The notes beneath the pieces were generated by a model. The model ran no database searches. It saw only the letters and a program-made list of their open reading frames with translations, and was not told the origin of the DNA. Below are positions 1 through 58,592 of a stretch of DNA of 58,592 nucleotides, piece by piece. Position 1 is the stretch's first letter. Every line of letters begins with the position of its first letter. The translations under genes and the position numbers were made by a program. Origin of the DNA: Planctomycetes bacterium GWF2_41_51 (GTDB taxonomy: Bacteria; Planctomycetota; Phycisphaerae; Sedimentisphaerales; UBA12454); NCBI GenBank assembly GCA_001825665.1, contig MHXZ01000069.1:1-58592 (forward strand), read 5' to 3'.

Positions 1-286
1 AAAATGAACGTGATTTTTTAAAATTTTGTTCAAAAAAGTACAAATAAAAAGTTAATAAAAAAAATTATTGTCAAAAAGGCAATTTTTAGAGGTTGCCTTT
101 AGATTTAATATTCAAGGGAGCCTCTAATAATTCGAAAACCTGAGATTGCTTCGTCGTTTTTGGGCTTAAACGCCACAAAAACTCCTCGCAATGACAATTT
201 TTTAGAGGCTACCTTAAGAATTATAACAGTGTGAGGCGGGAATGTCAAAATTAGTATTCTGGGTAAATGGGAAAAGCGAGGTTTTT
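1..286. other. AT-rich non-coding region holding a palindromic repeat
   Basis: I see no plausible gene here. The stretch is strongly AT-rich at its left end and holds a palindromic repeat copy (119-210, listed separately). A shorter related segment at about 81-103 resembles the right flank of that copy at about 195-218, both reading AATTTTTAGAGG-like followed by CCTT. The region lies downstream of the minus-strand DUF3999 gene, so it would be its 3' flank. Confidence 0.5.
119..210. repeat. Palindromic dispersed repeat, copy A
   Basis: The core reads GAGATTGCTTCGTCG on the left and CTCCTCGCAATGAC on the right. It is bracketed by a 9-bp inverted repeat, AGCCTCTAA (119-127) and TTAGAGGCT (202-210). 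Two further copies of the core lie at 1606-1670 and 4125-4223. The core resembles the widespread GTCATTGCGAGGAG...GACGAAGCAATCTC type of repeat, known for example among the Rickettsia palindromic elements. It has no coding capacity for a transposase, so it would be a MITE- or REP-like passive element. Confidence 0.75.
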
Positions 287-1680
287 TTACTCCTGCCGGG
301 GCGGACCGATGGATTTGAAGGATTTTAACATGTACAAGCCAACTATTGAAACGACTGCTATAAGTGCGATTAATAGCATCGTTCTGTGCTTTTCGGTCCA
401 GGGGACTGGTTTTTGAGCCTCTTTGGCGAAAAGTGGATTATCGGTAATCATTTCGGCTATTGCCGGGGTGGTCGATACTTCGAGAGGATTACTCAACTTT
501 TGAACGATGTCATATTGCGGTTTGGAGGCGGACTGCGAACCAACGTAGAGCGATAAAGGTGAGGTACTGCCAGCTTTGCTGAAAATGAGTCTGTGCGGTA
601 TCATTTCGGCATAGGCGGAGAGAAGCTTTAAGGGACGGTCATCGTAATTTCGGATGGTGAGCCTTAGGTATCTGTATGCGGAAGAAATCGGAAGAGTCGT
701 ATTGTGATGCTCTTTGCCATCTGAAGAAACATATCGGTAAACAACAGAGCCGGTGATGTAGTTCCATGTTTCATTTACATCTTCAAATCTTTCGCGGTTG
801 TCTTCACTGTGAATTTTGACTCTTCGCTTAACGGCGTTACGGCCTTCGATGGAAACCTGCCGATAGAAAGATTGGTCGGCAAATGTTAACTGAATTTCAC
901 TGACTGGAAGATTTTTGAATCCCAAATCATATTCATAAATACTTATATTTTCTTTTTGGTCTTCAATATGGTTTGTACCTGTGATTGCAATGATTGTTCT
1001 TGGAGCGGGTTTATTTTCGCTGATGAAAGTCTGAACATCATTTATAACCGGCGCATTTTTTTCATCTGGCATTGGGTAAACGGTGATTCTTAAATAACGG
1101 TAATCGTTTGCGGGCATATCAATTTCATTGAAGCGAGAAAACTTTCTATCATCGACTGCGAAAACAAAAGCCTCATTTACAACTGTAAAGAAATTTATAT
1201 TGTCATTCGAGCCTTCGATTTTGACGGCACGCCGGAAACTGATTCCATCGGTAATTACATCGAGCGAATTCTTAATCAACTGCGAACCGAAATCCAAAGT
1301 TATAAGTGAAGCGTTTTGGGAATTTGTCGAACGGTTTATTACCGCCAGTGAAAACCTGCTTCTGCTGGTAATATCGTGCGGGCGGGCAATTATGTACGGA
1401 ACCTGCAAACCATTTGCATCTATAATTCTGATATCCGACAAATCTGTTTTGGCGATATCATATATCTGCGGAGTGATGTCGAGATTGTGATACTCGGAAG
1501 GTTCGAGAACAAATGAAATTGGCGAAACGTATTTCCAATCTTTAAGGTCTATGGCGCAAGCATCCGATAGATTATTAAGCTAAACACGACGAATAATAAT
1601 ATGTAACCCTGAGATTGCTTCGTCCTCCCGATTCGCTTGACGCTCAACGGGACTCCTCGCAATGACATTTTTGTTTTCAT
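287..1680 (-). CDS. DUF3999-family protein, start invaded by a repeat and frameshifted
   Basis: This is a beta-rich protein with one C-terminal membrane helix (reading MLLIALIAVVSIVGLYML), as in DUF3999 proteins, which commonly sit next to DUF2339 proteins as here. Its function is unknown. An ATG at 1680 overlaps the upstream stop as ATGA and opens a frame, MKTKMSLRGV..., that runs through a palindromic repeat (1606-1670) into a hydrophobic segment, ILLFVVFSLIIYRMLA, and stops at 1549. The main body is in another frame, open from about 1578 and preceded by a TAG. Adding one base near 1557 would join them as MLA-AIDLKDW, a typical signal-peptidase junction. I infer a signal peptide carrying an inserted repeat and then a one-base deletion or sequencing error. 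Without the shift, the only start in the body frame would be a TTG at 1441, lacking the N-terminus. Confidence 0.65.
1606..1670. repeat. Palindromic dispersed repeat, copy B, inside the DUF3999 5' end
   Basis: The left half CCCTGAGATTGCTTCGTC and the right half GACTCCTCGCAATGACA match copies A and C. The flanking CTCTAA inverted repeat of copies A and C is not obvious here. On the minus strand this copy is read in frame from the ATG at 1680, so it adds about 20 mostly basic and polar residues before a hydrophobic signal-like segment. Confidence 0.8.
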
Positions 1681-4028
1681 AAACGCCTCTCTGACAAATT
1701 ATCGTTCAAGACTATTTCGAAGAAGCCTTTTTTCTTTAAGAATTGATAGAGATATGAAACGCCGACGAGAGTAATGCCGGTAGCAAGGAAAGCGGCGATC
1801 CTGTAAACGCTTTTAACCGTGCCCATATCGATGATAAAGACTTTGACGAGCAAAACGCCGAATAAAGCGAGGGCAATATATCGCAGAAATGCTTTGTTAC
1901 GCCAAAAGCCGATAATCATTAAAACAGCGGCATAAAAAGCCCACATAATCGACATATACATATTTGCGAGGAAACGCCAGTTGGGGATTTGGATTTGTGA
2001 ATATTTATTTTTGGCGTGCCAGTATAAATAGATTTCTTCGCTGAGGAGCACGAACAGAACAAATATCGCACCCATCGAAAGTATATAAGCAAAAGGCTTT
2101 ATAGTTTCATCTTTGGCGGCAGATTTATTAAGCAGGAAAGCGGAAAGGAAAAGACCAATGACGAAAATTACAGCTATCGCGAAATTAATATTGGCGAAGA
2201 TTATAAATTTGCTGTAATAAACTTCCGTAAAACCGATTAACAAAATGAAAGAACCGATTACGGCAATAAATACGGCACAATACCTGCAAATCAGGCCAGT
2301 GGGACAAATGGGTCTTGCAACAAAGAGCAGAGTAAAAATTGAGCAAAGCAAAATAAGGGAATTAATAAAAATTGTCTGGGAGAACTTCTGGTTGGTCAGA
2401 TTATATTCGCAGTGCCAATACAATTCCATTGCAATCGCGACAAGCAGAATCAGATTAGCGATGGTATATAGACTTTGTGAAATGATACTTTTGACTTCGG
2501 GGGCAATCCATTTGTTTGCACGATAAAGGATATGGCACAAAGCGGCTGATGCGGCAAGGAAAAGCCAGGTGCCAAAAGCGGGATTGAAAACTAAATCGAA
2601 AGCGGCCCGGTGCAGCGGGAGTTTGTCGAGAAGGAAAGCCCAGCTTAGGAAGAAAGCAACTGCGGCGGAAATTTGCGTCCAGAAACTTCGGTATCTAAGG
2701 CCGATTATAGCCAAAACAACAGCTTCGGCAGCCCATGCCAATACGACCGCATACATTTTAAAGTATAGCGGAATTGCGATTGTCAGGAAAAAGAGGCCGG
2801 CGGCGAGAAGAACAAGGCGAAGATTAATATCATCGGGGCAGCGTCTGTTGACGATATTGAGCAAAATAAGATGAGCGATACACAGGCCGACGGCACAAAA
2901 AGCAAGTTCTGTACGATAATTGGAATAAAGGATTGTCCAGCAGAAATAAAAAGTAATTGTTGAATTTGATAAGACAAGCAGGACATCTTCTTTCTGAGCT
3001 TTTATTTTTTTTACCAAGCCATTGAACAAAGGCAGAATTAAATATATCGAAAAGAATACCGCGAGAGAGCCGAGTGCTATTGCCAATTGGCGCGGGGGCT
3101 GATTTTCGGAATAAATTTGCGAACGGAAAAATTTCTCAAACCAGCCGGCGTAGAGAATGAATGTGCCGAGGAATGCGATGACATTTACGGCACGCCATTT
3201 CCTGTAATAAGCACACAACATTGCGCCTAAGCTGAGGATTAGAACATAAGTGAAAAGAGGAACGGGAAGATTTTCGCCTGTGGAAACAAGGACAGGAGTT
3301 AAGTATCCGCCGAGGAGGGAAAGTATCGCCATCCAGATTTCATCGAGAGCGACGGCATAGAGCATAGCAGCAAGAGTTATGATTATCGCGATAACAAAAG
3401 CGGGCGGCGAGTCAATTAGTTTGTAGAAACCATAAGCGGAAAAATCAGCGGCATATAACATTGCGAAACCGAGAGCGGTAACAGCTTTTGCAACGATGCC
3501 GAAGCCTCGTTTTCTTGTTATTTCGCCTGCGGCAAGAGCAACCAGTCCCCAAAACGCGACAATGATTACCCTGCCTAAAGGCCCTACCATGTTATTATCG
3601 TAAGCATATTTCAGAAAGAAAACGGTTCCGAAGATTAAAGTGATAACGCCTAATATTAAAACCCATTTGGTGCCGATTTTCTGCTCGAGAGAAGCGGACT
3701 GAGTTTTTGCAGAGTACTTTTGAGTTTCGGCGTATATTTTGAAATCCTGTTCAATAGCGGATTCTTTAATAGGTTCGAATATCGGAGTTGGAATTGGCGG
3801 CGGTGTTTCGTGCACGACCTGGGGCTGGGGTGAGGGTTCTGTAATCGAGATTGGCTGCTGTATAATTCGGGGCTGCTGCTCAGGATGAAGAAATTCAATC
3901 ATCACATTGGATAATCTATTGACTTTTTTCAAAGCGATTATGGAAATGATGAAGCCAATTAAGCCAGATAATAAAACACAGATTATTAAAGTAATAATCA
4001 AAACAGCTACAGCAATTTCCTCATGCAT
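1677..4028 (-). CDS. DUF2339 polytopic membrane protein
   Basis: This 783-residue protein has one N-terminal membrane helix (residues 7-35), a proline-rich linker (about 60-100), and then more than twenty hydrophobic segments to the end. The segment beginning near residue 117, EQKIGTKWVLILGVITLIFG, followed by FFLKYAYDNNMVGPLGR, is the typical DUF2339 entry. The family is conserved but its biochemical role is not established. ATG at 4028 has AAAGGT upstream. The stop overlaps the DUF3999 start as ATGA, so the two genes are probably translationally coupled and act together at the inner membrane. Confidence 0.85.
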   Translation of the reverse strand: MHEEIAVAVLIITLIICVLLSGLIGFIISIIALKKVNRLSNVMIEFLHPEQQPRIIQQPISITEPSPQPQVVHETPPPIPTPIFEPIKESAIEQDFKIYAETQKYSAKTQSASLEQKIGTKWVLILGVITLIFGTVFFLKYAYDNNMVGPLGRVIIVAFWGLVALAAGEITRKRGFGIVAKAVTALGFAMLYAADFSAYGFYKLIDSPPAFVIAIIITLAAMLYAVALDEIWMAILSLLGGYLTPVLVSTGENLPVPLFTYVLILSLGAMLCAYYRKWRAVNVIAFLGTFILYAGWFEKFFRSQIYSENQPPRQLAIALGSLAVFFSIYLILPLFNGLVKKIKAQKEDVLLVLSNSTITFYFCWTILYSNYRTELAFCAVGLCIAHLILLNIVNRRCPDDINLRLVLLAAGLFFLTIAIPLYFKMYAVVLAWAAEAVVLAIIGLRYRSFWTQISAAVAFFLSWAFLLDKLPLHRAAFDLVFNPAFGTWLFLAASAALCHILYRANKWIAPEVKSIISQSLYTIANLILLVAIAMELYWHCEYNLTNQKFSQTIFINSLILLCSIFTLLFVARPICPTGLICRYCAVFIAVIGSFILLIGFTEVYYSKFIIFANINFAIAVIFVIGLFLSAFLLNKSAAKDETIKPFAYILSMGAIFVLFVLLSEEIYLYWHAKNKYSQIQIPNWRFLANMYMSIMWAFYAAVLMIIGFWRNKAFLRYIALALFGVLLVKVFIIDMGTVKSVYRIAAFLATGITLVGVSYLYQFLKKKGFFEIVLNDNLSERRL

Positions 4029-4124
4029 TTTTTACCTTTCGAAAGAAAAGCGAACGGAAATGTAAACGGATTGTACTCCCCCATCGTAAAAGCATTTTGT
4101 CATCCTGACTTTGCATAAATTCAT

Positions 4125-4223
4125 CCTATAATTAAGCGGTCTCTAAAGTATAAACCAGAGATTGCTTCGGTCGCCTGTAACGACTTCCTCGCAATAACAT
4201 TTTAGAGCCTGCATAATTATAGG
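4125..4223. repeat. Palindromic dispersed repeat, copy C, with terminal inverted repeat
   Basis: The core is AGAGATTGCTTCGG...CTTCCTCGCAATAACA. A perfect 10-bp inverted repeat, CCTATAATTA (4125-4134) and TAATTATAGG (4214-4223), brackets it, and an inner CTCTAAA/TTTAGAG pair repeats the arrangement of copy A. It lies between the aldo/keto reductase end and the DUF2339 start. No coding capacity is seen. Confidence 0.75.
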
Positions 4224-4252
4224 AATAAAGAAAAGAAGCCGCAATAGAAAAT

Positions 4253-5188
4253 TTAGACGGAAACCAATTCACGAATTTTTCGCGGTTCTTCACCAAGCCA
4301 TTGCGGATTTTGCGCAGTAGAATCGAAAATCGAAGATGTTTTATATGGTTCGAATTTGCCTGTAGAACCCGCATCTGCGGTTTTGGCAAGCAAATCGCTA
4401 AGTTCCTGTTCGCTTAAAGGATAATACGTGGTTACCGCTTCCAAAGCCTGGTTGAGTATTTCCAAACTGTCGATTCCGGTAATCACAACTGAAGTCGGCA
4501 GATTGAGAGCATAATGTATACATTCAATCGCAGTTACAGTTTTTGATTTCAGCAGAACACCATCAGCCAAACATTTCATTCCAAGTACGCCGATGTTCCT
4601 CATCACAAGCCGGGGCAGAACTAAATTAGCGAAACTCCGAAAATGCGCATCCATTAGATTCAGAGGCAACTGGACTGTATCGAATTTAAAGCCAAATCTT
4701 TCCGCAACTTCCAACATATACAAATGCACATGCGGGTCTTTGTGGCCTGTGAAACCTATGTAACGGATTTTTCCGGCATCGCGTGCCCTTATCAAAGCCT
4801 CATTTGCGCCATCAGTGTCGAAAATGCGGTCAGGATCTTCATAACGAATTATTTCATGGTGCTGCACCAGGTCGATATGGTCCACATTGAGGCGTTTAAG
4901 AGAGTCCTCTAATTGCTTCGAGGCCTGGTCTTTTGAGCGGCCATCGACTTTAGTCATAACAAACGCCTTTTGGCGATAACCATCTCTCAAAGCTTTTCCC
5001 AGCCGCAACTCGCTTTGCCCATTGCTGTAATCCCAACTGTTGTCCATAAATGTGATGCCATTATCGATGGCTGTACGTATAATGCGAATCGCGAGGCGTT
5101 CATCGACGTTCTTTCGGCTTAAATGAGCACCACCGATGCCGATGGCGGATACTTTTTGGCCTGTGCTTCCGAGTGTTCTATAAATCAT
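4253..5188 (-). CDS. Aldo/keto reductase
   Basis: This is a 311-residue (alpha/beta)8-barrel oxidoreductase expected to reduce carbonyl compounds with NADPH in the cytoplasm. The start MIYRTLGSTGQKVSAIGIGG is the standard AKR N-terminus. The catalytic tetrad is visible as D49 and Y54 in FMDNSWDYSNG, K80 in MTKVDGRS and His110/111 in QHHE. ATG at 5188 is preceded by AAAGGAG. It is the last gene of a short minus-strand operon after an azoreductase and a GH15 enzyme, with 20 nt between it and the GH15 gene. The substrate cannot be told from the sequence. Confidence 0.92.
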   Translation of the reverse strand: MIYRTLGSTGQKVSAIGIGGAHLSRKNVDERLAIRIIRTAIDNGITFMDNSWDYSNGQSELRLGKALRDGYRQKAFVMTKVDGRSKDQASKQLEDSLKRLNVDHIDLVQHHEIIRYEDPDRIFDTDGANEALIRARDAGKIRYIGFTGHKDPHVHLYMLEVAERFGFKFDTVQLPLNLMDAHFRSFANLVLPRLVMRNIGVLGMKCLADGVLLKSKTVTAIECIHYALNLPTSVVITGIDSLEILNQALEAVTTYYPLSEQELSDLLAKTADAGSTGKFEPYKTSSIFDSTAQNPQWLGEEPRKIRELVSV

Positions 5189-5208
5189 TTTTTTCTCCTT
5201 TTATTAAA

Positions 5209-7212
5209 TCAGATTTTTTTCATTTTTTTAGAATATTTAGCCATCCCGCATGACGGGCATTTTTCCAAATCTATAAGTTTATTCAAATATTGCTGGACTG
5301 CGGCAATAAATGCAGCGTGGCTCCACGTCAATGGTGAGACTGAGATAGGCTCATTAGTTTCAGGGTTGACCTGTTCGGCCAAGACGCCGCTGGGTAAAGC
5401 GCGGCTCTGCACCCATTGCATAATTTCCATCGCTTTGTTCAAGTCATCTTTGCTGCGGCTGCCGGCAATGTAATATTGAGCCAGCCAAAGGGTACATAAG
5501 AACCATGGATTGCCTGGTGTGTTTTGAGATATTCTGTAATACGGGTCATTTTCATAGCGTGCCAATCCGCCGATTTTAGTTTTGCACCAAAGATTGTCAT
5601 AAACCTGCTGCATCGTATTTGCCACTTTTTCATCATCAGGCTCATAAGCACCAAAAGCGAAAATGCCATAGAGACTGGCGTCTATTGTTTTGTCAATCTC
5701 GATTGAACCATCTTTTTTGAAATTAATCATTCGGCAGAACCGTTTTTCCTGTTCGAGATACAAATATTTGTCCATCGCACGGCGCATTTTTTGCGCACCG
5801 TTTCGATACTCTTCTGCAAGTTCGACATCGCCGAAAACGTTTGTAAAATTTGCGGCAGCCATAAGGCCGCCATATACAGCAGCAGTTGTAAAGGTCAAAA
5901 TCCCCTGCCGTTCTTCCCAAAGATCATAACTCGGAAGCGGAAGTCCTGTGCCGCTGTCACGATAGTTCATCATAAAATCCGCGGCATTCTTAATCAAAGG
6001 TTTGTAAAGCGGTTTGATGAGTTCAGTTTCTCTGAAAATATAAAAATTATTCCACAAGGCCCAAATGACCAGAGCTGTTTCGTCTTCCTGAATCGGGAGT
6101 TGAGGTTTGTTATCTTTTTGCCAGGGATGCCAGGAACTGGCGATTGAACCGGATGGATTGTACTTATGAAAAAAATAACCATCTTCGACAATAATATCGG
6201 CGCAAAGATTATAAAAGTTTCTTGTGATTTCAAAATAACCTGCCAAATCAAGAGCATAGGCGGCAAGAGCGGCATCACGCGGCCACATATAACTGTAAGT
6301 GTCACGATTAAAATATTCTGCATCTGAATCATTGGCTGCGATGATACTGCCATTATTATTTATCTGCGAACGGCAAATCAAAAGACTTCTTTTGTATAGA
6401 CGACCAATCTCAGGGGGCAGAAGGTCGTAATTCAATTCTTCCTTATCGACCCAGAGTTTCCAATAATTGACGGTCCGTTTGATAATCTCTTCGGGAGTTT
6501 TTTTCAAAATGACGGAATTCAAAGTTTCGACATTCTTCCAATCTTTTCCAGCACATATCCAGTAATAGCACGTATCGCTTTCATTTTCATTCAAGTCTAA
6601 GTGAATGGCTGCGACAGAATCGACAGACCCTTGAGCGACGGGGTTGCCGCTTAATACACCGTCCTCGGCATCTTTCCATGTGCCTAATTGATGTGGACGG
6701 CCTTTATTGCCGGCAGCGAAATAATCAATACCGGATTTTTTATTCGCAAAGATGTTGATTAAAAAATACCGATCAAGTTTATAATGCAGCAGGCCATTAA
6801 CATCGGGTCGAAAAATTGCGGTATCGCCAATATCATTATGGAAAATATGGAAATTATGTGCAAGAAAGAGCCGCACTTCCATTCGGCGGCTGGAGAAATT
6901 TTCAACAACCAATTTTTTTACATAAATGTTCTCATGAAAGTCGACAAGGTCGTTTGCATATATTCTCAGTTTCCAGTTGTCGTGGACAAGTTCAACATTG
7001 GTCACCAAAGTATCATCAAGGTAATCCATTTTAATTCGCCAGCCGTCGGGTACCCAACTGAAATCACCATTAACCCATACACCGAAACGAAAAGGCCGGC
7101 CGCTGGTGTGATTTTCCTGTCCAACATAGGGGTAGTAAAATTCTCTCAGAAGATAATCTTTATCAAAAGAAATAAAAATATTGCCATTACCAACAGGTAA
7201 ATCCCGGGGCAT
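5209..7212 (-). CDS. GH15 glucoamylase-like glycoside hydrolase
   Basis: This 667-residue protein has an N-terminal beta-sandwich (about 1-260) and a C-terminal (alpha/alpha)6 barrel, the bacterial GH15 layout of glucoamylases, glucodextranases and GH15 trehalases. The barrel shows YMWPRDAALAAYAL near 309, the acid region LPIQEDETALVIWAL (E376-E378), and a late glutamate in GVLAEQVNPE (E613) that fits the catalytic base. There is no signal peptide, so it is probably cytoplasmic and may act on stored alpha-glucan or trehalose. The last ~20 residues carry CPSC, half a zinc-ribbon knuckle, with no partner cysteines. It starts 3 nt after the azoreductase stop. Confidence 0.88.
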   Translation of the reverse strand: MPRDLPVGNGNIFISFDKDYLLREFYYPYVGQENHTSGRPFRFGVWVNGDFSWVPDGWRIKMDYLDDTLVTNVELVHDNWKLRIYANDLVDFHENIYVKKLVVENFSSRRMEVRLFLAHNFHIFHNDIGDTAIFRPDVNGLLHYKLDRYFLINIFANKKSGIDYFAAGNKGRPHQLGTWKDAEDGVLSGNPVAQGSVDSVAAIHLDLNENESDTCYYWICAGKDWKNVETLNSVILKKTPEEIIKRTVNYWKLWVDKEELNYDLLPPEIGRLYKRSLLICRSQINNNGSIIAANDSDAEYFNRDTYSYMWPRDAALAAYALDLAGYFEITRNFYNLCADIIVEDGYFFHKYNPSGSIASSWHPWQKDNKPQLPIQEDETALVIWALWNNFYIFRETELIKPLYKPLIKNAADFMMNYRDSGTGLPLPSYDLWEERQGILTFTTAAVYGGLMAAANFTNVFGDVELAEEYRNGAQKMRRAMDKYLYLEQEKRFCRMINFKKDGSIEIDKTIDASLYGIFAFGAYEPDDEKVANTMQQVYDNLWCKTKIGGLARYENDPYYRISQNTPGNPWFLCTLWLAQYYIAGSRSKDDLNKAMEIMQWVQSRALPSGVLAEQVNPETNEPISVSPLTWSHAAFIAAVQQYLNKLIDLEKCPSCGMAKYSKKMKKI

Positions 7213-7215
7213 AAA

Positions 7216-7851
7216 TTATTCCTTAATAAATTTTTCAGCAGTTGCAATCGCATCATTTTTAGCTTGCGCGAGCCTGGCTTTCTGTGTTTCAATGTCGATA
7301 TCCATAGGCTGGGCAATTATAAAATCCATATCTGTTAAACCAACAAAACCAAAGATGGAGCGCAGATAGGGCTTTTGAAAATCTTTAGAAATTTCCGGGC
7401 TGTCACTGCTGTAATCTCCGCCGCGACTGATTATGACCATCATCTTCTTGCCTTTTACCAACCCTTCCACTCCTGTGGGTGTATATCTGAATAGAAACTT
7501 AGGCTGTACAATAATATCGATGTAATGTTTTAAAAAATATGGAATACTGAAGTTCCACATAGGCGTACTGAGTAAATAAGCATCCGCAGAATTAAAACGT
7601 TCGATATGCGCAATTATTTCCTGCCAGGCTTCTTTTAAATCACCATACAACTCTTTGCCATCTAAAAGAACATATTTACCATCGACGCGCTTCATTGTAA
7701 GAGAAGGTAAATTTTCCCTGGTTAAATCAAGCAATTCAACAACCCAGCCTTGATGTGTACGATTGAATACATCCAGAAAAGCTTGAGATATCTGCAAAGT
7801 CCTCGATTCATCACTGCGCGGAGTGGCTACTATATGCAATAATTTTTTCAA
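7216..7851 (-). CDS. azoR: FMN-dependent NADH-azoreductase (flavodoxin fold)
   Basis: This 211-residue flavoprotein has the AzoR pattern: the N-terminal phosphate loop ATPRSDESRTLQIS (residues 9-22), STPMWNFSIPYFLKHYID in the middle and ISRGGDY near 140. AzoR enzymes transfer two electrons from NAD(P)H to quinones or azo compounds, mainly as a quinone detoxifier. The start is TTG at 7851, supported by AGGA 7 nt upstream. It is the first gene of a three-gene minus-strand operon, divergent from the efflux operon across a 255-bp gap. Confidence 0.88.
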   Translation of the reverse strand: MKKLLHIVATPRSDESRTLQISQAFLDVFNRTHQGWVVELLDLTRENLPSLTMKRVDGKYVLLDGKELYGDLKEAWQEIIAHIERFNSADAYLLSTPMWNFSIPYFLKHYIDIIVQPKFLFRYTPTGVEGLVKGKKMMVIISRGGDYSSDSPEISKDFQKPYLRSIFGFVGLTDMDFIIAQPMDIDIETQKARLAQAKNDAIATAEKFIKE

Positions 7852-8106
7852 ATCTAAATCCTAATTTACACATGCAATGCTACAAAATAAAAACGCGGCT
7901 TCCATTGGTAAAATTCTTATAAAACAAGAGTAAAAGTCTTAGAAAGCGGGGTTTAAGCAGGGATTTTAAACTTGAGAATGGGTTTCAAGTTGATTTAAAA
8001 TAAACCGATATAATAATATCTAAATTTTCTATGTTACCTAAACTATCTATAGTACACTAACATTCAGGTAAGTAACTATAGACATACTATCAAGGTACAA
8101 AAAAAG
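7852..8106. promoter_or_regulatory. Divergent intergenic region between azoR and the efflux operon
   Basis: This gap should carry promoters for both directions. A TATAAT (8009-8014) reads toward the efflux genes but has no good -35 at 16-18 bp. An inverted repeat CTATAGT (8047-8053) and ACTATAG (8075-8081) lies between it and the start codon and could be an operator. AAGG lies upstream of the ATG at 8107. No gene is seen. Confidence 0.4.
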
Positions 8107-10041
8107 ATGAAAAAAAAGTGTCATAACAGAATACATGACAAGGACTTATACACAAAAGCCTTTATTGTATTTACGACATTTATGGTCTGTTTCTTTATGA
8201 GCGGGTGCAGTCCTGCAAAATACAGGGAAGATATAGATAAAACCGCGGATAAAATTCTGGCCGAAAAACAATATGATGCAACCGGAAAAAGAACGAAATT
8301 CTCAATAAATCGACCAAGTGATATTCTCAGAAAACGATTATTAAAAGGTCAGAATTTGCCAGTATCAAGTCCTGCTTCTCTGGGTGCTGAAAAGCTGCAA
8401 GAGATTGAACACTGGCCTGAGAAAGGCTATCCCCATGAAACTACGGGGGGAAAAATCACTGATATTAACGACGTGAACGGAATAGTTGTTATATCATTGT
8501 TGGATGCGCTGCAAATCGGTGCATATAACAGCTTCGATTATCAAACACGCAAAGAAGAAATATTTCAGACAGCTCTTGAACTTGAACTTGAACGAGATGA
8601 ATTTCGAAATTCATTTTTCGCGCAAATTCAAAACCTTGTTAGCACAGACACAACAGGCAACAGGACTGTGAGCGGAACAGTTACAAGCGGTTCCGTAGGA
8701 GTCAGCAGAAGGTTTATGAACGGAGCGGAAGTAACATCTTCTATAGGAATAGATTTCGCAAACCTGTTGACAAACGGCCGAGAGTTTTCAAGAGGGCTTT
8801 CAGCAGATATGACCATTTCAATACCTCTGCTTAGAGGGTCAGGGAGACATATAGTAACGGAACCTTTGATACAGGCGGAAAGAAATGTGATTTACGCGTT
8901 TTGGGATTTCGAACAATTCAAAAAAGATTTTGCAGTAGGAGTCGCAACCCGGTATCTCACAGTGCTTCAGCAATTGGATGAAATAAAAAATACCGCCTCG
9001 GATTATCGCAGCAGAATAGATACCGCCAATCGAAGCAGAAGACTGGCCGATGCGGGCAGAATTCAGGAAATAGAAGTTGACCAGGCGGTACAGCAGGAAT
9101 TGAGCGCACGGCAGAGTTGGATCCGTGCAACACAATCATATAAACGAGAACTCGATTCATTTAAAGTTTTCCTGGGACTTCCGCCGGATGCCGATCTCGA
9201 GCTTGATCCGAATGAACTTGAAAAACTCATCGGACCCGCGATGGAGATGATTAACGAGGCCCAGGAGCGGGCTTTGATAGATGAATCGCCGATAATTACA
9301 GAGGACAATGAAGAACAGGCATTAGTTGAAATCATGGAGCCTGATTATAAAAACGCAGGGCCTTATGAAATCAAAGAGCCAAACGCAATACAGCTTGCAT
9401 TTTTTAATCGATTGGATTTAAAAAGAACTGAAGGTCAGGTTTATGATGCACAAAGAGCGGTTGTAGTCGCGGCGGACGCATTGAGAGCGGAACTGACATT
9501 TTTGGGAGAAGGCAGAATAGGTTCAGGCAGAAGCATAGGTTCAACGGGACTTCCAAACGCGACATTTGTGGCAAATGAAGGTGTTTTTTCATCTTTAGTA
9601 ACTCTGGATTTACCATTTGAAAGGACATTGGAAGCTGTTAATTACCGCAACAGCTATATCGCTCTTGAACGAAGCGTCCGGGACGTGCAAACACTTGAGG
9701 ATTCGATTAAAATCGATATTCGCAACTCGCTTCGAGATTCACTGGAAGCTCGCGAAAATATGTATATCCAGGCAAAAGCAGTTGCAGTGGCACAAAAGCG
9801 AGTCAAGAGCGTAAATATGTTTTTAGACGCCGGCAGAGCGCAGATTCGTGACCTGCTGGAGGCACAAGATGCATTATTAGAGGCACAAAATGCTCTAACG
9901 GCCGCAATAGTACGATATAGAATATCGGAATTGAACATTCAGCGGGATATGGGTGTTTTGGAAATCGACGAAAATGGATTATGGAAAGAGTACTTTTCCG
10001 GAGAACAATTAAATGTCAAAGAAGAAAATCTCTATTATTAG
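8107..10041 (+). CDS. TolC-family outer-membrane efflux lipoprotein
   Basis: This 644-residue protein has an N-terminal signal ending in a lipobox, FMSGC (Cys about 36), so it is a predicted lipoprotein. The region from about 130 to 620 has the two long helical-hairpin repeats of TolC/OEP channels, for example DYRSRIDTANRSRRLADAGR and the later AQKRVKSVNMFLDAGRAQIRDLLEAQDALLEAQ. An acidic insertion lies near 400. It would form the outer-membrane duct for the adaptor and MacB-type pump downstream. Its 3' end overlaps the adaptor start by 29 nt, which implies coupled expression. Confidence 0.88.
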   Translation: MKKKCHNRIHDKDLYTKAFIVFTTFMVCFFMSGCSPAKYREDIDKTADKILAEKQYDATGKRTKFSINRPSDILRKRLLKGQNLPVSSPASLGAEKLQEIEHWPEKGYPHETTGGKITDINDVNGIVVISLLDALQIGAYNSFDYQTRKEEIFQTALELELERDEFRNSFFAQIQNLVSTDTTGNRTVSGTVTSGSVGVSRRFMNGAEVTSSIGIDFANLLTNGREFSRGLSADMTISIPLLRGSGRHIVTEPLIQAERNVIYAFWDFEQFKKDFAVGVATRYLTVLQQLDEIKNTASDYRSRIDTANRSRRLADAGRIQEIEVDQAVQQELSARQSWIRATQSYKRELDSFKVFLGLPPDADLELDPNELEKLIGPAMEMINEAQERALIDESPIITEDNEEQALVEIMEPDYKNAGPYEIKEPNAIQLAFFNRLDLKRTEGQVYDAQRAVVVAADALRAELTFLGEGRIGSGRSIGSTGLPNATFVANEGVFSSLVTLDLPFERTLEAVNYRNSYIALERSVRDVQTLEDSIKIDIRNSLRDSLEARENMYIQAKAVAVAQKRVKSVNMFLDAGRAQIRDLLEAQDALLEAQNALTAAIVRYRISELNIQRDMGVLEIDENGLWKEYFSGEQLNVKEENLYY

Positions 10042-11773
10042 CTGCGCAGCAATAATCCCTGTATTTGTTTTTATATCAGGGCTGCAATTGCTCAAAAATA
10101 AGGATAGCAATACTGCGTATGGTCCTCTTTATAACGTTAAGAAAGGACCATTAACGATCAGTTTTGTTGAATCCGGCACGATAAAGGCCCGAGATCAAGT
10201 GATACTGAAATGCGAGGTCGAAGGCAGGACATCGATAACCTACGTCATACCCGAAGGAACTCGAGTTACTAAAGGTGAACTGCTTATAGAACTTGATGTA
10301 AGCAGCCTTGAAGATCAGAGAATTGATCGTGAAATTGATGTTCAGAATGCTGAAGCAGCATATATAAGCGCAAAAGAAAACCTTGCGGTTGTGGAAAATC
10401 AGGCGAAAAGCGATAATGACCTCGCAGAACTTACGCTTGCTTTCGCAAAGCAAGACCTGGAAAAATATGAAAAAGGAGAATTCCTTTCCGAGCTTTTGAA
10501 GGCAAACACAGAGATCACACTTGCCGAGGAAGAACTAAGCAAAGCAGAAGACTATCTTGAGTGGTCTGAAAAACTTTTTTCTGAAAAATATATTCCAGAG
10601 ACAGAACTTAAAGGCGACAGGCTGACAAAAAAGAAATGGGAACTTAATTTAGATATCGCTAACACTAATAAGCAACTGCTCACAGATTATACCTATAAAC
10701 GCAATCTCGCCAAACTCATAAGTGATGTAAACCAGAACGAAATGGCTCTTGAGCGAACCATTCGAAAAGCCAATGCAAATGTAATACAAGCACAAGCCGA
10801 ATTGAAGGCTAAAGAAGCGGAATTCAGAAGGCAAAAAGATAAATTGGTAAAAGTTGAAAATCAAATTTCAAAAACGAAAATATATGCACCGGAAAATGGA
10901 TTGGTAATATATGCCACAAGCGCGAAAAGCTCAGGCTGGAGAGGTTCAAGCTCGGAGCCTTTAGATATCGGAAGAGAAGTTTCTGAACGTGAAGAACTGA
11001 TTTATCTTCCGACAGGAGACGCGACAGATGCCGAAATTATGATTCATGAATCATATTTGAAAAAGATTTTAAAAGGCATGCCGACAATTATTACGGTAGA
11101 TGCTCTTGCCGGTAAAACTTTTTACGGCACGATAAAGCAAATCGCACCGCTGCCGGACTCCCGAAGTATGTGGATGAATCCTGATTTGAAAGTTTACATG
11201 ACGAAAGTTGAAATGGAAGGCCTGGACCCAATGCTAAGAAGCGGTATGAGCTGTCAGGCAGAAATAATAGTTCAGCAAATTAAAGAAGCAGTTTATATTC
11301 CTCTTCAAGCGGTTATACGAGTGGCACAGGAGCCAACCGTTTTTGTTAAGAACGGAAAAACATTCGCAGCGCGAACAGTTAAAACCGGCCTTGATAATAA
11401 CAAAGTAATTCATATTACAGAAGGACTAAATGACGGCGATACGATACTTCTTAATCCTCCATTAAAGTCAGCGGCGGTATATACTAAAGCGGAGGATGAA
11501 TACGGTACGGGGCTGCAGGAAAAAATCAGCAGCGGTCTAAAAAATGCCGAAACAATGGGCATGACTGCTGTCGAACCAGAGGAACCCAAAGTCGAAATCC
11601 CTGATGCTGCAGCGATAACGAAGCAGCTTGAAAACCTTACTCCTGAGCAAATTGCAGAAATGAAAAATAAATATGAAAATATGTCTCCTGAGGAAAAAGA
11701 AAAAAAGAAACAGCAATTCGGCGGGGGCAAGCAAGGCGGCAAAAAACGAAGCAGGACACAGGAAAATCAATAA
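10013..11773 (+). CDS. HlyD/MacA-like periplasmic adaptor
   Basis: This 586-residue membrane-fusion protein has one N-terminal membrane helix (residues 6-24), a lipoyl-like half (VILKCEVEG...VIPEGTRVTKGELLIELD), a long coiled coil (about 100-290) and then the second lipoyl and beta-barrel parts (KIYAPENGLVIYA; AVYIPLQAVIRVAQEPTVFV). The last ~60 residues are unusual for the family: LTPEQIAEMKNKYENMSPEE followed by a Gly/Lys-rich tail. It links the inner-membrane ABC pump to the TolC-like duct. ATG at 10013 lies inside the TolC gene, and its stop is immediately followed by the ATPase ATG. Confidence 0.88.
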   Translation: MSKKKISIISCAAIIPVFVFISGLQLLKNKDSNTAYGPLYNVKKGPLTISFVESGTIKARDQVILKCEVEGRTSITYVIPEGTRVTKGELLIELDVSSLEDQRIDREIDVQNAEAAYISAKENLAVVENQAKSDNDLAELTLAFAKQDLEKYEKGEFLSELLKANTEITLAEEELSKAEDYLEWSEKLFSEKYIPETELKGDRLTKKKWELNLDIANTNKQLLTDYTYKRNLAKLISDVNQNEMALERTIRKANANVIQAQAELKAKEAEFRRQKDKLVKVENQISKTKIYAPENGLVIYATSAKSSGWRGSSSEPLDIGREVSEREELIYLPTGDATDAEIMIHESYLKKILKGMPTIITVDALAGKTFYGTIKQIAPLPDSRSMWMNPDLKVYMTKVEMEGLDPMLRSGMSCQAEIIVQQIKEAVYIPLQAVIRVAQEPTVFVKNGKTFAARTVKTGLDNNKVIHITEGLNDGDTILLNPPLKSAAVYTKAEDEYGTGLQEKISSGLKNAETMGMTAVEPEEPKVEIPDAAAITKQLENLTPEQIAEMKNKYENMSPEEKEKKKQQFGGGKQGGKKRSRTQENQ

Positions 11774-12454
11774 ATGGACATAGTTCGTTTTAAGAATATT
11801 CGGAAGATATATGAAATGGGCGCCGAGCCTGTGCACGCACTTGACGGCGTTGATATTGGATTTGCTAAAGGAAGTTTCTGGGCAATAATGGGGCCGAGCG
11901 GGTCCGGCAAAAGCACGATGATGAATATACTCGGATGCCTTGACCGCCCTACTTCCGGACAATATTTTCTCCAGGAGAAAGACGTAAGTACACTTGCAGA
12001 TGATGAGTTAAGCGATATAAGATTGAAGTACATAGGGTTTATCTTTCAGAGCTTTAATTTGATTCCGCAATTAACAGTTCAGAAAAATATCGAGCTTCCT
12101 CTTTATTATCTTGGGTGGGATGCGGAAAGAAGCGCAGCAAGAGCGAAAGAACTGGCAGCGAAAGTCGGTCTGGAGACAAGACTAAATCATCGGCCTTCTG
12201 AACTTTCGGGCGGACAGATGCAAAGAGTTGCGGTTGCAAGGTCTCTTGCAGTTGACCCGCAATTAATTCTTGCAGATGAGCCGACGGGAAATCTTGACAG
12301 CAAAACCGGCGAACAGATAATGGAGCTTCTCACGGAGTTGAATAAAGAAGGGACATCCATTATTATGGTAACTCATGAACCTGATATAGCGGCACACGCG
12401 CATCACAGATTACATATGAAAGACGGAAAAGTAGAAAGAATCGACAGTAACTAA
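11774..12454 (+). CDS. ABC transporter ATPase, MacB/LolD type
   Basis: This 226-residue nucleotide-binding subunit shows Walker A GPSGSGKS (40-47), the signature LSGGQMQR (about 143-150), Walker [11 protein letters not shown] (about 163) and the H-loop VTHEPD. It belongs to the MacB/LolD/FtsE-like group that powers mechanotransmission rather than classical substrate transport. The ATG directly follows the adaptor stop, and its own stop shares a base with the permease start (TAATG). It should pair with the permease that follows. Confidence 0.93.
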
Positions 12455-13728
12455 TGGCAATACATCAATCAAAAATCGCACGGAATATCTGGCTTGGAAT
12501 CGAAAACCTGCTGCTGCATAAGCTTCGCTCATTTCTTACGATGCTTGGGGTTGTGTTCGGAGTCGGAAGTGTTGTGGCAATGCTGGCGGTCGGTGAAGGC
12601 GCAAGTAAAGAAGCGCTTACCCGTATACAAAAACTCGGAAGCAATAATATCATTATCAATTCAGTAAAATCAATTGACCAGGAAGGCCAGTCAACCCAGC
12701 AATCGTATATGAGTATATATGGATTGACTTACCTCGACCACGAAAGAATTCGCTCAAATTTTCCGAATGTTCAGCAAGTGGCCCCTGCCAAACTGATACG
12801 CAAAGAATCAAAAGTCGGATCTAATACGCTGGAATTAAGAATTGTAGGGACAACAAACGAATGGTTTGACCTTGTGCCAAGACAAGTTCTCGCGGGACGT
12901 GTTTTCGACAAAAAAGACGTAGAAAACTTTTCCGCGGCTGTGGTATTAACCGAATTTGGCGCAAGAAGACTTCTGGCGAATAAAAATTCAATTGGGCAGC
13001 CAATAAAAATAGGCGGAGATTCCTTCGAAGTTATCGGGATTGTCAAAAATGAACAAGGTATGGCTGGAAATATCCAGATACCAGACCAGCAGGTAGATGC
13101 TTATGTACCGCTGAGTACAATAAAAAAATATTTCGGTGATATCTTTTTCAAAAGATCAAGCGGGACGATTACATTCGAGCTTGTAGAACTGCACCAGGTA
13201 ATCGTTCAGGTAGATGATATCCAATATGTCGAATCAACGGCGGCAGGAATCGAGAGAATGCTGCAGAATTTTCACAAGAAAAATGATTATGTTATGAGTG
13301 TTCCGCTTGCACTTCTTAAAGAAGCGGAAGCAACCAAACGCAGATTCAATATCGTTCTTGGTTCTATCGCAAGCATAAGTCTGCTGGTAGGCGGTATAGG
13401 CATTATGAATATTATGCTTGCTTCTGTAACTGAGCGGACGCGCGAAATAGGAATTCGGCGTGCAATCGGAGCCAAACGCAGTCAAATCATCAGTCAATTC
13501 TTAATCGAAACAGTCGTGCTTTCAACTTTGGGGGGAATTGTCGGGCTTGCGATGGGAATTACAATTCCTTTAATCATAACATTTTTCGCGAAAATGCCGA
13601 CAGTTATAACTGCAAAAAGCATTCTATTTCCTCTGTTCATAAGCGTTGGAATCGGTATTGTTTTTGGGTTATATCCGGCGATAAACGCTGCGAGAGTTGA
13701 CCCAATCATCGCGCTTCGACATGAATAA
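12454..13728 (+). CDS. MacB/FtsX-type ABC permease
   Basis: This 424-residue inner-membrane protein has the MacB topology: one N-terminal helix (about 20-42), a large periplasmic MacB_PCD-like domain (about 45-280) and three C-terminal helices forming the FtsX domain. Signature segments are FLTMLGVVFGVGSVVAML near the start and ASVTERTREIGIRRAIGAKR near 325. It ends the tolC-hlyD-ATPase-permease operon. The set is a complete tripartite exporter of the MacAB-TolC kind. The cargo (peptide, lipid, antibiotic or siderophore) cannot be inferred. Confidence 0.92.
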   Translation: MAIHQSKIARNIWLGIENLLLHKLRSFLTMLGVVFGVGSVVAMLAVGEGASKEALTRIQKLGSNNIIINSVKSIDQEGQSTQQSYMSIYGLTYLDHERIRSNFPNVQQVAPAKLIRKESKVGSNTLELRIVGTTNEWFDLVPRQVLAGRVFDKKDVENFSAAVVLTEFGARRLLANKNSIGQPIKIGGDSFEVIGIVKNEQGMAGNIQIPDQQVDAYVPLSTIKKYFGDIFFKRSSGTITFELVELHQVIVQVDDIQYVESTAAGIERMLQNFHKKNDYVMSVPLALLKEAEATKRRFNIVLGSIASISLLVGGIGIMNIMLASVTERTREIGIRRAIGAKRSQIISQFLIETVVLSTLGGIVGLAMGITIPLIITFFAKMPTVITAKSILFPLFISVGIGIVFGLYPAINAARVDPIIALRHE

Positions 13729-13773
13729 TTAAATAGAAAATTGAAGATTGAAGATTTTGCATACCTTAAACAA

Positions 13774-13801
13774 TTGCCTTTCATCTCTTATATGATATAC
13801 T
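13774..13801 (+). promoter_or_regulatory. Sigma-70-like promoter of the peptidoglycan-recycling operon
   Basis: TTGCCT (13774-13779) and TATACT (13796-13801) are separated by 16 bp. A leader of about 20 nt with AGGGAAG then precedes the ATG at 13829. It lies in the 100-bp gap after the MacB permease and would drive the four overlapping genes that follow. Confidence 0.6.
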
Positions 13802-13828
13802 AACAGAATACTTATCAGGGAAGATAAA

Positions 13829-15496
13829 ATGTTCAAAAGATTGTTGATACCGCCCAGGAAGGTTTCTGTACGCAAAGGTTTTTTCCGGCTGACAGATTCG
13901 GCCGTTTTAAAGTTCTATCAGGATAATACAGTTTGCAATCCCGAAGGGTACAAAATTGAAATTCTTCCAAACGGCATAGAAATTTATTCTTCAACAGAAG
14001 CGGGGAGTTTTTACGCCATTCAAACACTCAAAGACCTCGCGGAAATTCATAATGATAAACTGCCCTGCTGTGTGATTGAGGATTGGCCTGATTTTAAAAG
14101 GCGCGGGGTTTATCTGGATTGTTCACGCGGCAAAGTGCCGAAATTAAGCACATTGAAAAGCCTTGTAACTTATCTTGCACAATGGAAAATCAACGAACTT
14201 CAGCTTTATATCGAAAATGTTTTTACTTTTAAAAAGCATCCTTTAATCGGGAAGGGATATTCTCCGTTTACGCCTGATGAAATTCTTGAACTTCAGAGGC
14301 ACTGCAAAAAATATCATATCAAATTAGTCGGTTCGCTGGCGAGTTTTGGTCATTTGGAAAGAATTCTTGAAATTCCAAAATATCAGCATCTTGGCGAATT
14401 GCCGGGATATCGGGGACTTGCGGGCGGAACAACGCTTTGTCCGACAGATCCTGGCTCAATAAAACTTATGAAGGATTTGTACAAAGAATTTGTGCCGCTG
14501 TTCGAGGCGGAAGATTTTAATGTCTGCTGCGATGAGACATGGGAGCTGGGCGAAGGAAGAAGTAAAAAACTGGCCGACGAAATCGGAAAGGGGAAAATTT
14601 ATCTTGAGTTTATATTGAAGATTTACGAGCTTTGTCAGAAATACGGCAAAAGAATGAATATGTGGGCAGATATTGTATTGAAGCATCCTGAACTTTTGGG
14701 TGAACTGCCGAAAGATATTGTGCTGCTCAATTGGGAATACGAAGCCAGCGGCAAAAATATTTACAGGACAAAAGAGCTTGCGAAAGCGGGGTTGCCGTTT
14801 ATGGTTTGTCCGGGTACGAGCAGTTGGCTAACACACGGGTCAAGGCTTCCAAATTCAATGGAGAATGTTACGAATTTTGCGGAGCAGGGAAGAAAATTCG
14901 GAGCGGAGGGTTTGCTGAACACTGACTGGGGCGATCAGGGACACAGGAATTTTCTGGGCGTAAGTCTGCACAGTTTTGCACATGGAGCGGCGCAAAGCTG
15001 GAATGGAAAAGCGGTCGATAATAAAAAGTTTACAGAAAATTTCTGCCGTAACTTTTTTCACAAGCCTGAAATTTCAAAAACCATAAAATCTTTGGGAAAC
15101 AATTATCTTCTCTGTGGAACAAATGTTCCGAATAAAAGCTGGCTGTATCATGCTTTGGTCGAACCAGTAGAGAATGTAGGGTCTGACAGCTATATATATA
15201 AAATGAATGATAAGGGATTGAAAAAAATAACTGAGCGGTTTTCTTTGGGCAGACACACAGGTCTGCCCCTACTTTTGAATACATTTGAAAATACAACTTA
15301 TGAAGAAATTATGCTTGCGACGAAGATGGATTGCATTGCCGCTAAACGAGCGTTAAAAATAAAAGGAATAAAAATAAATATTTCTAAAAATGAAATTAAT
15401 AATATGACGAAGGATTTTAAAAGATTGTGGCTGAAACGGAATAAGCCTTCAAGATTAAAAGATAATTTAAAATTGTTTAAACAAATATGCGAATAA
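13829..15496 (+). CDS. GH20-like beta-N-acetylhexosaminidase, no signal peptide
   Basis: This 555-residue protein has an N-terminal GH20b-like alpha/beta domain (about 1-85) and a TIM barrel starting at DFKRRGVYLDCSRGKVP. The GH20 catalytic Asp-Glu pair is visible in NVCCDETWELGEG, and NTDWGD fits a later substrate-binding segment. Such enzymes remove terminal beta-GlcNAc. With no export signal and anmK overlapping its 3' end by 10 nt, it probably releases GlcNAc from imported muropeptide sugars inside the cell, the job usually done by NagZ (GH3). A 26-bp palindromic repeat (15247-15272) is embedded in frame in the C-terminal part (inference that it is an insertion). Confidence 0.82.
   Translation: MFKRLLIPPRKVSVRKGFFRLTDSAVLKFYQDNTVCNPEGYKIEILPNGIEIYSSTEAGSFYAIQTLKDLAEIHNDKLPCCVIEDWPDFKRRGVYLDCSRGKVPKLSTLKSLVTYLAQWKINELQLYIENVFTFKKHPLIGKGYSPFTPDEILELQRHCKKYHIKLVGSLASFGHLERILEIPKYQHLGELPGYRGLAGGTTLCPTDPGSIKLMKDLYKEFVPLFEAEDFNVCCDETWELGEGRSKKLADEIGKGKIYLEFILKIYELCQKYGKRMNMWADIVLKHPELLGELPKDIVLLNWEYEASGKNIYRTKELAKAGLPFMVCPGTSSWLTHGSRLPNSMENVTNFAEQGRKFGAEGLLNTDWGDQGHRNFLGVSLHSFAHGAAQSWNGKAVDNKKFTENFCRNFFHKPEISKTIKSLGNNYLLCGTNVPNKSWLYHALVEPVENVGSDSYIYKMNDKGLKKITERFSLGRHTGLPLLLNTFENTTYEEIMLATKMDCIAAKRALKIKGIKINISKNEINNMTKDFKRLWLKRNKPSRLKDNLKLFKQICE
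15247..15272. repeat. GGGC...GCCC palindromic repeat inside the GH20 coding sequence
   Basis: GGGCAGACACACAGGTCTGCCCCTAC forms a stem GGGCAGAC/GTCTGCCC and matches the element at 22820-22847 (GGGCGAAC/GTTCGCCC followed by TTAC) and more weakly 24378-24398. It is read through without a frame change, adding about nine residues (around GRHTGLPL). It lies away from the catalytic barrel motifs. Confidence 0.7.
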
Positions 15497-16575
15497 TTGG
15501 TCTTATGTCCGGAACAAGCACCGACGGAGTTGATGCGGCGGTTGTCGATATCGAAAATAACAAGGTCGATGTGATAGCGTTCGATACTTTTGCATATTCG
15601 GCTTCGATGCGAAGAAGAATTCTCGAAATGGGTGAACAGAAACTTTGTAGACCTGCGGATATATCCGGTTTGAATTTTGAGATTGGAGGAGTTTTTGCAG
15701 AGGCAGTAAAAAAACTATGCGGCAAACATAAAATAAATCTAAAAACCATCGACCTTATCGGTTCGCACGGTCAGACCATTTTTCATAGTCCTGCGAAAAA
15801 CACTTTGCAGATTGGGGAACCATCTATAATCGCTTATAAGACGGGAATAAAGACGGTTGCTGATTTTCGGCCGATGGATATCGCGGCAGGCGGTCAGGGA
15901 GCACCGCTTGTGCCATTTGCCGATTATTTCCTGTTTAAAAGTAAAAAAAACAGAGTAGTCCAGAATATCGGCGGAATAGCAAATTTGACTTTTCTGCCTG
16001 CGAACTGCAAATTGAAGGATGTTATCGCATTTGATTCTGGGCCGGGAAATATGATAATTGACAGGCTTGTATTTTTATTGACTAAAGGAAAGCAAAATTT
16101 CGATAAAGGCGGAAAAATTTCGGTACAAGGAAAAGTAAATTCTAAAATATTAAGTCAAATGCTGACACATCCCTACTTGCGCAGGAAACCGCCGAAGACG
16201 ACAGGAAGAGAAATGTTTGGGAAAGAATACGCAGATGAATTTTTTAAAAAATTGCCGAGCAAAGATGTAATCGCAACGGCGACGGCATTTACCGCGATAA
16301 GCATCGCTGATGCTTACAGGAAATTTTTGCCGATTGAGCCTGATGAAGTGATACTTTGCGGCGGAGGAGCGAGAAATGATACTTTAGTGAAGATGCTGCG
16401 GGAAAATATTAAGGCCAAGATTCTCTTTACGGACGACTTCGGAATCAGCAGCGATGCAAAGGAAGCTGTGTCGTTTGCGATTCTGGCATACGCTACGATA
16501 AATGGAATGCCAAATAACGTTCCGAACGCAACGGGAGCAAGAGAACCAGTAGTTTTAGGAAAAATAATAAAATGA
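15487..16575 (+). CDS. anmK: Anhydro-N-acetylmuramic acid kinase
   Basis: This 362-residue kinase converts 1,6-anhydro-MurNAc and ATP to MurNAc-6-phosphate in cytoplasmic peptidoglycan recycling. The ASKHA-fold N-terminus GLMSGTSTDGVDAAVVD (residues 5-21), IGSHGQTIFH near 94 and VQNIGGIANLTFLP near 158 are the family hallmarks, and ILCGGGARN lies near 293. Its length is normal. It starts inside the GH20 gene and its stop overlaps the murQ start (ATGA), so production should be tightly coupled. Confidence 0.95.
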   Translation: MRIIGLMSGTSTDGVDAAVVDIENNKVDVIAFDTFAYSASMRRRILEMGEQKLCRPADISGLNFEIGGVFAEAVKKLCGKHKINLKTIDLIGSHGQTIFHSPAKNTLQIGEPSIIAYKTGIKTVADFRPMDIAAGGQGAPLVPFADYFLFKSKKNRVVQNIGGIANLTFLPANCKLKDVIAFDSGPGNMIIDRLVFLLTKGKQNFDKGGKISVQGKVNSKILSQMLTHPYLRRKPPKTTGREMFGKEYADEFFKKLPSKDVIATATAFTAISIADAYRKFLPIEPDEVILCGGGARNDTLVKMLRENIKAKILFTDDFGISSDAKEAVSFAILAYATINGMPNNVPNATGAREPVVLGKIIK

Positions 16576-17456
16576 AACTGCCTATGACGGAAAAAAGAAA
16601 CAGCAAAAGCAAAAATATCGACCAATTAGATACTTTGGAAATTGTTAAACTCATTAATTCGGAAGATATGCTTGTTGCGCCGGCGGTTGGGCGAGAATCG
16701 AAAAAAATTGCCGCGGCAGTCGATATGATTGTTGAGCGGTTTAAAAGAAACGGCAGACTTTTCTATGTCGGGGCGGGAACAAGTGGAAGACTGGGAGTTC
16801 TGGACGCATCGGAATGTCCGCCAACTTTTGGTGTAAGTCCCCTGCTTGTGCAGGGAATTATCGCAGGCGGCAAACGGGCACTTGTGCGGGCGGTCGAAGG
16901 CGCTGAAGACAAAATCAAAGACGGAATCGAGCAAATCAAAAAACGAAAGATAACCGCAAAAGATGTGGTTGTCGGGATCGCGGCGTGCGGACTGACGCCT
17001 TTTGTGCGGGCGGCACTTAAAGAAGCAAAAAAAAGAAAAGCAGGAACAATATTTATAACGTGTGCGGGAGCGATAAAAGATATACCCGCTGAAATAGTTA
17101 TTAATCCAGTCGTGGGCCCGGAGATTATTACCGGTTCGACACGAATGAAAGCGGGAACCGCAACTAAACTTGTGCTCAATCTGCTGACAACGACAGCAAT
17201 GATAAAAATGGGTAAAGTTTACGGCAACCTGATGGTCGATTTGAAAGCGACAAATAATAAATTACGCAACAGGTCGGTGAGAATTGTTTCGGAAATGACT
17301 GGATTATCAAAAAATGATTCGACAAAACTGCTGAAGAAAGCTGATATGAAAGTCAAAACAGCAATTGTTATGTATTTTAGAAAAGTCAATTCTGCTGATG
17401 CGGTGGAAATTTTAAATGAATGCGGGCAATCTTTGCGAAAGGCCATTGATAAATGA
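16572..17456 (+). CDS. murQ: N-acetylmuramic acid 6-phosphate etherase
   Basis: This 294-residue SIS-domain enzyme removes the lactyl ether from MurNAc-6-phosphate to give GlcNAc-6-phosphate and D-lactate. Typical segments are RLFYVGAGTSGRLGVLDASE (about 57-76), the catalytic-region VEGAEDK and GPEIITGSTRMKAGTA. It has the usual length. It acts right after AnmK, and the gene overlaps both neighbours by ATGA junctions. No nagA/nagB genes for the next steps are in the window. Confidence 0.95.
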   Translation: MKLPMTEKRNSKSKNIDQLDTLEIVKLINSEDMLVAPAVGRESKKIAAAVDMIVERFKRNGRLFYVGAGTSGRLGVLDASECPPTFGVSPLLVQGIIAGGKRALVRAVEGAEDKIKDGIEQIKKRKITAKDVVVGIAACGLTPFVRAALKEAKKRKAGTIFITCAGAIKDIPAEIVINPVVGPEIITGSTRMKAGTATKLVLNLLTTTAMIKMGKVYGNLMVDLKATNNKLRNRSVRIVSEMTGLSKNDSTKLLKKADMKVKTAIVMYFRKVNSADAVEILNECGQSLRKAIDK

Positions 17457-18928
17457 ACGAAGTCACGCCTTTACAACAACTGGGAGGATTGCTTAGCGGT
17501 TTAGATTTGCTTATTGTTGCTTCGGCTGTTCTTTTTTTATTTGTTATTTCTTATATTTTCGGGCGACAAGAAAAAAATACTAACGATTTTTTCCTTGGTG
17601 AACGAAAAGTACCAATTATCATTGCATGTCTTTCCTTTGTAGCTACTGAAGTCAGCGCTTTGACCATCGTAGGGGTGCCTGCGACAGCATACAGTGAGAA
17701 TTGGGAATATCTGCAATTTTTTATTGGCTCGGCGGCGGCGAGAATTTTAGTGGCATTTTTATTTATTCCGGTATTTTACAAATTTAACTGCACAAGCATT
17801 TACGAGTATTTACGGCATCGATTCGGAGCGGAAACTCAATATGCCGGTTCGATATTTTTCTTCATCACACGGCTGACAGCATCCGGAGTCCGGTTATATG
17901 CCGCTTGCCTTGGGATAGGAATAATCGTTGGATGGAGTTTGACGCAATCACTGCTTGTGTTTACAGCGGTAAGTATTGCTTTTATCGCATTTGGCGGAAT
18001 TAAGGCTGTCGTTTGGGCGGGAGCTTATCAGGCAATTATGTTTTTCGCGGCGGGAATCGCCCTGCTGCTATACTTGTACTTTCATATCGATGGTGGGATA
18101 TCGACTATCTGGCAAACCGCGGGACAGGCAGGAAGATTAAGTTTATTTAATTTCGATTTGAATCTGAATGACGCTACAACTTTCTGGGCGGGAACAGCTA
18201 ACGCATTTTTCATTGGTCTTGCGGTTTTCGGTACCGACCAGGAATTAATGCAAAGATTATTGACAGTTCAAACGAGGCGAAAAAGTCAGAACGCGATACT
18301 GCTTACGATAGTTACAGCGCTGCCGATTCTATGTATTTATTTGTGTATCGGCACATTGTTCTTTGTATTCTTCCGGCAGAATCCGAATATCGCAGAACCT
18401 GCAAAAGCGAAAGAAGTATTATCATATTTTACCGCCAATTTTCTGCCTTCTGGTCTGAAGGGTTTAATACTTTCTGCAATAATATTGGCGAGCATCGATT
18501 CGCCGCTGAGCTCTTTGTCTTCATCGTTTGTGATGGATATATACAGGCCGCTTATAAGAAAAAACGCGACAGAAAAACATTATCTTGCCGTTTCGCGGAT
18601 TGGCGTGATTGCTTTCGGGCTGATACTTACGGTAATCGCATTTGCGTGTCAGCCGATAGAAAATATTTTATGGTTCGCCTTTCAGATAATTTCATTAACA
18701 GGCGGCGCAACTCTGGGAGTATTTCTCTTTGGTATGTTGACAAACCGGAAAATCAACAGGGGCAATGTCGCTGCAATGATTACCAGCACCGTATCTATGA
18801 CTGTTCTGCTGGTTCTAAAACATTATGAATATATAGGTCTTGCGTGGAGCTGGCTGATAGTCATGGGTACAATTATGACTTTCAGCATCAGCTTTATTTT
18901 AAGCTGGTTTATGGAAGAAAAACGGTAA
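17453..18928 (+). CDS. Sodium:solute symporter (SSS family)
   Basis: This 491-residue membrane protein has about 13 hydrophobic helices. SSS-family marks are NDFFLGERKVPIIIACLSFVATEVSALTIVGVP near the start, AFGGIKAVVWAGAYQ in the middle and LASIDSPLSSLSSSFVMDIY late. Members couple Na+ entry to uptake of sugars, sialic acid, amino acids and others. Because it is translationally coupled to murQ at the end of the GH20-anmK-murQ operon, I infer that it imports a peptidoglycan sugar such as anhydro-MurNAc or GlcNAc-anhydro-MurNAc, replacing AmpG or a MurP-type PTS. Confidence 0.88.
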   Translation: MNEVTPLQQLGGLLSGLDLLIVASAVLFLFVISYIFGRQEKNTNDFFLGERKVPIIIACLSFVATEVSALTIVGVPATAYSENWEYLQFFIGSAAARILVAFLFIPVFYKFNCTSIYEYLRHRFGAETQYAGSIFFFITRLTASGVRLYAACLGIGIIVGWSLTQSLLVFTAVSIAFIAFGGIKAVVWAGAYQAIMFFAAGIALLLYLYFHIDGGISTIWQTAGQAGRLSLFNFDLNLNDATTFWAGTANAFFIGLAVFGTDQELMQRLLTVQTRRKSQNAILLTIVTALPILCIYLCIGTLFFVFFRQNPNIAEPAKAKEVLSYFTANFLPSGLKGLILSAIILASIDSPLSSLSSSFVMDIYRPLIRKNATEKHYLAVSRIGVIAFGLILTVIAFACQPIENILWFAFQIISLTGGATLGVFLFGMLTNRKINRGNVAAMITSTVSMTVLLVLKHYEYIGLAWSWLIVMGTIMTFSISFILSWFMEEKR

Positions 18929-18970
18929 ATTTTACTTGCGGATGTTCTAATTCCAGTTAAAATTACTCCA

Positions 18971-20527
18971 ATGCGAACAAAATTACTATTTATTTTGTTG
19001 TGTGTGGTATTTCAGTCGGCGGGGATTGTTCGGGCAGAGTTTGACCCGGTTTCGATACTTGACCCCAATTTTCCATCCGATGACGCGAACGCACAAGCGG
19101 CGATAATTACCTGCACAGGGCTTATCGATGACGGGCTTTATCAGTCAATTCAAAGACGGGCAAATACCGCAATCGAGATGGGCGCCGATTATATAATTCT
19201 TGAAATCGAAACTTACGGCGGACTTGTTAAGAGCGCCGATGATATTTCGAAATACCTGATTCATGATTTATCGAAAAAAGCGAGGACTGTCGCATACATC
19301 AATACCGAAGCAATAAGCGCAGGAGCTATGATAAGCGTTTCGTGCCAGGATATAATAATGCGGCACAATACCACCATCGGCGACAGCGCACCAATCCAGA
19401 TGGGCGGACAGGCACTTGAGGACGTTGAACGCGAAAAAGCGGAAAGTTTTATTCGTTCAGTTTTCGAGCGAGCGGCACAAGCGAACAATTATCCCGAAGC
19501 ACTGCTTGAAGCGATGGTCAGCAGACATATAAAAGTCTGGCGTGTGAAAAATATCGAAACCGACAATTATGAATTTTTCAAAGATGAAAATCTCCCGAAA
19601 GATTCGAACACGTTCGATTTAAATAATAAAGAACTGGTCGATAACGAAAATGAAATTTTGACATTGACGGCAAGAAAGGCACACGAATACGGAGTTGCGC
19701 GGGCGGTTGTAGGAGATGCTAACGAGGCGATTTCATTTCTGGGCAAACGCGATAATGTAGAATTTACTGGCACGCCGATACGGCTTGAGCCGAACTGGTC
19801 GGAACAGCTTGTGAGAATGCTTAACCATCCGTCGGTCAGCGGCATTTTGTTTATGGTCGCGATACTGGCGGTTTATATAGAATTGAAAACGCCGGGAATC
19901 GGTTTGCCGGGGCTTGTAGCGGTTGTGTGCTTTGCGATACTTTTCGGCAGCAGATTTTTGACGGGTATGGCGACATGGTGGGAAATCGCGGTGTTCGCAA
20001 TCGGAATTATTCTTCTTTCGATAGAAATTTTTGTGATACCGGGATTTGGCGTAACCGGAGTAGTGGGAATCGCTTTTATTCTTGTGAGTATTTTCGCGAT
20101 TCTGGTTCCGAACAGGCCTGACGAACTGCCATGGCCGAAATATGATTTCGATGACGTACAGTGGCGAATTTTGTCGAATGGAGCGTGGGCGTTTTCTATC
20201 GGATTTTTGGGCTTTGTAGTTTTGGCTTATATGCTGTCGAAATATCTGCCGAAGAGCGGGCCTCTTGCGGGGCTTGTGCTTGAACCTGCGGCAGGCGGAG
20301 GTAGAATCGAAGCGGATATCTCTGCACCGCCTGAAACAGAACGCGAAATAAAAGTAGGCGATGAAGGAATCGCGGTTACGATTCTGCGACCCGCAGGACG
20401 AGCAAGAATCGGCGATTCTATAGTCGATGTAGTGGCGGAAGGAGATTATATACAGAGGGAACAGAAGGTTAAAATTATTAACATTGAAGGAAACAGAGTC
20501 GTTGTAAGACAAATTAAAGAAACTTAA
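18971..20527 (+). CDS. Long NfeD protein with ClpP-like serine protease domain
   Basis: This 518-residue protein has a signal peptide (about 1-22, ending at VRAE), a ClpP-crotonase-fold domain (about 40-270) with EAISAGAMISVSCQDIIM carrying the expected nucleophile serine, four to five membrane helices (about 290-430) and a C-terminal NfeD OB-fold (about 460-518). This is the NfeD1b architecture, a membrane protease partner of stomatin/flotillin-like proteins. The neighbouring short nfeD and floA genes, in the same direction with 26- and 44-nt gaps, agree with that pairing. It probably faces the periplasm. Confidence 0.88.
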   Translation: MRTKLLFILLCVVFQSAGIVRAEFDPVSILDPNFPSDDANAQAAIITCTGLIDDGLYQSIQRRANTAIEMGADYIILEIETYGGLVKSADDISKYLIHDLSKKARTVAYINTEAISAGAMISVSCQDIIMRHNTTIGDSAPIQMGGQALEDVEREKAESFIRSVFERAAQANNYPEALLEAMVSRHIKVWRVKNIETDNYEFFKDENLPKDSNTFDLNNKELVDNENEILTLTARKAHEYGVARAVVGDANEAISFLGKRDNVEFTGTPIRLEPNWSEQLVRMLNHPSVSGILFMVAILAVYIELKTPGIGLPGLVAVVCFAILFGSRFLTGMATWWEIAVFAIGIILLSIEIFVIPGFGVTGVVGIAFILVSIFAILVPNRPDELPWPKYDFDDVQWRILSNGAWAFSIGFLGFVVLAYMLSKYLPKSGPLAGLVLEPAAGGGRIEADISAPPETEREIKVGDEGIAVTILRPAGRARIGDSIVDVVAEGDYIQREQKVKIINIEGNRVVVRQIKET

Positions 20528-20553
20528 AAGTTAAAGCATTACAAGGATTAAAA

Positions 20554-21048
20554 ATGTTTTGGATGATAATAATAGCAATAATACTTTTTTTGCTTTGTGC
20601 GATTTTGCTGGTAGCGGAAGTTTTTGTGCCGAGCTTCGGTTTGATATCGCTGCTTGCACTGGGATGTCTTGCGGGAGGATTGGCGATATTTTTCAAAATC
20701 AGTCCGGCAGCGGGATGGACGGGCGTGGTTGTGGCGGTGATTATGGTGCCGACGACGCTGGTGTTCGCGTATAAGATTTTCCCAAAAACCAGCTTTGGCA
20801 AAACGGTAACACTCGACGGACCAAAAAAAACCAGGGGCGAAGGAGTGCCGGATGCCGAGCATCTTTCGACACTGCTGGGCAAAACAGCAATTGTAATCAG
20901 CCCGCTTCGGCCGGTGGGGATGTGCGATTTTGAAGGAGCAAAACTTGAATGTGTTGCTGAAAGCGGTTATGTTGAGAAAGGAAAAACAGTAAAAGTTATA
21001 AAAGTTGATGGAACGCAGCTTACTGTCAGAGAAATTGAAAAAGCTTAA
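20554..21048 (+). CDS. Short NfeD-family membrane protein
   Basis: This 164-residue protein has two to three N-terminal helices (about 3-75) and a C-terminal OB-fold (about 105-164) with LGKTAIVISPLRPVG and GYVEKGKTVKVIKVDGTQLTV, the common NfeD end. It has no protease domain. It lies between the long NfeD gene and floA, so it is probably a second structural subunit of the same membrane assembly. Confidence 0.85.
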   Translation: MFWMIIIAIILFLLCAILLVAEVFVPSFGLISLLALGCLAGGLAIFFKISPAAGWTGVVVAVIMVPTTLVFAYKIFPKTSFGKTVTLDGPKKTRGEGVPDAEHLSTLLGKTAIVISPLRPVGMCDFEGAKLECVAESGYVEKGKTVKVIKVDGTQLTVREIEKA

Positions 21049-21092
21049 GAATATAAAAATAAAAAATTAATACTTTTTGAAGGGATTTTAAA

Positions 21093-22124
21093 ATGACAAT
21101 CGGAAATTTATTCATTTTTTCGCAGGTGCCGAAAGCACTGCCGGGTATAGGCCTGATAGTAATTCTCGTCCTTATATTTATATTCGGTCTGCTGATTTTA
21201 GCTTACGGGCGAATGTGGCTTCAGGCAAGACTTTCGGGCGCACCGGTATCGGTAGGCGAACTTATCGGAATGACGCTCCGAAGAGTAGACGCTCGTACAA
21301 TCGTACAGAGCAGAATTACGGCTGTGCAGGCTGGGATTGATTTGAGCCGACGGGATTTGGAAAGCCATTATCTTGCGGGCGGACGAGTGCCGAACGTTGT
21401 GCGAGCATTAATTGCCGCTGACAGAGCGAATTTGAATTTGTCTTTCAAAGTGGCCACGGCAATTGACCTTGCGGGCAGAGATATTCTTGACGCGGTGCAG
21501 ACTTCTGTTAATCCGAAAGTTATCGATTGCCCGGACCCTGCAAAGGGACGCGAAACTGTTGATGCGGTTTCACAGGACGGCATTCAGTTAAAAGCAAAAG
21601 CGCGTGTAACGGTGCGAACGAATCTTCAGCGGCTTATCGGTGGAGCTACGGAACCAACCATCATCGCACGTGTCGGCGAAGGTATAGTAACAACTATCGG
21701 CAGTGCCGTTTCGCATAAAAATGTTCTTGAAAATCCGGACAATATTTCAAAACAGGTTCTGGCAAAAAGTCTTGACGCCGGTACAGCGTTTGAAATTCTT
21801 TCGATCGATATCGCTGATATCGATGTAGGCGAAAACATTGGTGCAAAACTACAGGCTGCCCAGGCTGAAGCTGACCTTGCACGGGCACGAGCAGAGGCGG
21901 AAAAACGCAGAGCAATGGCTGTTGCAAGAGAACAGGAAATGAAGGCTTTGGTTCAGGAAAACCGTGCGAAAGTTGTGCTTGCTGAAGCTGAAGTGCCGCT
22001 GGCAATGGCGGATGCTTTCAAGAAAGGCAATCTCGGCATAATGGATTATTATAAAATGAAAAACATTGTGGCTGATACTTCTATGAGAGATTCAATCGCA
22101 AAACCGCAGAAAAAAGATGAATAA
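21093..22124 (+). CDS. floA: Flotillin-like SPFH protein FloA
   Basis: This 343-residue protein matches the FloA/YqfA (UPF0365) group: an N-terminal hydrophobic re-entrant segment (about 15-40), [21 protein letters not shown], a central SPFH domain with [19 protein letters not shown], and a C-terminal coiled coil rich in EA/AEAE (about 250-310). Flotillins scaffold membrane microdomains and oligomerise with NfeD proteins, and both types are encoded directly upstream. The next gene begins 2 nt after its stop. Confidence 0.93.
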
Positions 22125-22126
22125 AA

Positions 22127-22795
22127 ATGACTGAGTTAATGAAAAATCTGATTGCCGCCAAAGACGGCGGCGGATGGGAACAGCTTATTATTCTTGCTGT
22201 GGTGTTCGGGTTTGCCATTCTGAAAAAAATCTTTTCGGTTATGAAAGAGCACGCGGAACGGCAAACTGAGCAGCAGCGGCCATTACAACAACATAAACCG
22301 CGGCCGTCTCAACCTGCATCTGCGCGAAAAAAATATGCAAATAGCGAATTTAAAACTATCGAGCAGTTGAGACAAGAGAAAATTGCGCAAATTCGGGCGG
22401 CTTACGGCATTCCCAAGCCTGTTAAACTTACTCACGAAAATGTTCGAGAAGAATCTCAGCGTGATGAAATGCGGCGAGAAGAGTCCCGGCAAACAGAGTT
22501 TCGAAGGGAAGAAGAAAGGCCGGAAGAACCCTGGAAAATTGAACAGAAACAAATGGAGCCTCCGCCAATATATGTGCCGAAAAAGAAGAAAAAATCTGTT
22601 CAGACGCAAACTGCTTATCGGCCGGAATATTCAAGGCAGGAAATTGCCCCGCTGTTTCAGGAAGTGAAAACAAAGGCTGCACCCGAAACCAAAGAGCAAC
22701 GGCATAGACTTGTGAATTTATCGTCGGTTGAGGATTTGCGTTCTGCGATTTTGTACCAGGAAATTCTGGGCAAACCGCTTGCTTTGAGAGATTGA
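22127..22795 (+). CDS. Charged membrane-anchored protein of unknown function
   Basis: This 222-residue protein is not recognised. It has one likely membrane helix near residues 19-36 (QLIILAVVFGFAILKKIF). A long, highly charged Gln/Glu/Arg-rich region follows (about 42-200), with repeated RREE/RQTEFRREEE segments. The last 25 residues (LVNLSSVEDLRSAILYQEIL) form a compact helix that looks conserved. It starts 2 nt after floA and is probably part of the NfeD-FloA membrane module. Confidence 0.7.
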   Translation: MTELMKNLIAAKDGGGWEQLIILAVVFGFAILKKIFSVMKEHAERQTEQQRPLQQHKPRPSQPASARKKYANSEFKTIEQLRQEKIAQIRAAYGIPKPVKLTHENVREESQRDEMRREESRQTEFRREEERPEEPWKIEQKQMEPPPIYVPKKKKKSVQTQTAYRPEYSRQEIAPLFQEVKTKAAPETKEQRHRLVNLSSVEDLRSAILYQEILGKPLALRD

Positions 22796-22814
22796 TAAGC
22801 AAAACGATGAAATA

Positions 22815-22848
22815 AAAAAGGGCGAACACACACAGGTTCGCCCTTACA
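22815..22848 (-). terminator. Terminator-like hairpin between convergent genes (repeat family GGGC...GCCC)
   Basis: On the minus strand the stem GGGCGAAC/GTTCGCCC is followed directly by TTTTTT, a classic intrinsic terminator for the HtrA gene. On the plus strand the same stem is followed by TTACATTATT, so it may also help end the floA operon. The sequence belongs to the same palindromic repeat family as 15247-15272. Confidence 0.75.
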
Positions 22849-22870
22849 TTATTAATACATACAATTTATG

Positions 22871-24337
22871 TTATTCGCCAATTTTAATGACGATGTATCT
22901 TGAAATATCATCCTGCCGGACATAGAGCAGAATTGAATTTCCGCTTTTCTTAATTAAATCCCTGAATTCCTCAACATCTTTTACTTTCTGACGATTGACT
23001 TCGAGAATTAATGTGCCGACCGTGATTTGAGCGTTTTCAGCGGGCGAACCCTGCTCGACAGCGGTTACAACGACACCAGTTTCATTTTTAAAGCCGAATT
23101 GACGAGCCATATCGGATGTTAAATTCTGGACTGTAATGCCGATTTTATCAGCGGCCTGCTCTTCTTCTTCATCAGCCGGAGCGGTTTGGCCGGGACGGGT
23201 CGCGAGTTCGATTGTAACTTTCTCTTCCTTGCCGTCTCTTATGACTGTAAGTTCAAGCTTTGTGCCGGGGGCGGTTCTTGCGACTTCATTTCTGAACGTA
23301 TCCCAGCTATCAATTGCTTTGCCGTCTTTCTTAATAATAATATCGCCATTTTGGAGTCCTCCTTTTGCGGCGGGACTGTCTTCAACGAGCCGATGGACGA
23401 CGATTCCTTTTTGGCCTTTTGCGCCGAGGAGTTCTGCCATTTCAGGCGTTACATCCTGACCGTAAATGCCGATGTATCCTCTGATAACTTTGCCTTCGCT
23501 GACAATTTGCTCGTAAACGTATTTGGCAATATTGACGGGAATAGCAAAACCAATGCCCATATATCCGCCGCTTGAACTATAAATTGCGGAGTTTATGCCT
23601 ATGACCTGACCATCGATGTTAATCAATGGGCCGCCGGAATTGCCGAAGTTAATCGCGGCATCGGTCTGAATAAAATCCTGAAACTGGACATCGGGAAGAC
23701 CGATGTTTGTTCTGCCTTTTGCGGAGACAATGCCTGCTGTAACTGTGTGGCTAAGGCCGAATGGATTACCAATCGCCAGTACCCATTGGCCGACTTTAAG
23801 CGTATCAGAATCGCCAAGCTGTGCGGTGGGCAAATCATTTCCTTCGACTTTGATAACAGCAATATCGGTTTCCGGGTCTGTGCCGACAACTTTGGCTTTA
23901 AGCTCTTTATCGTCGGAGAGTTTTACTGTTATAGTATTGGCGTCTTTAACAACGTGATTATTTGTGAGGATATAACCATCGGCAGAAATAATAACACCGG
24001 AACCCTGTGAACGCCGGACTTGTTTTCTTTCTCTCGGCTGCTGTTGCTGCTGCCGCTGCCTGAACTGGGGGCCGAAAAATCTTTTGAAAAATTCGTCATT
24101 TTGGAAATCTTCGAATGGATTGAAATAATTTTCGGGCAGGCGCTGAGTAACCTGCTGTTCGGTGCTTATAAATACCACAGCGGGGCTGACTTTCTCGGCG
24201 ACTTCGGCAAAAATCTCGCCGGTATTTCGCAGAGTTTCGAGGTCCGCTTTTTTATCAGGTTCGGCCTGGCAAAACGGGCTTAAAAATGATAATGCAAAAA
24301 TAGATACAAAGACCAATAAAGTTTTTTCACGTTTCAT
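22871..24337 (-). CDS. DegP/HtrA-type periplasmic serine protease
   Basis: This 488-residue Do-family protease has a signal peptide (about 1-25, cut near CQA), a trypsin-like domain with the triad H128 (TNNHVV), D158 (ETDIAV) and S234 (GNSGGP), then two PDZ domains (about 270-360 and 385-480). A Gln/Arg-rich loop (about 92-108) lies before the protease core. It degrades or refolds damaged envelope proteins. ATG at 24337 has AAAGGA 8 nt upstream and is preferred over a TTG at 24343, which leaves only 2 nt. It is convergent with the FloA operon. Confidence 0.92.
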   Translation of the reverse strand: MKREKTLLVFVSIFALSFLSPFCQAEPDKKADLETLRNTGEIFAEVAEKVSPAVVFISTEQQVTQRLPENYFNPFEDFQNDEFFKRFFGPQFRQRQQQQQPRERKQVRRSQGSGVIISADGYILTNNHVVKDANTITVKLSDDKELKAKVVGTDPETDIAVIKVEGNDLPTAQLGDSDTLKVGQWVLAIGNPFGLSHTVTAGIVSAKGRTNIGLPDVQFQDFIQTDAAINFGNSGGPLINIDGQVIGINSAIYSSSGGYMGIGFAIPVNIAKYVYEQIVSEGKVIRGYIGIYGQDVTPEMAELLGAKGQKGIVVHRLVEDSPAAKGGLQNGDIIIKKDGKAIDSWDTFRNEVARTAPGTKLELTVIRDGKEEKVTIELATRPGQTAPADEEEEQAADKIGITVQNLTSDMARQFGFKNETGVVVTAVEQGSPAENAQITVGTLILEVNRQKVKDVEEFRDLIKKSGNSILLYVRQDDISRYIVIKIGE

Positions 24338-24377
24338 CAGCAAAATCCTTTCAAATGTTTTATCTGTTGTATTTAAT

Positions 24378-24398
24378 GGGCAGATAGGTCGCCCTACA
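24378..24398. repeat. Degenerate GGGC...GCCC repeat in the htrA leader
   Basis: GGGCAGATAGGTCGCCCTAC resembles the elements at 15247-15272 and 22820-22847 but is shorter and imperfect. If the promoter proposed at 24431-24460 is right, it lies in the 5' untranslated leader of the protease gene. Confidence 0.5.
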
Positions 24399-24430
24399 TT
24401 TTATGGAGCTTCTACATTCCTATTAAAGTA

Positions 24431-24460
24431 AAAATACGTCATTAAAGAGTAATTGTTCAA
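24431..24460 (-). promoter_or_regulatory. Possible promoter of the HtrA-type protease gene
   Basis: On the minus strand TTGAAC (24460-24455) and TATTTT (24436-24431) are 18 bp apart, upstream of the protease start at 24337. The match is moderate in an AT-rich region, so this is tentative. Confidence 0.35.
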
Positions 24461-24564
24461 TTATTAGCGATAATTTAAGAATTTTCCAGCGGATTTATTC
24501 CTATTTTATGCTAAGTATTAGGCTCTAAGGGAAACAATCACATAAATAATTTATACTCAAAGAC

Positions 24565-24593
24565 TTGCATTTTGGGCTTATTTCGTTTATAGA
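24565..24593 (+). promoter_or_regulatory. Promoter giving a probably leaderless rluA-type mRNA
   Basis: TTGCAT (24565-24570) and TATAGA (24588-24593) have a 17-bp spacer. The start ATG at 24600 begins only 6 nt after the -10 box, where transcription itself would start, and no Shine-Dalgarno is present. Confidence 0.55.
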
Positions 24594-24599
24594 AAAACC

Positions 24600-25370
24600 A
24601 TGGAAATAATTTACCAGGATAATGATATAATAGCGATAAACAAGCCGGCGGGTGTCAGCGTTACGCATGACCGCGGGGGCAGCGACAGCCTGACCGAAAT
24701 ACTCGAACGAAAACCGGGGCTGGAAAACATTCGGATTATTCACCGGCTGGATAAAGATACCAGCGGCATTATAATTTATGCCAAAAATCAGGAGGCTCAA
24801 ACTCGATATTGCAGTTTGTTCGAGGAGTCTAAAGTCAGAAAGGTATATCTGGCAATTGTGAACGGCAGACCTGAAAGCGACACCGGTGAAGTCGAAGCGG
24901 CGATAATGCAGAGCAAGAAAAACGCTTTGAAAATGACCGTCGATTTAAAAAAAGGAAAAGAGTCAGTTACACGATGGCAGGTTTTGGCCGATTTCGGCAG
25001 AATAAGTCTTGTAGCCGCCCGGCCGCTGACCGGAAGGACGCATCAAATCAGAGTTCATTTCAGCCATGCGGGTTTTCCGCTCGCGATTGACCCATTGTAC
25101 GGCGATAACGAACCGATAATGCTTTCGAGTTTTAAATCAAATTACAAACTTGGTAAATTCGCTGAAGAAAAACCCTTAATTGACAGGCTCACGCTTTGTG
25201 CATACGAGCTGGAAGTCGAGAACCATCATTTTATCGCGCCGCTTGAGAAAAAATTTAAAGCGACCGTAAAAATGCTCACAAAATACAATTCAAAAGGCCC
25301 CGATGCGTTTATAAATAAACAGATTTTCGAGCAGATTTTAGCATCTCAGCCTTTGACTCTTGATATCTGA
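24600..25370 (+). CDS. RluA-family pseudouridine synthase
   Basis: This 256-residue enzyme isomerises uridine to pseudouridine in rRNA or tRNA. The catalytic motif is RIIHRLDKDTSGIIIYAKN (about 44-62; D50 in HRLDKDT is the nucleophile aspartate). Later RPLTGRTHQIRVHFSHAGFP is the second family motif. There is no N-terminal S4 domain, as in RluA/RluC-short forms, so the target position cannot be assigned. There is no ribosome-binding site before ATG 24600. Confidence 0.9.
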   Translation: MEIIYQDNDIIAINKPAGVSVTHDRGGSDSLTEILERKPGLENIRIIHRLDKDTSGIIIYAKNQEAQTRYCSLFEESKVRKVYLAIVNGRPESDTGEVEAAIMQSKKNALKMTVDLKKGKESVTRWQVLADFGRISLVAARPLTGRTHQIRVHFSHAGFPLAIDPLYGDNEPIMLSSFKSNYKLGKFAEEKPLIDRLTLCAYELEVENHHFIAPLEKKFKATVKMLTKYNSKGPDAFINKQIFEQILASQPLTLDI

Positions 25371-25432
25371 TTTTTCTTGATTATCGGGCTTTTGACTGGT
25401 AAACTTTCACGTCTTCACAGGACACCTTAATT

Positions 25433-26755
25433 ATGGCTGATAAAACTGTAAAAATAGGATTGGTAGGTTTGGGAACCGTAGGCTGCGGGGTTGCGAAGAT
25501 TCTGTTGGAAGACTGCGATTACATCAAAGCACGTACGGGCATAAAACTTGAACTTACCAGGATTGTAGATGTCGATACAGAAAAGCAGCGCCCTATAAAA
25601 CTTCCGGCCGGTATTCTAACTAATGATTTAAACGCCCTGCTCAATGACAAGGATATCCAAATAGGAATCGAACTTGTCGGCGGTACGAAAATCTCAAAAG
25701 ATATTCAATTAAAAATGCTGGCCGCGGGCAAAGATGTTATAACGGCAAACAAGGCACTGCTGGCCGAGCACGGAAACGAACTATATGCCGCAGCGCACAA
25801 AGCGGATAAGTGCATCGCGTTCGAAGCGAGCTGCGCTGGCGGAATACCGATTATCTCGGCAATCAGAACCGGCCTGGCGGGGAACAGAATAAAGGCGATT
25901 TACGGAATTGTAAACGGAACGTGCAATTATATTCTTACGAATATGACGAGCAAAAACGAAAGTTTCCGCGCGGCTCTCAAACAGGCACAGGAAAAAGGAT
26001 ACGCAGAAGCTGACCCGACCCTGGATATCGGCGGTGGAGACAGCGCACATAAACTTGCGATACTTTCGTCAATAAGTTTCGGATGTGAAATTTTGCCGGA
26101 AGATATTTTCGTTGAAGGTATCGAAAATACTGATATTTCAGATATTCGATACGGCGGTGAGATGGGATATACGCTGAAACTTCTGGCAATCGGGCAAAGA
26201 ACCGATGAAGGAAAAATATTCCTGCGAGTTCATCCTTCATTTGTCGCCAGCGAAAGCGCCCTTGCTCGTGTTGATGGCCCCTTCAATGCAGTAAGCATTT
26301 TTGGCCATGCTGTAGGTCAGACGATGTTTTACGGACGCGGAGCGGGAATGATGCCGACAGCTTCCGCTGTTGTCGCGGATATTATCGATGTCGCGATGGG
26401 GAATTCGAAAAAACTGTTCAAGCATTTGACGCTTGAGCCGAGAAGTAAAACAGCTTGTTATATCAGCAAAATCGATGAGCTTGTCAGCAGATTTTATATA
26501 AGGCTTCGTGTTTCGGATAAGCCGGGTGTATTCGCACAGATTTGCACGATACTTGCCAAGCACGAAATAAGTCTTTCGGGCGTTCTTCAGCATGAAGAAC
26601 ATAATACAAATAATGTCGTGCCGGCGATTGTGATAACTCATCAGACTCAGCAGAAAAAAATAACTGCTGCTCTGGCAGATTTTGAAAAACTCGAAATCGT
26701 AAAAAGCAAACCTGTCTGCATAAGGATAGTAGATATTCCACAGGATAGTGATTAA
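25433..26755 (+). CDS. hom: Homoserine dehydrogenase
   Basis: This 440-residue enzyme reduces aspartate semialdehyde to homoserine. The N-terminal NAD(P)-binding motif is GLVGLGTVGCGVAKIL, the family signature VNGTCNYILTNM lies near 160, EADPTLDIGGGDSAHKL near 193, and a C-terminal ACT domain (about 350-430) begins at LRVSDKPGVFAQICTILAKH, fitting feedback control by threonine. It heads a three-gene aspartate-pathway set with a kinase-like gene and lysC. The start ATG follows AGGA in CACAGGACACC. Confidence 0.95.
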   Translation: MADKTVKIGLVGLGTVGCGVAKILLEDCDYIKARTGIKLELTRIVDVDTEKQRPIKLPAGILTNDLNALLNDKDIQIGIELVGGTKISKDIQLKMLAAGKDVITANKALLAEHGNELYAAAHKADKCIAFEASCAGGIPIISAIRTGLAGNRIKAIYGIVNGTCNYILTNMTSKNESFRAALKQAQEKGYAEADPTLDIGGGDSAHKLAILSSISFGCEILPEDIFVEGIENTDISDIRYGGEMGYTLKLLAIGQRTDEGKIFLRVHPSFVASESALARVDGPFNAVSIFGHAVGQTMFYGRGAGMMPTASAVVADIIDVAMGNSKKLFKHLTLEPRSKTACYISKIDELVSRFYIRLRVSDKPGVFAQICTILAKHEISLSGVLQHEEHNTNNVVPAIVITHQTQQKKITAALADFEKLEIVKSKPVCIRIVDIPQDSD

Positions 26756-26759
26756 TGAA

Positions 26760-26868
26760 TCCCGTACCTTCTAAATATTCATATATTTCAGATTTACTTT
26801 TTAATTATAAATTGCATAATAATTTTATGATGATTCAACTTTCAATCGGAATAGAAGAAGGTGCGGGA
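26760..26868 (+). promoter_or_regulatory. Long-range stem sequestering the SD and start of the next gene
   Basis: Left arm TCCCGTACCTTCT (26760-26772) can pair along all 13 positions (one G-U) with right arm AGAAGGTGCGGGA (26856-26868). The right arm holds the Shine-Dalgarno (GAAGG) and the A of the start ATG at 26868. The loop is 83 nt. The left arm begins 5 nt after the hom stop codon, so a ribosome finishing hom would cover it and open the stem. Confidence 0.55.
26793..26820 (+). promoter_or_regulatory. Possible internal promoter between hom and the homoserine-kinase candidate
   Basis: TTTACT (26793-26798) and CATAAT (26815-26820) have a 16-bp spacer. A transcript from here would lack the left arm of the stem at 26760-26868 and leave the SD free. 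The match lies in AT-rich DNA and is tentative. Confidence 0.4.
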
Positions 26869-28052
26869 TGAAATACGTTATAATAATACCTGACGGAGCG
26901 GCGGATGAGCCGATAGAACAGTTCGGCGGTAAGACCGTGTTCGAAGCGGCAGATATTCCGAACATTGATAAAATAAGCCGGACAGGCAGGCTTGGACTTG
27001 TTCAAACGGTTCCCGACAAGATGCCGCCGGGCAGCGATGTTGCGATGATGAGTCTGCTCGGATATAACCCGCAAAGATATTATACAGGCAGAGCGCCGCT
27101 CGAAGCGGTCGCAATGAATATTCAGCTTGAGCCGACAGACTGGGTTTTCAGGTGCAATCTTGTTACAATCGCAGATGATAAAATGGCCGACCACAGCGCA
27201 GGACATATATCGAGCGCTGAAGGCGCAAAAATCATCGAAGACCTGAACAATGCAATCGGCAGCAAAACAGTTAAATTTTATCCCGGTGTAAGCTATCGTC
27301 ATCTTTGCGTCATTAAGGGAGTTGAGTTCGATGTTTACACCGAACCGCCTCACGATATAATCGGCCAACTCGTAGAAAAAAATCTGCCGCGAGGCAAAAA
27401 CTGTGAGCTTTTAACCGAACTTATGGCAAAATCGAGGCAGCTTCTTGCCGAACATGAAATTAACCGGATTCGCAGAGACCTCGGCGAAAATACTGTAAGT
27501 TCAATCTGGCTCTGGGGGCAGGGCAAAAAAGCGTCGATGGATAGTTTCCAAAGCAGATTTGGGCTGAAAGGTACGGCGATAACGGCTGTCGACCTTGTCA
27601 GGGGCATTTCGAAGCTGATAGGTTTCGACCTGATTAAAGTCGAAGGTGCAACAGGTTTTGCGGATACAAATTATAACGGCAAAGCACAGGCGGCGATTGA
27701 TGCACTTGAAAAATATGATATTGTCTTCGTTCATATTGAAGGGCCTGATGAAGCGGGACACGCGGGAAATGCCGAATTGAAGAAAAAAGCTGTAGAACGT
27801 ATTGACAAATATGTAGTCGGGCCGGTATATAATGCTCTGCAAAAATACGATGGGTGGCGAATACTGATTATGCCCGACCATCCGACACCCTGCAAAGGAC
27901 AGGCACATACAGGGGCGCCTGTTCCATTTACGATTGCGGGAACAGGTGTAAGTCCATTACTGGATAGTCCCTTCAGTGAAGCTAACGCGGCACAGTCGGG
28001 GTTGAAAATAGAAAAAGGTTTTGAACTGATGGAATACTTTATAAAGAGCTAA
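26868..28052 (+). CDS. Probable alternative homoserine kinase (apgM-like metalloenzyme)
   Basis: This 394-residue alkaline-phosphatase-superfamily protein is related to archaeal-type cofactor-independent phosphoglycerate mutase. Metal- and phosphate-site segments are visible: IIIPDGAADEP (5-15), PPGSDVAMMSLLGYNP with a nucleophile-type Ser56, FVHIEGPDEAGHAGN near 285 and MPDHPTPCKGQAHTGAPVPF near 339. A subfamily of such proteins has been proposed as homoserine kinase because it sits in threonine operons of genomes lacking ThrB. Here it lies between hom and lysC, so I prefer that role over glycolytic mutase; this is inference. The gap to lysC is 7 nt. Confidence 0.75.
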   Translation: MKYVIIIPDGAADEPIEQFGGKTVFEAADIPNIDKISRTGRLGLVQTVPDKMPPGSDVAMMSLLGYNPQRYYTGRAPLEAVAMNIQLEPTDWVFRCNLVTIADDKMADHSAGHISSAEGAKIIEDLNNAIGSKTVKFYPGVSYRHLCVIKGVEFDVYTEPPHDIIGQLVEKNLPRGKNCELLTELMAKSRQLLAEHEINRIRRDLGENTVSSIWLWGQGKKASMDSFQSRFGLKGTAITAVDLVRGISKLIGFDLIKVEGATGFADTNYNGKAQAAIDALEKYDIVFVHIEGPDEAGHAGNAELKKKAVERIDKYVVGPVYNALQKYDGWRILIMPDHPTPCKGQAHTGAPVPFTIAGTGVSPLLDSPFSEANAAQSGLKIEKGFELMEYFIKS

Positions 28053-28059
28053 TGACACT

Positions 28060-29313
28060 ATGAGCAAAAAAAAGGAAATTGTTGTTCAGAAATTCGGCGG
28101 AACATCGGTAGCGAATGCGGAAAAAATTAAACGAGCCGCCCAAAGAGCTATCAATGAGTTCGATCAAGGCAAACAGGTCGTTATGGTCGCATCGGCACGC
28201 GGAAAGCAAACTGACGAATTGATCAGAGATGCACTTGAAGTCAATCCCAATCCTCCGAAGCGGGAAATGGACCAATTGCTGAGCACAGGCGAGCAGCAGA
28301 CTGTTTCACTTGTAGCGATGGCAATTGAAGCAATGGGGCATAAGGCGATAAGTTTTACGGGCGCACAAATCAGAATGGTTACCGATAGTGTGCATACAAA
28401 AGCGAGAATCAAAAGCATCGATACGAAACGTTTAAAGAAAGTGCTTGACGAAGGCAATATCGTCATCGTCGCAGGCTTTCAGGGCGTCGATGAAAACGAA
28501 GATATAACAACACTCGGAAGAGGCGGTTCGGATACGAGCGCAGTTGCTCTGGCGGCGGCGCTGAAAGCGGATACCTGCGATATCTACACCGACGTAGACG
28601 GCGTTTATACGACCGACCCGCGAATCTTTAAGGAAGCGGTCAAACTCGAACAAATCAGCTATGACGAAGTTCTTGAAATGGCCAGTCTCGGAGCGGGTGT
28701 AATGCACGGCCGAAGCATCGAATTCGGAAAGAAGTACAATGTTGTCATACATGTCAGAAGCAGTTTGTCAGATAAAAAAGGAACTTTAATTACTCATGAG
28801 GTCCCACAAATGGAAGGTATATTAGTATCAGGCGCAACTATAGAAAAAAATCTTGCTAAAGTAAGTTTGATTGGCGTTAACAATAAGCCCGGCAATGCCG
28901 CGAAAGTTTTCGCTCATCTGGCAGAGGCCAAAGTCAGCGTAAACGACATTATCCAAACCGAAGTCAGCAAACAGAAGGCGAACATTTCTTTCACAGTAAA
29001 CAAAAATGATTTCAGCGATGCGAAAAAAGCAGTCGAGGAAATCAAGAGCAAAGTCGGCTGCGAAGACGTTTTCTATCGCGAAGACATTGCGGAAGTTTCG
29101 ATTATCGGAGTTGGTATGCGAACTCATTACGGCGTAGCGAATATGATGTTCAGTACGCTGGCAAAGGAAAAGATTAATATCGATTCGATTACCACGAGTG
29201 AAATCCGAATCAGCTGCATCGTTGACAAAGACCAGGGTGATAAGGCTTTAGTTGCGGTTTGCAAAACTTTCGAACTCGATAAACCTGTGGATAAGCGAAG
29301 TTACGTAAAGTAA
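28060..29313 (+). CDS. lysC: Aspartate kinase
   Basis: This 417-residue enzyme phosphorylates aspartate, the first step to lysine, threonine, methionine and diaminopimelate. The kinase domain begins VVQKFGGTSVANAEKIKRAA and has FTGAQIRM, TTLGRGGSDTSAVALAAAL and YTDVDGVYTTDPRI. Two C-terminal ACT domains (about 265-335 and 345-410) are present, as in monofunctional, feedback-regulated lysC. It ends the hom-kinase-lysC set, and a nuclease gene starts 6 nt later. Confidence 0.95.
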   Translation: MSKKKEIVVQKFGGTSVANAEKIKRAAQRAINEFDQGKQVVMVASARGKQTDELIRDALEVNPNPPKREMDQLLSTGEQQTVSLVAMAIEAMGHKAISFTGAQIRMVTDSVHTKARIKSIDTKRLKKVLDEGNIVIVAGFQGVDENEDITTLGRGGSDTSAVALAAALKADTCDIYTDVDGVYTTDPRIFKEAVKLEQISYDEVLEMASLGAGVMHGRSIEFGKKYNVVIHVRSSLSDKKGTLITHEVPQMEGILVSGATIEKNLAKVSLIGVNNKPGNAAKVFAHLAEAKVSVNDIIQTEVSKQKANISFTVNKNDFSDAKKAVEEIKSKVGCEDVFYREDIAEVSIIGVGMRTHYGVANMMFSTLAKEKINIDSITTSEIRISCIVDKDQGDKALVAVCKTFELDKPVDKRSYVK

Positions 29314-29319
29314 CATATT

Positions 29320-29967
29320 TTGAAAAATAAAAAAATAAAACACGCACAAAGCCGATTGCAGAAGAGAATACTGACGCTGTCGGCTTTTTTGCTTTTGTCG
29401 GCTTTCGTATGGGTTGATAAAAGATTTCACCCCATTATTAAAAACGTTCTTTCCCCTGCCGAAACTCAGGTTGTCAATGAATGGGATAAATATCATGGAA
29501 AAAGTTTTATCGTCGTAAAGACTGTTGACGGCGATACAATCGATATAAACATACCGGACGGAAATTACGCTCATACGCGCATTCGTATGCTCGGGGTCGA
29601 TACGCCTGAAACGAAAAGCCCATATACTCCGGTAATGTATTTCGGGCCGGAGGCCAGCCAGTTTACCAGGGATACGGTTCTCGGCAAAAATGTAACCGTG
29701 ATTATGGATGAACTTTCAAATCCTCGTGATAAATATAAACGTCTGCTATGCCATATACGGCTCGCGGACGGCAGAATATTAAACGAGGAACTTATAGCGA
29801 ATGGTTTTGCGTATGCAGATCATCGCTTTCCACACAGCTTCGTTGAAAAATATCTGGGACTTCAGGACGAAGCTAAAAAACAAAAAGCAGGCTTGTGGAA
29901 AAAAGTAAAGCCTGAGGAAATGCCGAAGTGGATGAAGAAAAAATTAAAACTTAATACCGGTCAATAG
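29320..29967 (+). CDS. Membrane-anchored or secreted thermonuclease-like (SNase) protein
   Basis: This 215-residue protein has a basic N-terminus and one hydrophobic helix (residues 18-30, TLSAFLLLSAFVWV), then an SNase OB-fold. Family motifs are VVKTVDGDTIDINIPDG, TRIRMLGVDTPETKSP and KYKRLLCHIRLADGRILNEELIANGFAYAD, with the catalytic Arg/Glu positions apparently kept. The start is TTG at 29320. It follows lysC by 6 nt but has no obvious pathway link. Its 3' end overlaps the convergent ftsQ 3' end by 17 nt. Confidence 0.85.
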   Translation: MKNKKIKHAQSRLQKRILTLSAFLLLSAFVWVDKRFHPIIKNVLSPAETQVVNEWDKYHGKSFIVVKTVDGDTIDINIPDGNYAHTRIRMLGVDTPETKSPYTPVMYFGPEASQFTRDTVLGKNVTVIMDELSNPRDKYKRLLCHIRLADGRILNEELIANGFAYADHRFPHSFVEKYLGLQDEAKKQKAGLWKKVKPEEMPKWMKKKLKLNTGQ

Positions 29968-30877
29968 GAAGCGAAAGATTCTGCTGCCGGGTTAAATCGA
30001 GAAAAGTTCCTTTTTGGGCAGAACGAATCTGAATTGTGCCGAGTTCTTTGTAAGTGTTATAAAGAATCGCAAGTTTCTCTTCATCTCTGGCTTCGAGGTT
30101 TTTGTGCCATTGACCGATTCTTGCGCCCCATTTTATTTCTGTACCGTCCTTGGCATAAAAAACGATGTGAGGCTGCGAAGTGCTTCGCCTGCCATTGAAA
30201 TTGCTGACATCAATTGATTGAATTTCGGCGAGCAGAGGCTTTTGCGGCTGAACCTGTGAATCCATTTTATTCAACAGCTCGATTAATTCTATCGCCGCTG
30301 CGACATCATCGCTTTGCCATTTACTACCAATCAAACGAGCCGAAATTTGATGAGCGGCAACACCCATAATTTCCACGATGGTTAATTTGCTGATTGGAAC
30401 ATAATCAAGAATTATTGCTTTTGAATCGAGATAAAATTGGCCATTCGGCGAGATGACCACAGCAACCGGCTTTCTGAAACCTGCGTTTACCACAATCGCA
30501 TTGCTGTCAACACTAACCTGAACATCGTAAAGCCAGGCAAGATTGCGGAGGTTTTCACCAACCTGCTGGGCGACAGTCTCATTCAAAACAAATCTCACGC
30601 CGCCTTTTCTGGCCGTATCTACAATCTTCTTTTCGAGTTCTGGGCTAACCCAAAACGGTATATTGGCCATGTTAAGACTTAGCGGTTCATCACCGAAATG
30701 GTAATTGGTTTTGACAAATCTTTCGAGATAAATGAAGCCGACGGTCAGGCCGACACCAACCGCGATAATCATGAAAATAATCATCGTATTGCGTACCGCT
30801 TTGGAACGCTGCTTTTTTTCGGTTTTAGAGAGTTTCTTCTTGAAACTGAACCAGGATTTTTTATTTTTTTCAGCCAA
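29951..30877 (-). CDS. ftsQ: FtsQ/DivIB-like cell division protein
   Basis: This 308-residue protein has a basic cytoplasmic tail (1-30), one membrane helix (about 30-52), a POTRA-like domain (about 75-145) and a beta domain ending with a conserved-looking RIGQWHKNLEARDEEKLAILYNTYKEL. This is the FtsQ layout, and its place directly after ddl at the end of murC-murB-ddl supports it. Sequence conservation is low, so the call leans on context. The start is TTG at 30877, one base after the ddl stop, with AAGGA upstream. No ftsA or ftsZ follows. Confidence 0.72.
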   Translation of the reverse strand: MAEKNKKSWFSFKKKLSKTEKKQRSKAVRNTMIIFMIIAVGVGLTVGFIYLERFVKTNYHFGDEPLSLNMANIPFWVSPELEKKIVDTARKGGVRFVLNETVAQQVGENLRNLAWLYDVQVSVDSNAIVVNAGFRKPVAVVISPNGQFYLDSKAIILDYVPISKLTIVEIMGVAAHQISARLIGSKWQSDDVAAAIELIELLNKMDSQVQPQKPLLAEIQSIDVSNFNGRRSTSQPHIVFYAKDGTEIKWGARIGQWHKNLEARDEEKLAILYNTYKELGTIQIRSAQKGTFLDLTRQQNLSLPIDRY

Positions 30878-30878
30878 C

Positions 30879-31820
30879 TCAGGCTTTCCTTTTCAGCGTG
30901 GTTTTTAAAATTCTCATACACAACTGGCTCATATCCATACCGATTTTTGCGGCCGCTTTCGGCAAAAGAGAATGGCTCGTAAAACCGGGAATAGTGTTTA
31001 TTTCTATAACGAAAGGAACGCCATCATCGGCAAGGATCAAATCAACCCTGCTGAAATCCCGGCAGCCGAGAGCCTTAAAACTTTTCATTGCCATATCGTT
31101 TATTTTCCGGAGAAGACCGTCATCCTGTATGGTATCGAAAAGATATTGCGTTTCATTATCGTTGTACTTTGCATCATAATTATAAAAATTTCTGGCGGTT
31201 TTAATTTCAATGACTGGCAATATTTCATCATCCACAATTCCGACAGTAAGTTCTCTGCCGATAATGAATTTTTCGACCATACAATCGCCGAACTCGTTAA
31301 AACATTCTTCGGCGGCGGCTTTAGCATTGTCCAATCCTTCAACGATTTGCACGCCGACGCTGCTGCCCTGCCTTATCGGTTTGATTACGAATTTTTTGTC
31401 AGTGGAAAAATTGAAATGTTCAAGGTTTTTCAATTCTTTGGATTTTCTGATTTCAATTGCTGGAGGCACGGAAACGCCCGCTTTCAGCAATGCGTTTTTA
31501 CTGGTAATTTTATCGAATGCCAGCCTGCTTGATTTGGAATTACATCCGGTAAATCGCAAATGTTTGCGTTCGCAGATTTCCTGCATGTCGCCGCCTTCGC
31601 CGAATTCGCCATGAAAAACAAGAAAAAATATGTCGATGCTTTTATCATCGAGAATCCAGGGTTTGTCGGGCATGAAATCATGCTCGATTACTTCCAGAGA
31701 AGGAATTTTTTTGAGAGCATCGGCTACGCTCTTTCCGCTTGTCAGGCTAACCTGACGCTCAGAGCCGACCGCCCCCATTAAAACCGCAACTTTTAAACCA
31801 CCCGATATATTAAGGTCCAT
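30879..31820 (-). CDS. ddl: D-alanine-D-alanine ligase
   Basis: This 313-residue ATP-grasp ligase makes the D-Ala-D-Ala dipeptide for peptidoglycan. Motifs: VAVLMGAVGSERQVSLTSGKSVA (11-33, with the conserved ERxVS serine), VKPIRQGSSVGVQIV near 145, CMVEKFIIGRELTVGIVDD near 180 and FVIEINTIPGFTSHSLLPKAA near 272. It lies 6 nt after murB and one base before ftsQ in a dcw-type block. Confidence 0.95.
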   Translation of the reverse strand: MDLNISGGLKVAVLMGAVGSERQVSLTSGKSVADALKKIPSLEVIEHDFMPDKPWILDDKSIDIFFLVFHGEFGEGGDMQEICERKHLRFTGCNSKSSRLAFDKITSKNALLKAGVSVPPAIEIRKSKELKNLEHFNFSTDKKFVIKPIRQGSSVGVQIVEGLDNAKAAAEECFNEFGDCMVEKFIIGRELTVGIVDDEILPVIEIKTARNFYNYDAKYNDNETQYLFDTIQDDGLLRKINDMAMKSFKALGCRDFSRVDLILADDGVPFVIEINTIPGFTSHSLLPKAAAKIGMDMSQLCMRILKTTLKRKA

Positions 31821-31826
31821 CTATAT

Positions 31827-32723
31827 TTACCAGATTTCTATTTCAAGTTCGAGAGAAACGTCGAATTTGTCTTTTACTTTCTTTTTGATCAAATCAATCA
31901 ATGTAATAACATCACTGCTTTTGCAGCCTTTTTCAGCGACGATGAAATTCGCGTGCTTTTCACTGACGCTTGCGCCGCCGATTTTCGAACCTTTAAGCCC
32001 GGAGCGGTCAATCATTGCGCCTGCGCTCATACCCCTTGGATTTTTGAAAACACAGCCAGCACTTTTCATATTTAAAGGCTGGGTATTTTTTTTGTAAATC
32101 CAGACTTCCTTGACGGAACGCAGAAGCTGCTGAGGGTCTGCTTCAATCATTTTTAATTTCGCGGCCAGAATAATCTTGGCTGTAATATTAGTTTGCCTGT
32201 AATCAAATGAAAGTTCAGGCTTGGACTTTTCAAATACTTTACCTTCATTATCCATCAGAGTAACGGATTCCACAGCCGAGCCGAAATCACCGAAGTTTCC
32301 TCCGGCGTTCATGCGTACCGCCCCGCCGATTGAACCCGGAATGCCCGCAAGTGATTCGATTCCGCCAAGTCCTTTACGGACACAATCAAGAACCAGTTTG
32401 CTCAAATCCGCTCCTGCGCCGGCGATTATGGAATGTTCTTTTTGTTCGACTTTGCAGAACTCTTCGCCGTCTAATTTTATTACGACTCCCTTAACGCCTT
32501 CATCCCGTATCAGCAGGTTCGAACCGTATCCGAGAACGCGCAGCGAAATATTATTCTCGCTGCATCGGCGCACAACATCCGCAAGCTGTTCGACGGTCTG
32601 AGGCTGAATGAAAAATTCCGCCTTGCCGCCGAGTCCAAACCATGTTTTTTCGCTTAAAGAATAGTCTTTTTCAACTATTTGCTCTAAGCCACTGAATATA
32701 TTCGTCCGCAACTTTCCAGACAT
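31827..32723 (-). CDS. murB: UDP-N-acetylenolpyruvoylglucosamine reductase
   Basis: This 298-residue FAD enzyme reduces UDP-GlcNAc-enolpyruvate to UDP-MurNAc. The FAD-binding part has KTWFGLGGKAEFFIQPQT and LRVLGYGSNLLIRDEG; AGIPGSIGGAVRMNAG and the active-site serine segment MKSAGCVFKNPRG follow. It is a type II (compact) MurB by length. ATG at 32723 lies 53 nt inside murC and is supported by GGGAG 6 nt upstream, an unusually long overlap that should couple the two proteins. Confidence 0.94.
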   Translation of the reverse strand: MSGKLRTNIFSGLEQIVEKDYSLSEKTWFGLGGKAEFFIQPQTVEQLADVVRRCSENNISLRVLGYGSNLLIRDEGVKGVVIKLDGEEFCKVEQKEHSIIAGAGADLSKLVLDCVRKGLGGIESLAGIPGSIGGAVRMNAGGNFGDFGSAVESVTLMDNEGKVFEKSKPELSFDYRQTNITAKIILAAKLKMIEADPQQLLRSVKEVWIYKKNTQPLNMKSAGCVFKNPRGMSAGAMIDRSGLKGSKIGGASVSEKHANFIVAEKGCKSSDVITLIDLIKKKVKDKFDVSLELEIEIW

Positions 32724-34074
32724 TGCCGGCTCCCATAGTTATTAAAATATCTCCGGATTTTACATTACTTTTCAAAAATTCGCAAATGCTTTCAAAAGAA
32801 TTGATAAACATCGCATTACTGCCGTTTTTCTTGATTTCATCAGCAAGCATCTGAGAATTTACTTCTTTCCGCGACTTTTCCGTGTCCCTGACAAAATAAA
32901 TATCCGGCACGATAGTCAAATCCGCCAGTTTGAAACTATCGGCAAAATCCTTTAAAAGAAATCTCGTTCTGCTGTATTGATGCGGCTGGAAAACACAGAA
33001 AATTTTCCGCCCGTCATACCGCTGCCGCATAGCTTTAAGGCTTGCCTTTATCTCCGTTGGATGGTGCGCGTAATCGTCATAAACACTTACACCGTTAATT
33101 TCCGCCTTTTTCATCAGGCGCCTGTCCATCCCTTCAAAATCCCCCATAACTTTTAAAATATCCGCAGCTTCAAGCCCTATCGCTTCGCCCGCGGCGATTA
33201 CCGCAAGAGCGTTTAGAACGTTGTGTTTGCCGGGCAGCTTTAAAATCGTTTTGCCTATTTCGTTTTGCTTATTGAAACAGGTAAACTCGGTGCTGTCGGG
33301 AGAAAACTTTATATCCTTTGCCCAATAATCGCATTTTTCATTCAATCCGAATGTCAGAATGTGTTTATCTCTGCGGAATTGCGAAATTATTTTCGCAAGA
33401 TTTGCATCCTCACCCGAAGCGACGAGAACCCCATCGGTCCTGATGCCGTTTGTGAAATCGCCGAACGCCTCCACTATTTCGTCTATGCCGGAGTAATAAT
33501 CGAGATGGTCGGGTTCGATATTGAGGATGATTCCAACCTGCGGCCGAAGACTAAGAAAACTTCTGTCATATTCACATGCCTCGGCGACGAAAACATCACT
33601 GCTGCCAACTCCGGAAGATGTACCAAATTGCACAATATCAGCACCAACGACATAATTGGGTTCTATGGCGAGTTTTTTGAGTACATAAACGAGCCAACCT
33701 GTGGTGGTGCTTTTGCCGTGAGTGCCTGAAACCGCGATGCCCTTGTATCTGTCCATCACTAAGCCGAGCATTTGGGCATACTTATAGATCATAATATGCC
33801 TGCGTTTGGCTTCAATAAGTTCAGGATTGTCGTCTTTTACCGCGGCCGAGATTACCACACCATCGACATCTTTGGGTAAATTTTCAGTGCAATGGCCGAT
33901 TTTGACTGTCGCCCCATCGTCAGAAAGCCGCTCGGTCAGGTTCGAACCTTGCATGTCCGAGCCGCTGATGAACGCTTTTTCCTTCATTAAAATAGCGGCA
34001 AGTGCGCTTGTTCCGACGCCCCCAATTCCGATAAAATGATAATTTTTGCCTTCCGCTGGCGATTTTTTTTCCAT
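32671..34074 (-). CDS. murC: UDP-N-acetylmuramate-L-alanine ligase
   Basis: The ligase adds L-Ala to UDP-MurNAc in the cytoplasm. The N-terminal Rossmann part starts YHFIGIGGVGTSALAAILM, the ATP loop is AVSGTHGKSTTTGWLVY, and later NIEPDHLDYY and VYDDYAHHPTEIKASLKAMR are family marks. I chose ATG 34074 (467 residues) because AGGT lies 7 nt upstream and the N-terminus then has the usual length; the frame is open to another ATG at 34149, which would add 25 residues. It is first in murC-murB-ddl-ftsQ. Confidence 0.93.
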   Translation of the reverse strand: MEKKSPAEGKNYHFIGIGGVGTSALAAILMKEKAFISGSDMQGSNLTERLSDDGATVKIGHCTENLPKDVDGVVISAAVKDDNPELIEAKRRHIMIYKYAQMLGLVMDRYKGIAVSGTHGKSTTTGWLVYVLKKLAIEPNYVVGADIVQFGTSSGVGSSDVFVAEACEYDRSFLSLRPQVGIILNIEPDHLDYYSGIDEIVEAFGDFTNGIRTDGVLVASGEDANLAKIISQFRRDKHILTFGLNEKCDYWAKDIKFSPDSTEFTCFNKQNEIGKTILKLPGKHNVLNALAVIAAGEAIGLEAADILKVMGDFEGMDRRLMKKAEINGVSVYDDYAHHPTEIKASLKAMRQRYDGRKIFCVFQPHQYSRTRFLLKDFADSFKLADLTIVPDIYFVRDTEKSRKEVNSQMLADEIKKNGSNAMFINSFESICEFLKSNVKSGDILITMGAGNVWKVADEYIQWLRANS

Positions 34075-34190
34075 ATTTTTATTACCTATCGGCACATAAT
34101 AATGATGTGCACATTTTATAGGCTTACACTCCATTATCTTCAATGTCAAACTCCATTTAAAATGTAAATCTTACCTAATTTATATTACAA

Positions 34191-34210
34191 AATCGGCTTG
34201 TTGCAACAAG
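34191..34210. promoter_or_regulatory. Perfect 14-bp palindrome upstream of murC, copy 1
   Basis: CTTGTTGCAACAAG (34197-34210) is a perfect palindrome upstream of murC. The 20-bp context AAATCGGCTTGTTGCAACAA recurs with two changes at 35957-35976, upstream of the copper-binding protein gene. This may be a shared operator; the regulator is unknown. Confidence 0.4.
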
Positions 34211-34243
34211 AAACTTAAAACTAATTACAGGAAATGAACGTCA

Positions 34244-35263
34244 TCAATCGGCCTTTTTGATACTCTCTTTTTCTCTGTCTCTCGTAAGTGCTATGTTTAT
34301 TTTCGGCAGTCCGACGATGTCAAAAGTTGTAGATGCTATTTCAATACCGGCTTTTTCAAATCCTTCCAAAATATCCCTGCTCAACTGGTCCTTTAGCTCG
34401 CGAATACCGGATGTCCGCGCGATAAACCTTAATGTCAATTCGAGCCAATTATCGGTCAGCCTGTAAAACACTTTAGGTTCAAGCCTGTCATAGCGAACCA
34501 TATATCTTCGCTGAAGGTCTGAAAAAACAAGTTTACCGGCTTCCTGTATTTCAGCCGTATGTTGTTGTGCTGCTTTAACCATTATTTCTTCTGCTTTTAT
34601 CCGGTTAGAGCTGTACTTTACAGGCATCTGTATTTCCTCCCAAAGATATGGAAATTCCCGCGTATAATTATAAAGAGGCGTCTCGAAAACCTTATCATTT
34701 GTAATTGTAACTACTCTGCCTGTATATTGGCGTGCTTCGACCCACATTGCAGGGTCTGCCATCTGCACGGCAGGAGGCTGGCCCATCTCCATTACTCGCG
34801 TATGAGTGAAATTCAGACTGATTACATCACCCCTGACCCCTGCCATCGAAATGCGGTCGCCTACGTTAAAAAGTCTTCCTCTGAGAATTATGAAATATCC
34901 GGCAATTGAAGTTATTATTTTTTGCAGCGCAAATGTTAAACCTACTGCAATCAATCCGATTCCGGTCGTAAGTCTTCTGGGGTCATCGAACCATATTGAT
35001 ATGAAAAATATCAGTACAAAGAAAGTAAGTAAAAGTTTTATTGCCTGGTTTGACCAGAACAGTGCGCTGGCATCGACCCTGCCGCGCATATATCTTCTTA
35101 TAAACAATCTTAATATTTTTGCTATTATCCAAATAACAAAAAATATAATAATCGTCAGAAGAAGCTTTAGACCGTTTTCCAGTGTAAAACCTACAAGTTT
35201 TACTCCGAAAACATGTATTGCACCGTTAGGGCCTATGCTGAATATTGCCGCGCAAACTCCCAC
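34244..35263 (-). CDS. MscS-family mechanosensitive channel
   Basis: This 339-residue protein has three N-terminal membrane segments (about 25-130). The pore helix and beta-domain entry TTGIGLIAVGLTFALQKIITSIAGYFIILRG then FNVGDRISMAGVRGDVISLN are typical MscS. A cytosolic alpha/beta domain (about 230-325) follows. The channel opens under membrane tension to release solutes. The start GTG at 35263 is the first usable one, since an in-frame TAA lies shortly upstream; the ribosome site is weak. It lies between murC and a copper-binding gene in the same direction. Confidence 0.88.
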   Translation of the reverse strand: MGVCAAIFSIGPNGAIHVFGVKLVGFTLENGLKLLLTIIIFFVIWIIAKILRLFIRRYMRGRVDASALFWSNQAIKLLLTFFVLIFFISIWFDDPRRLTTGIGLIAVGLTFALQKIITSIAGYFIILRGRLFNVGDRISMAGVRGDVISLNFTHTRVMEMGQPPAVQMADPAMWVEARQYTGRVVTITNDKVFETPLYNYTREFPYLWEEIQMPVKYSSNRIKAEEIMVKAAQQHTAEIQEAGKLVFSDLQRRYMVRYDRLEPKVFYRLTDNWLELTLRFIARTSGIRELKDQLSRDILEGFEKAGIEIASTTFDIVGLPKINIALTRDREKESIKKAD

Positions 35264-35300
35264 ATTTATTCCGTTGCAGCCTTTATTTTAGAAATATCAA

Positions 35301-35714
35301 CTAACGTACACCTGCGGTCACGCTTGATAATATTTTTTCACAGGCTTTTTTGCATTCATTACAGGATTGCGCACAAACTGCACAATGCTTCATCTTGGAA
35401 TGAGAACTGCATTCATTTCCGCAGATTTCACAAGCTGTAATGCATGCCTTGATTTGATCCCGCAGCATTTCATCCGATGGCGAACTTAAACGCGACATCA
35501 TTTTGCCGGTAGCTGAACATATATCAGCACAATCGTGATTAAACCGGATGCACTGAATCATATCTTTAACATTATCTTCCGAAAGACAGGCATCTGCACA
35601 AGTATTACAAATCTGGGCGCAACTGAAGCAATTCATTATACATTCTGCCAATTCGCTGGTATCGAAAGATGAGGTTGCGGGGTGCGATTCAATCATTTCT
35701 TTAATCATTTTCAT
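35301..35714 (-). CDS. Four-helix-bundle Cys-rich copper-binding protein (DUF326/Csp-like)
   Basis: This 137-residue protein has about 18 cysteines spaced along helices, with CxxC/CxxxC pairs such as CIMNCFSCAQICNTCADAC and CAVCAQSCNECKKACE. This is the DUF326 four-helix-bundle copper-storage pattern, in which inward cysteines hold many Cu(I) ions. It has no signal peptide, so it would be a cytosolic store. ATG 35714 follows AAAGGG. The next gene downstream is the MscS channel. A palindrome (35957-35977) lies upstream. Confidence 0.88.
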   Translation of the reverse strand: MKMIKEMIESHPATSSFDTSELAECIMNCFSCAQICNTCADACLSEDNVKDMIQCIRFNHDCADICSATGKMMSRLSSPSDEMLRDQIKACITACEICGNECSSHSKMKHCAVCAQSCNECKKACEKILSSVTAGVR

Positions 35715-36293
35715 AAGAACCCTTTCTATAAAATACCCACAGATAATAACAGGCTCTGGAAACGAATAAATCAGTTTTACTCCTAAACTCATTGAGCAAT
35801 TTACGGGAAAAAATATTGTCAGGCTTTTATCTATCTCCCCCGTTATGCATTCGAAAATTTTTCATGCCACCCCATCTAATGTTCCGTGCCTTTTGTAGCA
35901 AAAATATTGCGATAAACAACAAGTTACATAGGTGCGGGGTTAAATTTATAGGCATTAAATCGGCATGTTGCAATAATAATCTATAATAAAAAAACATAAT
36001 AATCCATGGCGGAGCGACGATGTTCGTGTCAGGATGAATACAAATTAAATCATACCTGCATTCCTTGGCGGAGCCTTTTATGTCAAAATATTGCGCCGCA
36101 TTAAATACCCCCTCGCCAAAGATTCAGATCCTTAGGAGAGAACTTGCAATATTAATCTACTTTGTTGTTTCTTCATAACTTTTATCCTTTGTCCATTCCT
36201 TTATTGTTCATGCCTAAGAGGTGAGTTAAAGAAGTTCGGTATGTCCGGTTTTTTTTATTTCCCTCGTTCGTTTCCCAAGCAAAAATGCACCTC
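35715..36293. other. Non-coding stretch with palindrome and short repeats
   Basis: I see no convincing gene: the one open frame (35792-35986, plus) has no ribosome site and an unlikely composition. The stretch holds the second copy of the GGC-TGTTGCAA motif (35957-35977) and two copies of TGGCGGAGC at about 36006-36014 and 36068-36076. It separates the copper-protein gene promoter from the gene at 36294-37274. Confidence 0.5.
35957..35977. promoter_or_regulatory. Palindrome-like motif, copy 2, upstream of the copper-binding gene
   Basis: AAATCGGCATGTTGCAATAA matches copy 1 (34191-34210) at 18 of 20 positions, but the palindrome is imperfect here. It lies about 250 bp upstream of the Csp-like start. 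Confidence 0.35.
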
Positions 36294-37274
36294 TCAATTT
36301 TGAGTAGTGCTTTTTGTTTCTTCAAAATCAATCCAATTCAATTTCAATGATTGCTCAAGCCGAATATCCGATTTACATTTTTCTAAATATTCATCTTTTG
36401 AAACATATTGGCCATAAATATAATAACCTTCAGTTAATTGACCATTTTCATCCCACGTTCTAAGTACCCCGTGCTGAGCATCATCCAAAAAAGTTTCCAG
36501 CCGCCATTTATTACCCTTTTCATCACATGTCCTTGAAATACCATAACGCATTCCATACTTCATAGGTGTATCAAAAGCCATTTTAGAATTCTTCCAAAAT
36601 CCGCGTTTCCCTACTTTTTCATCACCAAGCAAGTATTCAATAATATCAGAAGCTCCATAATTACCAGATGCTTTCCTTGAAACAGCTTTAGCCTTCTTGG
36701 GTATTTGGTAATCAATAAAATCCGTTGGCTTTCCATTTTCAAAATCTTTTAACCGTTTAATAACAGCTTTCACTTGTTGTTCACCTTCTTTATCATACTC
36801 CTTTGGTAGAGAATATTTATCAACTCTAATATATAAGCAATCCTCCATCATTTCTGACAAGAAGAGAATATACTTTTTCCCAATCTCGTAACGGGGGAGT
36901 ATTTCAAAACTTGCTCTTTTTTTAAATGATTGTATATAAGCTTTTGTTTTAGAATGAGGAATGGTTTTACCGCTGGGATATGAAAAAACTAAAACATTCA
37001 AAAATTTACCTTGCATAATTTCATTTGATTCAGACATTCCTTCCAAATCCACAGAGGGCAATTGATGTTGAAATTCGCCTTTATATACTTTATCAATTTT
37101 GAAACTCCATATTGCATAACTACTATGTATTGTCATATCCTGGATAGCTGATCTTACAGGTACCGCCGAGATAATAATTTTTGCATCTTTAACCGGTTTC
37201 TCCAAGCTTATTTGTGGAATTTCAGCCTTTAGCATGCTTCCAATTACTAATATAAGAAACATTGCTTTTTTCAT
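36294..37274 (-). CDS. Exported protein of unknown function with C-terminal MORN-like repeat
   Basis: This 326-residue protein has a signal peptide (about 1-18, MKKAMFLILVIGSMLKAE). The first half, with IISAVPVRS...FKIDKVYKGEF and later YEIGKKYILFLSEM, looks like a netrin/TIMP-type OB-fold, where a protein notes that a VYKG strand precedes a beta barrel (inference). The last 60 residues have HGVLRTWDENGQLTEGYYIYGQ, a MORN/YwqK-like repeat. ATG 37274 has AGGAG 6 nt upstream and is preferred over longer forms. It lies between queE and a non-coding stretch and seems unrelated to queuosine synthesis. Confidence 0.7.
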   Translation of the reverse strand: MKKAMFLILVIGSMLKAEIPQISLEKPVKDAKIIISAVPVRSAIQDMTIHSSYAIWSFKIDKVYKGEFQHQLPSVDLEGMSESNEIMQGKFLNVLVFSYPSGKTIPHSKTKAYIQSFKKRASFEILPRYEIGKKYILFLSEMMEDCLYIRVDKYSLPKEYDKEGEQQVKAVIKRLKDFENGKPTDFIDYQIPKKAKAVSRKASGNYGASDIIEYLLGDEKVGKRGFWKNSKMAFDTPMKYGMRYGISRTCDEKGNKWRLETFLDDAQHGVLRTWDENGQLTEGYYIYGQYVSKDEYLEKCKSDIRLEQSLKLNWIDFEETKSTTQN

Positions 37275-37305
37275 ATCGCACTCCTGATAGTTAAATGTGT
37301 CAGCT

Positions 37306-37977
37306 TTATTTTCCTCGTTTATTTCCCCAAAGAGTGATTTGCAAACGTGGCGAAAATGCGAAACCATATTGTTTGCACAACTTGGCTGCAACCGCACCTC
37401 TTTTGAGATAATCGGAAATATTTTTTGCCTGCGGCATAAGCATTACCTTCGAGAAATCAACATTCTTCAAATTTTTAAGGATTTGATTGACCTCTTTTAT
37501 ATCCCCTCCTTTTTCAATTACGAATTTTAATTGATACTCATAATTTTTTATCAATTTCTGCAACTCATCAATTTTCAGATACAAATCTTTATCACTTGGT
37601 TTGTAATAAGCATTTGAAAGTTTTGGACTGATGCTCATCAGGTCGCATTTTAAATCATCGACAAATTTTATTCCTGATGTTTCGATTGTGATATGATATT
37701 TTTTTAAGGCTTTGCACAACAGAGGCAAAGCAGAACAAATCATCGGTTCGCCGCCGGTGATTACAACATAGTTCGTAGGATATTTTTTCGTTTGCTTTAC
37801 AATCTCACCGACCGTCATTTTCTTTCCGGCAGAAGCATCAGCGGCATAACCGGTATCGCAGAATTTGCATCTAAGCGGACAGCCGGAAATGCGTATAAAC
37901 ACGCTCGGAACACCGGAAAGAAAGCCTTCGCCCTGTATCGAATAAAAAATTTCAGAAATGTTGATTTTATTTTGCAT
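37306..37977 (-). CDS. queE: 7-carboxy-7-deazaguanine synthase (radical SAM)
   Basis: QueE converts carboxy-tetrahydropterin to 7-carboxy-7-deazaguanine. The start ISEIFYSIQGEGFLSGVPSVF and the radical-SAM cluster motif CPLRCKFCD (CxxxCxxC) are clear, followed by VITGGEPM. The length (about 223) is normal. ATG 37977 gives the usual N-terminus and overlaps the queC stop; a TTG at 37992 with GAGG upstream is an alternative. It is translationally linked to queC. Confidence 0.92.
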   Translation of the reverse strand: MQNKINISEIFYSIQGEGFLSGVPSVFIRISGCPLRCKFCDTGYAADASAGKKMTVGEIVKQTKKYPTNYVVITGGEPMICSALPLLCKALKKYHITIETSGIKFVDDLKCDLMSISPKLSNAYYKPSDKDLYLKIDELQKLIKNYEYQLKFVIEKGGDIKEVNQILKNLKNVDFSKVMLMPQAKNISDYLKRGAVAAKLCKQYGFAFSPRLQITLWGNKRGK

Positions 37978-38662
37978 ATCTAATCGGGTCAATGAGTTTT
38001 GCCTCAGTAAAACCTTTTAAACGCAATTGACAGGAATCGCATTTGCCGCAGGCCTTGCCGGTTTTGTCTGGATTGTAGCAGCTATGGGTCAGGGAATAAT
38101 CGACGCCAAGTTTTGTTCCCGTTTTGATTATTTGCGCTTTTGACATTTTGATTATGGGAGTATGGATTTTATACCTTCGGCCTTTTTTTTGTATCGCGGC
38201 GGCTGTTGCGAGGTTTGCCATTTTTTCGTATGCTTTGATATATTCCGGCCTGCAATCGGGATATCCGCTATAATCGGTGGCATTGACGCCGATAAAGATG
38301 TCGAAGGCTCCGATAGATTCTGCGAAAGCAAGTGCGTAGCTTAGAAATATTGTATTTCTCGCGGGAACATACGTGATGGGTATTTTCGAACTATCGATTT
38401 TCCTGTTCGTAGGTACTTTTATGGATTTGTCGGTCAGTGCCGAATGCAGAAAAACCGCAGGATTGATATCGAAAAAGAGCTGTTCGGCCTCAAAAAATCT
38501 CGCAATTTTACTTGCGCATTTTTGCTCAATGCTATGCCTCTGACCGTAGCGAAAAGTCATAGCACAACATTTAAACCCTTTCGACTTTGCAATCGCAAGC
38601 GTCGTCGCCGAATCAAGACCTCCGCTAAGGAGAATAACGGCTTTTTTCGTGGTTTTTTCCAT
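37967..38662 (-). CDS. queC: 7-cyano-7-deazaguanine synthase
   Basis: This 231-residue PP-loop enzyme turns 7-carboxy-deazaguanine into preQ0 using ATP and ammonia. The N-terminus VILLSGGLDSATTLAIAKSKG carries the PP-loop, and the zinc site is at the end, SCYNPDKTGKACGKCDSC (three to four cysteines). Its gene overlaps queE and is divergent from queF across a 74-bp promoter region. Confidence 0.95.
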   Translation of the reverse strand: MEKTTKKAVILLSGGLDSATTLAIAKSKGFKCCAMTFRYGQRHSIEQKCASKIARFFEAEQLFFDINPAVFLHSALTDKSIKVPTNRKIDSSKIPITYVPARNTIFLSYALAFAESIGAFDIFIGVNATDYSGYPDCRPEYIKAYEKMANLATAAAIQKKGRRYKIHTPIIKMSKAQIIKTGTKLGVDYSLTHSCYNPDKTGKACGKCDSCQLRLKGFTEAKLIDPIRYAK

Positions 38663-38674
38663 AAAATACCTTAC

Positions 38675-38703
38675 TTGATAATTTAGTAAAAATACATTAT
38701 AGT
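38675..38703 (+). promoter_or_regulatory. Strong sigma-70-like promoter of queF
   Basis: TTGATA (38675-38680), a 17-bp spacer, then TATAGT (38698-38703); start ATG at 38737. On the opposite strand TATAAT (38701-38696) could serve queC, so the two promoters overlap. An inverted repeat CCTTACT (38669-38675) and AGTAAGG (38701-38707) brackets the promoter and may be an operator. Confidence 0.7.
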
Positions 38704-38736
38704 AAGGATTCTAATAAATAAAAGGTTAATTGACTC

Positions 38737-39081
38737 ATGGAACAACTGAAAATAGAGCTTTTTGACAATCCAAGGCCGGGGCGTGATTATAATATCTCGA
38801 TTTGCTGTCCAGAATTTACGAGCGTTTGTCCAAAGACCGGGCAGCCGGATTTCGGGACGATTGTGATTGATTATTGTCCTGATAAAAGCTGTATCGAGCT
38901 GAAAAGTCTGAAATATTATATGCAGGGGTTTCGGAACAAGGGAATCTTTTACGAAGCTGTAACAAACCAGATTCTTGACGACCTTGTTGCGGCCTGCAAA
39001 CCAAAACGTATGAAAATAACGGCAAAATTTACACCTCGAGGCGGAATAACGACAGAAGTAACCGCACAATATCCAGGTTAG
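38737..39081 (+). CDS. queF: NADPH-dependent preQ0 reductase
   Basis: This 114-residue type I QueF (T-fold) reduces the nitrile of preQ0 to preQ1. The catalytic cysteine is in [13 protein letters not shown] (about Cys31), and [24 protein letters not shown] holds the substrate glutamate and the QueF signature. It is the short, unimodular form. It is divergent from queC and 13 nt ahead of a zinc-ribbon gene. Confidence 0.95.
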
Positions 39082-39094
39082 TTAGGAGTTAGCT

Positions 39095-39592
39095 ATGGCG
39101 ATTACATTTCATTGCGAATGCTGTAAGAAAAAAATAAACGCACCGGATACGGCCGGCGGGAAATGGGGAAAGTGCCCCTACTGCAATCATAAATGTTACA
39201 TACCATTGCCGCCGAGCGAAGACGATGAAGAATTGAAGCTTGCGCCTATCGATGAAACCGAAGAAGAAAAATATACCCGTATGATGCTTGAAACTCAAAA
39301 TCTTACGCGATCACTTCTTCATCAAACGCAGGAACCGCAAGAGAATGGTAAGGAAACCGCCATTGACGATAAAGAGCTTGCGACAAGAATAGTTAATTAT
39401 CTAAAGCTGATGTCGGGCGGTTCGCTGGATGAAGCACATAATCTTGCCGAGAAAATATCCCCTTATAAGAAATCTGCGATACCAATTCTTGAAAAATTAT
39501 TGAAAGCAAAAGCACCGCTGCCGGGATTGCAGAGTGTGCCTAAAAAAGTACTCGAACATTATATTAAAGATATGATTACAAAGATGGGATGA
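39095..39592 (+). CDS. Zinc-ribbon protein of planctomycete type, unknown function
   Basis: This 165-residue protein starts with a zinc ribbon, FHCECCKKKINAPDTAGGKW then KCPYCNH (CxxC and CxxC), a module I often associate with planctomycete proteins. An acidic linker and a helical C-terminal part (about 85-165) follow. No catalytic motif is seen. It lies between queF and a carboxymuconolactone-decarboxylase-like gene, which it overlaps by 4 nt. Confidence 0.75.
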   Translation: MAITFHCECCKKKINAPDTAGGKWGKCPYCNHKCYIPLPPSEDDEELKLAPIDETEEEKYTRMMLETQNLTRSLLHQTQEPQENGKETAIDDKELATRIVNYLKLMSGGSLDEAHNLAEKISPYKKSAIPILEKLLKAKAPLPGLQSVPKKVLEHYIKDMITKMG

Positions 39593-39936
39593 TGAAAATG
39601 TCGCGCTCAAAAGAATTTTATGAGACAATCGGCCAGAAAATGGAAAAAATGAAAAAAGACGCTCCGAATATGGTTGCAGGATTCGGAGGTCTTTTCAGCA
39701 AGGTTATGGTTGATGGCGCAATAAGCCTTCGCGAGAAGGAACTTATCGCATTAAGTATTGCCGTCGCTGTTAACTGCCATCCCTGCATTATGGCCCATGT
39801 GAAAAAATGCCTTGAAACAGGTTCAAGCAAAGAACAGATATTAGATGCGGTTTCAGTTGCGGTGGTTATGGGCGGAGGCCCCGCTTATATGCACGTTCTT
39901 GAAGTTATGGATGCTCTCGAAGCACTCGGCAAATAA
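39589..39936 (+). CDS. AhpD/carboxymuconolactone-decarboxylase-family protein
   Basis: This 115-residue all-helical protein has the AhpD-like core, REKELIALSIAVAVNCHPCIMAHVKKCLETG, with the CxxC (NCHPC) and nearby His that make it a likely thiol-disulfide or peroxidase-reductase enzyme. The late MGGGPAYMHVLEVMDALE fits the family. The first ATG overlaps the upstream stop. Its 3' end overlaps the convergent queG by 32 nt. Confidence 0.85.
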   Translation: MMKMSRSKEFYETIGQKMEKMKKDAPNMVAGFGGLFSKVMVDGAISLREKELIALSIAVAVNCHPCIMAHVKKCLETGSSKEQILDAVSVAVVMGGGPAYMHVLEVMDALEALGK

Positions 39937-40834
39937 GCGCATTGCGTTTTATTTTCCTAAATCCGGTTCGCTGTATAGCTGTATTTGCTGCAAAATTTTC
40001 AAAATCTTTTTTTGACCAGAGGCAAACTTCAGCCACTGTAAGTTTCGGCTGCTTTGCAGTAAAACCATATTTCGATTTTTCAGCTATCGGTGATTTTTCA
40101 TTAAACGGGCATACCTTCAAACATTCTTCACAGCCGAAAAGATGTAGACCTATTTTATTTTTTAGTTCAGGTAATATTCTGCCTTTGTGCTCAATCGTAA
40201 GATAACTGACACATTTTCGGGCATCGAAATTATTTTCAGTAAGCGCACCTGTTGGGCAGACATCGACGCATTTTCTGCATTTACCGCATTCCTGCCTTTC
40301 TACAGGTTTGTCGGGTTCTAACTGCATATTTGTGATAATTTCGCCAAGCAGAAGAAATGAACCAAATTGGTTATTAGTTAGCAGACGATTTTTGGCGATG
40401 AACCCCAGACCACTGCGCATTGCCAAGGCTTTCTCGGCAACGGATGAAGAATCCACACAAATCTTAAATTTTAGATTTTTATCTATGCTTTTAAGAAAAT
40501 CTGCAAGCAAAGAAAGTTTTTCTTTTATGAATTTGTGATAATCTGGATAAAGCGCATAAGACGCTATTTGAAGACAATCTTTCGAAGCGGGTTTTTGGAT
40601 TTTATAATTAATCGCAACGCATATTATGGATTTTGCACCGGGCAGAACGGCAGCAGGATTAAATCTCCTTTCAGGATTTCTTTCGAGAAATGCCATTTGG
40701 CCGTTGCAGCCGGCTTTGAGCCAGCTGTTGAATTTTTCGATTTGTTCACTATCGACATTCTGTGCTGAAGTTATACCTGCAAGGTCAAACCCGAGCGAGA
40801 GAGCTTTGCGTTTTATCTGGTCTTCAATTCGCAT
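39905..40834 (-). CDS. queG: Epoxyqueuosine reductase
   Basis: This 309-residue cobalamin-dependent iron-sulfur enzyme makes queuosine from epoxyqueuosine in tRNA, the last step of the pathway. Motifs are LGFDLAGITSA at the start, FIAKNRLLTNNQFGSFLLLGEI and two 4Fe-4S sites, CGKCRKCVDVCPTGAL and CEECLKVCPFN. It is somewhat shorter than the usual QueG, lacking the C-terminal HEAT-like repeats. It overlaps dapF by 11 nt. Confidence 0.92.
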   Translation of the reverse strand: MRIEDQIKRKALSLGFDLAGITSAQNVDSEQIEKFNSWLKAGCNGQMAFLERNPERRFNPAAVLPGAKSIICVAINYKIQKPASKDCLQIASYALYPDYHKFIKEKLSLLADFLKSIDKNLKFKICVDSSSVAEKALAMRSGLGFIAKNRLLTNNQFGSFLLLGEIITNMQLEPDKPVERQECGKCRKCVDVCPTGALTENNFDARKCVSYLTIEHKGRILPELKNKIGLHLFGCEECLKVCPFNEKSPIAEKSKYGFTAKQPKLTVAEVCLWSKKDFENFAANTAIQRTGFRKIKRNALICRVLREHP

Positions 40835-41678
40835 TATCTTCCGGCCAGACGCCGGTGAAAACTTCCGTCGCAGGGCCTGTCATATAAACACAATTATCTT
40901 TTTGCGACCATTCGATTTGCAAATCTCCACCGGGTAGATGGGCGGTAACATTTCTATCACTTCTTTCAGTGAGAACAGCAGCAACGCAGCAAGCGCAGGC
41001 TCCTGTACCGCAGGCAAGAGTTACGCCGCTTCCGCGTTCCCATGTAATCATCGTAAAATCATTGCGGGAATTGACTCTGACAAAATGAGCATTAATTCGC
41101 TCAGGAAACAGTTCGTGATTTTCAATAATGTGTCCGACTTTCTCGATGTTAATCGAATCAAGGTCATCGGTGAAGAAAACGGCATGAGGATTACCCATAG
41201 AAACGCAGGTCATCAACATTCGCTGATTTCGGACGTCAATCGCAGCTTCAACTATGCTGTCGCCTTCGAGCAAAACAGGAACTTTCGAAGGCTCCAATAT
41301 AGGCTGACCCATATTGACGCAGACTTTTTCGACTTTATTGTTTTTATTTATTTCAAGTCCGAGAGTGAGAACACCCCTGCCGGTTTCGATAGTTAGAGAT
41401 GGGGGTTTGCTTTTGGTGAGATTGTGTTCGTAGGCATATTTCGCAACGCAGCGAATACCATTGCCGCACATTTGGGCCTGCGAGCCATCGGCATTAAACA
41501 TTTGCATTTTCACATCGGCGACATTCGAGGGGCAAATTAAAATCAGACCATCTGCGCCTATGCCGCGGTGGCGGTCACTTACAATTATTGCTGTTTTCGC
41601 AGGGTCAGGCACTTTTTCCTGAAAGCAATTGACATAAACATAGTCATTGCCTAAACCGTGCATTTTCGTAAAACGCAT
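40824..41678 (-). CDS. dapF: Diaminopimelate epimerase
   Basis: This 284-residue enzyme converts LL- to meso-diaminopimelate for lysine and peptidoglycan. The start MRFTKMHGLGNDYVYVNCF and the two catalytic cysteines, in MCGNGIRCVAKYA and LACGTGACACCVAA, are standard. ATG 41678 has GAGGT upstream. It is transcribed with queG, with which it overlaps by 11 nt; the two pathways are unrelated. Confidence 0.95.
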   Translation of the reverse strand: MRFTKMHGLGNDYVYVNCFQEKVPDPAKTAIIVSDRHRGIGADGLILICPSNVADVKMQMFNADGSQAQMCGNGIRCVAKYAYEHNLTKSKPPSLTIETGRGVLTLGLEINKNNKVEKVCVNMGQPILEPSKVPVLLEGDSIVEAAIDVRNQRMLMTCVSMGNPHAVFFTDDLDSINIEKVGHIIENHELFPERINAHFVRVNSRNDFTMITWERGSGVTLACGTGACACCVAAVLTERSDRNVTAHLPGGDLQIEWSQKDNCVYMTGPATEVFTGVWPEDNAN

Positions 41679-41811
41679 ACATACCTCAAATATAGGGAAA
41701 TTTTAAGGGAATAAGAATACTAAAAATAATTGGAAAAAGAAAGACTTTTTTGGTGACCCACGACTGCCCGCCCCGCCTGTAAAGGCGAGGTTTAATCAAA
41801 CATTTATGATA
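41679..41811. other. Gap with a GC-rich hairpin downstream of the sigma factor
   Basis: CCCCGCC (41771-41777) and GGCGAGG (41784-41790) can form a stem, read CGCCT/AGGCG in its core. It is downstream of the minus-strand sigma factor gene, but no T-run follows on that strand, so a terminator role is only possible. No gene is seen. Confidence 0.35.
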
Positions 41812-42594
41812 TTACTTTGGTGAAAACTCTTTTTTCCTCGTGCTCATTTGTGCTTTCAGTCTGGCGATAATTGAGGAATGCATCTGCGAAACACGCGATT
41901 CAGATAAATCGAGTGTTGCGCCGATTTCCTTCATTGTCATTTCTTCATAATAATAGAGGACGAGAATTAGTCTTTCGGCTCTGCTTAACCCTTTGCCGAG
42001 CAGTGCCTTTAAATCACGCTTTTGCGCTTCGGTCATTGGGTCTTCGCTTTTTTTGTCTTCTATAACATCGATTTCGCAGATATCATTTTCGCCATCGGAA
42101 TCGAGACTATTGCTAAGCGAAACAAGGCCGACCGCATTTGCGTCGCGCTGGAGCCTATAGAAATTTTCCATATCCATTTCGAGTTCGCCGGCAATTTCCT
42201 GTTCAGTAGGTACTCTGCCAAGGTGCGATTCGAGAGTTCTTGTTGCGTTTCCGAGCTGATGCGCTCTTGCCCGAACCAAACGCGGAACCCAGTCCATACT
42301 TCGAAGTTCATCGAGTATCGCACCCCTGATACGCGGAGTGCAATAGGTTGCAAACTTTACTCCCCGTTTGGGATCAAACGCATCGATAGCGTCCATCATG
42401 CCGAATATTCCGGCGCTGATAAGGTCATCAACTTCGACTTTGTCGGGAAGTTTGACATAAATTCTTTCCGCGGTGTATTTGACGAGCGGAAGATAAAATT
42501 CCATAAGTTTATTGCGATACTCTTCGGAACGTTCCTTAAAGTACTTTTTCCATATTGTATCAATATCAATTTCTGCTTTTTTTGCCGCGGGCAT
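41812..42594 (-). CDS. fliA: Sigma-28-type RNA polymerase sigma factor (FliA/WhiG)
   Basis: This 260-residue factor has sigma region 2 (VEVDDLISAGIFGMMDAIDAFDPKRGVKFATYCTPRIRGAILDELR-type, about 54-100), region 3 (GRVPTEQEIAGEL) and region 4 (TMKEIGATLDLSESRVSQMHSSII, about 218-241). FliA/WhiG factors direct late flagellar genes. GGAGGG lies 8 nt upstream. It follows flhG by 17 nt, which is the usual order at the end of flagellar operons. Confidence 0.93.
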   Translation of the reverse strand: MPAAKKAEIDIDTIWKKYFKERSEEYRNKLMEFYLPLVKYTAERIYVKLPDKVEVDDLISAGIFGMMDAIDAFDPKRGVKFATYCTPRIRGAILDELRSMDWVPRLVRARAHQLGNATRTLESHLGRVPTEQEIAGELEMDMENFYRLQRDANAVGLVSLSNSLDSDGENDICEIDVIEDKKSEDPMTEAQKRDLKALLGKGLSRAERLILVLYYYEEMTMKEIGATLDLSESRVSQMHSSIIARLKAQMSTRKKEFSPK

Positions 42595-42611
42595 TTATGC
42601 ACCCTCCAATG

Positions 42612-43457
42612 TTAGATAAACCAATTAACAACTTTTCTAAAAAACCCATAATCGCTCGAAGCCATCGGCACCCTGCTGATTTTAGCAGCTACCGACATAA
42701 GCGATTTTGCGGCGGCCGTTTTTGGGCAGGCAAGAACAAAGGGTTCTCTTTTTTGAATAGACGATATAACGTTTGCATCACGCGGTACAACTCCGGCCAT
42801 ATTTAATTTGACATCGAGGAATTGTGCCGCGGCATACGCAATTTGTTTATAAACTTTTTTGCCTTGTGTGTCGTTTTGAGCCATATTCACCAAAAGACTC
42901 ATTCTGCCATTGTATTTATGAATATTCATTGCTTTCATAAGCATATAAACATCGGTTATTGCAGCAGGGTCAGGGGTTCCGACAAGAATTGTGTGGTCGC
43001 AGGCGAGGCAAAACCCTAAAACTGATTTGCTAATACCTGCCGCGGTATCGATAAGAACAATGTCATAGTTATCGGCAAGATCATCCATCGCGGCGACAAT
43101 CCGTTCTCTGGCGAATTCTGTCAATTGCGAGAGCTGTTCGACACCTGCAAGACCACAGAAAATATCAACACCCTCACAGGCAGTATGTGCAATTTCATCG
43201 AGAGTTTTAACGCCTTTGATAAAATGGGAAAGATTGTATTTAGTGCTGATACCGAATATAATGTCGAGATTCGCAAGTCCGAAATCTGCATCGAGAACGG
43301 CTACCTTTTTACCGGCGGCCGCGAAACAAATCGCGAGATTAGCCGTAATGTTTGTCTTACCAACTCCACCCTTGCCGCTGGCTATAGTTAGAACCATAGC
43401 TTTGTGCCTGGTATCGGCGTTTAACCTGGCAAGCTCCTGTACACTTCCCTGCGACAT
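42612..43457 (-). CDS. flhG: FlhG/MinD-like ParA ATPase
   Basis: This 281-residue ATPase has the deviant Walker A SGKGGVGKTNITANLA (about 27-42), LDADFGLANLDIIFG and IDTAAGISKSVLGF. FlhG sets flagellar number and position and works with FlhF and FliA. FlhF is not in the window. GGAGGAACAG precedes ATG 43457. The C-terminal ~30 residues include a basic, hydrophobic helix that could be a membrane-targeting tail. Confidence 0.88.
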   Translation of the reverse strand: MSQGSVQELARLNADTRHKAMVLTIASGKGGVGKTNITANLAICFAAAGKKVAVLDADFGLANLDIIFGISTKYNLSHFIKGVKTLDEIAHTACEGVDIFCGLAGVEQLSQLTEFARERIVAAMDDLADNYDIVLIDTAAGISKSVLGFCLACDHTILVGTPDPAAITDVYMLMKAMNIHKYNGRMSLLVNMAQNDTQGKKVYKQIAYAAAQFLDVKLNMAGVVPRDANVISSIQKREPFVLACPKTAAAKSLMSVAAKISRVPMASSDYGFFRKVVNWFI

Positions 43458-43514
43458 CTGTTCCTCCGCTGCCTGCTATTTAGCCAAAAAAACTCATAAT
43501 AATTGTCAAAGAAA

Positions 43515-43976
43515 TTATATCTGATTCTCAACCGGGTTATCCGTAACCTGATTATTCATTTCATTAATTTTGTGGTAGAGCAATGTACATGCGGCTTTAT
43601 TATTAGCAATGTTTTCTCTTAACCTGCTTTTTTGAAGCTCCATATAAGTCTGTAAATCAGTGCACATTAAATCCGCAGCTTCGAAATCAACCTGCGGTTC
43701 GAGAGCAAATTCGCCATCCTGCAAAAAAGTAACAGTTCTGCTGTCACAAAGAGCCAGTCTTTTAGTTTTCTGATGTTCTGTGAGCGCGACGGAAATAACT
43801 TTCGCGAAATCCTCTACATCAATACACATCGGAATGAAACCTGCTGTCCTGCAGCCGCGAATGTTTTCGGAAATTAAATTATGGTGGATGTTTGTAAACT
43901 GAATGATTCGAACAAGTATCTCATCGATGTTGTCGCGAACCAGTGATGACAATTCCGTTTGCCTGTTGTTTATCAT
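43515..43976 (-). CDS. Small protein possibly related to flagellar rod protein FlgB
   Basis: This 153-residue protein is not clearly recognised. By eye LVRIIQFTNIHHNLISENIRG then RTAGFIPMCIDVEDFAKVIS resembles the FlgB/rod start, where a helix is followed by NxANxxTPGY and a short strand, and the C-terminal QVDFEAADLMCTDLQTYMEL resembles the rod C-terminal helix. It lies just before flhG and fliA in the same direction, which makes a flagellar role possible (inference). The start may be ATG 43976 or TTG 43979; AAGGA lies upstream. Confidence 0.5.
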   Translation of the reverse strand: MINNRQTELSSLVRDNIDEILVRIIQFTNIHHNLISENIRGCRTAGFIPMCIDVEDFAKVISVALTEHQKTKRLALCDSRTVTFLQDGEFALEPQVDFEAADLMCTDLQTYMELQKSRLRENIANNKAACTLLYHKINEMNNQVTDNPVENQI

Positions 43977-44035
43977 CAATTCAGTATTCCTTTTACTCTA
44001 ACGTCCTAATATTATCGTTCAATCTGATTATTTAT

Positions 44036-44302
44036 TTAGAGCAAATCTCTTATTTGCCCTAAAGTTTTTGTTTTTCTCATTTCCGCTATCTTCGAAAGCT
44101 TCTCAAAAACAGTTTCGTCATAGAGTCTATGACCGCCTTCGGTCCACAAAGTCTCTTTAATGAGACCCATAATTGTGTAGTTGTGAATCGTCTGCCGGGA
44201 AAACGGAGTGCAGCGAACAATGTCGCCGATGCGATACAATTTTTCAGGAGCTGTGAACACCTTACTTTCACTCTTTGAACCTGACTGCTGAATTCCCAAC
44301 AT
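44036..44302 (-). CDS. Small MerR-type DNA-binding protein
   Basis: This 88-residue protein is mostly a MerR-like winged helix: KLYRIGDIVRCTPFSRQTIHNYTIMGLI and then TEGGHRLYDETVFEKLSKIAEMR. It lacks the long dimer helix and effector domain of classic MerR factors, so it is a minimal form as in HspR/SoxR-like truncated types. ATG 44302 follows AAAGGT. Upstream lies a promoter with a 24-bp palindrome, which it may bind itself. It is at the head of the flagellar-type gene group. Confidence 0.85.
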   Translation of the reverse strand: MLGIQQSGSKSESKVFTAPEKLYRIGDIVRCTPFSRQTIHNYTIMGLIKETLWTEGGHRLYDETVFEKLSKIAEMRKTKTLGQIRDLL

Positions 44303-44609
44303 TGCAAAAACCTTTCAGTGCTCAAAAATCAACTTTTACGTTTTATAAAATGTAAAACATATTCCGATAATCGTCAACTGTTTTTTTAATTTTTTTTTAA
44401 AGTTTTTTAAAGTTTCTTGAGTATTTGGAGTCTTTGAAAATTTATCTTATTCTTTATGTGAAGGAGAAGCGGTTGGCGGCGATTAAATGCCCCGCTTTGC
44501 TTTGTAGAGTATGAATAATAATGGTTTTTTTCGGACTTTTGTAATTTAAAAGTTAAAATAGATAAACTTTGAAGTTGCACAATATTACTGCAATCTACTT
44601 TTATATCAA
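44303..44609. promoter_or_regulatory. Divergent regulatory gap between the MerR-like and GGDEF genes
   Basis: The gap holds the MerR-like promoter and 24-bp palindrome (listed separately), T-rich tracts at about 44380-44420 and a small inverted repeat AAGCGG (44467-44472)/CCGCTT (44492-44497). No gene is seen. The promoter of the diguanylate cyclase is not evident by eye. Confidence 0.45.
44334..44377 (-). promoter_or_regulatory. Promoter with 24-bp near-perfect palindromic operator
   Basis: On the minus strand TTGACG (44377-44372), a 17-bp spacer and TACATT (44354-44349) form a promoter for the MerR-like gene. A 24-bp palindrome spans 44334-44357, TTTTACGTTTTA plus TAAAATGTAAAA, with a single mismatched pair, overlapping the -10 box and the transcription start. 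This is a good candidate operator, probably for the encoded regulator. Confidence 0.6.
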
Positions 44610-45653
44610 ATGGAATATAAAAACATGAAAGATACTAAAATCCTTGATGCTATAACTCCTTTGGCACAGCAGCTCAATTGCCTTGATATACAGCAAATCG
44701 GCAGAATTTGCGTTGAACAGCTTCCCAGGTTAATCAACGCACGCTTTGTTTCGCTGTATATTCTCGACCAATCGAGCGATATGCTGCATCTTGAATGCCA
44801 TAATCATACATGGCTTATCAATAATATTGTATCTCTGAACCAGGCAAATATGTCACCAATGATAACCGCAGTCCGCAGTAAAGAACTGATCATAGTAAAG
44901 AACACATCTGTTGAAACCGAAAGATATACTTGCAGGTTTACACATAATTATTGTACACCTACCTGTATTATCGCCCCGCTTATATCAAACAACAGAGTGG
45001 TTGGGGTACTAAATCTGGCTGACAAGATTAATGCTGATGAATTTTCGAGAGATGACATCGCAGTTATTGAATTATTCAGGTATTTAATTGGTGCCTCAAT
45101 CGGCAACATCACACTTTTTCAAAAATCGCAGGTACTGGCACGCACAGACGGCTTGACAGGTCTTGTAAACTATCGGACGTTTTACGAGGTTCTTGAAACT
45201 GAACTGCGGAGATGTCAGCGTTACGGCGGACAACTGTCTGCGATAATGATTGATATTGATAACTTGAAAACTATCAATGACACATACGGCCATCGTGCAG
45301 GAGACGCAGCAATCAAAAAAGTCAGTACGAGGATTGCTTCGTGTATTCGCAAGATAGACATCGCAGCGCGTTATGGCGGTGATGAATTTGCGATTATCCT
45401 GCCGAGCACGCCGATTTCGGAGGCATCTGCGGTTGCAGAGAGAATAGTTAAAGAAGTATCGGCAACTGCGATTACATGGGAGCGGAACAAAATTCAGCTT
45501 TCAGTAAGTATCGGAGTAGGCCAATTCGACAGCGATATGACACCTGACGAAATAACCCGCTTCAGCGACAGCGCCCTTTACGCAGCCAAACAGGCAGGCA
45601 AAAACACATTCCGAATATTCGATTTATCCAAAGCCGGAACAAACGCAAACTAA
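44610..45653 (+). CDS. GAF-GGDEF diguanylate cyclase
   Basis: This 347-residue protein has an N-terminal GAF sensor (about 20-175) and a GGDEF domain (about 178-345). The active site RYGGDEFAIILPSTP (GGDEF 256-260) is intact, and an RxxD inhibitory site, RKID (247-250), lies 5 residues before it, so product feedback is expected. It should make cyclic di-GMP in response to a small ligand or redox cue. There is no membrane helix. It is divergent from the flagellar sigma group, so it may link c-di-GMP to motility. Confidence 0.92.
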   Translation: MEYKNMKDTKILDAITPLAQQLNCLDIQQIGRICVEQLPRLINARFVSLYILDQSSDMLHLECHNHTWLINNIVSLNQANMSPMITAVRSKELIIVKNTSVETERYTCRFTHNYCTPTCIIAPLISNNRVVGVLNLADKINADEFSRDDIAVIELFRYLIGASIGNITLFQKSQVLARTDGLTGLVNYRTFYEVLETELRRCQRYGGQLSAIMIDIDNLKTINDTYGHRAGDAAIKKVSTRIASCIRKIDIAARYGGDEFAIILPSTPISEASAVAERIVKEVSATAITWERNKIQLSVSIGVGQFDSDMTPDEITRFSDSALYAAKQAGKNTFRIFDLSKAGTNAN

Positions 45654-45689
45654 TCGAATATTCTTATCGAAAATCTATCGGCTGCCTTG

Positions 45690-45703
45690 TATAATAGTGC
45701 TTA
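45690..45703 (+). promoter_or_regulatory. Minus-10 box with probable leaderless start for rarA
   Basis: TATAAT (45690-45695) ends 8 nt before the rarA ATG at 45704, so transcription would start at or next to the ATG. No Shine-Dalgarno is present. A good -35 is not seen. Confidence 0.45.
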
Positions 45704-47062
45704 ATGGCACTTAAAGGCAAAAATGATTCTCTTTTTTCTGAGGTTGAAAAGGCTCAACTTCAATCTAACGCTCCCCTTGCGGCAAGGATGCGGCCGCGCA
45801 ATCTTGATGAATTCGCAGGGCAGAAAGAATTTATCGGACAAGGTAAACTGCTTCGCCGAATGCTTTATGCCGGTTCGCTGAGCAGTCTCATCTTTTTTGG
45901 TCCGCCGGGGACGGGGAAAACCTCGCTTGCAACGATAATCGCCGGTCTTGTAAATGCCAGATTTCATTATTTAAGCGCCCCTGCCGCCTCGGTTGCGGAC
46001 ATCCGGTCGGTAATCGGGAAAGCAAAAGACACGATTTTAACGGGCGGCCCGAGAACCGTCCTTTTCATAGATGAAATTCATCGGTTCAACCGTGCCCAGC
46101 AGGATGTCCTTTTGGATGATGTTGAAACAGGAATAATCATTTTAATCGGCGCAACTACAGAAAATCCATATTTTGCGATAAATTCACCACTTATTTCCCG
46201 AAGCACAGTTTTCGAATTCAAGGCGATTGAGAAAAATGACATTGTGGAACTGTTAAAAAGAGCGATAAAGGACAGCAAAAGAGGTTTCGGCAGTTTAGAT
46301 GTCCGCGCAGCCGAAGATGCACTTGAATATATAGCGATCATGAGCGACGGCGATGCCCGAAAGGCACTTACAGCACTTGAAGTAGGCATTATGTCGCAGA
46401 AAAATACCGGAGCACAAACAATAAAATTCGATATCGAAGTCGCAAAAGAGTCAATTCAGCAGAAAGCTATCGTTTTCGACCCTACCGGCGATACGCATTA
46501 CGACCTTGCAAGCGCATTACAAAAAAGTATGAGAGGTTCGGACCCGGATGCGACTGTTTACTGGCTGGCAAGACTCATAGCAGGCGGTCAAGACCCCCGT
46601 TTTATCGCGCGGCGAATCGCTGTTTGTGCCGCTGAAGACGTGGGCAACGCAGACCCTATTGCAACAGTTTTGGCGGCAGCGGCTGTCCAGATTTCAGAGT
46701 TTGTTGGATTTCCGGAAGCACAGCTTCCACTGGCACAGGCGGCAATTTATATCGCATGCGCTCCCAAGTCAAACGCTTCAGCAAAGGCAATATGGTCTGC
46801 CATGAGCGATGTTAAGAGCAAACGAACTGTGCCGGTACCCAAACATCTGAAAGATTCACATTACGCCGGTGCTAAAAAACAAGGTTACGGCACAGAATAT
46901 AAATATCCTCACGATTGGCCGGAGGGATACGCACCCCAGGAATATCTACCTGAAAAAGGAGTAAAATATTTTACTCCAACCGGTCGGGGGCGGGAAAAAA
47001 ATATGAAGGAATATTTGCAAAAACTTGAAAATCTGTTAAAACAGGGAAAGTCTGTACAATGA
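45704..47062 (+). CDS. rarA: Replication-associated recombination protein RarA/MgsA
   Basis: This 452-residue AAA+ ATPase starts APLAARMRPRNLDEFAGQ and has Walker A GPPGTGKT (66-73), Walker B FIDEIHRFN and sensor GATTENPYF. The C-terminal half, FDPTGDTHYDLASALQKSMRGSDPDATVYWLARLI, is the MgsA tetramerisation domain. It acts at stalled replication forks. It is followed 24 nt later by the folate enzyme gene. Confidence 0.95.
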   Translation: MALKGKNDSLFSEVEKAQLQSNAPLAARMRPRNLDEFAGQKEFIGQGKLLRRMLYAGSLSSLIFFGPPGTGKTSLATIIAGLVNARFHYLSAPAASVADIRSVIGKAKDTILTGGPRTVLFIDEIHRFNRAQQDVLLDDVETGIIILIGATTENPYFAINSPLISRSTVFEFKAIEKNDIVELLKRAIKDSKRGFGSLDVRAAEDALEYIAIMSDGDARKALTALEVGIMSQKNTGAQTIKFDIEVAKESIQQKAIVFDPTGDTHYDLASALQKSMRGSDPDATVYWLARLIAGGQDPRFIARRIAVCAAEDVGNADPIATVLAAAAVQISEFVGFPEAQLPLAQAAIYIACAPKSNASAKAIWSAMSDVKSKRTVPVPKHLKDSHYAGAKKQGYGTEYKYPHDWPEGYAPQEYLPEKGVKYFTPTGRGREKNMKEYLQKLENLLKQGKSVQ

Positions 47063-47086
47063 AAAAATCCAACGGAGGGATATTTA

Positions 47087-47659
47087 ATGGACAAACAGCG
47101 GCTTCGTCAACAGATTAGAACTCAGCTTAAGGCTATTACTCCGCAGCAGCGGATTGATATGAGTCACAAGGCTTGCAAGAACCTTGTGGATACTCCTGAG
47201 TTTCGCGATGCCAATACGGTTATGGCTTTTCTATCTATGCCCCACGAGATTGAAACGGCACCATTTATTCTCTACGCCTGGCAGCACAACAAGACCGTCG
47301 CGGTTCCAAAAATTTCATGGCAGCAGCGGCATATGATTGCGGTTGTGATTAATTCTCTCGAAACGGGCATCGCCACAGAAGCGGGCGGACTGAGAAATCC
47401 TGTTACAGGTATTCCTGTTCCTATCGAGGATATCGACCTTGTAGTAACGCCGGGACTTGCTTTCGACAGTAAAGGCAACCGGCTCGGCCGAGGCGGTTCA
47501 TATTATGATAGATTTTTCAGCAACGAAAAACTTCGGGCAGTCAAATGCGCTTTCGCGTTCTCAGAGCAAATAGTGGATGATGTACCAATCACAGATAGCG
47601 ACCGCTCTGTGGATATGATTGTTACTGAAAAGGGAGTTATACATTTTAGTAAAAAATAG
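47087..47659 (+). CDS. 5-formyltetrahydrofolate cyclo-ligase
   Basis: This 190-residue enzyme converts 5-formyl-THF to 5,10-methenyl-THF with ATP. MDKQRLRQQIRTQLKAI at the start and the C-terminal DLVVTPGLAFDSKGNRLGRGGSYYDRFF (the GxxLGxGxxYYDR motif) identify it. GGAGG lies 9 nt before the ATG. It is placed between rarA and an L,D-transpeptidase gene. Confidence 0.93.
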   Translation: MDKQRLRQQIRTQLKAITPQQRIDMSHKACKNLVDTPEFRDANTVMAFLSMPHEIETAPFILYAWQHNKTVAVPKISWQQRHMIAVVINSLETGIATEAGGLRNPVTGIPVPIEDIDLVVTPGLAFDSKGNRLGRGGSYYDRFFSNEKLRAVKCAFAFSEQIVDDVPITDSDRSVDMIVTEKGVIHFSKK

Positions 47660-47707
47660 TTAGTTTAGTCTCCCGCATGGAGGCACATTAAAAAAAGGAT
47701 TTTAAAA

Positions 47708-48736
47708 ATGGCAGTTTCTGGTTACGGCAATAATAAAAATAAAGTTATAGTTTACTACATAGTTATTGGTTTGGTCATCGTCGCGGCGGGAATATTTATT
47801 TTCTACCGCCCAAAGAAAAATAAAACCGAAGACCAAATTCAATCACCTGCAACCCCACCCGCTGCACAGCAGTATCAGCAGCCATCCGGACAGACAACTC
47901 ATCCGACGGCCGTACAAAATACCGCCCAAAACACAACGGATACAACCAATGCGATTACGCCTCCTGTCAATTCAACAAATCCGCGAGTTGCGGCTATGCT
48001 GACTGATGCACAGAACTGTATAAATGATGGAAAAATCATTGCTGCACGAAATACACTGAACGATGCTTTGAATATGTCAATGGATCCATCCACAAGAGAA
48101 GTTGTGAAAAAATTGATGGCGAACCTTGCAAATGAATGGCTTTTTACAAGAGTAATTCAACTCGGCGATGATTTGTGTACAAGCTACAAAGTACAATCAG
48201 GCGATATGCTTTCATCGATTGCCGCTAAACATAAAGTGCCTTATCAATTACTTATGAAAATAAATAACATTCCAAGCGAAAGAGCACTTCGCTCCGGGCA
48301 GGTAATTAAAGTCATTAATGGGCCTTTTCACGTCATAGTCTATAAGTCTGCTTTCATAATGGATCTATATCTTCAAAATATTTATGTTAAAAGCTACAAA
48401 ATAGGCATCGGCAAAGAAGAACACGAGACACCGGTAGGATTGTGGCGTGCCAAAATGGGCGGCAAAATGATTAAGCCGACATGGACTGACCCGGACACAG
48501 GAAAAACATATCACGCTGACGACCCGGATTATCCATTAGGCTCAGGCTGGATTGCACTGGAAGGCATTGACAGCAGAACTCGCGGCATTCAGGGAATTGC
48601 GATTCACGGAACCAATGAGGAAGATACAATCGGGACAAAAAGTTCACGCGGCTGTATGCGGCTTTATAACGGCGAATTGACGGAAGTTTATGATTTGCTC
48701 GAGCCGGGTCAGACGGAGCTTCGCGTAGTCGAATAG
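47708..48736 (+). CDS. LysM-L,D-transpeptidase, membrane-anchored
   Basis: This 342-residue envelope enzyme has one N-terminal helix (about 13-34), a Gln/Thr/Pro-rich linker (about 40-95), a helical segment, a LysM domain (about 156-202, YKVQSGDMLSSIAAKHKVPY) and a YkuD catalytic domain (about 206-342). The active site GIAIHGTNEE...TKSSRGCMRLYN has the His and Cys of the family. It should form 3-3 crosslinks or anchor proteins on peptidoglycan. AAGGA precedes ATG 47708. Confidence 0.93.
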   Translation: MAVSGYGNNKNKVIVYYIVIGLVIVAAGIFIFYRPKKNKTEDQIQSPATPPAAQQYQQPSGQTTHPTAVQNTAQNTTDTTNAITPPVNSTNPRVAAMLTDAQNCINDGKIIAARNTLNDALNMSMDPSTREVVKKLMANLANEWLFTRVIQLGDDLCTSYKVQSGDMLSSIAAKHKVPYQLLMKINNIPSERALRSGQVIKVINGPFHVIVYKSAFIMDLYLQNIYVKSYKIGIGKEEHETPVGLWRAKMGGKMIKPTWTDPDTGKTYHADDPDYPLGSGWIALEGIDSRTRGIQGIAIHGTNEEDTIGTKSSRGCMRLYNGELTEVYDLLEPGQTELRVVE

Positions 48737-48753
48737 CTTAACATTTTCCCCTA

Positions 48754-48768
48754 TTGACTTTAAGTCAA
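48754..48768. promoter_or_regulatory. Perfect palindrome upstream of the P-type ATPase
   Basis: TTGACTTTAAGTCAA is a perfect 7+1+7 palindrome. Its left half is a good -35 (TTGACT), with only a weak TATCTC 17 bp on, so it could be an operator over the promoter of the ATPase at 48815. Confidence 0.4.
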
Positions 48769-48814
48769 CCGGTTAGTATCTCTATAGATTACTTGAAAAT
48801 ATTGCGGAGATACT

Positions 48815-51499
48815 ATGGAAAAATGGTGGCGCAAGGGAATCGCTGATGCGGCGGCATTACTTGAGACTAACCTCGAAAGAGGTTTGACTTCGCAGCAAGT
48901 CAGGGAAAGAAAGCATAAGTTCGGCTTAAATCAACTGACCGAACATAAAACCAATTTTGCGCTTTCGATTTTTTTAGACCAATTCAAAAATTTCATTATT
49001 TGGGTACTTATCGGCGCAGCTCTGGTCAGCGGGCTTTTAAAAGAGTGGGTCGATGCAGTCGCAATCATAGTAATTGTAATCCTGAACGCATTTCTCGGAT
49101 TTATACAGGAATATCGTGCGGAAAAATCGCTCGCTGCTTTAAAAAAATTATCAAGTCCTGTATCGAAAACGATTCGAGATGGGAACCATCAGGCGATTCC
49201 ATCGAATCAGTTATTACCCGGCGATATAATTGAAGTTGAGGCAGGCGACAACGTACCGGCAGACTGCCGGATTTCCTGGGTTACATCTAATTTTTCCGTC
49301 ACTGAAGCGGGACTTACCGGTGAATCAACTGCCGTTATTAAAAACTCTGATGTAATTGATAAAGAAGATGTTTCTCTGGGCGACAGAAAGAATATGATTT
49401 TTGCGGGAACTTACGCGGCAACAGGAAAGGCAAAAGCAATTGTAGTCGAGACCGCAATGAAAACCGAACTCGGTAAAATAGCGGGTATGATTCAGGGAAT
49501 TGAAAAAGAAACCACTCCGCTGCAAAAGAAACTTCAGGAGTTCGGAAGATGGATCGTATATTTAGCTCTTGCGCTCGTTTCGATTGTTTTTATTCTCGAA
49601 TGGCTCAGAGGCGGAAAACTCGTTGATATATTTTTAATATCTGTGAGTCTGGCAGTTGCGGCAATTCCTGAAGGATTGCCCGCGGTGGTAACAATTGCGC
49701 TTGCATTGGGGGTGCAGAGGATGGTCGCAAAAAACGCAATTATCCGCAAACTTCCGGCAGTCGAGACGCTCGGCAGCGCTACTGTAATATGCTCGGATAA
49801 AACCGGTACGCTCACCAGAAACGAAATGACGGTGCAGGCTGTTTACGCAGGCGAAAAGATATTTCGAGTAACAGGGACAGGTTACTCGCCTGTCGGCCAT
49901 TTTCTTTTTAATGAAAAAACAATCAAACCTGACGAATTTCCGGAACTTATTAATCTTTTAAACAACCTCGTTTTGTGCAACGGCGCAAAGCTTGTAATTG
50001 AAAATGATATGCACAAAATTATCGGCGACCCTACAGAAGGTTCACTTTTGACGGCGGCAGCAAAAGCGGGAATCACGAAAGATAAAAAAGAAAAGGAATT
50101 TGAATTTATCGACGAACTTCCATTTGATTCGAGCAGAAAGAAAATGACCGTCATTCGCAGGAGCGGAGATAAAGTAATCGCGTTCATCAAAGGCGCTCCG
50201 GATGTAATACTTGCTGACTGCATTGATTTGACTGATGAACAAAAAGAAGAGATTCTCAAAATAAATAATGATTTTACTGATTCGGCAATGCGTGTGCTTG
50301 CGGCGGCATATAAAAATCTTGATAGTGAGAATATGTCCGATATGTCCCCGGAATCTATCGAAAGAGATCTGACGTTTTCGGGGTTGATTGCGATGATAGA
50401 CCCGCCAAGGGAGGAAGCGAAACAAGCAGTCCACGAATGCAAAACTGCAGGCATAAAAACCGTAATGATTACAGGCGATCATAAAAATACAGCAGCAGCA
50501 ATTGCGAAAGAGCTTGGTTTTTTCAAAGCTGATTCAATAGCAGTTACAGGCGAAGAGCTCGATAAAATCAGCGATGAAGAATTGCTAAATAGAATCGAAC
50601 ACATTCCCGTTTATGCACGAGTCGCACCGGAACATAAGCTTAGGATCGTACGTGCGTGGAGAAGCAGAAATGATATTGTGGTAATGACCGGCGATGGCGT
50701 AAACGATGCTCCCGCAGTTAAGGAAGCTGATATCGGCGTAGCGATGGGAATTACGGGCACGGACGTTACGAAAGAAGTTTCGGATATGATTATAACCGAT
50801 GACAACTTCGCATCGATTGTCAACGCGGTCGAACAGGGACGCGGAATATACGACAATATCCGAAAATTCATTCATTATCTTTTATCGTGCAATGCTGGCG
50901 AAATACTTTTGATGTTTATCGCTTCAATAATCGGATTTCCTGTTCCACTGCTGCCGATACATATATTATGGGTTAATATTGTTACGGATGGTTTGCCTGC
51001 ACTTGCGCTGGGCGTTGACCCTTTTGACAAAGACATTATGAATCGTCCCCCGCGAGCAACGAAGGAATCAATAATAACAAAACGCAGAGCTATATTGATT
51101 CTGCTGCAAGGCTTGTTCATTTCAGTGTGCAGCTTATTTGCATTCTGGTTTGTTTATTACATTGAGAAACAAGGTATCGGGGCGGCAAGAAGCGCAGCTT
51201 TCATCGTTCTTGCGTGCAGCCAGTTATTTCATTCATTCAATTGCAGAAATCAGAAAAAATCTTTATTCAAGATTGGTCTGCTTACGAACAAAAATTTGAT
51301 TTTCGCTGTTACAGCTTCGTTTCTGCTTCAAATGATGGTAATTTATACGCCATTCTTTCAAAGGGTCTTTAAAACCGTGCCGCTCGGCCTTTTTGATTGG
51401 GTAATGGTAATTATAATATCGTCGTTTCCGCTATGGGCGATGGAGGCGGTAAAACGGCTGCCGCATTTCAAACGTAATTATACGGATCTCAAAAAATAG
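48815..51499 (+). CDS. Calcium-type cation-transporting P-type ATPase
   Basis: This 894-residue P2A-like pump has the N-terminal cation-ATPase domain (1-60), ten membrane helices, the transport motif AVAAIPEGLPAVVTIALALG in M4, the phosphorylation site CSDKTGTLTRNEMT (Asp about 328), and the hinge MTGDGVNDAPAVKEADIGVAMG near 630. The PEGLP motif fits Ca2+ (or Mn2+) rather than heavy metals. GGAG precedes ATG 48815. It is a stand-alone gene after the L,D-transpeptidase. Confidence 0.93.
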   Translation: MEKWWRKGIADAAALLETNLERGLTSQQVRERKHKFGLNQLTEHKTNFALSIFLDQFKNFIIWVLIGAALVSGLLKEWVDAVAIIVIVILNAFLGFIQEYRAEKSLAALKKLSSPVSKTIRDGNHQAIPSNQLLPGDIIEVEAGDNVPADCRISWVTSNFSVTEAGLTGESTAVIKNSDVIDKEDVSLGDRKNMIFAGTYAATGKAKAIVVETAMKTELGKIAGMIQGIEKETTPLQKKLQEFGRWIVYLALALVSIVFILEWLRGGKLVDIFLISVSLAVAAIPEGLPAVVTIALALGVQRMVAKNAIIRKLPAVETLGSATVICSDKTGTLTRNEMTVQAVYAGEKIFRVTGTGYSPVGHFLFNEKTIKPDEFPELINLLNNLVLCNGAKLVIENDMHKIIGDPTEGSLLTAAAKAGITKDKKEKEFEFIDELPFDSSRKKMTVIRRSGDKVIAFIKGAPDVILADCIDLTDEQKEEILKINNDFTDSAMRVLAAAYKNLDSENMSDMSPESIERDLTFSGLIAMIDPPREEAKQAVHECKTAGIKTVMITGDHKNTAAAIAKELGFFKADSIAVTGEELDKISDEELLNRIEHIPVYARVAPEHKLRIVRAWRSRNDIVVMTGDGVNDAPAVKEADIGVAMGITGTDVTKEVSDMIITDDNFASIVNAVEQGRGIYDNIRKFIHYLLSCNAGEILLMFIASIIGFPVPLLPIHILWVNIVTDGLPALALGVDPFDKDIMNRPPRATKESIITKRRAILILLQGLFISVCSLFAFWFVYYIEKQGIGAARSAAFIVLACSQLFHSFNCRNQKKSLFKIGLLTNKNLIFAVTASFLLQMMVIYTPFFQRVFKTVPLGLFDWVMVIIISSFPLWAMEAVKRLPHFKRNYTDLKK

Positions 51500-51545
51500 T
51501 CGTGCGGTACTCCGCGGCTCCAGTCCCCGCATGGGGGTAAAGCTA
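51500..51545. other. Tandem short hairpins after the ATPase gene
   Basis: GCGG/CCGC (about 51504-51515) and CCCC-GCAT-GGGG (51525-51536) follow the ATPase stop. A similar CTCC-CGCAT-GGAG stem (47670-47682) follows the folate enzyme stop; both follow AAAAAATAGT. They may be weak terminators or a small repeat. Confidence 0.35.
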
Positions 51546-51552
51546 AGCTGGT

Positions 51553-51600
51553 AAATAATTTAGCATACCTCGCAACGCGCGAGTAATAATACCAATTGGT
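51553..51600. repeat. Direct repeat, copy 1, 3' of the small gene
   Basis: This copy contains ACCTCGCAACGCGCGAGTAA and TAATACCAATTGG. A matching stretch with small gaps lies at 51902-51948. The spacing between the copies is about 349 bp, and the small gene is exactly between. Confidence 0.6.
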
Positions 51601-51601
51601 A

Positions 51602-51877
51602 TTAATCGGCTTTCGCTTCACTTTTAGGGAGTTGAAACAGACCATGTCCGCTATCAATCAATTTGCCCTGCCTATGAAGTTCCTGCCAGACTTCGGGAGG
51701 AAATTGATTCGGCGGCCGGATTGCAAAAACGCCTGTATGACCTTTGGAGAACGCGCCGCGTCCAAGCCCTGAATCATCATCGAGAGCGGTAAGTCTAAGA
51801 CGCTTTTTAAACGCCTTCATTGCGCTTTTAAGAATTTCCGGCGTTGGGCCGGGCGTTTGCTGCTCTTGTTCACTCAT
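51602..51877 (-). CDS. Small conserved-looking protein of unknown function
   Basis: This 91-residue, fairly basic protein begins MSEQEQQTPGPTPEILKSAM. It has KKRLRLTALDDDSGLGRGAFS and later FAIRPPNQFPPEVWQELHRQGKL, a pattern I associate with a small family common in planctomycetes (recollection, unconfirmed). ATG 51877 with GGAGG 8 nt upstream is clearly better than the ATG at 51943 without a site. No function is known. It is bracketed by direct repeats. Confidence 0.7.
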   Translation of the reverse strand: MSEQEQQTPGPTPEILKSAMKAFKKRLRLTALDDDSGLGRGAFSKGHTGVFAIRPPNQFPPEVWQELHRQGKLIDSGHGLFQLPKSEAKAD

Positions 51878-51901
51878 AATCAACCTCCCTATACGGAATC
51901 C

Positions 51902-51948
51902 CAAAAAATTTAATAAACCTCGTAACGCGAGTAATAATACCATTGGGA
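51902..51948. repeat. Direct repeat, copy 2, 5' of the small gene
   Basis: ACCTCGTAACGCGAGTAATAA followed by TACCATTGG parallels copy 1 at 51553-51600. It lies upstream of the minus-strand small gene start. Confidence 0.6.
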
Positions 51949-52242
51949 TATTCTATCCCGTAAGTTAAAATTATGCAATTTTATCCTGCCGCGGGCAAAA
52001 GGTATTATTTTTCCTTCAAATAAATGCCGTTGTTCGAATTTCTGATAAGGTTTTGCTCTTATTTTTTGTATATTAATTTGCCCCCTCTTCTGTTTCTACT
52101 TTTTAATTCCCGCCATAGTTTATCCTCGACCTGATCGGGGAGCGGGAATTTTATAGAGAACTATTCTAATGTTTGTATTTTTTTACATGATAATCGCACA
52201 CCATAGAGAATATCCCTCCGGCATCGACACCTTCTGCAATAC
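51949..52242. other. Non-coding gap with large hairpin
   Basis: No gene is seen between the small gene and the LRR-Roc-COR-TIR gene end. The only structure is the hairpin at 52103-52152 described separately. Confidence 0.45.
52103..52152. repeat. Hairpin element AATTCCCGC...GCGGGAATT
   Basis: A perfect 9-bp inverted repeat, AATTCCCGC (52105-52113) and GCGGGAATT (52142-52150), encloses a second stem CCTCGA/TCGGGG (one G-U). It is of the ATTCCCGC...GCGGGAAT class of palindromic repeats and lies about 93 bp beyond the stop of the TIR protein, so it could also help end that transcript. Confidence 0.55.
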
Positions 52243-55200
52243 CTATTCCTTTGACTCACCATTTTCGCCAAGTAAATTCCGCAATTCCTCAATAATTTTT
52301 CGAATTCGCAGGGCAACATCATTCCATGCACTATCACGATCAGGCCAAAGCTTGACCGCTTTACCATCCTTAGGCAATGCTTGAAGTTTACCAAAAATCG
52401 CAGAATGCCAATCACAATCACGAATTATTACTGGAACAACAACCGCCTCTTTATTTTCATGTTTTTGCATTGCATTATTCATTTCAACATCGTAACAATA
52501 ATCAGAGGCAACAAAATCTGCACTAACCAGCAGCAAAATGATTTCCGCATTTTTTAGATTCTCATCTATTTTCTTGTCCCACTCCTCGCCACCGAGAATT
52601 TTCCTGTCGTGCCAGGAAGAAATGTGACCCTGACGTTGCAATAGTTTAAGATGTGTCTCTAACTCATCACGCAATGCTTCGTCTTTATGAGAATAACTGT
52701 AAAATAACCTAAATGCTTTTTGTTGTTTTCCTCGTTCTTCTATTCCGGATTTATGGCGAACATCAGGCAAATCCACCCCATTAAGAAGATCAGAAACACT
52801 TACTTTCACCGTTTTGCCATCGGCCCTAACAAAAATTTCTTTGATGCCGTCTTTTTCGAAACCCGTCAGGTCGTCATAATTCATAGGAACATCGGGATAT
52901 TCCGGTATAGGAACAATGCCTTTTACTTCTAATGTTGGAATATCAGAATGAATTCTCTCGAAGTCACTGCGAATCACTGCTAATAACCGTCGCCTTCCAT
53001 CTGGATCATCACCGCGAACACGAATTTTTACATGTCTTTCAGCGGCGTCCGCCTTAACCAAAGCCTTACAACCTTCCCATTGGAGTATTACCCCGCTGCG
53101 CCATCGTGGTTGATTATGACTCAACGGATGTGTACGTACGATAAATTGTGGCAGCAATCCTTCAGGCAATACATCATAATGGTATTCGAAATTTAGACAA
53201 TTCTTAGGTTCGAATTCTTTTTTCAGATCAGGCTCTTCTTTGCCTAATAGTTCAGGTATTAAGTAACGATGTTGACCGTCAGGAAATGCAAAGCAAAGCC
53301 GAAATTTACGCATCAGCTCCATAATAAATTCATGTTTTTCGGGGGGATATTCATCAAGAGGTAAAAATCTCGCTATATCTGTGAGTTTCAAAATTCCTTT
53401 GTCATCGGCCAATTGACCTGCGTTCAGCAAAAGATAAATCCCTTGAGTTACCCATCGTGGATTGAGTACACTTGTGTCTCTTAGTCGCGGGTCTTCCTTG
53501 TAATTAAGAGCTATCCCTAAGCAGTGCAGAAAACCGGCCAATTCCTCTTGTGCCTTTGAGTCTATTTCTTTATTTTCTTGACATATTTTCCGAAACCGCT
53601 CAAAGCTTAAATAATTTTCTTTCATCTCTGAAAGTTTATCCTTTATGGCAAACCATGCCGAAGGAAAATCTGCTTTAACGCTTTTCATTTCGCCAAGTGT
53701 TTTTGCTATCTCTTTGCGCAAAATATCAAAACCTAATCCCGTTTTGCAGTCAGTTTTAATAAAACCGCAAATTTGCGGATACTTGGCACGCAGTCCTCTG
53801 TAATTTAGTTCAAATGGATGTTGTTCTGTTTTATTAAGTACTACGATAATCGGCGAATCGCCTGCAAAACTTTCAATAAGTTTAAGCCAATATTCTGCAT
53901 CATAATCTTCCCCGCCTTCACGTCCATTTAATGCTAACAGATACAAACTTCGCTGGGTTAAGAAAAATTGATGAGTTGCGTGCATTATTTCCTGTCCCCC
54001 GAAGTCCCAGATATTTAACCGAATTTCATTTTTTCCTGCTTGAACTTTCCAGTCGCTGATTTGAATACCTTCTGTCTTGCTCGTATCTTTGAAGACATTA
54101 TAGACGAGCTGATTCACAATACATGTTTTCCCAACCTCTCCTCGCCCTACAAGAATAACTTTGGCTTCATTAAGCGGCCGTCTTCCCCAGCGGGTCCGAA
54201 AATAATAATCTAATATCCGGCTAGGCTCGACTGCTTTTTCAATTGCGGTCAAACTTTTTAATGGGTCCGGTCCTAACAATTCTGTCGGAATCCCAAGTTC
54301 AGGATTATGGTGCAATAATAATTTATTTAGAGTAGGAATTTGCTTGAGCGAATCAGGTAATAATGTTAGTTTATTATTCCTAAGATCAAGCCACGTCAGA
54401 TTTTTAAGTTCTCCTATATTTGCCGGTAGTGAGATTAATTGATTATAATTAAGATAAAGATGTTTTAAATTTTTAAGCTTCCCTACTTCAGCCGGAAGTG
54501 AGGTTAATTGATTTTCATTAAGACGAATCTCAGTTAGATTTTTAAGTTCACCTATTTCTGCTGGCACTGAGGATAGCTGGTTGGTATTAAGTAAAAGCTT
54601 ACTTAAGTTCAAGAGATTTCCAATTTCTGCAGGTAGTTTGGTAATTTGATTATTGGAAAGTTCGAGATATGACAGATTTTTCAATCGTCCTATTTCCTGT
54701 GGAACACATATTAGCCTGTTTTCTCTCAAATAAAGCCTATTTAGATTTATCAATTGAAATATCTCAACAGGAAAGGAGACAAGATTGCTTTCAAATAGAT
54801 GAAGTACTTGCAGTTTGTGTAATTCTTGAATTGGTGAGAAAGAATCCAGATTGTTTCTATCGATTGCTAATTCTTTTAGATTCTTTAAACAAGACAGTTC
54901 TTCTGGAAGATTTGTTAATTGGTTTGGACCAATATATAAGAACTCTAAATTTATCAATTGCCCTATTTTATTAGAGAATACTTCAAGGTGATTTTCATAG
55001 ATCCTAAGGTCAACCAAATTCACTAGCTCCCAAAATTCTATAGGGAGCGATATCAATTTATTAGTATTTACACGTAGTCTTTGTAGGTTTTTTAAAGCAC
55101 CTATCTCTGCCGGGAGAGTGGTTAATTCATTTTTCGCAAGATTAAGCTCCTCCAAATTTGTAAGTTTTCCTATTTCTGCAGGAAGCGAGGTTAATTTATT

Positions 55201-55344
55201 ATCGAAAAGATTAAGTTTTTCCAGATTTGTAAGTTTCCCAATTTCTGCAGGTAGTTCTTTAATATTACTGTCGGATAAGTTTAATTCTTTCGCTTCTTCG
55301 TTGGCTGCTTTTTCTATAACTGCTAATAATTCTTTCTCATCCAT
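52243..55344 (-). CDS. LRR-Roc-COR-TIR protein (Roco family)
   Basis: This 1033-residue protein has about 14 leucine-rich repeats (residues 20-350, LPAEIGKLTNLEKLNL pattern), a Roc GTPase domain (about 393-550: P-loop GRGEVGKT 400-407, DFGGQE 447-452, NKTE 504-507), a COR dimer region (about 555-830), and a C-terminal TIR domain (876-1020) beginning FRLFYSYSHKDEALRDELE. The segment SDYCYDVEM (E954) fits the catalytic glutamate of NAD+-cleaving TIRs. GAGGA lies 6 nt before ATG 55344. I infer a sensor-switch-effector protein, possibly in phage defence. It stands alone between non-coding stretches, as for an acquired gene. Confidence 0.9.
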   Translation of the reverse strand: MDEKELLAVIEKAANEEAKELNLSDSNIKELPAEIGKLTNLEKLNLFDNKLTSLPAEIGKLTNLEELNLAKNELTTLPAEIGALKNLQRLRVNTNKLISLPIEFWELVNLVDLRIYENHLEVFSNKIGQLINLEFLYIGPNQLTNLPEELSCLKNLKELAIDRNNLDSFSPIQELHKLQVLHLFESNLVSFPVEIFQLINLNRLYLRENRLICVPQEIGRLKNLSYLELSNNQITKLPAEIGNLLNLSKLLLNTNQLSSVPAEIGELKNLTEIRLNENQLTSLPAEVGKLKNLKHLYLNYNQLISLPANIGELKNLTWLDLRNNKLTLLPDSLKQIPTLNKLLLHHNPELGIPTELLGPDPLKSLTAIEKAVEPSRILDYYFRTRWGRRPLNEAKVILVGRGEVGKTCIVNQLVYNVFKDTSKTEGIQISDWKVQAGKNEIRLNIWDFGGQEIMHATHQFFLTQRSLYLLALNGREGGEDYDAEYWLKLIESFAGDSPIIVVLNKTEQHPFELNYRGLRAKYPQICGFIKTDCKTGLGFDILRKEIAKTLGEMKSVKADFPSAWFAIKDKLSEMKENYLSFERFRKICQENKEIDSKAQEELAGFLHCLGIALNYKEDPRLRDTSVLNPRWVTQGIYLLLNAGQLADDKGILKLTDIARFLPLDEYPPEKHEFIMELMRKFRLCFAFPDGQHRYLIPELLGKEEPDLKKEFEPKNCLNFEYHYDVLPEGLLPQFIVRTHPLSHNQPRWRSGVILQWEGCKALVKADAAERHVKIRVRGDDPDGRRRLLAVIRSDFERIHSDIPTLEVKGIVPIPEYPDVPMNYDDLTGFEKDGIKEIFVRADGKTVKVSVSDLLNGVDLPDVRHKSGIEERGKQQKAFRLFYSYSHKDEALRDELETHLKLLQRQGHISSWHDRKILGGEEWDKKIDENLKNAEIILLLVSADFVASDYCYDVEMNNAMQKHENKEAVVVPVIIRDCDWHSAIFGKLQALPKDGKAVKLWPDRDSAWNDVALRIRKIIEELRNLLGENGESKE

Positions 55345-55608
55345 AAGTAATCCTCAATTTTTTAATTTTAATCTGTCATTTAAATTTTTGCACTTTGATA
55401 TTTGATTTCCATATGACTGCCATCATCCTAATTTTTCGAAATGCAAAATTTTTCTGTTATGCGAATTTTCTTCCGCAACCTTTTTACAATCATCAAAGCA
55501 ACACCCTCTAAAACCTTTTCCGATTATAATCTACGAGCTATTTGATTCAACCAAAAACAATAATAATTCATCCAATACCCCGATTAAATTCTAAATTTTT
55601 ACGCTGCG

Positions 55609-55815
55609 TCGGAGCGAAGCGTCGGAGCCGTAGCGCAGCCCCTCGTAGAGGGGAGATCCCCGGTTCTTTTGGATTTTGTTGGAGCGCAGCGAAAACCCAT
55701 AAGCGAAGCGGGGTTGGAGTGCAGCGGAACTTGAAAACAAAATCAGAGGGGATGCAATCAACTTTGCTGTTATTGCTTTGCTTTAAAGCGAAAAACCCCT
55801 TTAGGGTAAAATTCA
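55609..55815. repeat. Cluster of GGAGCGAAGCG-type motifs and hairpins
   Basis: Motif copies are TCGGAGCGAAGCG (55609), TCGGAGCCGTAGCGCAGC (55622), TTGGAGCGCAGCG (55679) and TTGGAGTGCAGCG (55714); a fifth, TTGGAGCGAAGCG, is at 56378. CCCCTC-GTA-GAGGGG (55639-55653) and GATTTTGTT (55672-55680)/AACAAAATC (55736-55744) are perfect inverted repeats, so the block could fold as an RNA. Confidence 0.55.
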
Positions 55816-56317
55816 AATCGATGTGCTGGCGTCAAGTTCACTTGTAAGAAAGCATACGATTTTGAATTTTGTCTCGATTTATCGAGACCGCCTTTAAAGC
55901 AAATTATCAACAGTGTTAATCCACGTCTAAAAAAAAATTATCTCTGTGGTGCTCTGTTTCTCTGTGGCTAAAATTATCTTCGTGTTCTCGGTGGTGAAAA
56001 AATCCGTGTCATCGGTGAAATCAGCGATAAAAAAATCTCAAGCGCGATCTGCGTTAAAAATCGTCAGATTGCGTCAATAGACGACTATTAAAGACCCTGA
56101 ACCTCTATAGAAAACGCTTCATTTTGATATACTTTTCATACCATTTTTTTCAATTTTTCACCAAAATCGAAGCTATTTCATGCAAAATTCTTCATTTTCT
56201 TTAAATTCGATGCAATTGCTTGTTTTTCAAGCAGTTATGTTTTGTGATTCGTTCATAAGTCCTTTATTTACGTAGAAAATGGACGCAAAAACAAGTGGTA
56301 TTTTTCTGAGACAAAAA

Positions 56318-56356
56318 CCTTGTTTTCAGCTCAAAAACAAGGCGCAATACTTGCGC
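56318..56356. other. Two adjacent perfect hairpins
   Basis: CCTTGTTTT (56318-56326) pairs with AAAACAAGG (56334-56342), and GCGCAA (56342-56347) pairs with TTGCGC (56351-56356). They share one G at 56342. They could be a terminator, attenuator or part of a non-coding RNA. Confidence 0.5.
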
Positions 56357-56597
56357 ATAAATTAATCAAAAACCTGTTGGAGCGAAGCGCAGATCACGCG
56401 CAGCGGGACGCATTATTTAAAGGAAATCCTCTATTCATTCTGCGCCATATATAATAAACGAAAGTGGGAAATTTAAAATTGGAGATTCTTTGACATTGCT
56501 GGATATAAAACGTATAGTTAATGTAATCTTCAGGCCGCAGAGGAAAAACACCAGCCTTTACAGCTTTTTATGGTGGTGGTTTAATAACGGAGCAATA

Positions 56598-56765
56598 ATG
56601 GCTAAAATACTAAAAACCTCGGCTGAGAACAGAAAATGCCAATTCCCCAATTGTGAAAACACTCTAAGTATATACAATCATGAGACTTATTGTCATATAC
56701 ATAGAGACAATCTTCCAATGGAAGGAAAATTGAGAAGTTTAATTAATCCTGCCAAAAGTCACTAA
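56598..56765 (+). CDS. Tiny CxxxxC...CxxH zinc-motif protein
   Basis: This 55-residue protein starts MAKILKTSAENRKCQF. The core CQFPNCENTLSIYNHETYC then HIH has cysteines spaced C-x4-C-x11-C-x2-H with an LSxYN in the middle, a small zinc-binding motif I recall in short bacterial regulators (recollection). GGAG precedes ATG 56598; a longer frame from 56490 is less likely. Downstream is a hairpin terminator shared with the convergent cold-shock gene. Confidence 0.6.
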   Translation: MAKILKTSAENRKCQFPNCENTLSIYNHETYCHIHRDNLPMEGKLRSLINPAKSH

Positions 56766-56770
56766 ACAGA

Positions 56771-56803
56771 AAAAAGGCCCGCTTTAAGGGCGAGCCTTCA
56801 ATT
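56771..56803 (-). terminator. Intrinsic terminator of the cold-shock gene
   Basis: On the minus strand AAGGCTCGC and GCGGGCCTT form a stem around CCTTAAA, followed by TTTTTT. It lies 20-50 bp after the cold-shock stop. On the plus strand it could also serve the small zinc-motif gene. Confidence 0.75.
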
Positions 56804-56822
56804 TCATCCAGGCTTTATTTGA

Positions 56823-57026
56823 TTAAAGAGGATTTACGTTATTTGCACAAGGACCTTTTTTGCCCTGGCCAACTTCGTAACTTACTTTTTGGTTTTCATT
56901 AAGATTTGCATAACCGGTTGTTTTAACTTCTGAATGATGGACGAACAAATCATTGCCGCCGTCATCAGGTGTAATAAAACCATAGCCTTTTTCTGAATTG
57001 AACCATTTTACTGTACCTGTACTCAC
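56823..57026 (-). CDS. Cold-shock protein (CspA family)
   Basis: This 67-residue OB-fold RNA chaperone begins (V)STGTVKWFNSEKGYGFI with RNP1 KGYGFI and RNP2 LFVHHSEV. It is of normal CspA length. The start is GTG at 57026, 7 nt after AAGGAG; an ATG-initiated longer reading has no such site and adds a non-homologous tail. The promoter at 57132-57159 gives a leader of about 98 nt, as is usual for cold-shock mRNAs. Confidence 0.95.
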   Translation of the reverse strand: MSTGTVKWFNSEKGYGFITPDDGGNDLFVHHSEVKTTGYANLNENQKVSYEVGQGKKGPCANNVNPL

Positions 57027-57131
57027 TTTGAACTCCTTGACCCATAATAAAGGCCATAAAACTACTATCTCTCGTTTATTTAAATGGAAGCATACTTTTG
57101 AGAGATGAAAAATATACACCATACTGACTTT

Positions 57132-57159
57132 AGTATATTAATTGAACTTGAAAAGTCAA
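57132..57159 (-). promoter_or_regulatory. Promoter of the cold-shock gene
   Basis: TTGACT (57159-57154) and TATACT (57137-57132) have a 16-bp spacer on the minus strand. Transcription would start near 57125, about 98 nt ahead of the GTG at 57026. Confidence 0.7.
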
Positions 57160-57214
57160 CAATATAATCCTTAATACTTCTTACCCTTCAAGAAAGTTCA
57201 TTAATCTTTTCTGT

Positions 57215-58177
57215 TTACTCACTTAGCCACTCGCCGCCTGCATCAACGTTGTCTTTGGTAAATACGCGAGATTTCAGGGTTATTTCTTTGTCAATTGTAT
57301 CGCCATTGAACAATTTCATAGCTGTTTCGATAGCTTCGCCGCCGCCTGTGGGGTATTCGAAACTTGCGGACATCAAGCCCTGTTTGACATAAGCCTGGCC
57401 TTCCTGCGGCAGACCATCAATACCTACGAAGATTATGTCCTTTTCGCGGCCTGCTGCCTGTGCCGCCAAATAAGCGCCGTGAGCGCCGGGGTCATTATGA
57501 GCATATACCAAATCTATCTGTGGAAATCTCGCAAGCGCCGATTCCATTTCCTTGCGCGCATTTGGCTCAAGCCATTTCATATCGGCCTCGAAGATTATTT
57601 CTATGCCGCTGTCCTTTATGCCGTCTCTAAAGCCGCTATGCCTGTCCTGACCCGGTGTTGTAGTCATCAAACCTTTTAATTCAACCACTTTACCTTTGCC
57701 GCCAAGTTTTTCAACTATCCATTTACCGGCCGATTTGCCGATTTTTTTGTTATCTGCGCCGATAAAACAAGTGTATTTGTCGCCGAGCACCCTTCTATCG
57801 AGAACAATCACTGTAATGCCTTTTTCAAAAGCCACGGCAACAACAGGCGTAAGAGGCGCTGCTTCTTTCGGAGATATAATTATTAAATCCACACCTGCGC
57901 TTATGAATTCTTCGACCTGAGCCTGCTGCTTGAGAGTGTCATTTTGTGCATCTTTGAAAACAACCTGTAATTCGGGATGTTTTTCGGCAGCTAATCTTAC
58001 ATCGGCATTCATCTGGACTCGCCATGGTTCGCCAAGATTACACTGGCTCATTCCGATTACCCATTTGGATTTTGCAGCAGGTGTTTGCGGTTCATTAACT
58101 GACTGCGTTTCTTTTTTTGCACAGCCTGTGAATACTAACGCAGTAACAATCAAAACCAATAATAACAATTTTTTCAT
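57215..58177 (-). CDS. Sugar ABC transporter substrate-binding lipoprotein (RbsB-like)
   Basis: This 320-residue type-1 periplasmic binding protein has a lipoprotein signal, MKKLLLLVLIVTALVFTGC, with Cys19 the lipidated residue. The first lobe has VIGMSQCNLGEPWRVQMNAD, and the hinge region has IIISPKEAAPLTPVVAVAFEKGI then TVIVLDRRV, as in RbsB-type proteins for ribose, galactose, xylose or autoinducer-2-like sugars. The sugar cannot be told. It follows a BPD_transp_2 permease by 22 nt, so the operon order is permease then binding protein. Confidence 0.9.
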   Translation of the reverse strand: MKKLLLLVLIVTALVFTGCAKKETQSVNEPQTPAAKSKWVIGMSQCNLGEPWRVQMNADVRLAAEKHPELQVVFKDAQNDTLKQQAQVEEFISAGVDLIIISPKEAAPLTPVVAVAFEKGITVIVLDRRVLGDKYTCFIGADNKKIGKSAGKWIVEKLGGKGKVVELKGLMTTTPGQDRHSGFRDGIKDSGIEIIFEADMKWLEPNARKEMESALARFPQIDLVYAHNDPGAHGAYLAAQAAGREKDIIFVGIDGLPQEGQAYVKQGLMSASFEYPTGGGEAIETAMKLFNGDTIDKEITLKSRVFTKDNVDAGGEWLSE

Positions 58178-58199
58178 TTTAAAATCCTTTCACTGGAAT

Positions 58200-58592
58200 T
58201 TATTTTTTACTTCTTTGCAGCAGTACAGCAGCTATGATAATTGCTCCTGTAAGCATTAATCTTTTATCTTCGCCAACAGCGTTGATACTGAGAATTTTTT
58301 CAAGATAACCAATCGTGAGAACACCGATAAGAGTAAGCCAGATACTTCCACGGCCCCCTTGCAGGCTTGTTCCGCCGATTACAACCATTGCAATCGCAGA
58401 CAGTTCATAAGCTACTCCTGCTTCGGGGTCGCCCTGCAATTCCTGCGCTGCCTGACATATTCCAGCCACACCACAGAACAGGCCGCTTAAACCATAAGCG
58501 AGAATTTTAGCCTTCGATACAGGAACACCCGACAATCTTGAGGCTTCTTCGTTGCCGCCGATTGCATAAATATATCTTCCATAACGCAGCTT
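58200..58592 (-). CDS. Sugar ABC transporter permease, RbsC-like (partial, cut by window edge)
   Basis: Only the C-terminal 130 or so residues are visible, running off the window end. The visible start KLRYGRYIYAIGGNEEASRL then SGVPVSKAKILAYGLSG is the typical RbsC-type permease loop. MVVIGGTSLQGGRGSIWLT and three further helices follow. It would form the membrane channel for the sugar-binding protein gene after it. The start codon is outside the window. Confidence 0.9.
   Translation of the reverse strand, partial: KLRYGRYIYAIGGNEEASRLSGVPVSKAKILAYGLSGLFCGVAGICQAAQELQGDPEAGVAYELSAIAMVVIGGTSLQGGRGSIWLTLIGVLTIGYLEKILSINAVGEDKRLMLTGAIIIAAVLLQRSKK

Follow-up and report, generated by a model that had tools for sequence, protein, structure and literature searches.

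A family palindromic repeat lies in frame in the signal-peptide region of a planctomycete DUF3999 gene and recurs in other export signals of the genus

Mobile palindromes that insert in frame into genes are, to our knowledge, known mainly from Rickettsia. The Rickettsia palindromic elements (RPEs) are described as palindromes of ~105–146 bp with open frames, found in frame in unrelated protein genes (PMC2229807, PMC10969869). In Yersinia, YPO1552 is reported to have a predicted signal peptide that is in part made of a repeat (PMC2759123). A survey of GTAG/CGTC-tagged REPs describes small palindromes from many phyla including the Planctomycetes, some of them intragenic; the intragenic ones often lie in DNA repair genes, at positions that vary along the gene (PMC3733652).

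The window analysed here is the entire contig C69, 58,592 nucleotides long, of the genome of Planctomycetes bacterium GWF2_41_51 (designated G000; 4.83 Mb in 138 contigs). Near one end it carries three copies of a palindromic repeat, around and within a pair of genes encoding a DUF2339 membrane protein and a DUF3999 protein:

114–217, plus strand: copy A of the repeat, full-length and intergenic, with outer arms TTAAGG..CCTTAA; 97% match over positions 3–105 of a query consensus partly drawn from this copy
287–1579, minus strand: main DUF3999 frame, 430 codons, open but without a start
1549–1608, minus strand: hydrophobic part of the signal peptide as read in the ATG frame, closed by TAG 1551–1549
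1568–1572, minus strand: site at which the orthologue has one base more, seen as an alignment gap following ATC
1594–1672, read on the minus strand: recognisable arms of copy B, with its core at 1611–1666; inner hairpin of the CCCGATTCGCTT..GCTCAACGGG subfamily
1677–4028, minus strand: DUF2339 gene, intact, upstream partner of DUF3999
1678–1680, minus strand: ATG, the likeliest start codon of DUF3999, with GAGAGG upstream
4152–4212, plus strand: copy C, degenerate and intergenic, upstream of DUF2339

The likeliest start overlaps the DUF2339 stop (TGA 1679–1677), and a homologous ATG is found between the same two neighbours, in the same order, in the nearest orthologue. The frame opened by ATG 1680 (MKTKMSLRGVPLSVKRIGRTKQSQGYILLFVVFSLIIYRMLAP) passes through copy B and a hydrophobic stretch before it stops at TAG 1551–1549, one base out of phase with the DUF3999 frame. 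A preliminary description made from the letters alone had pointed to the ATGA overlap at 1680–1677, to the course of this frame and to a DUF3999 frame one base away, and all three are present in the sequence. The DUF3999 frame is open from 1579 with no usable start. The first ATG, GTG or TTG of the DUF3999 frame is TTG 1441; a start there is ruled out, as it would cut the domain, Pfam DUF3999 positions 7–57 matching window 1525–1373 in a profile search. The mature protein would begin at approximately IDLKDWKY, at 1552. As sequenced, then, the DUF3999 gene of the window is broken by one base and has no readable start.

Copy B is a member of a dispersed repeat family, and chance is excluded: with at most one mismatch allowed, a 12-base seed occurs at 87 places in the G000 genome and its backwards control at 4, and for exact matches to the two-armed pattern the counts are 20 and none. 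The full element is ~105 bases long and is built as TTAAGGNAGCCTCTAA..GAGATTGCTTCG..CGCAATGAC..TTAGAGGCTNCCTTAA, and is divided into subfamilies by its variable inner hairpin. Two consensus forms of 105–106 bases fold with −37.7 and −38.1 kcal/mol (−22.1 for the form found in the nearest DUF3999 orthologue), and one strand of the consensus forms has two open frames in most cases and never fewer than one. Matches to the typed consensus number 26 in G000, 34 in G005, 23 in G001, 10 in G002, 4 in G006, 1 in G003 and 0 in G004. As in a MITE, the outer arms TTAAGGNAGCCTCTAA..TTAGAGGCTNCCTTAA are terminal inverted repeats, paired in the consensus fold, and the element has no transposase gene. TTAA is found at both ends of the copy in the nearest orthologue and may be a target-site duplication; no close element-free orthologue of that locus turned up, and its empty form is a reconstruction. 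The family is probably a non-autonomous mobile element. No known structured RNA matched window 1–4300 up to an E-value of 1 in Rfam.

Several further observations concern the genomic surroundings of the family. The window itself starts with a partial right arm of the element (1–105), and in contigs C74, C84 and C95 an element arm lies 68–98 bases from the contig start, suggesting that the repeat breaks assembly at contig starts. At the ends of contigs C12 and C78 (L001 and L025), copies of different subfamilies share a common downstream sequence near the contig ends. The genome also has seven matches to Y1_Tnp (RAYT-like) transposases, one of which (C102:80491) lies ~1.5 kb from an element copy. 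Far from the gene pair, window 54407–55275 holds an array of repeats of 69 bases (23 residues) that resemble leucine-rich repeats.

The nearest DUF3999 orthologue, L041, is 79% identical and comes from the same genus (contig G005:C225; nearest named record Planctomycetota bacterium UR.bin163). It is the sole relative at tblastn level in a scan of the genome_contigs collection, one of 33 candidate stretches, and the low stated coverage of its contig (2.3) calls for caution. In L041, DUF2339 and DUF3999 follow one another in the same order and DUF3999 begins MKKLVLRQFLKLSLREVPNGICRAGTTKQSLVFKLLQVPLIFILIIASNAFAIDLKDWKY, its frame unbroken. Aligned with each other, the two genes carry a family repeat at the same position, and the frame survives two further gaps, one of 21 and one of 6 bases. 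Over its full length, the copy in the L041 gene matches the typed consensus at 79% (G005:C225:1153–1258). Removal of 102 bases (34 codons) from L041, with one TTAA kept, yields MKKLVLIFILIIASNAFA-IDLKDWKY, an ordinary signal peptide. DUF3999 is present in 6 of 59 relatives searched, and in four from other families of the order (G022, G031, G043 and G051) the signal peptides are short and element-free. These orthologues, one with the repeat in the same place and four distant ones that lack it, bear out the earlier proposal that the repeat adds a basic, in-frame extension to this signal peptide.

Whilst the two copies occupy the same place, they are of different subfamilies. In its core, copy B shares 95% identity with two other copies of G000 but only 67% with the copy in L041, whose own core shares 96% with two other copies of G005; dS between the two genomes is ~0.9–1.3 for DUF3999 and DUF2339. 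Cores so unlike at one place in one gene imply either two insertions or the exchange of the centre by gene conversion. We regard as evenly balanced the possibility of one old insertion whose centre was later exchanged with other copies: the gene and the place are the same, the arms are alike, the flanks can be aligned and each core resembles copies in its own genome, but a favoured place hit twice independently would leave the same picture, and two Xanthomonas species carry different repeats at roughly one recB site, as the tagged-repeat survey reports (PMC3733652).

The alignment with L041 also bears on the broken frame. The preliminary description had a base missing near 1557; that one base is missing after the element stands, but the position does not, for although the frame would allow 1557 the alignment gives 1568–1570, ~12 bases away, a placement that rests on two aligned sequences and so does not fix the exact base. 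Measured against L041, dN/dS is 0.105 for DUF3999 (274 codons) and 0.103 for DUF2339 (780 codons). Constraint in DUF3999 therefore equals that in its intact neighbour, so that the shift is either very recent or an artefact. The chances are about equal for and against a real shift, which would make DUF3999 a young pseudogene, perhaps with its partner DUF2339 working alone. The want of any start before TTG 1441, inside the domain, is consistent with this, as are the want of a slippery heptamer and the weaker constraint on the n-region in the ATG frame (dN/dS 0.58 over 36 codons); against it, the 430 codons carry no other lesion and are under strong constraint, though a very recent loss would leave no trace. 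Almost as plausible is an assembly or sequencing error in a gene that is in reality intact, like its orthologue. The same dN/dS values and the otherwise open 430 codons argue for an error, and palindromes can hinder sequencing. The site is not a homopolymer, however, and family arms within ~100 bases of some contig starts suggest short-read graph assembly, in which single-base deletions outside homopolymers are uncommon. A programmed frameshift was rejected, no X XXY YYZ heptamer being visible by eye between the two stops.

DUF3999 is not the only secreted protein affected. A census of G000 recovered 86 of the 87 seed places in examined loci, and 41 of these, having a second arm, were counted as strict copies. 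Open frames of at least 150 codons cross eight of the 41: five in signal-peptide n-regions, one in a pilin-like leader (ambiguous) and two in leader regions, where the element precedes the start. The window DUF3999 is a sixth signal-peptide case in G000, left out of the five since its frame is broken. With signal peptides judged by eye and by the hydropathy maximum, the eight are:

L026: Phenol_MetA_deg-family protein, element in the signal-peptide n-region
L027: TPR-like protein, element in the signal-peptide n-region
L119/L167: protein without a name, element in the signal-peptide n-region
L015: presumably a PHP-like protein, from its HTHTxxSDG motif; element in the signal-peptide n-region, acidic frame used
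L191: lipoprotein with a TGC lipobox, element in the signal-peptide n-region
L202 (G000:C133:11663–14674, 929–1576, minus strand): pilin-like protein MTKRTRIGVTLIELMVAM
L178 (G000:C67): Tat-signal protein, copy directly upstream of the start, leader region
L157 (G000:C138): purE-like, copy directly upstream of the start, leader region

The start codon of L202 may come from the CGCAATGAC end of the element. In G005, where most though not all of the 34 consensus matches were examined, there are three cases: DUF3999, a secretin (L087) and a GH30 glycosidase (L109). No signal-peptide case was seen in the examined loci of G001, G002, G003 and G006.

Comparison with element-free orthologues supports an in-frame insertion in five further genes, those for the secretin, the PHP-like protein, the lipoprotein, the TPR-like protein and L119, and two more genes are likely to carry one. 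The secretin of G005 reads MILKAKHNVT[element]NILMALIAV, and its orthologues, free of the element, read MILKVKHNFYKAAM in G000, MIFKTKHNFYKLAI in G001 and MINNIRHFNKTAI in G002. L119 (MESKKAF[element]TILAAV) has the G005 orthologue MERKKELFKSYKFKILAAV, L027 (MEIINNKKLR[element]) the G002 orthologue MEIKNIKFEI, and L191 (MEKIKMKTEK[element]FLFTGC) the orthologues MEKIKMKANK..LLLAGC in G009 and MENIKMKNGK..FLFAGC in G002. The orthologues of L015 in G001, G002 and G009 have short signal peptides; L026 has no orthologue among the 59 genomes. From element-free to element-bearing form, the distance between the start and a shared motif goes from 34–37 to 70 codons in the secretin, from 15 to 31 in L119, from 33 to 52 in L027, from 19–25 to 50 in L015 and from 21–22 to 61 in L191. 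In four genes the residues before the element are recognisable as the ancestral first residues (MILKxKHN, MESKK/MERKK, MEIxN and MEKIKMK).

The family extends beyond the genus. Among 392 genomes of the phylum, 36, the window genome included, contain the two-armed core pattern, and the control gave none among the matches listed. A sample from outside the genus comprised 110 loci with 127 copies (30 loci given by the pattern search and 80 chosen from listed places, of which many more exist). Frames of at least 150 codons cross 12 of the 127, one of them (L272) in frame inside a gene, the others being leaders, gene ends or spurious frames. None of the 127 sampled copies from other planctomycete genera and families lies in a signal peptide, and a spread of the signal-peptide niche to other families of the phylum was rejected on this count. 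Fisher's test gives 0.0007 for 5 of 41 against 0 of 127, and 0.00016 with 6 of 41; the test is post hoc and a guide only, and most copies from outside the genus are shorter hairpins that belong to other subfamilies. L272 (G194:C19:5804–8237), from another planctomycete family, has a short core copy in frame midway along a frame of 445 codons; AHYDSKSQ-like peptidase sequence follows, as does a second in-frame arm remnant (LLRFARNDQ). This locus is evidence that coding copies survive beyond signals outside the genus. In L275, L293 and L302, among them an asd-like gene, copies lie directly upstream of start codons, where the hairpin would be in the mRNA leader.

Taken together, these findings make it likely, in our judgement, that copy B is an in-frame element of the family tolerated in the n-region of DUF3999, with one base later lost or miscalled. 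Placed between the start codon and the hydrophobic core, it would lengthen the signal peptide by a basic stretch, to be removed together with the rest of the signal peptide. Of the six frames of the element core, three should encode a positively charged peptide, and these three include the two most used. Open core translations have a mean net charge of +1.9 in the VIAR frame, +2.8 in the SLRG frame and −1.6 in the CHCE frame, and in the three frames of the commonest orientation 33, 32 and 27 of the 41 core copies are free of stops. An n-region needs only positive charge and is then discarded, so the insertion would be tolerated because the element encodes a basic peptide and the n-region is cleaved off; export should still work with a longer basic n-region, given that the hydrophobic core behind it is intact. 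This argument follows from established signal-peptide biology. Copies translated, exported and cleaved in this manner would be neutral, whereas selection would clear copies from mature parts of proteins; with in-frame insertions elsewhere mostly lost, signal peptides would therefore collect them. With the insertion already in place, the window genome would then have lost one base just after the element, unless that base was miscalled.

Two other readings of the pattern are given less weight. It is improbable that n-regions are a genome-wide landing niche in which the element has inserted many times independently, at one gene even with different subfamilies, to give signal peptides of 30–65 residues, and that the hairpin behind the start codon alters translation or export, the element acting as a portable regulator besides being tolerated. 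There is also a small chance that the N-terminal copies are extragenic leader insertions, forming mRNA hairpins, with translation starting downstream and the open frame incidental. The 2013 survey of tagged repeats cautions that this holds for many repeats at NH2 termini (PMC3733652). L178 and L157 in G000, and L275, L293 and L302 outside the genus, look so; an ATG lies in or after the element in L087 and L119, and a start inside or after it is also possible for L109 from sequence alone. On the other side, several genes begin, ahead of the element, with residues that match the start of their element-free orthologues, so that these are not merely leader insertions; the starts of L026, L027 and DUF3999 overlap the end of the upstream gene; and in L041 and L026 no ATG, GTG or TTG after the element leaves a usable signal peptide.

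If tolerated insertion is the correct reading, the genus speaks to an open issue for mobile palindromes, namely which protein regions absorb them: the pattern here points to the positively charged, disposable start of the export signal. It offers a testable rule, relating the frame and charge of an element to the position in which it is tolerated, and natural experiments on how long a signal-peptide n-region may grow. Annotators should be aware that such copies may lie behind an unusually long signal peptide, or behind a start that is missing at an operon junction. We found no report of recurrent insertion in signal peptides in a literature search that left most subscription journals outside its reach, and queries with sequence words of the element returned only titles on unrelated subjects. 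That one genus uses signal-peptide n-regions repeatedly, as documented by element-free orthologues, appears to be new.

How, then, does the element compare with those described? Like the GTAG/CGTC-tagged REPs associated with RAYTs, its core has CGTC beside the inner hairpin, but by eye it does not follow the rules for CGTC-tagged REPs (a stem of 8–9 bp, AT in the first positions and a CCA-like tail), and the Y1_Tnp matches of G000 make a RAYT link a candidate only. In the Yersinia YPAL/RU-2 and ERIC/RU-1 fusions, a putative new exported protein, in one main case, takes its start from the repeat, whereas the element of this genus extends existing signal peptides, in several genes with element-free orthologues. 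Another close system is that of the RPEs, with which the Wolbachia palindromic elements may be grouped. RPEs and the present element are both palindromes of ~100–150 bases (105–106 in this genus) with long open frames, and both are inserted in frame in unrelated genes, with element-free orthologues here for DUF3999, the secretin, L119, L027, L015 and L191. The preliminary description had likened the repeat to RPEs; the likeness holds for in-frame insertion in unrelated genes but not for occurrence in Rickettsia, the host being a planctomycete genus of another phylum, and it is drawn from build and position rather than from sequence comparison. RPEs are described in metabolic and other conserved genes, whereas the present copies cluster in signal-peptide n-regions. 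By analogy, the element would work in this genus as the palindromic elements do in Rickettsia.
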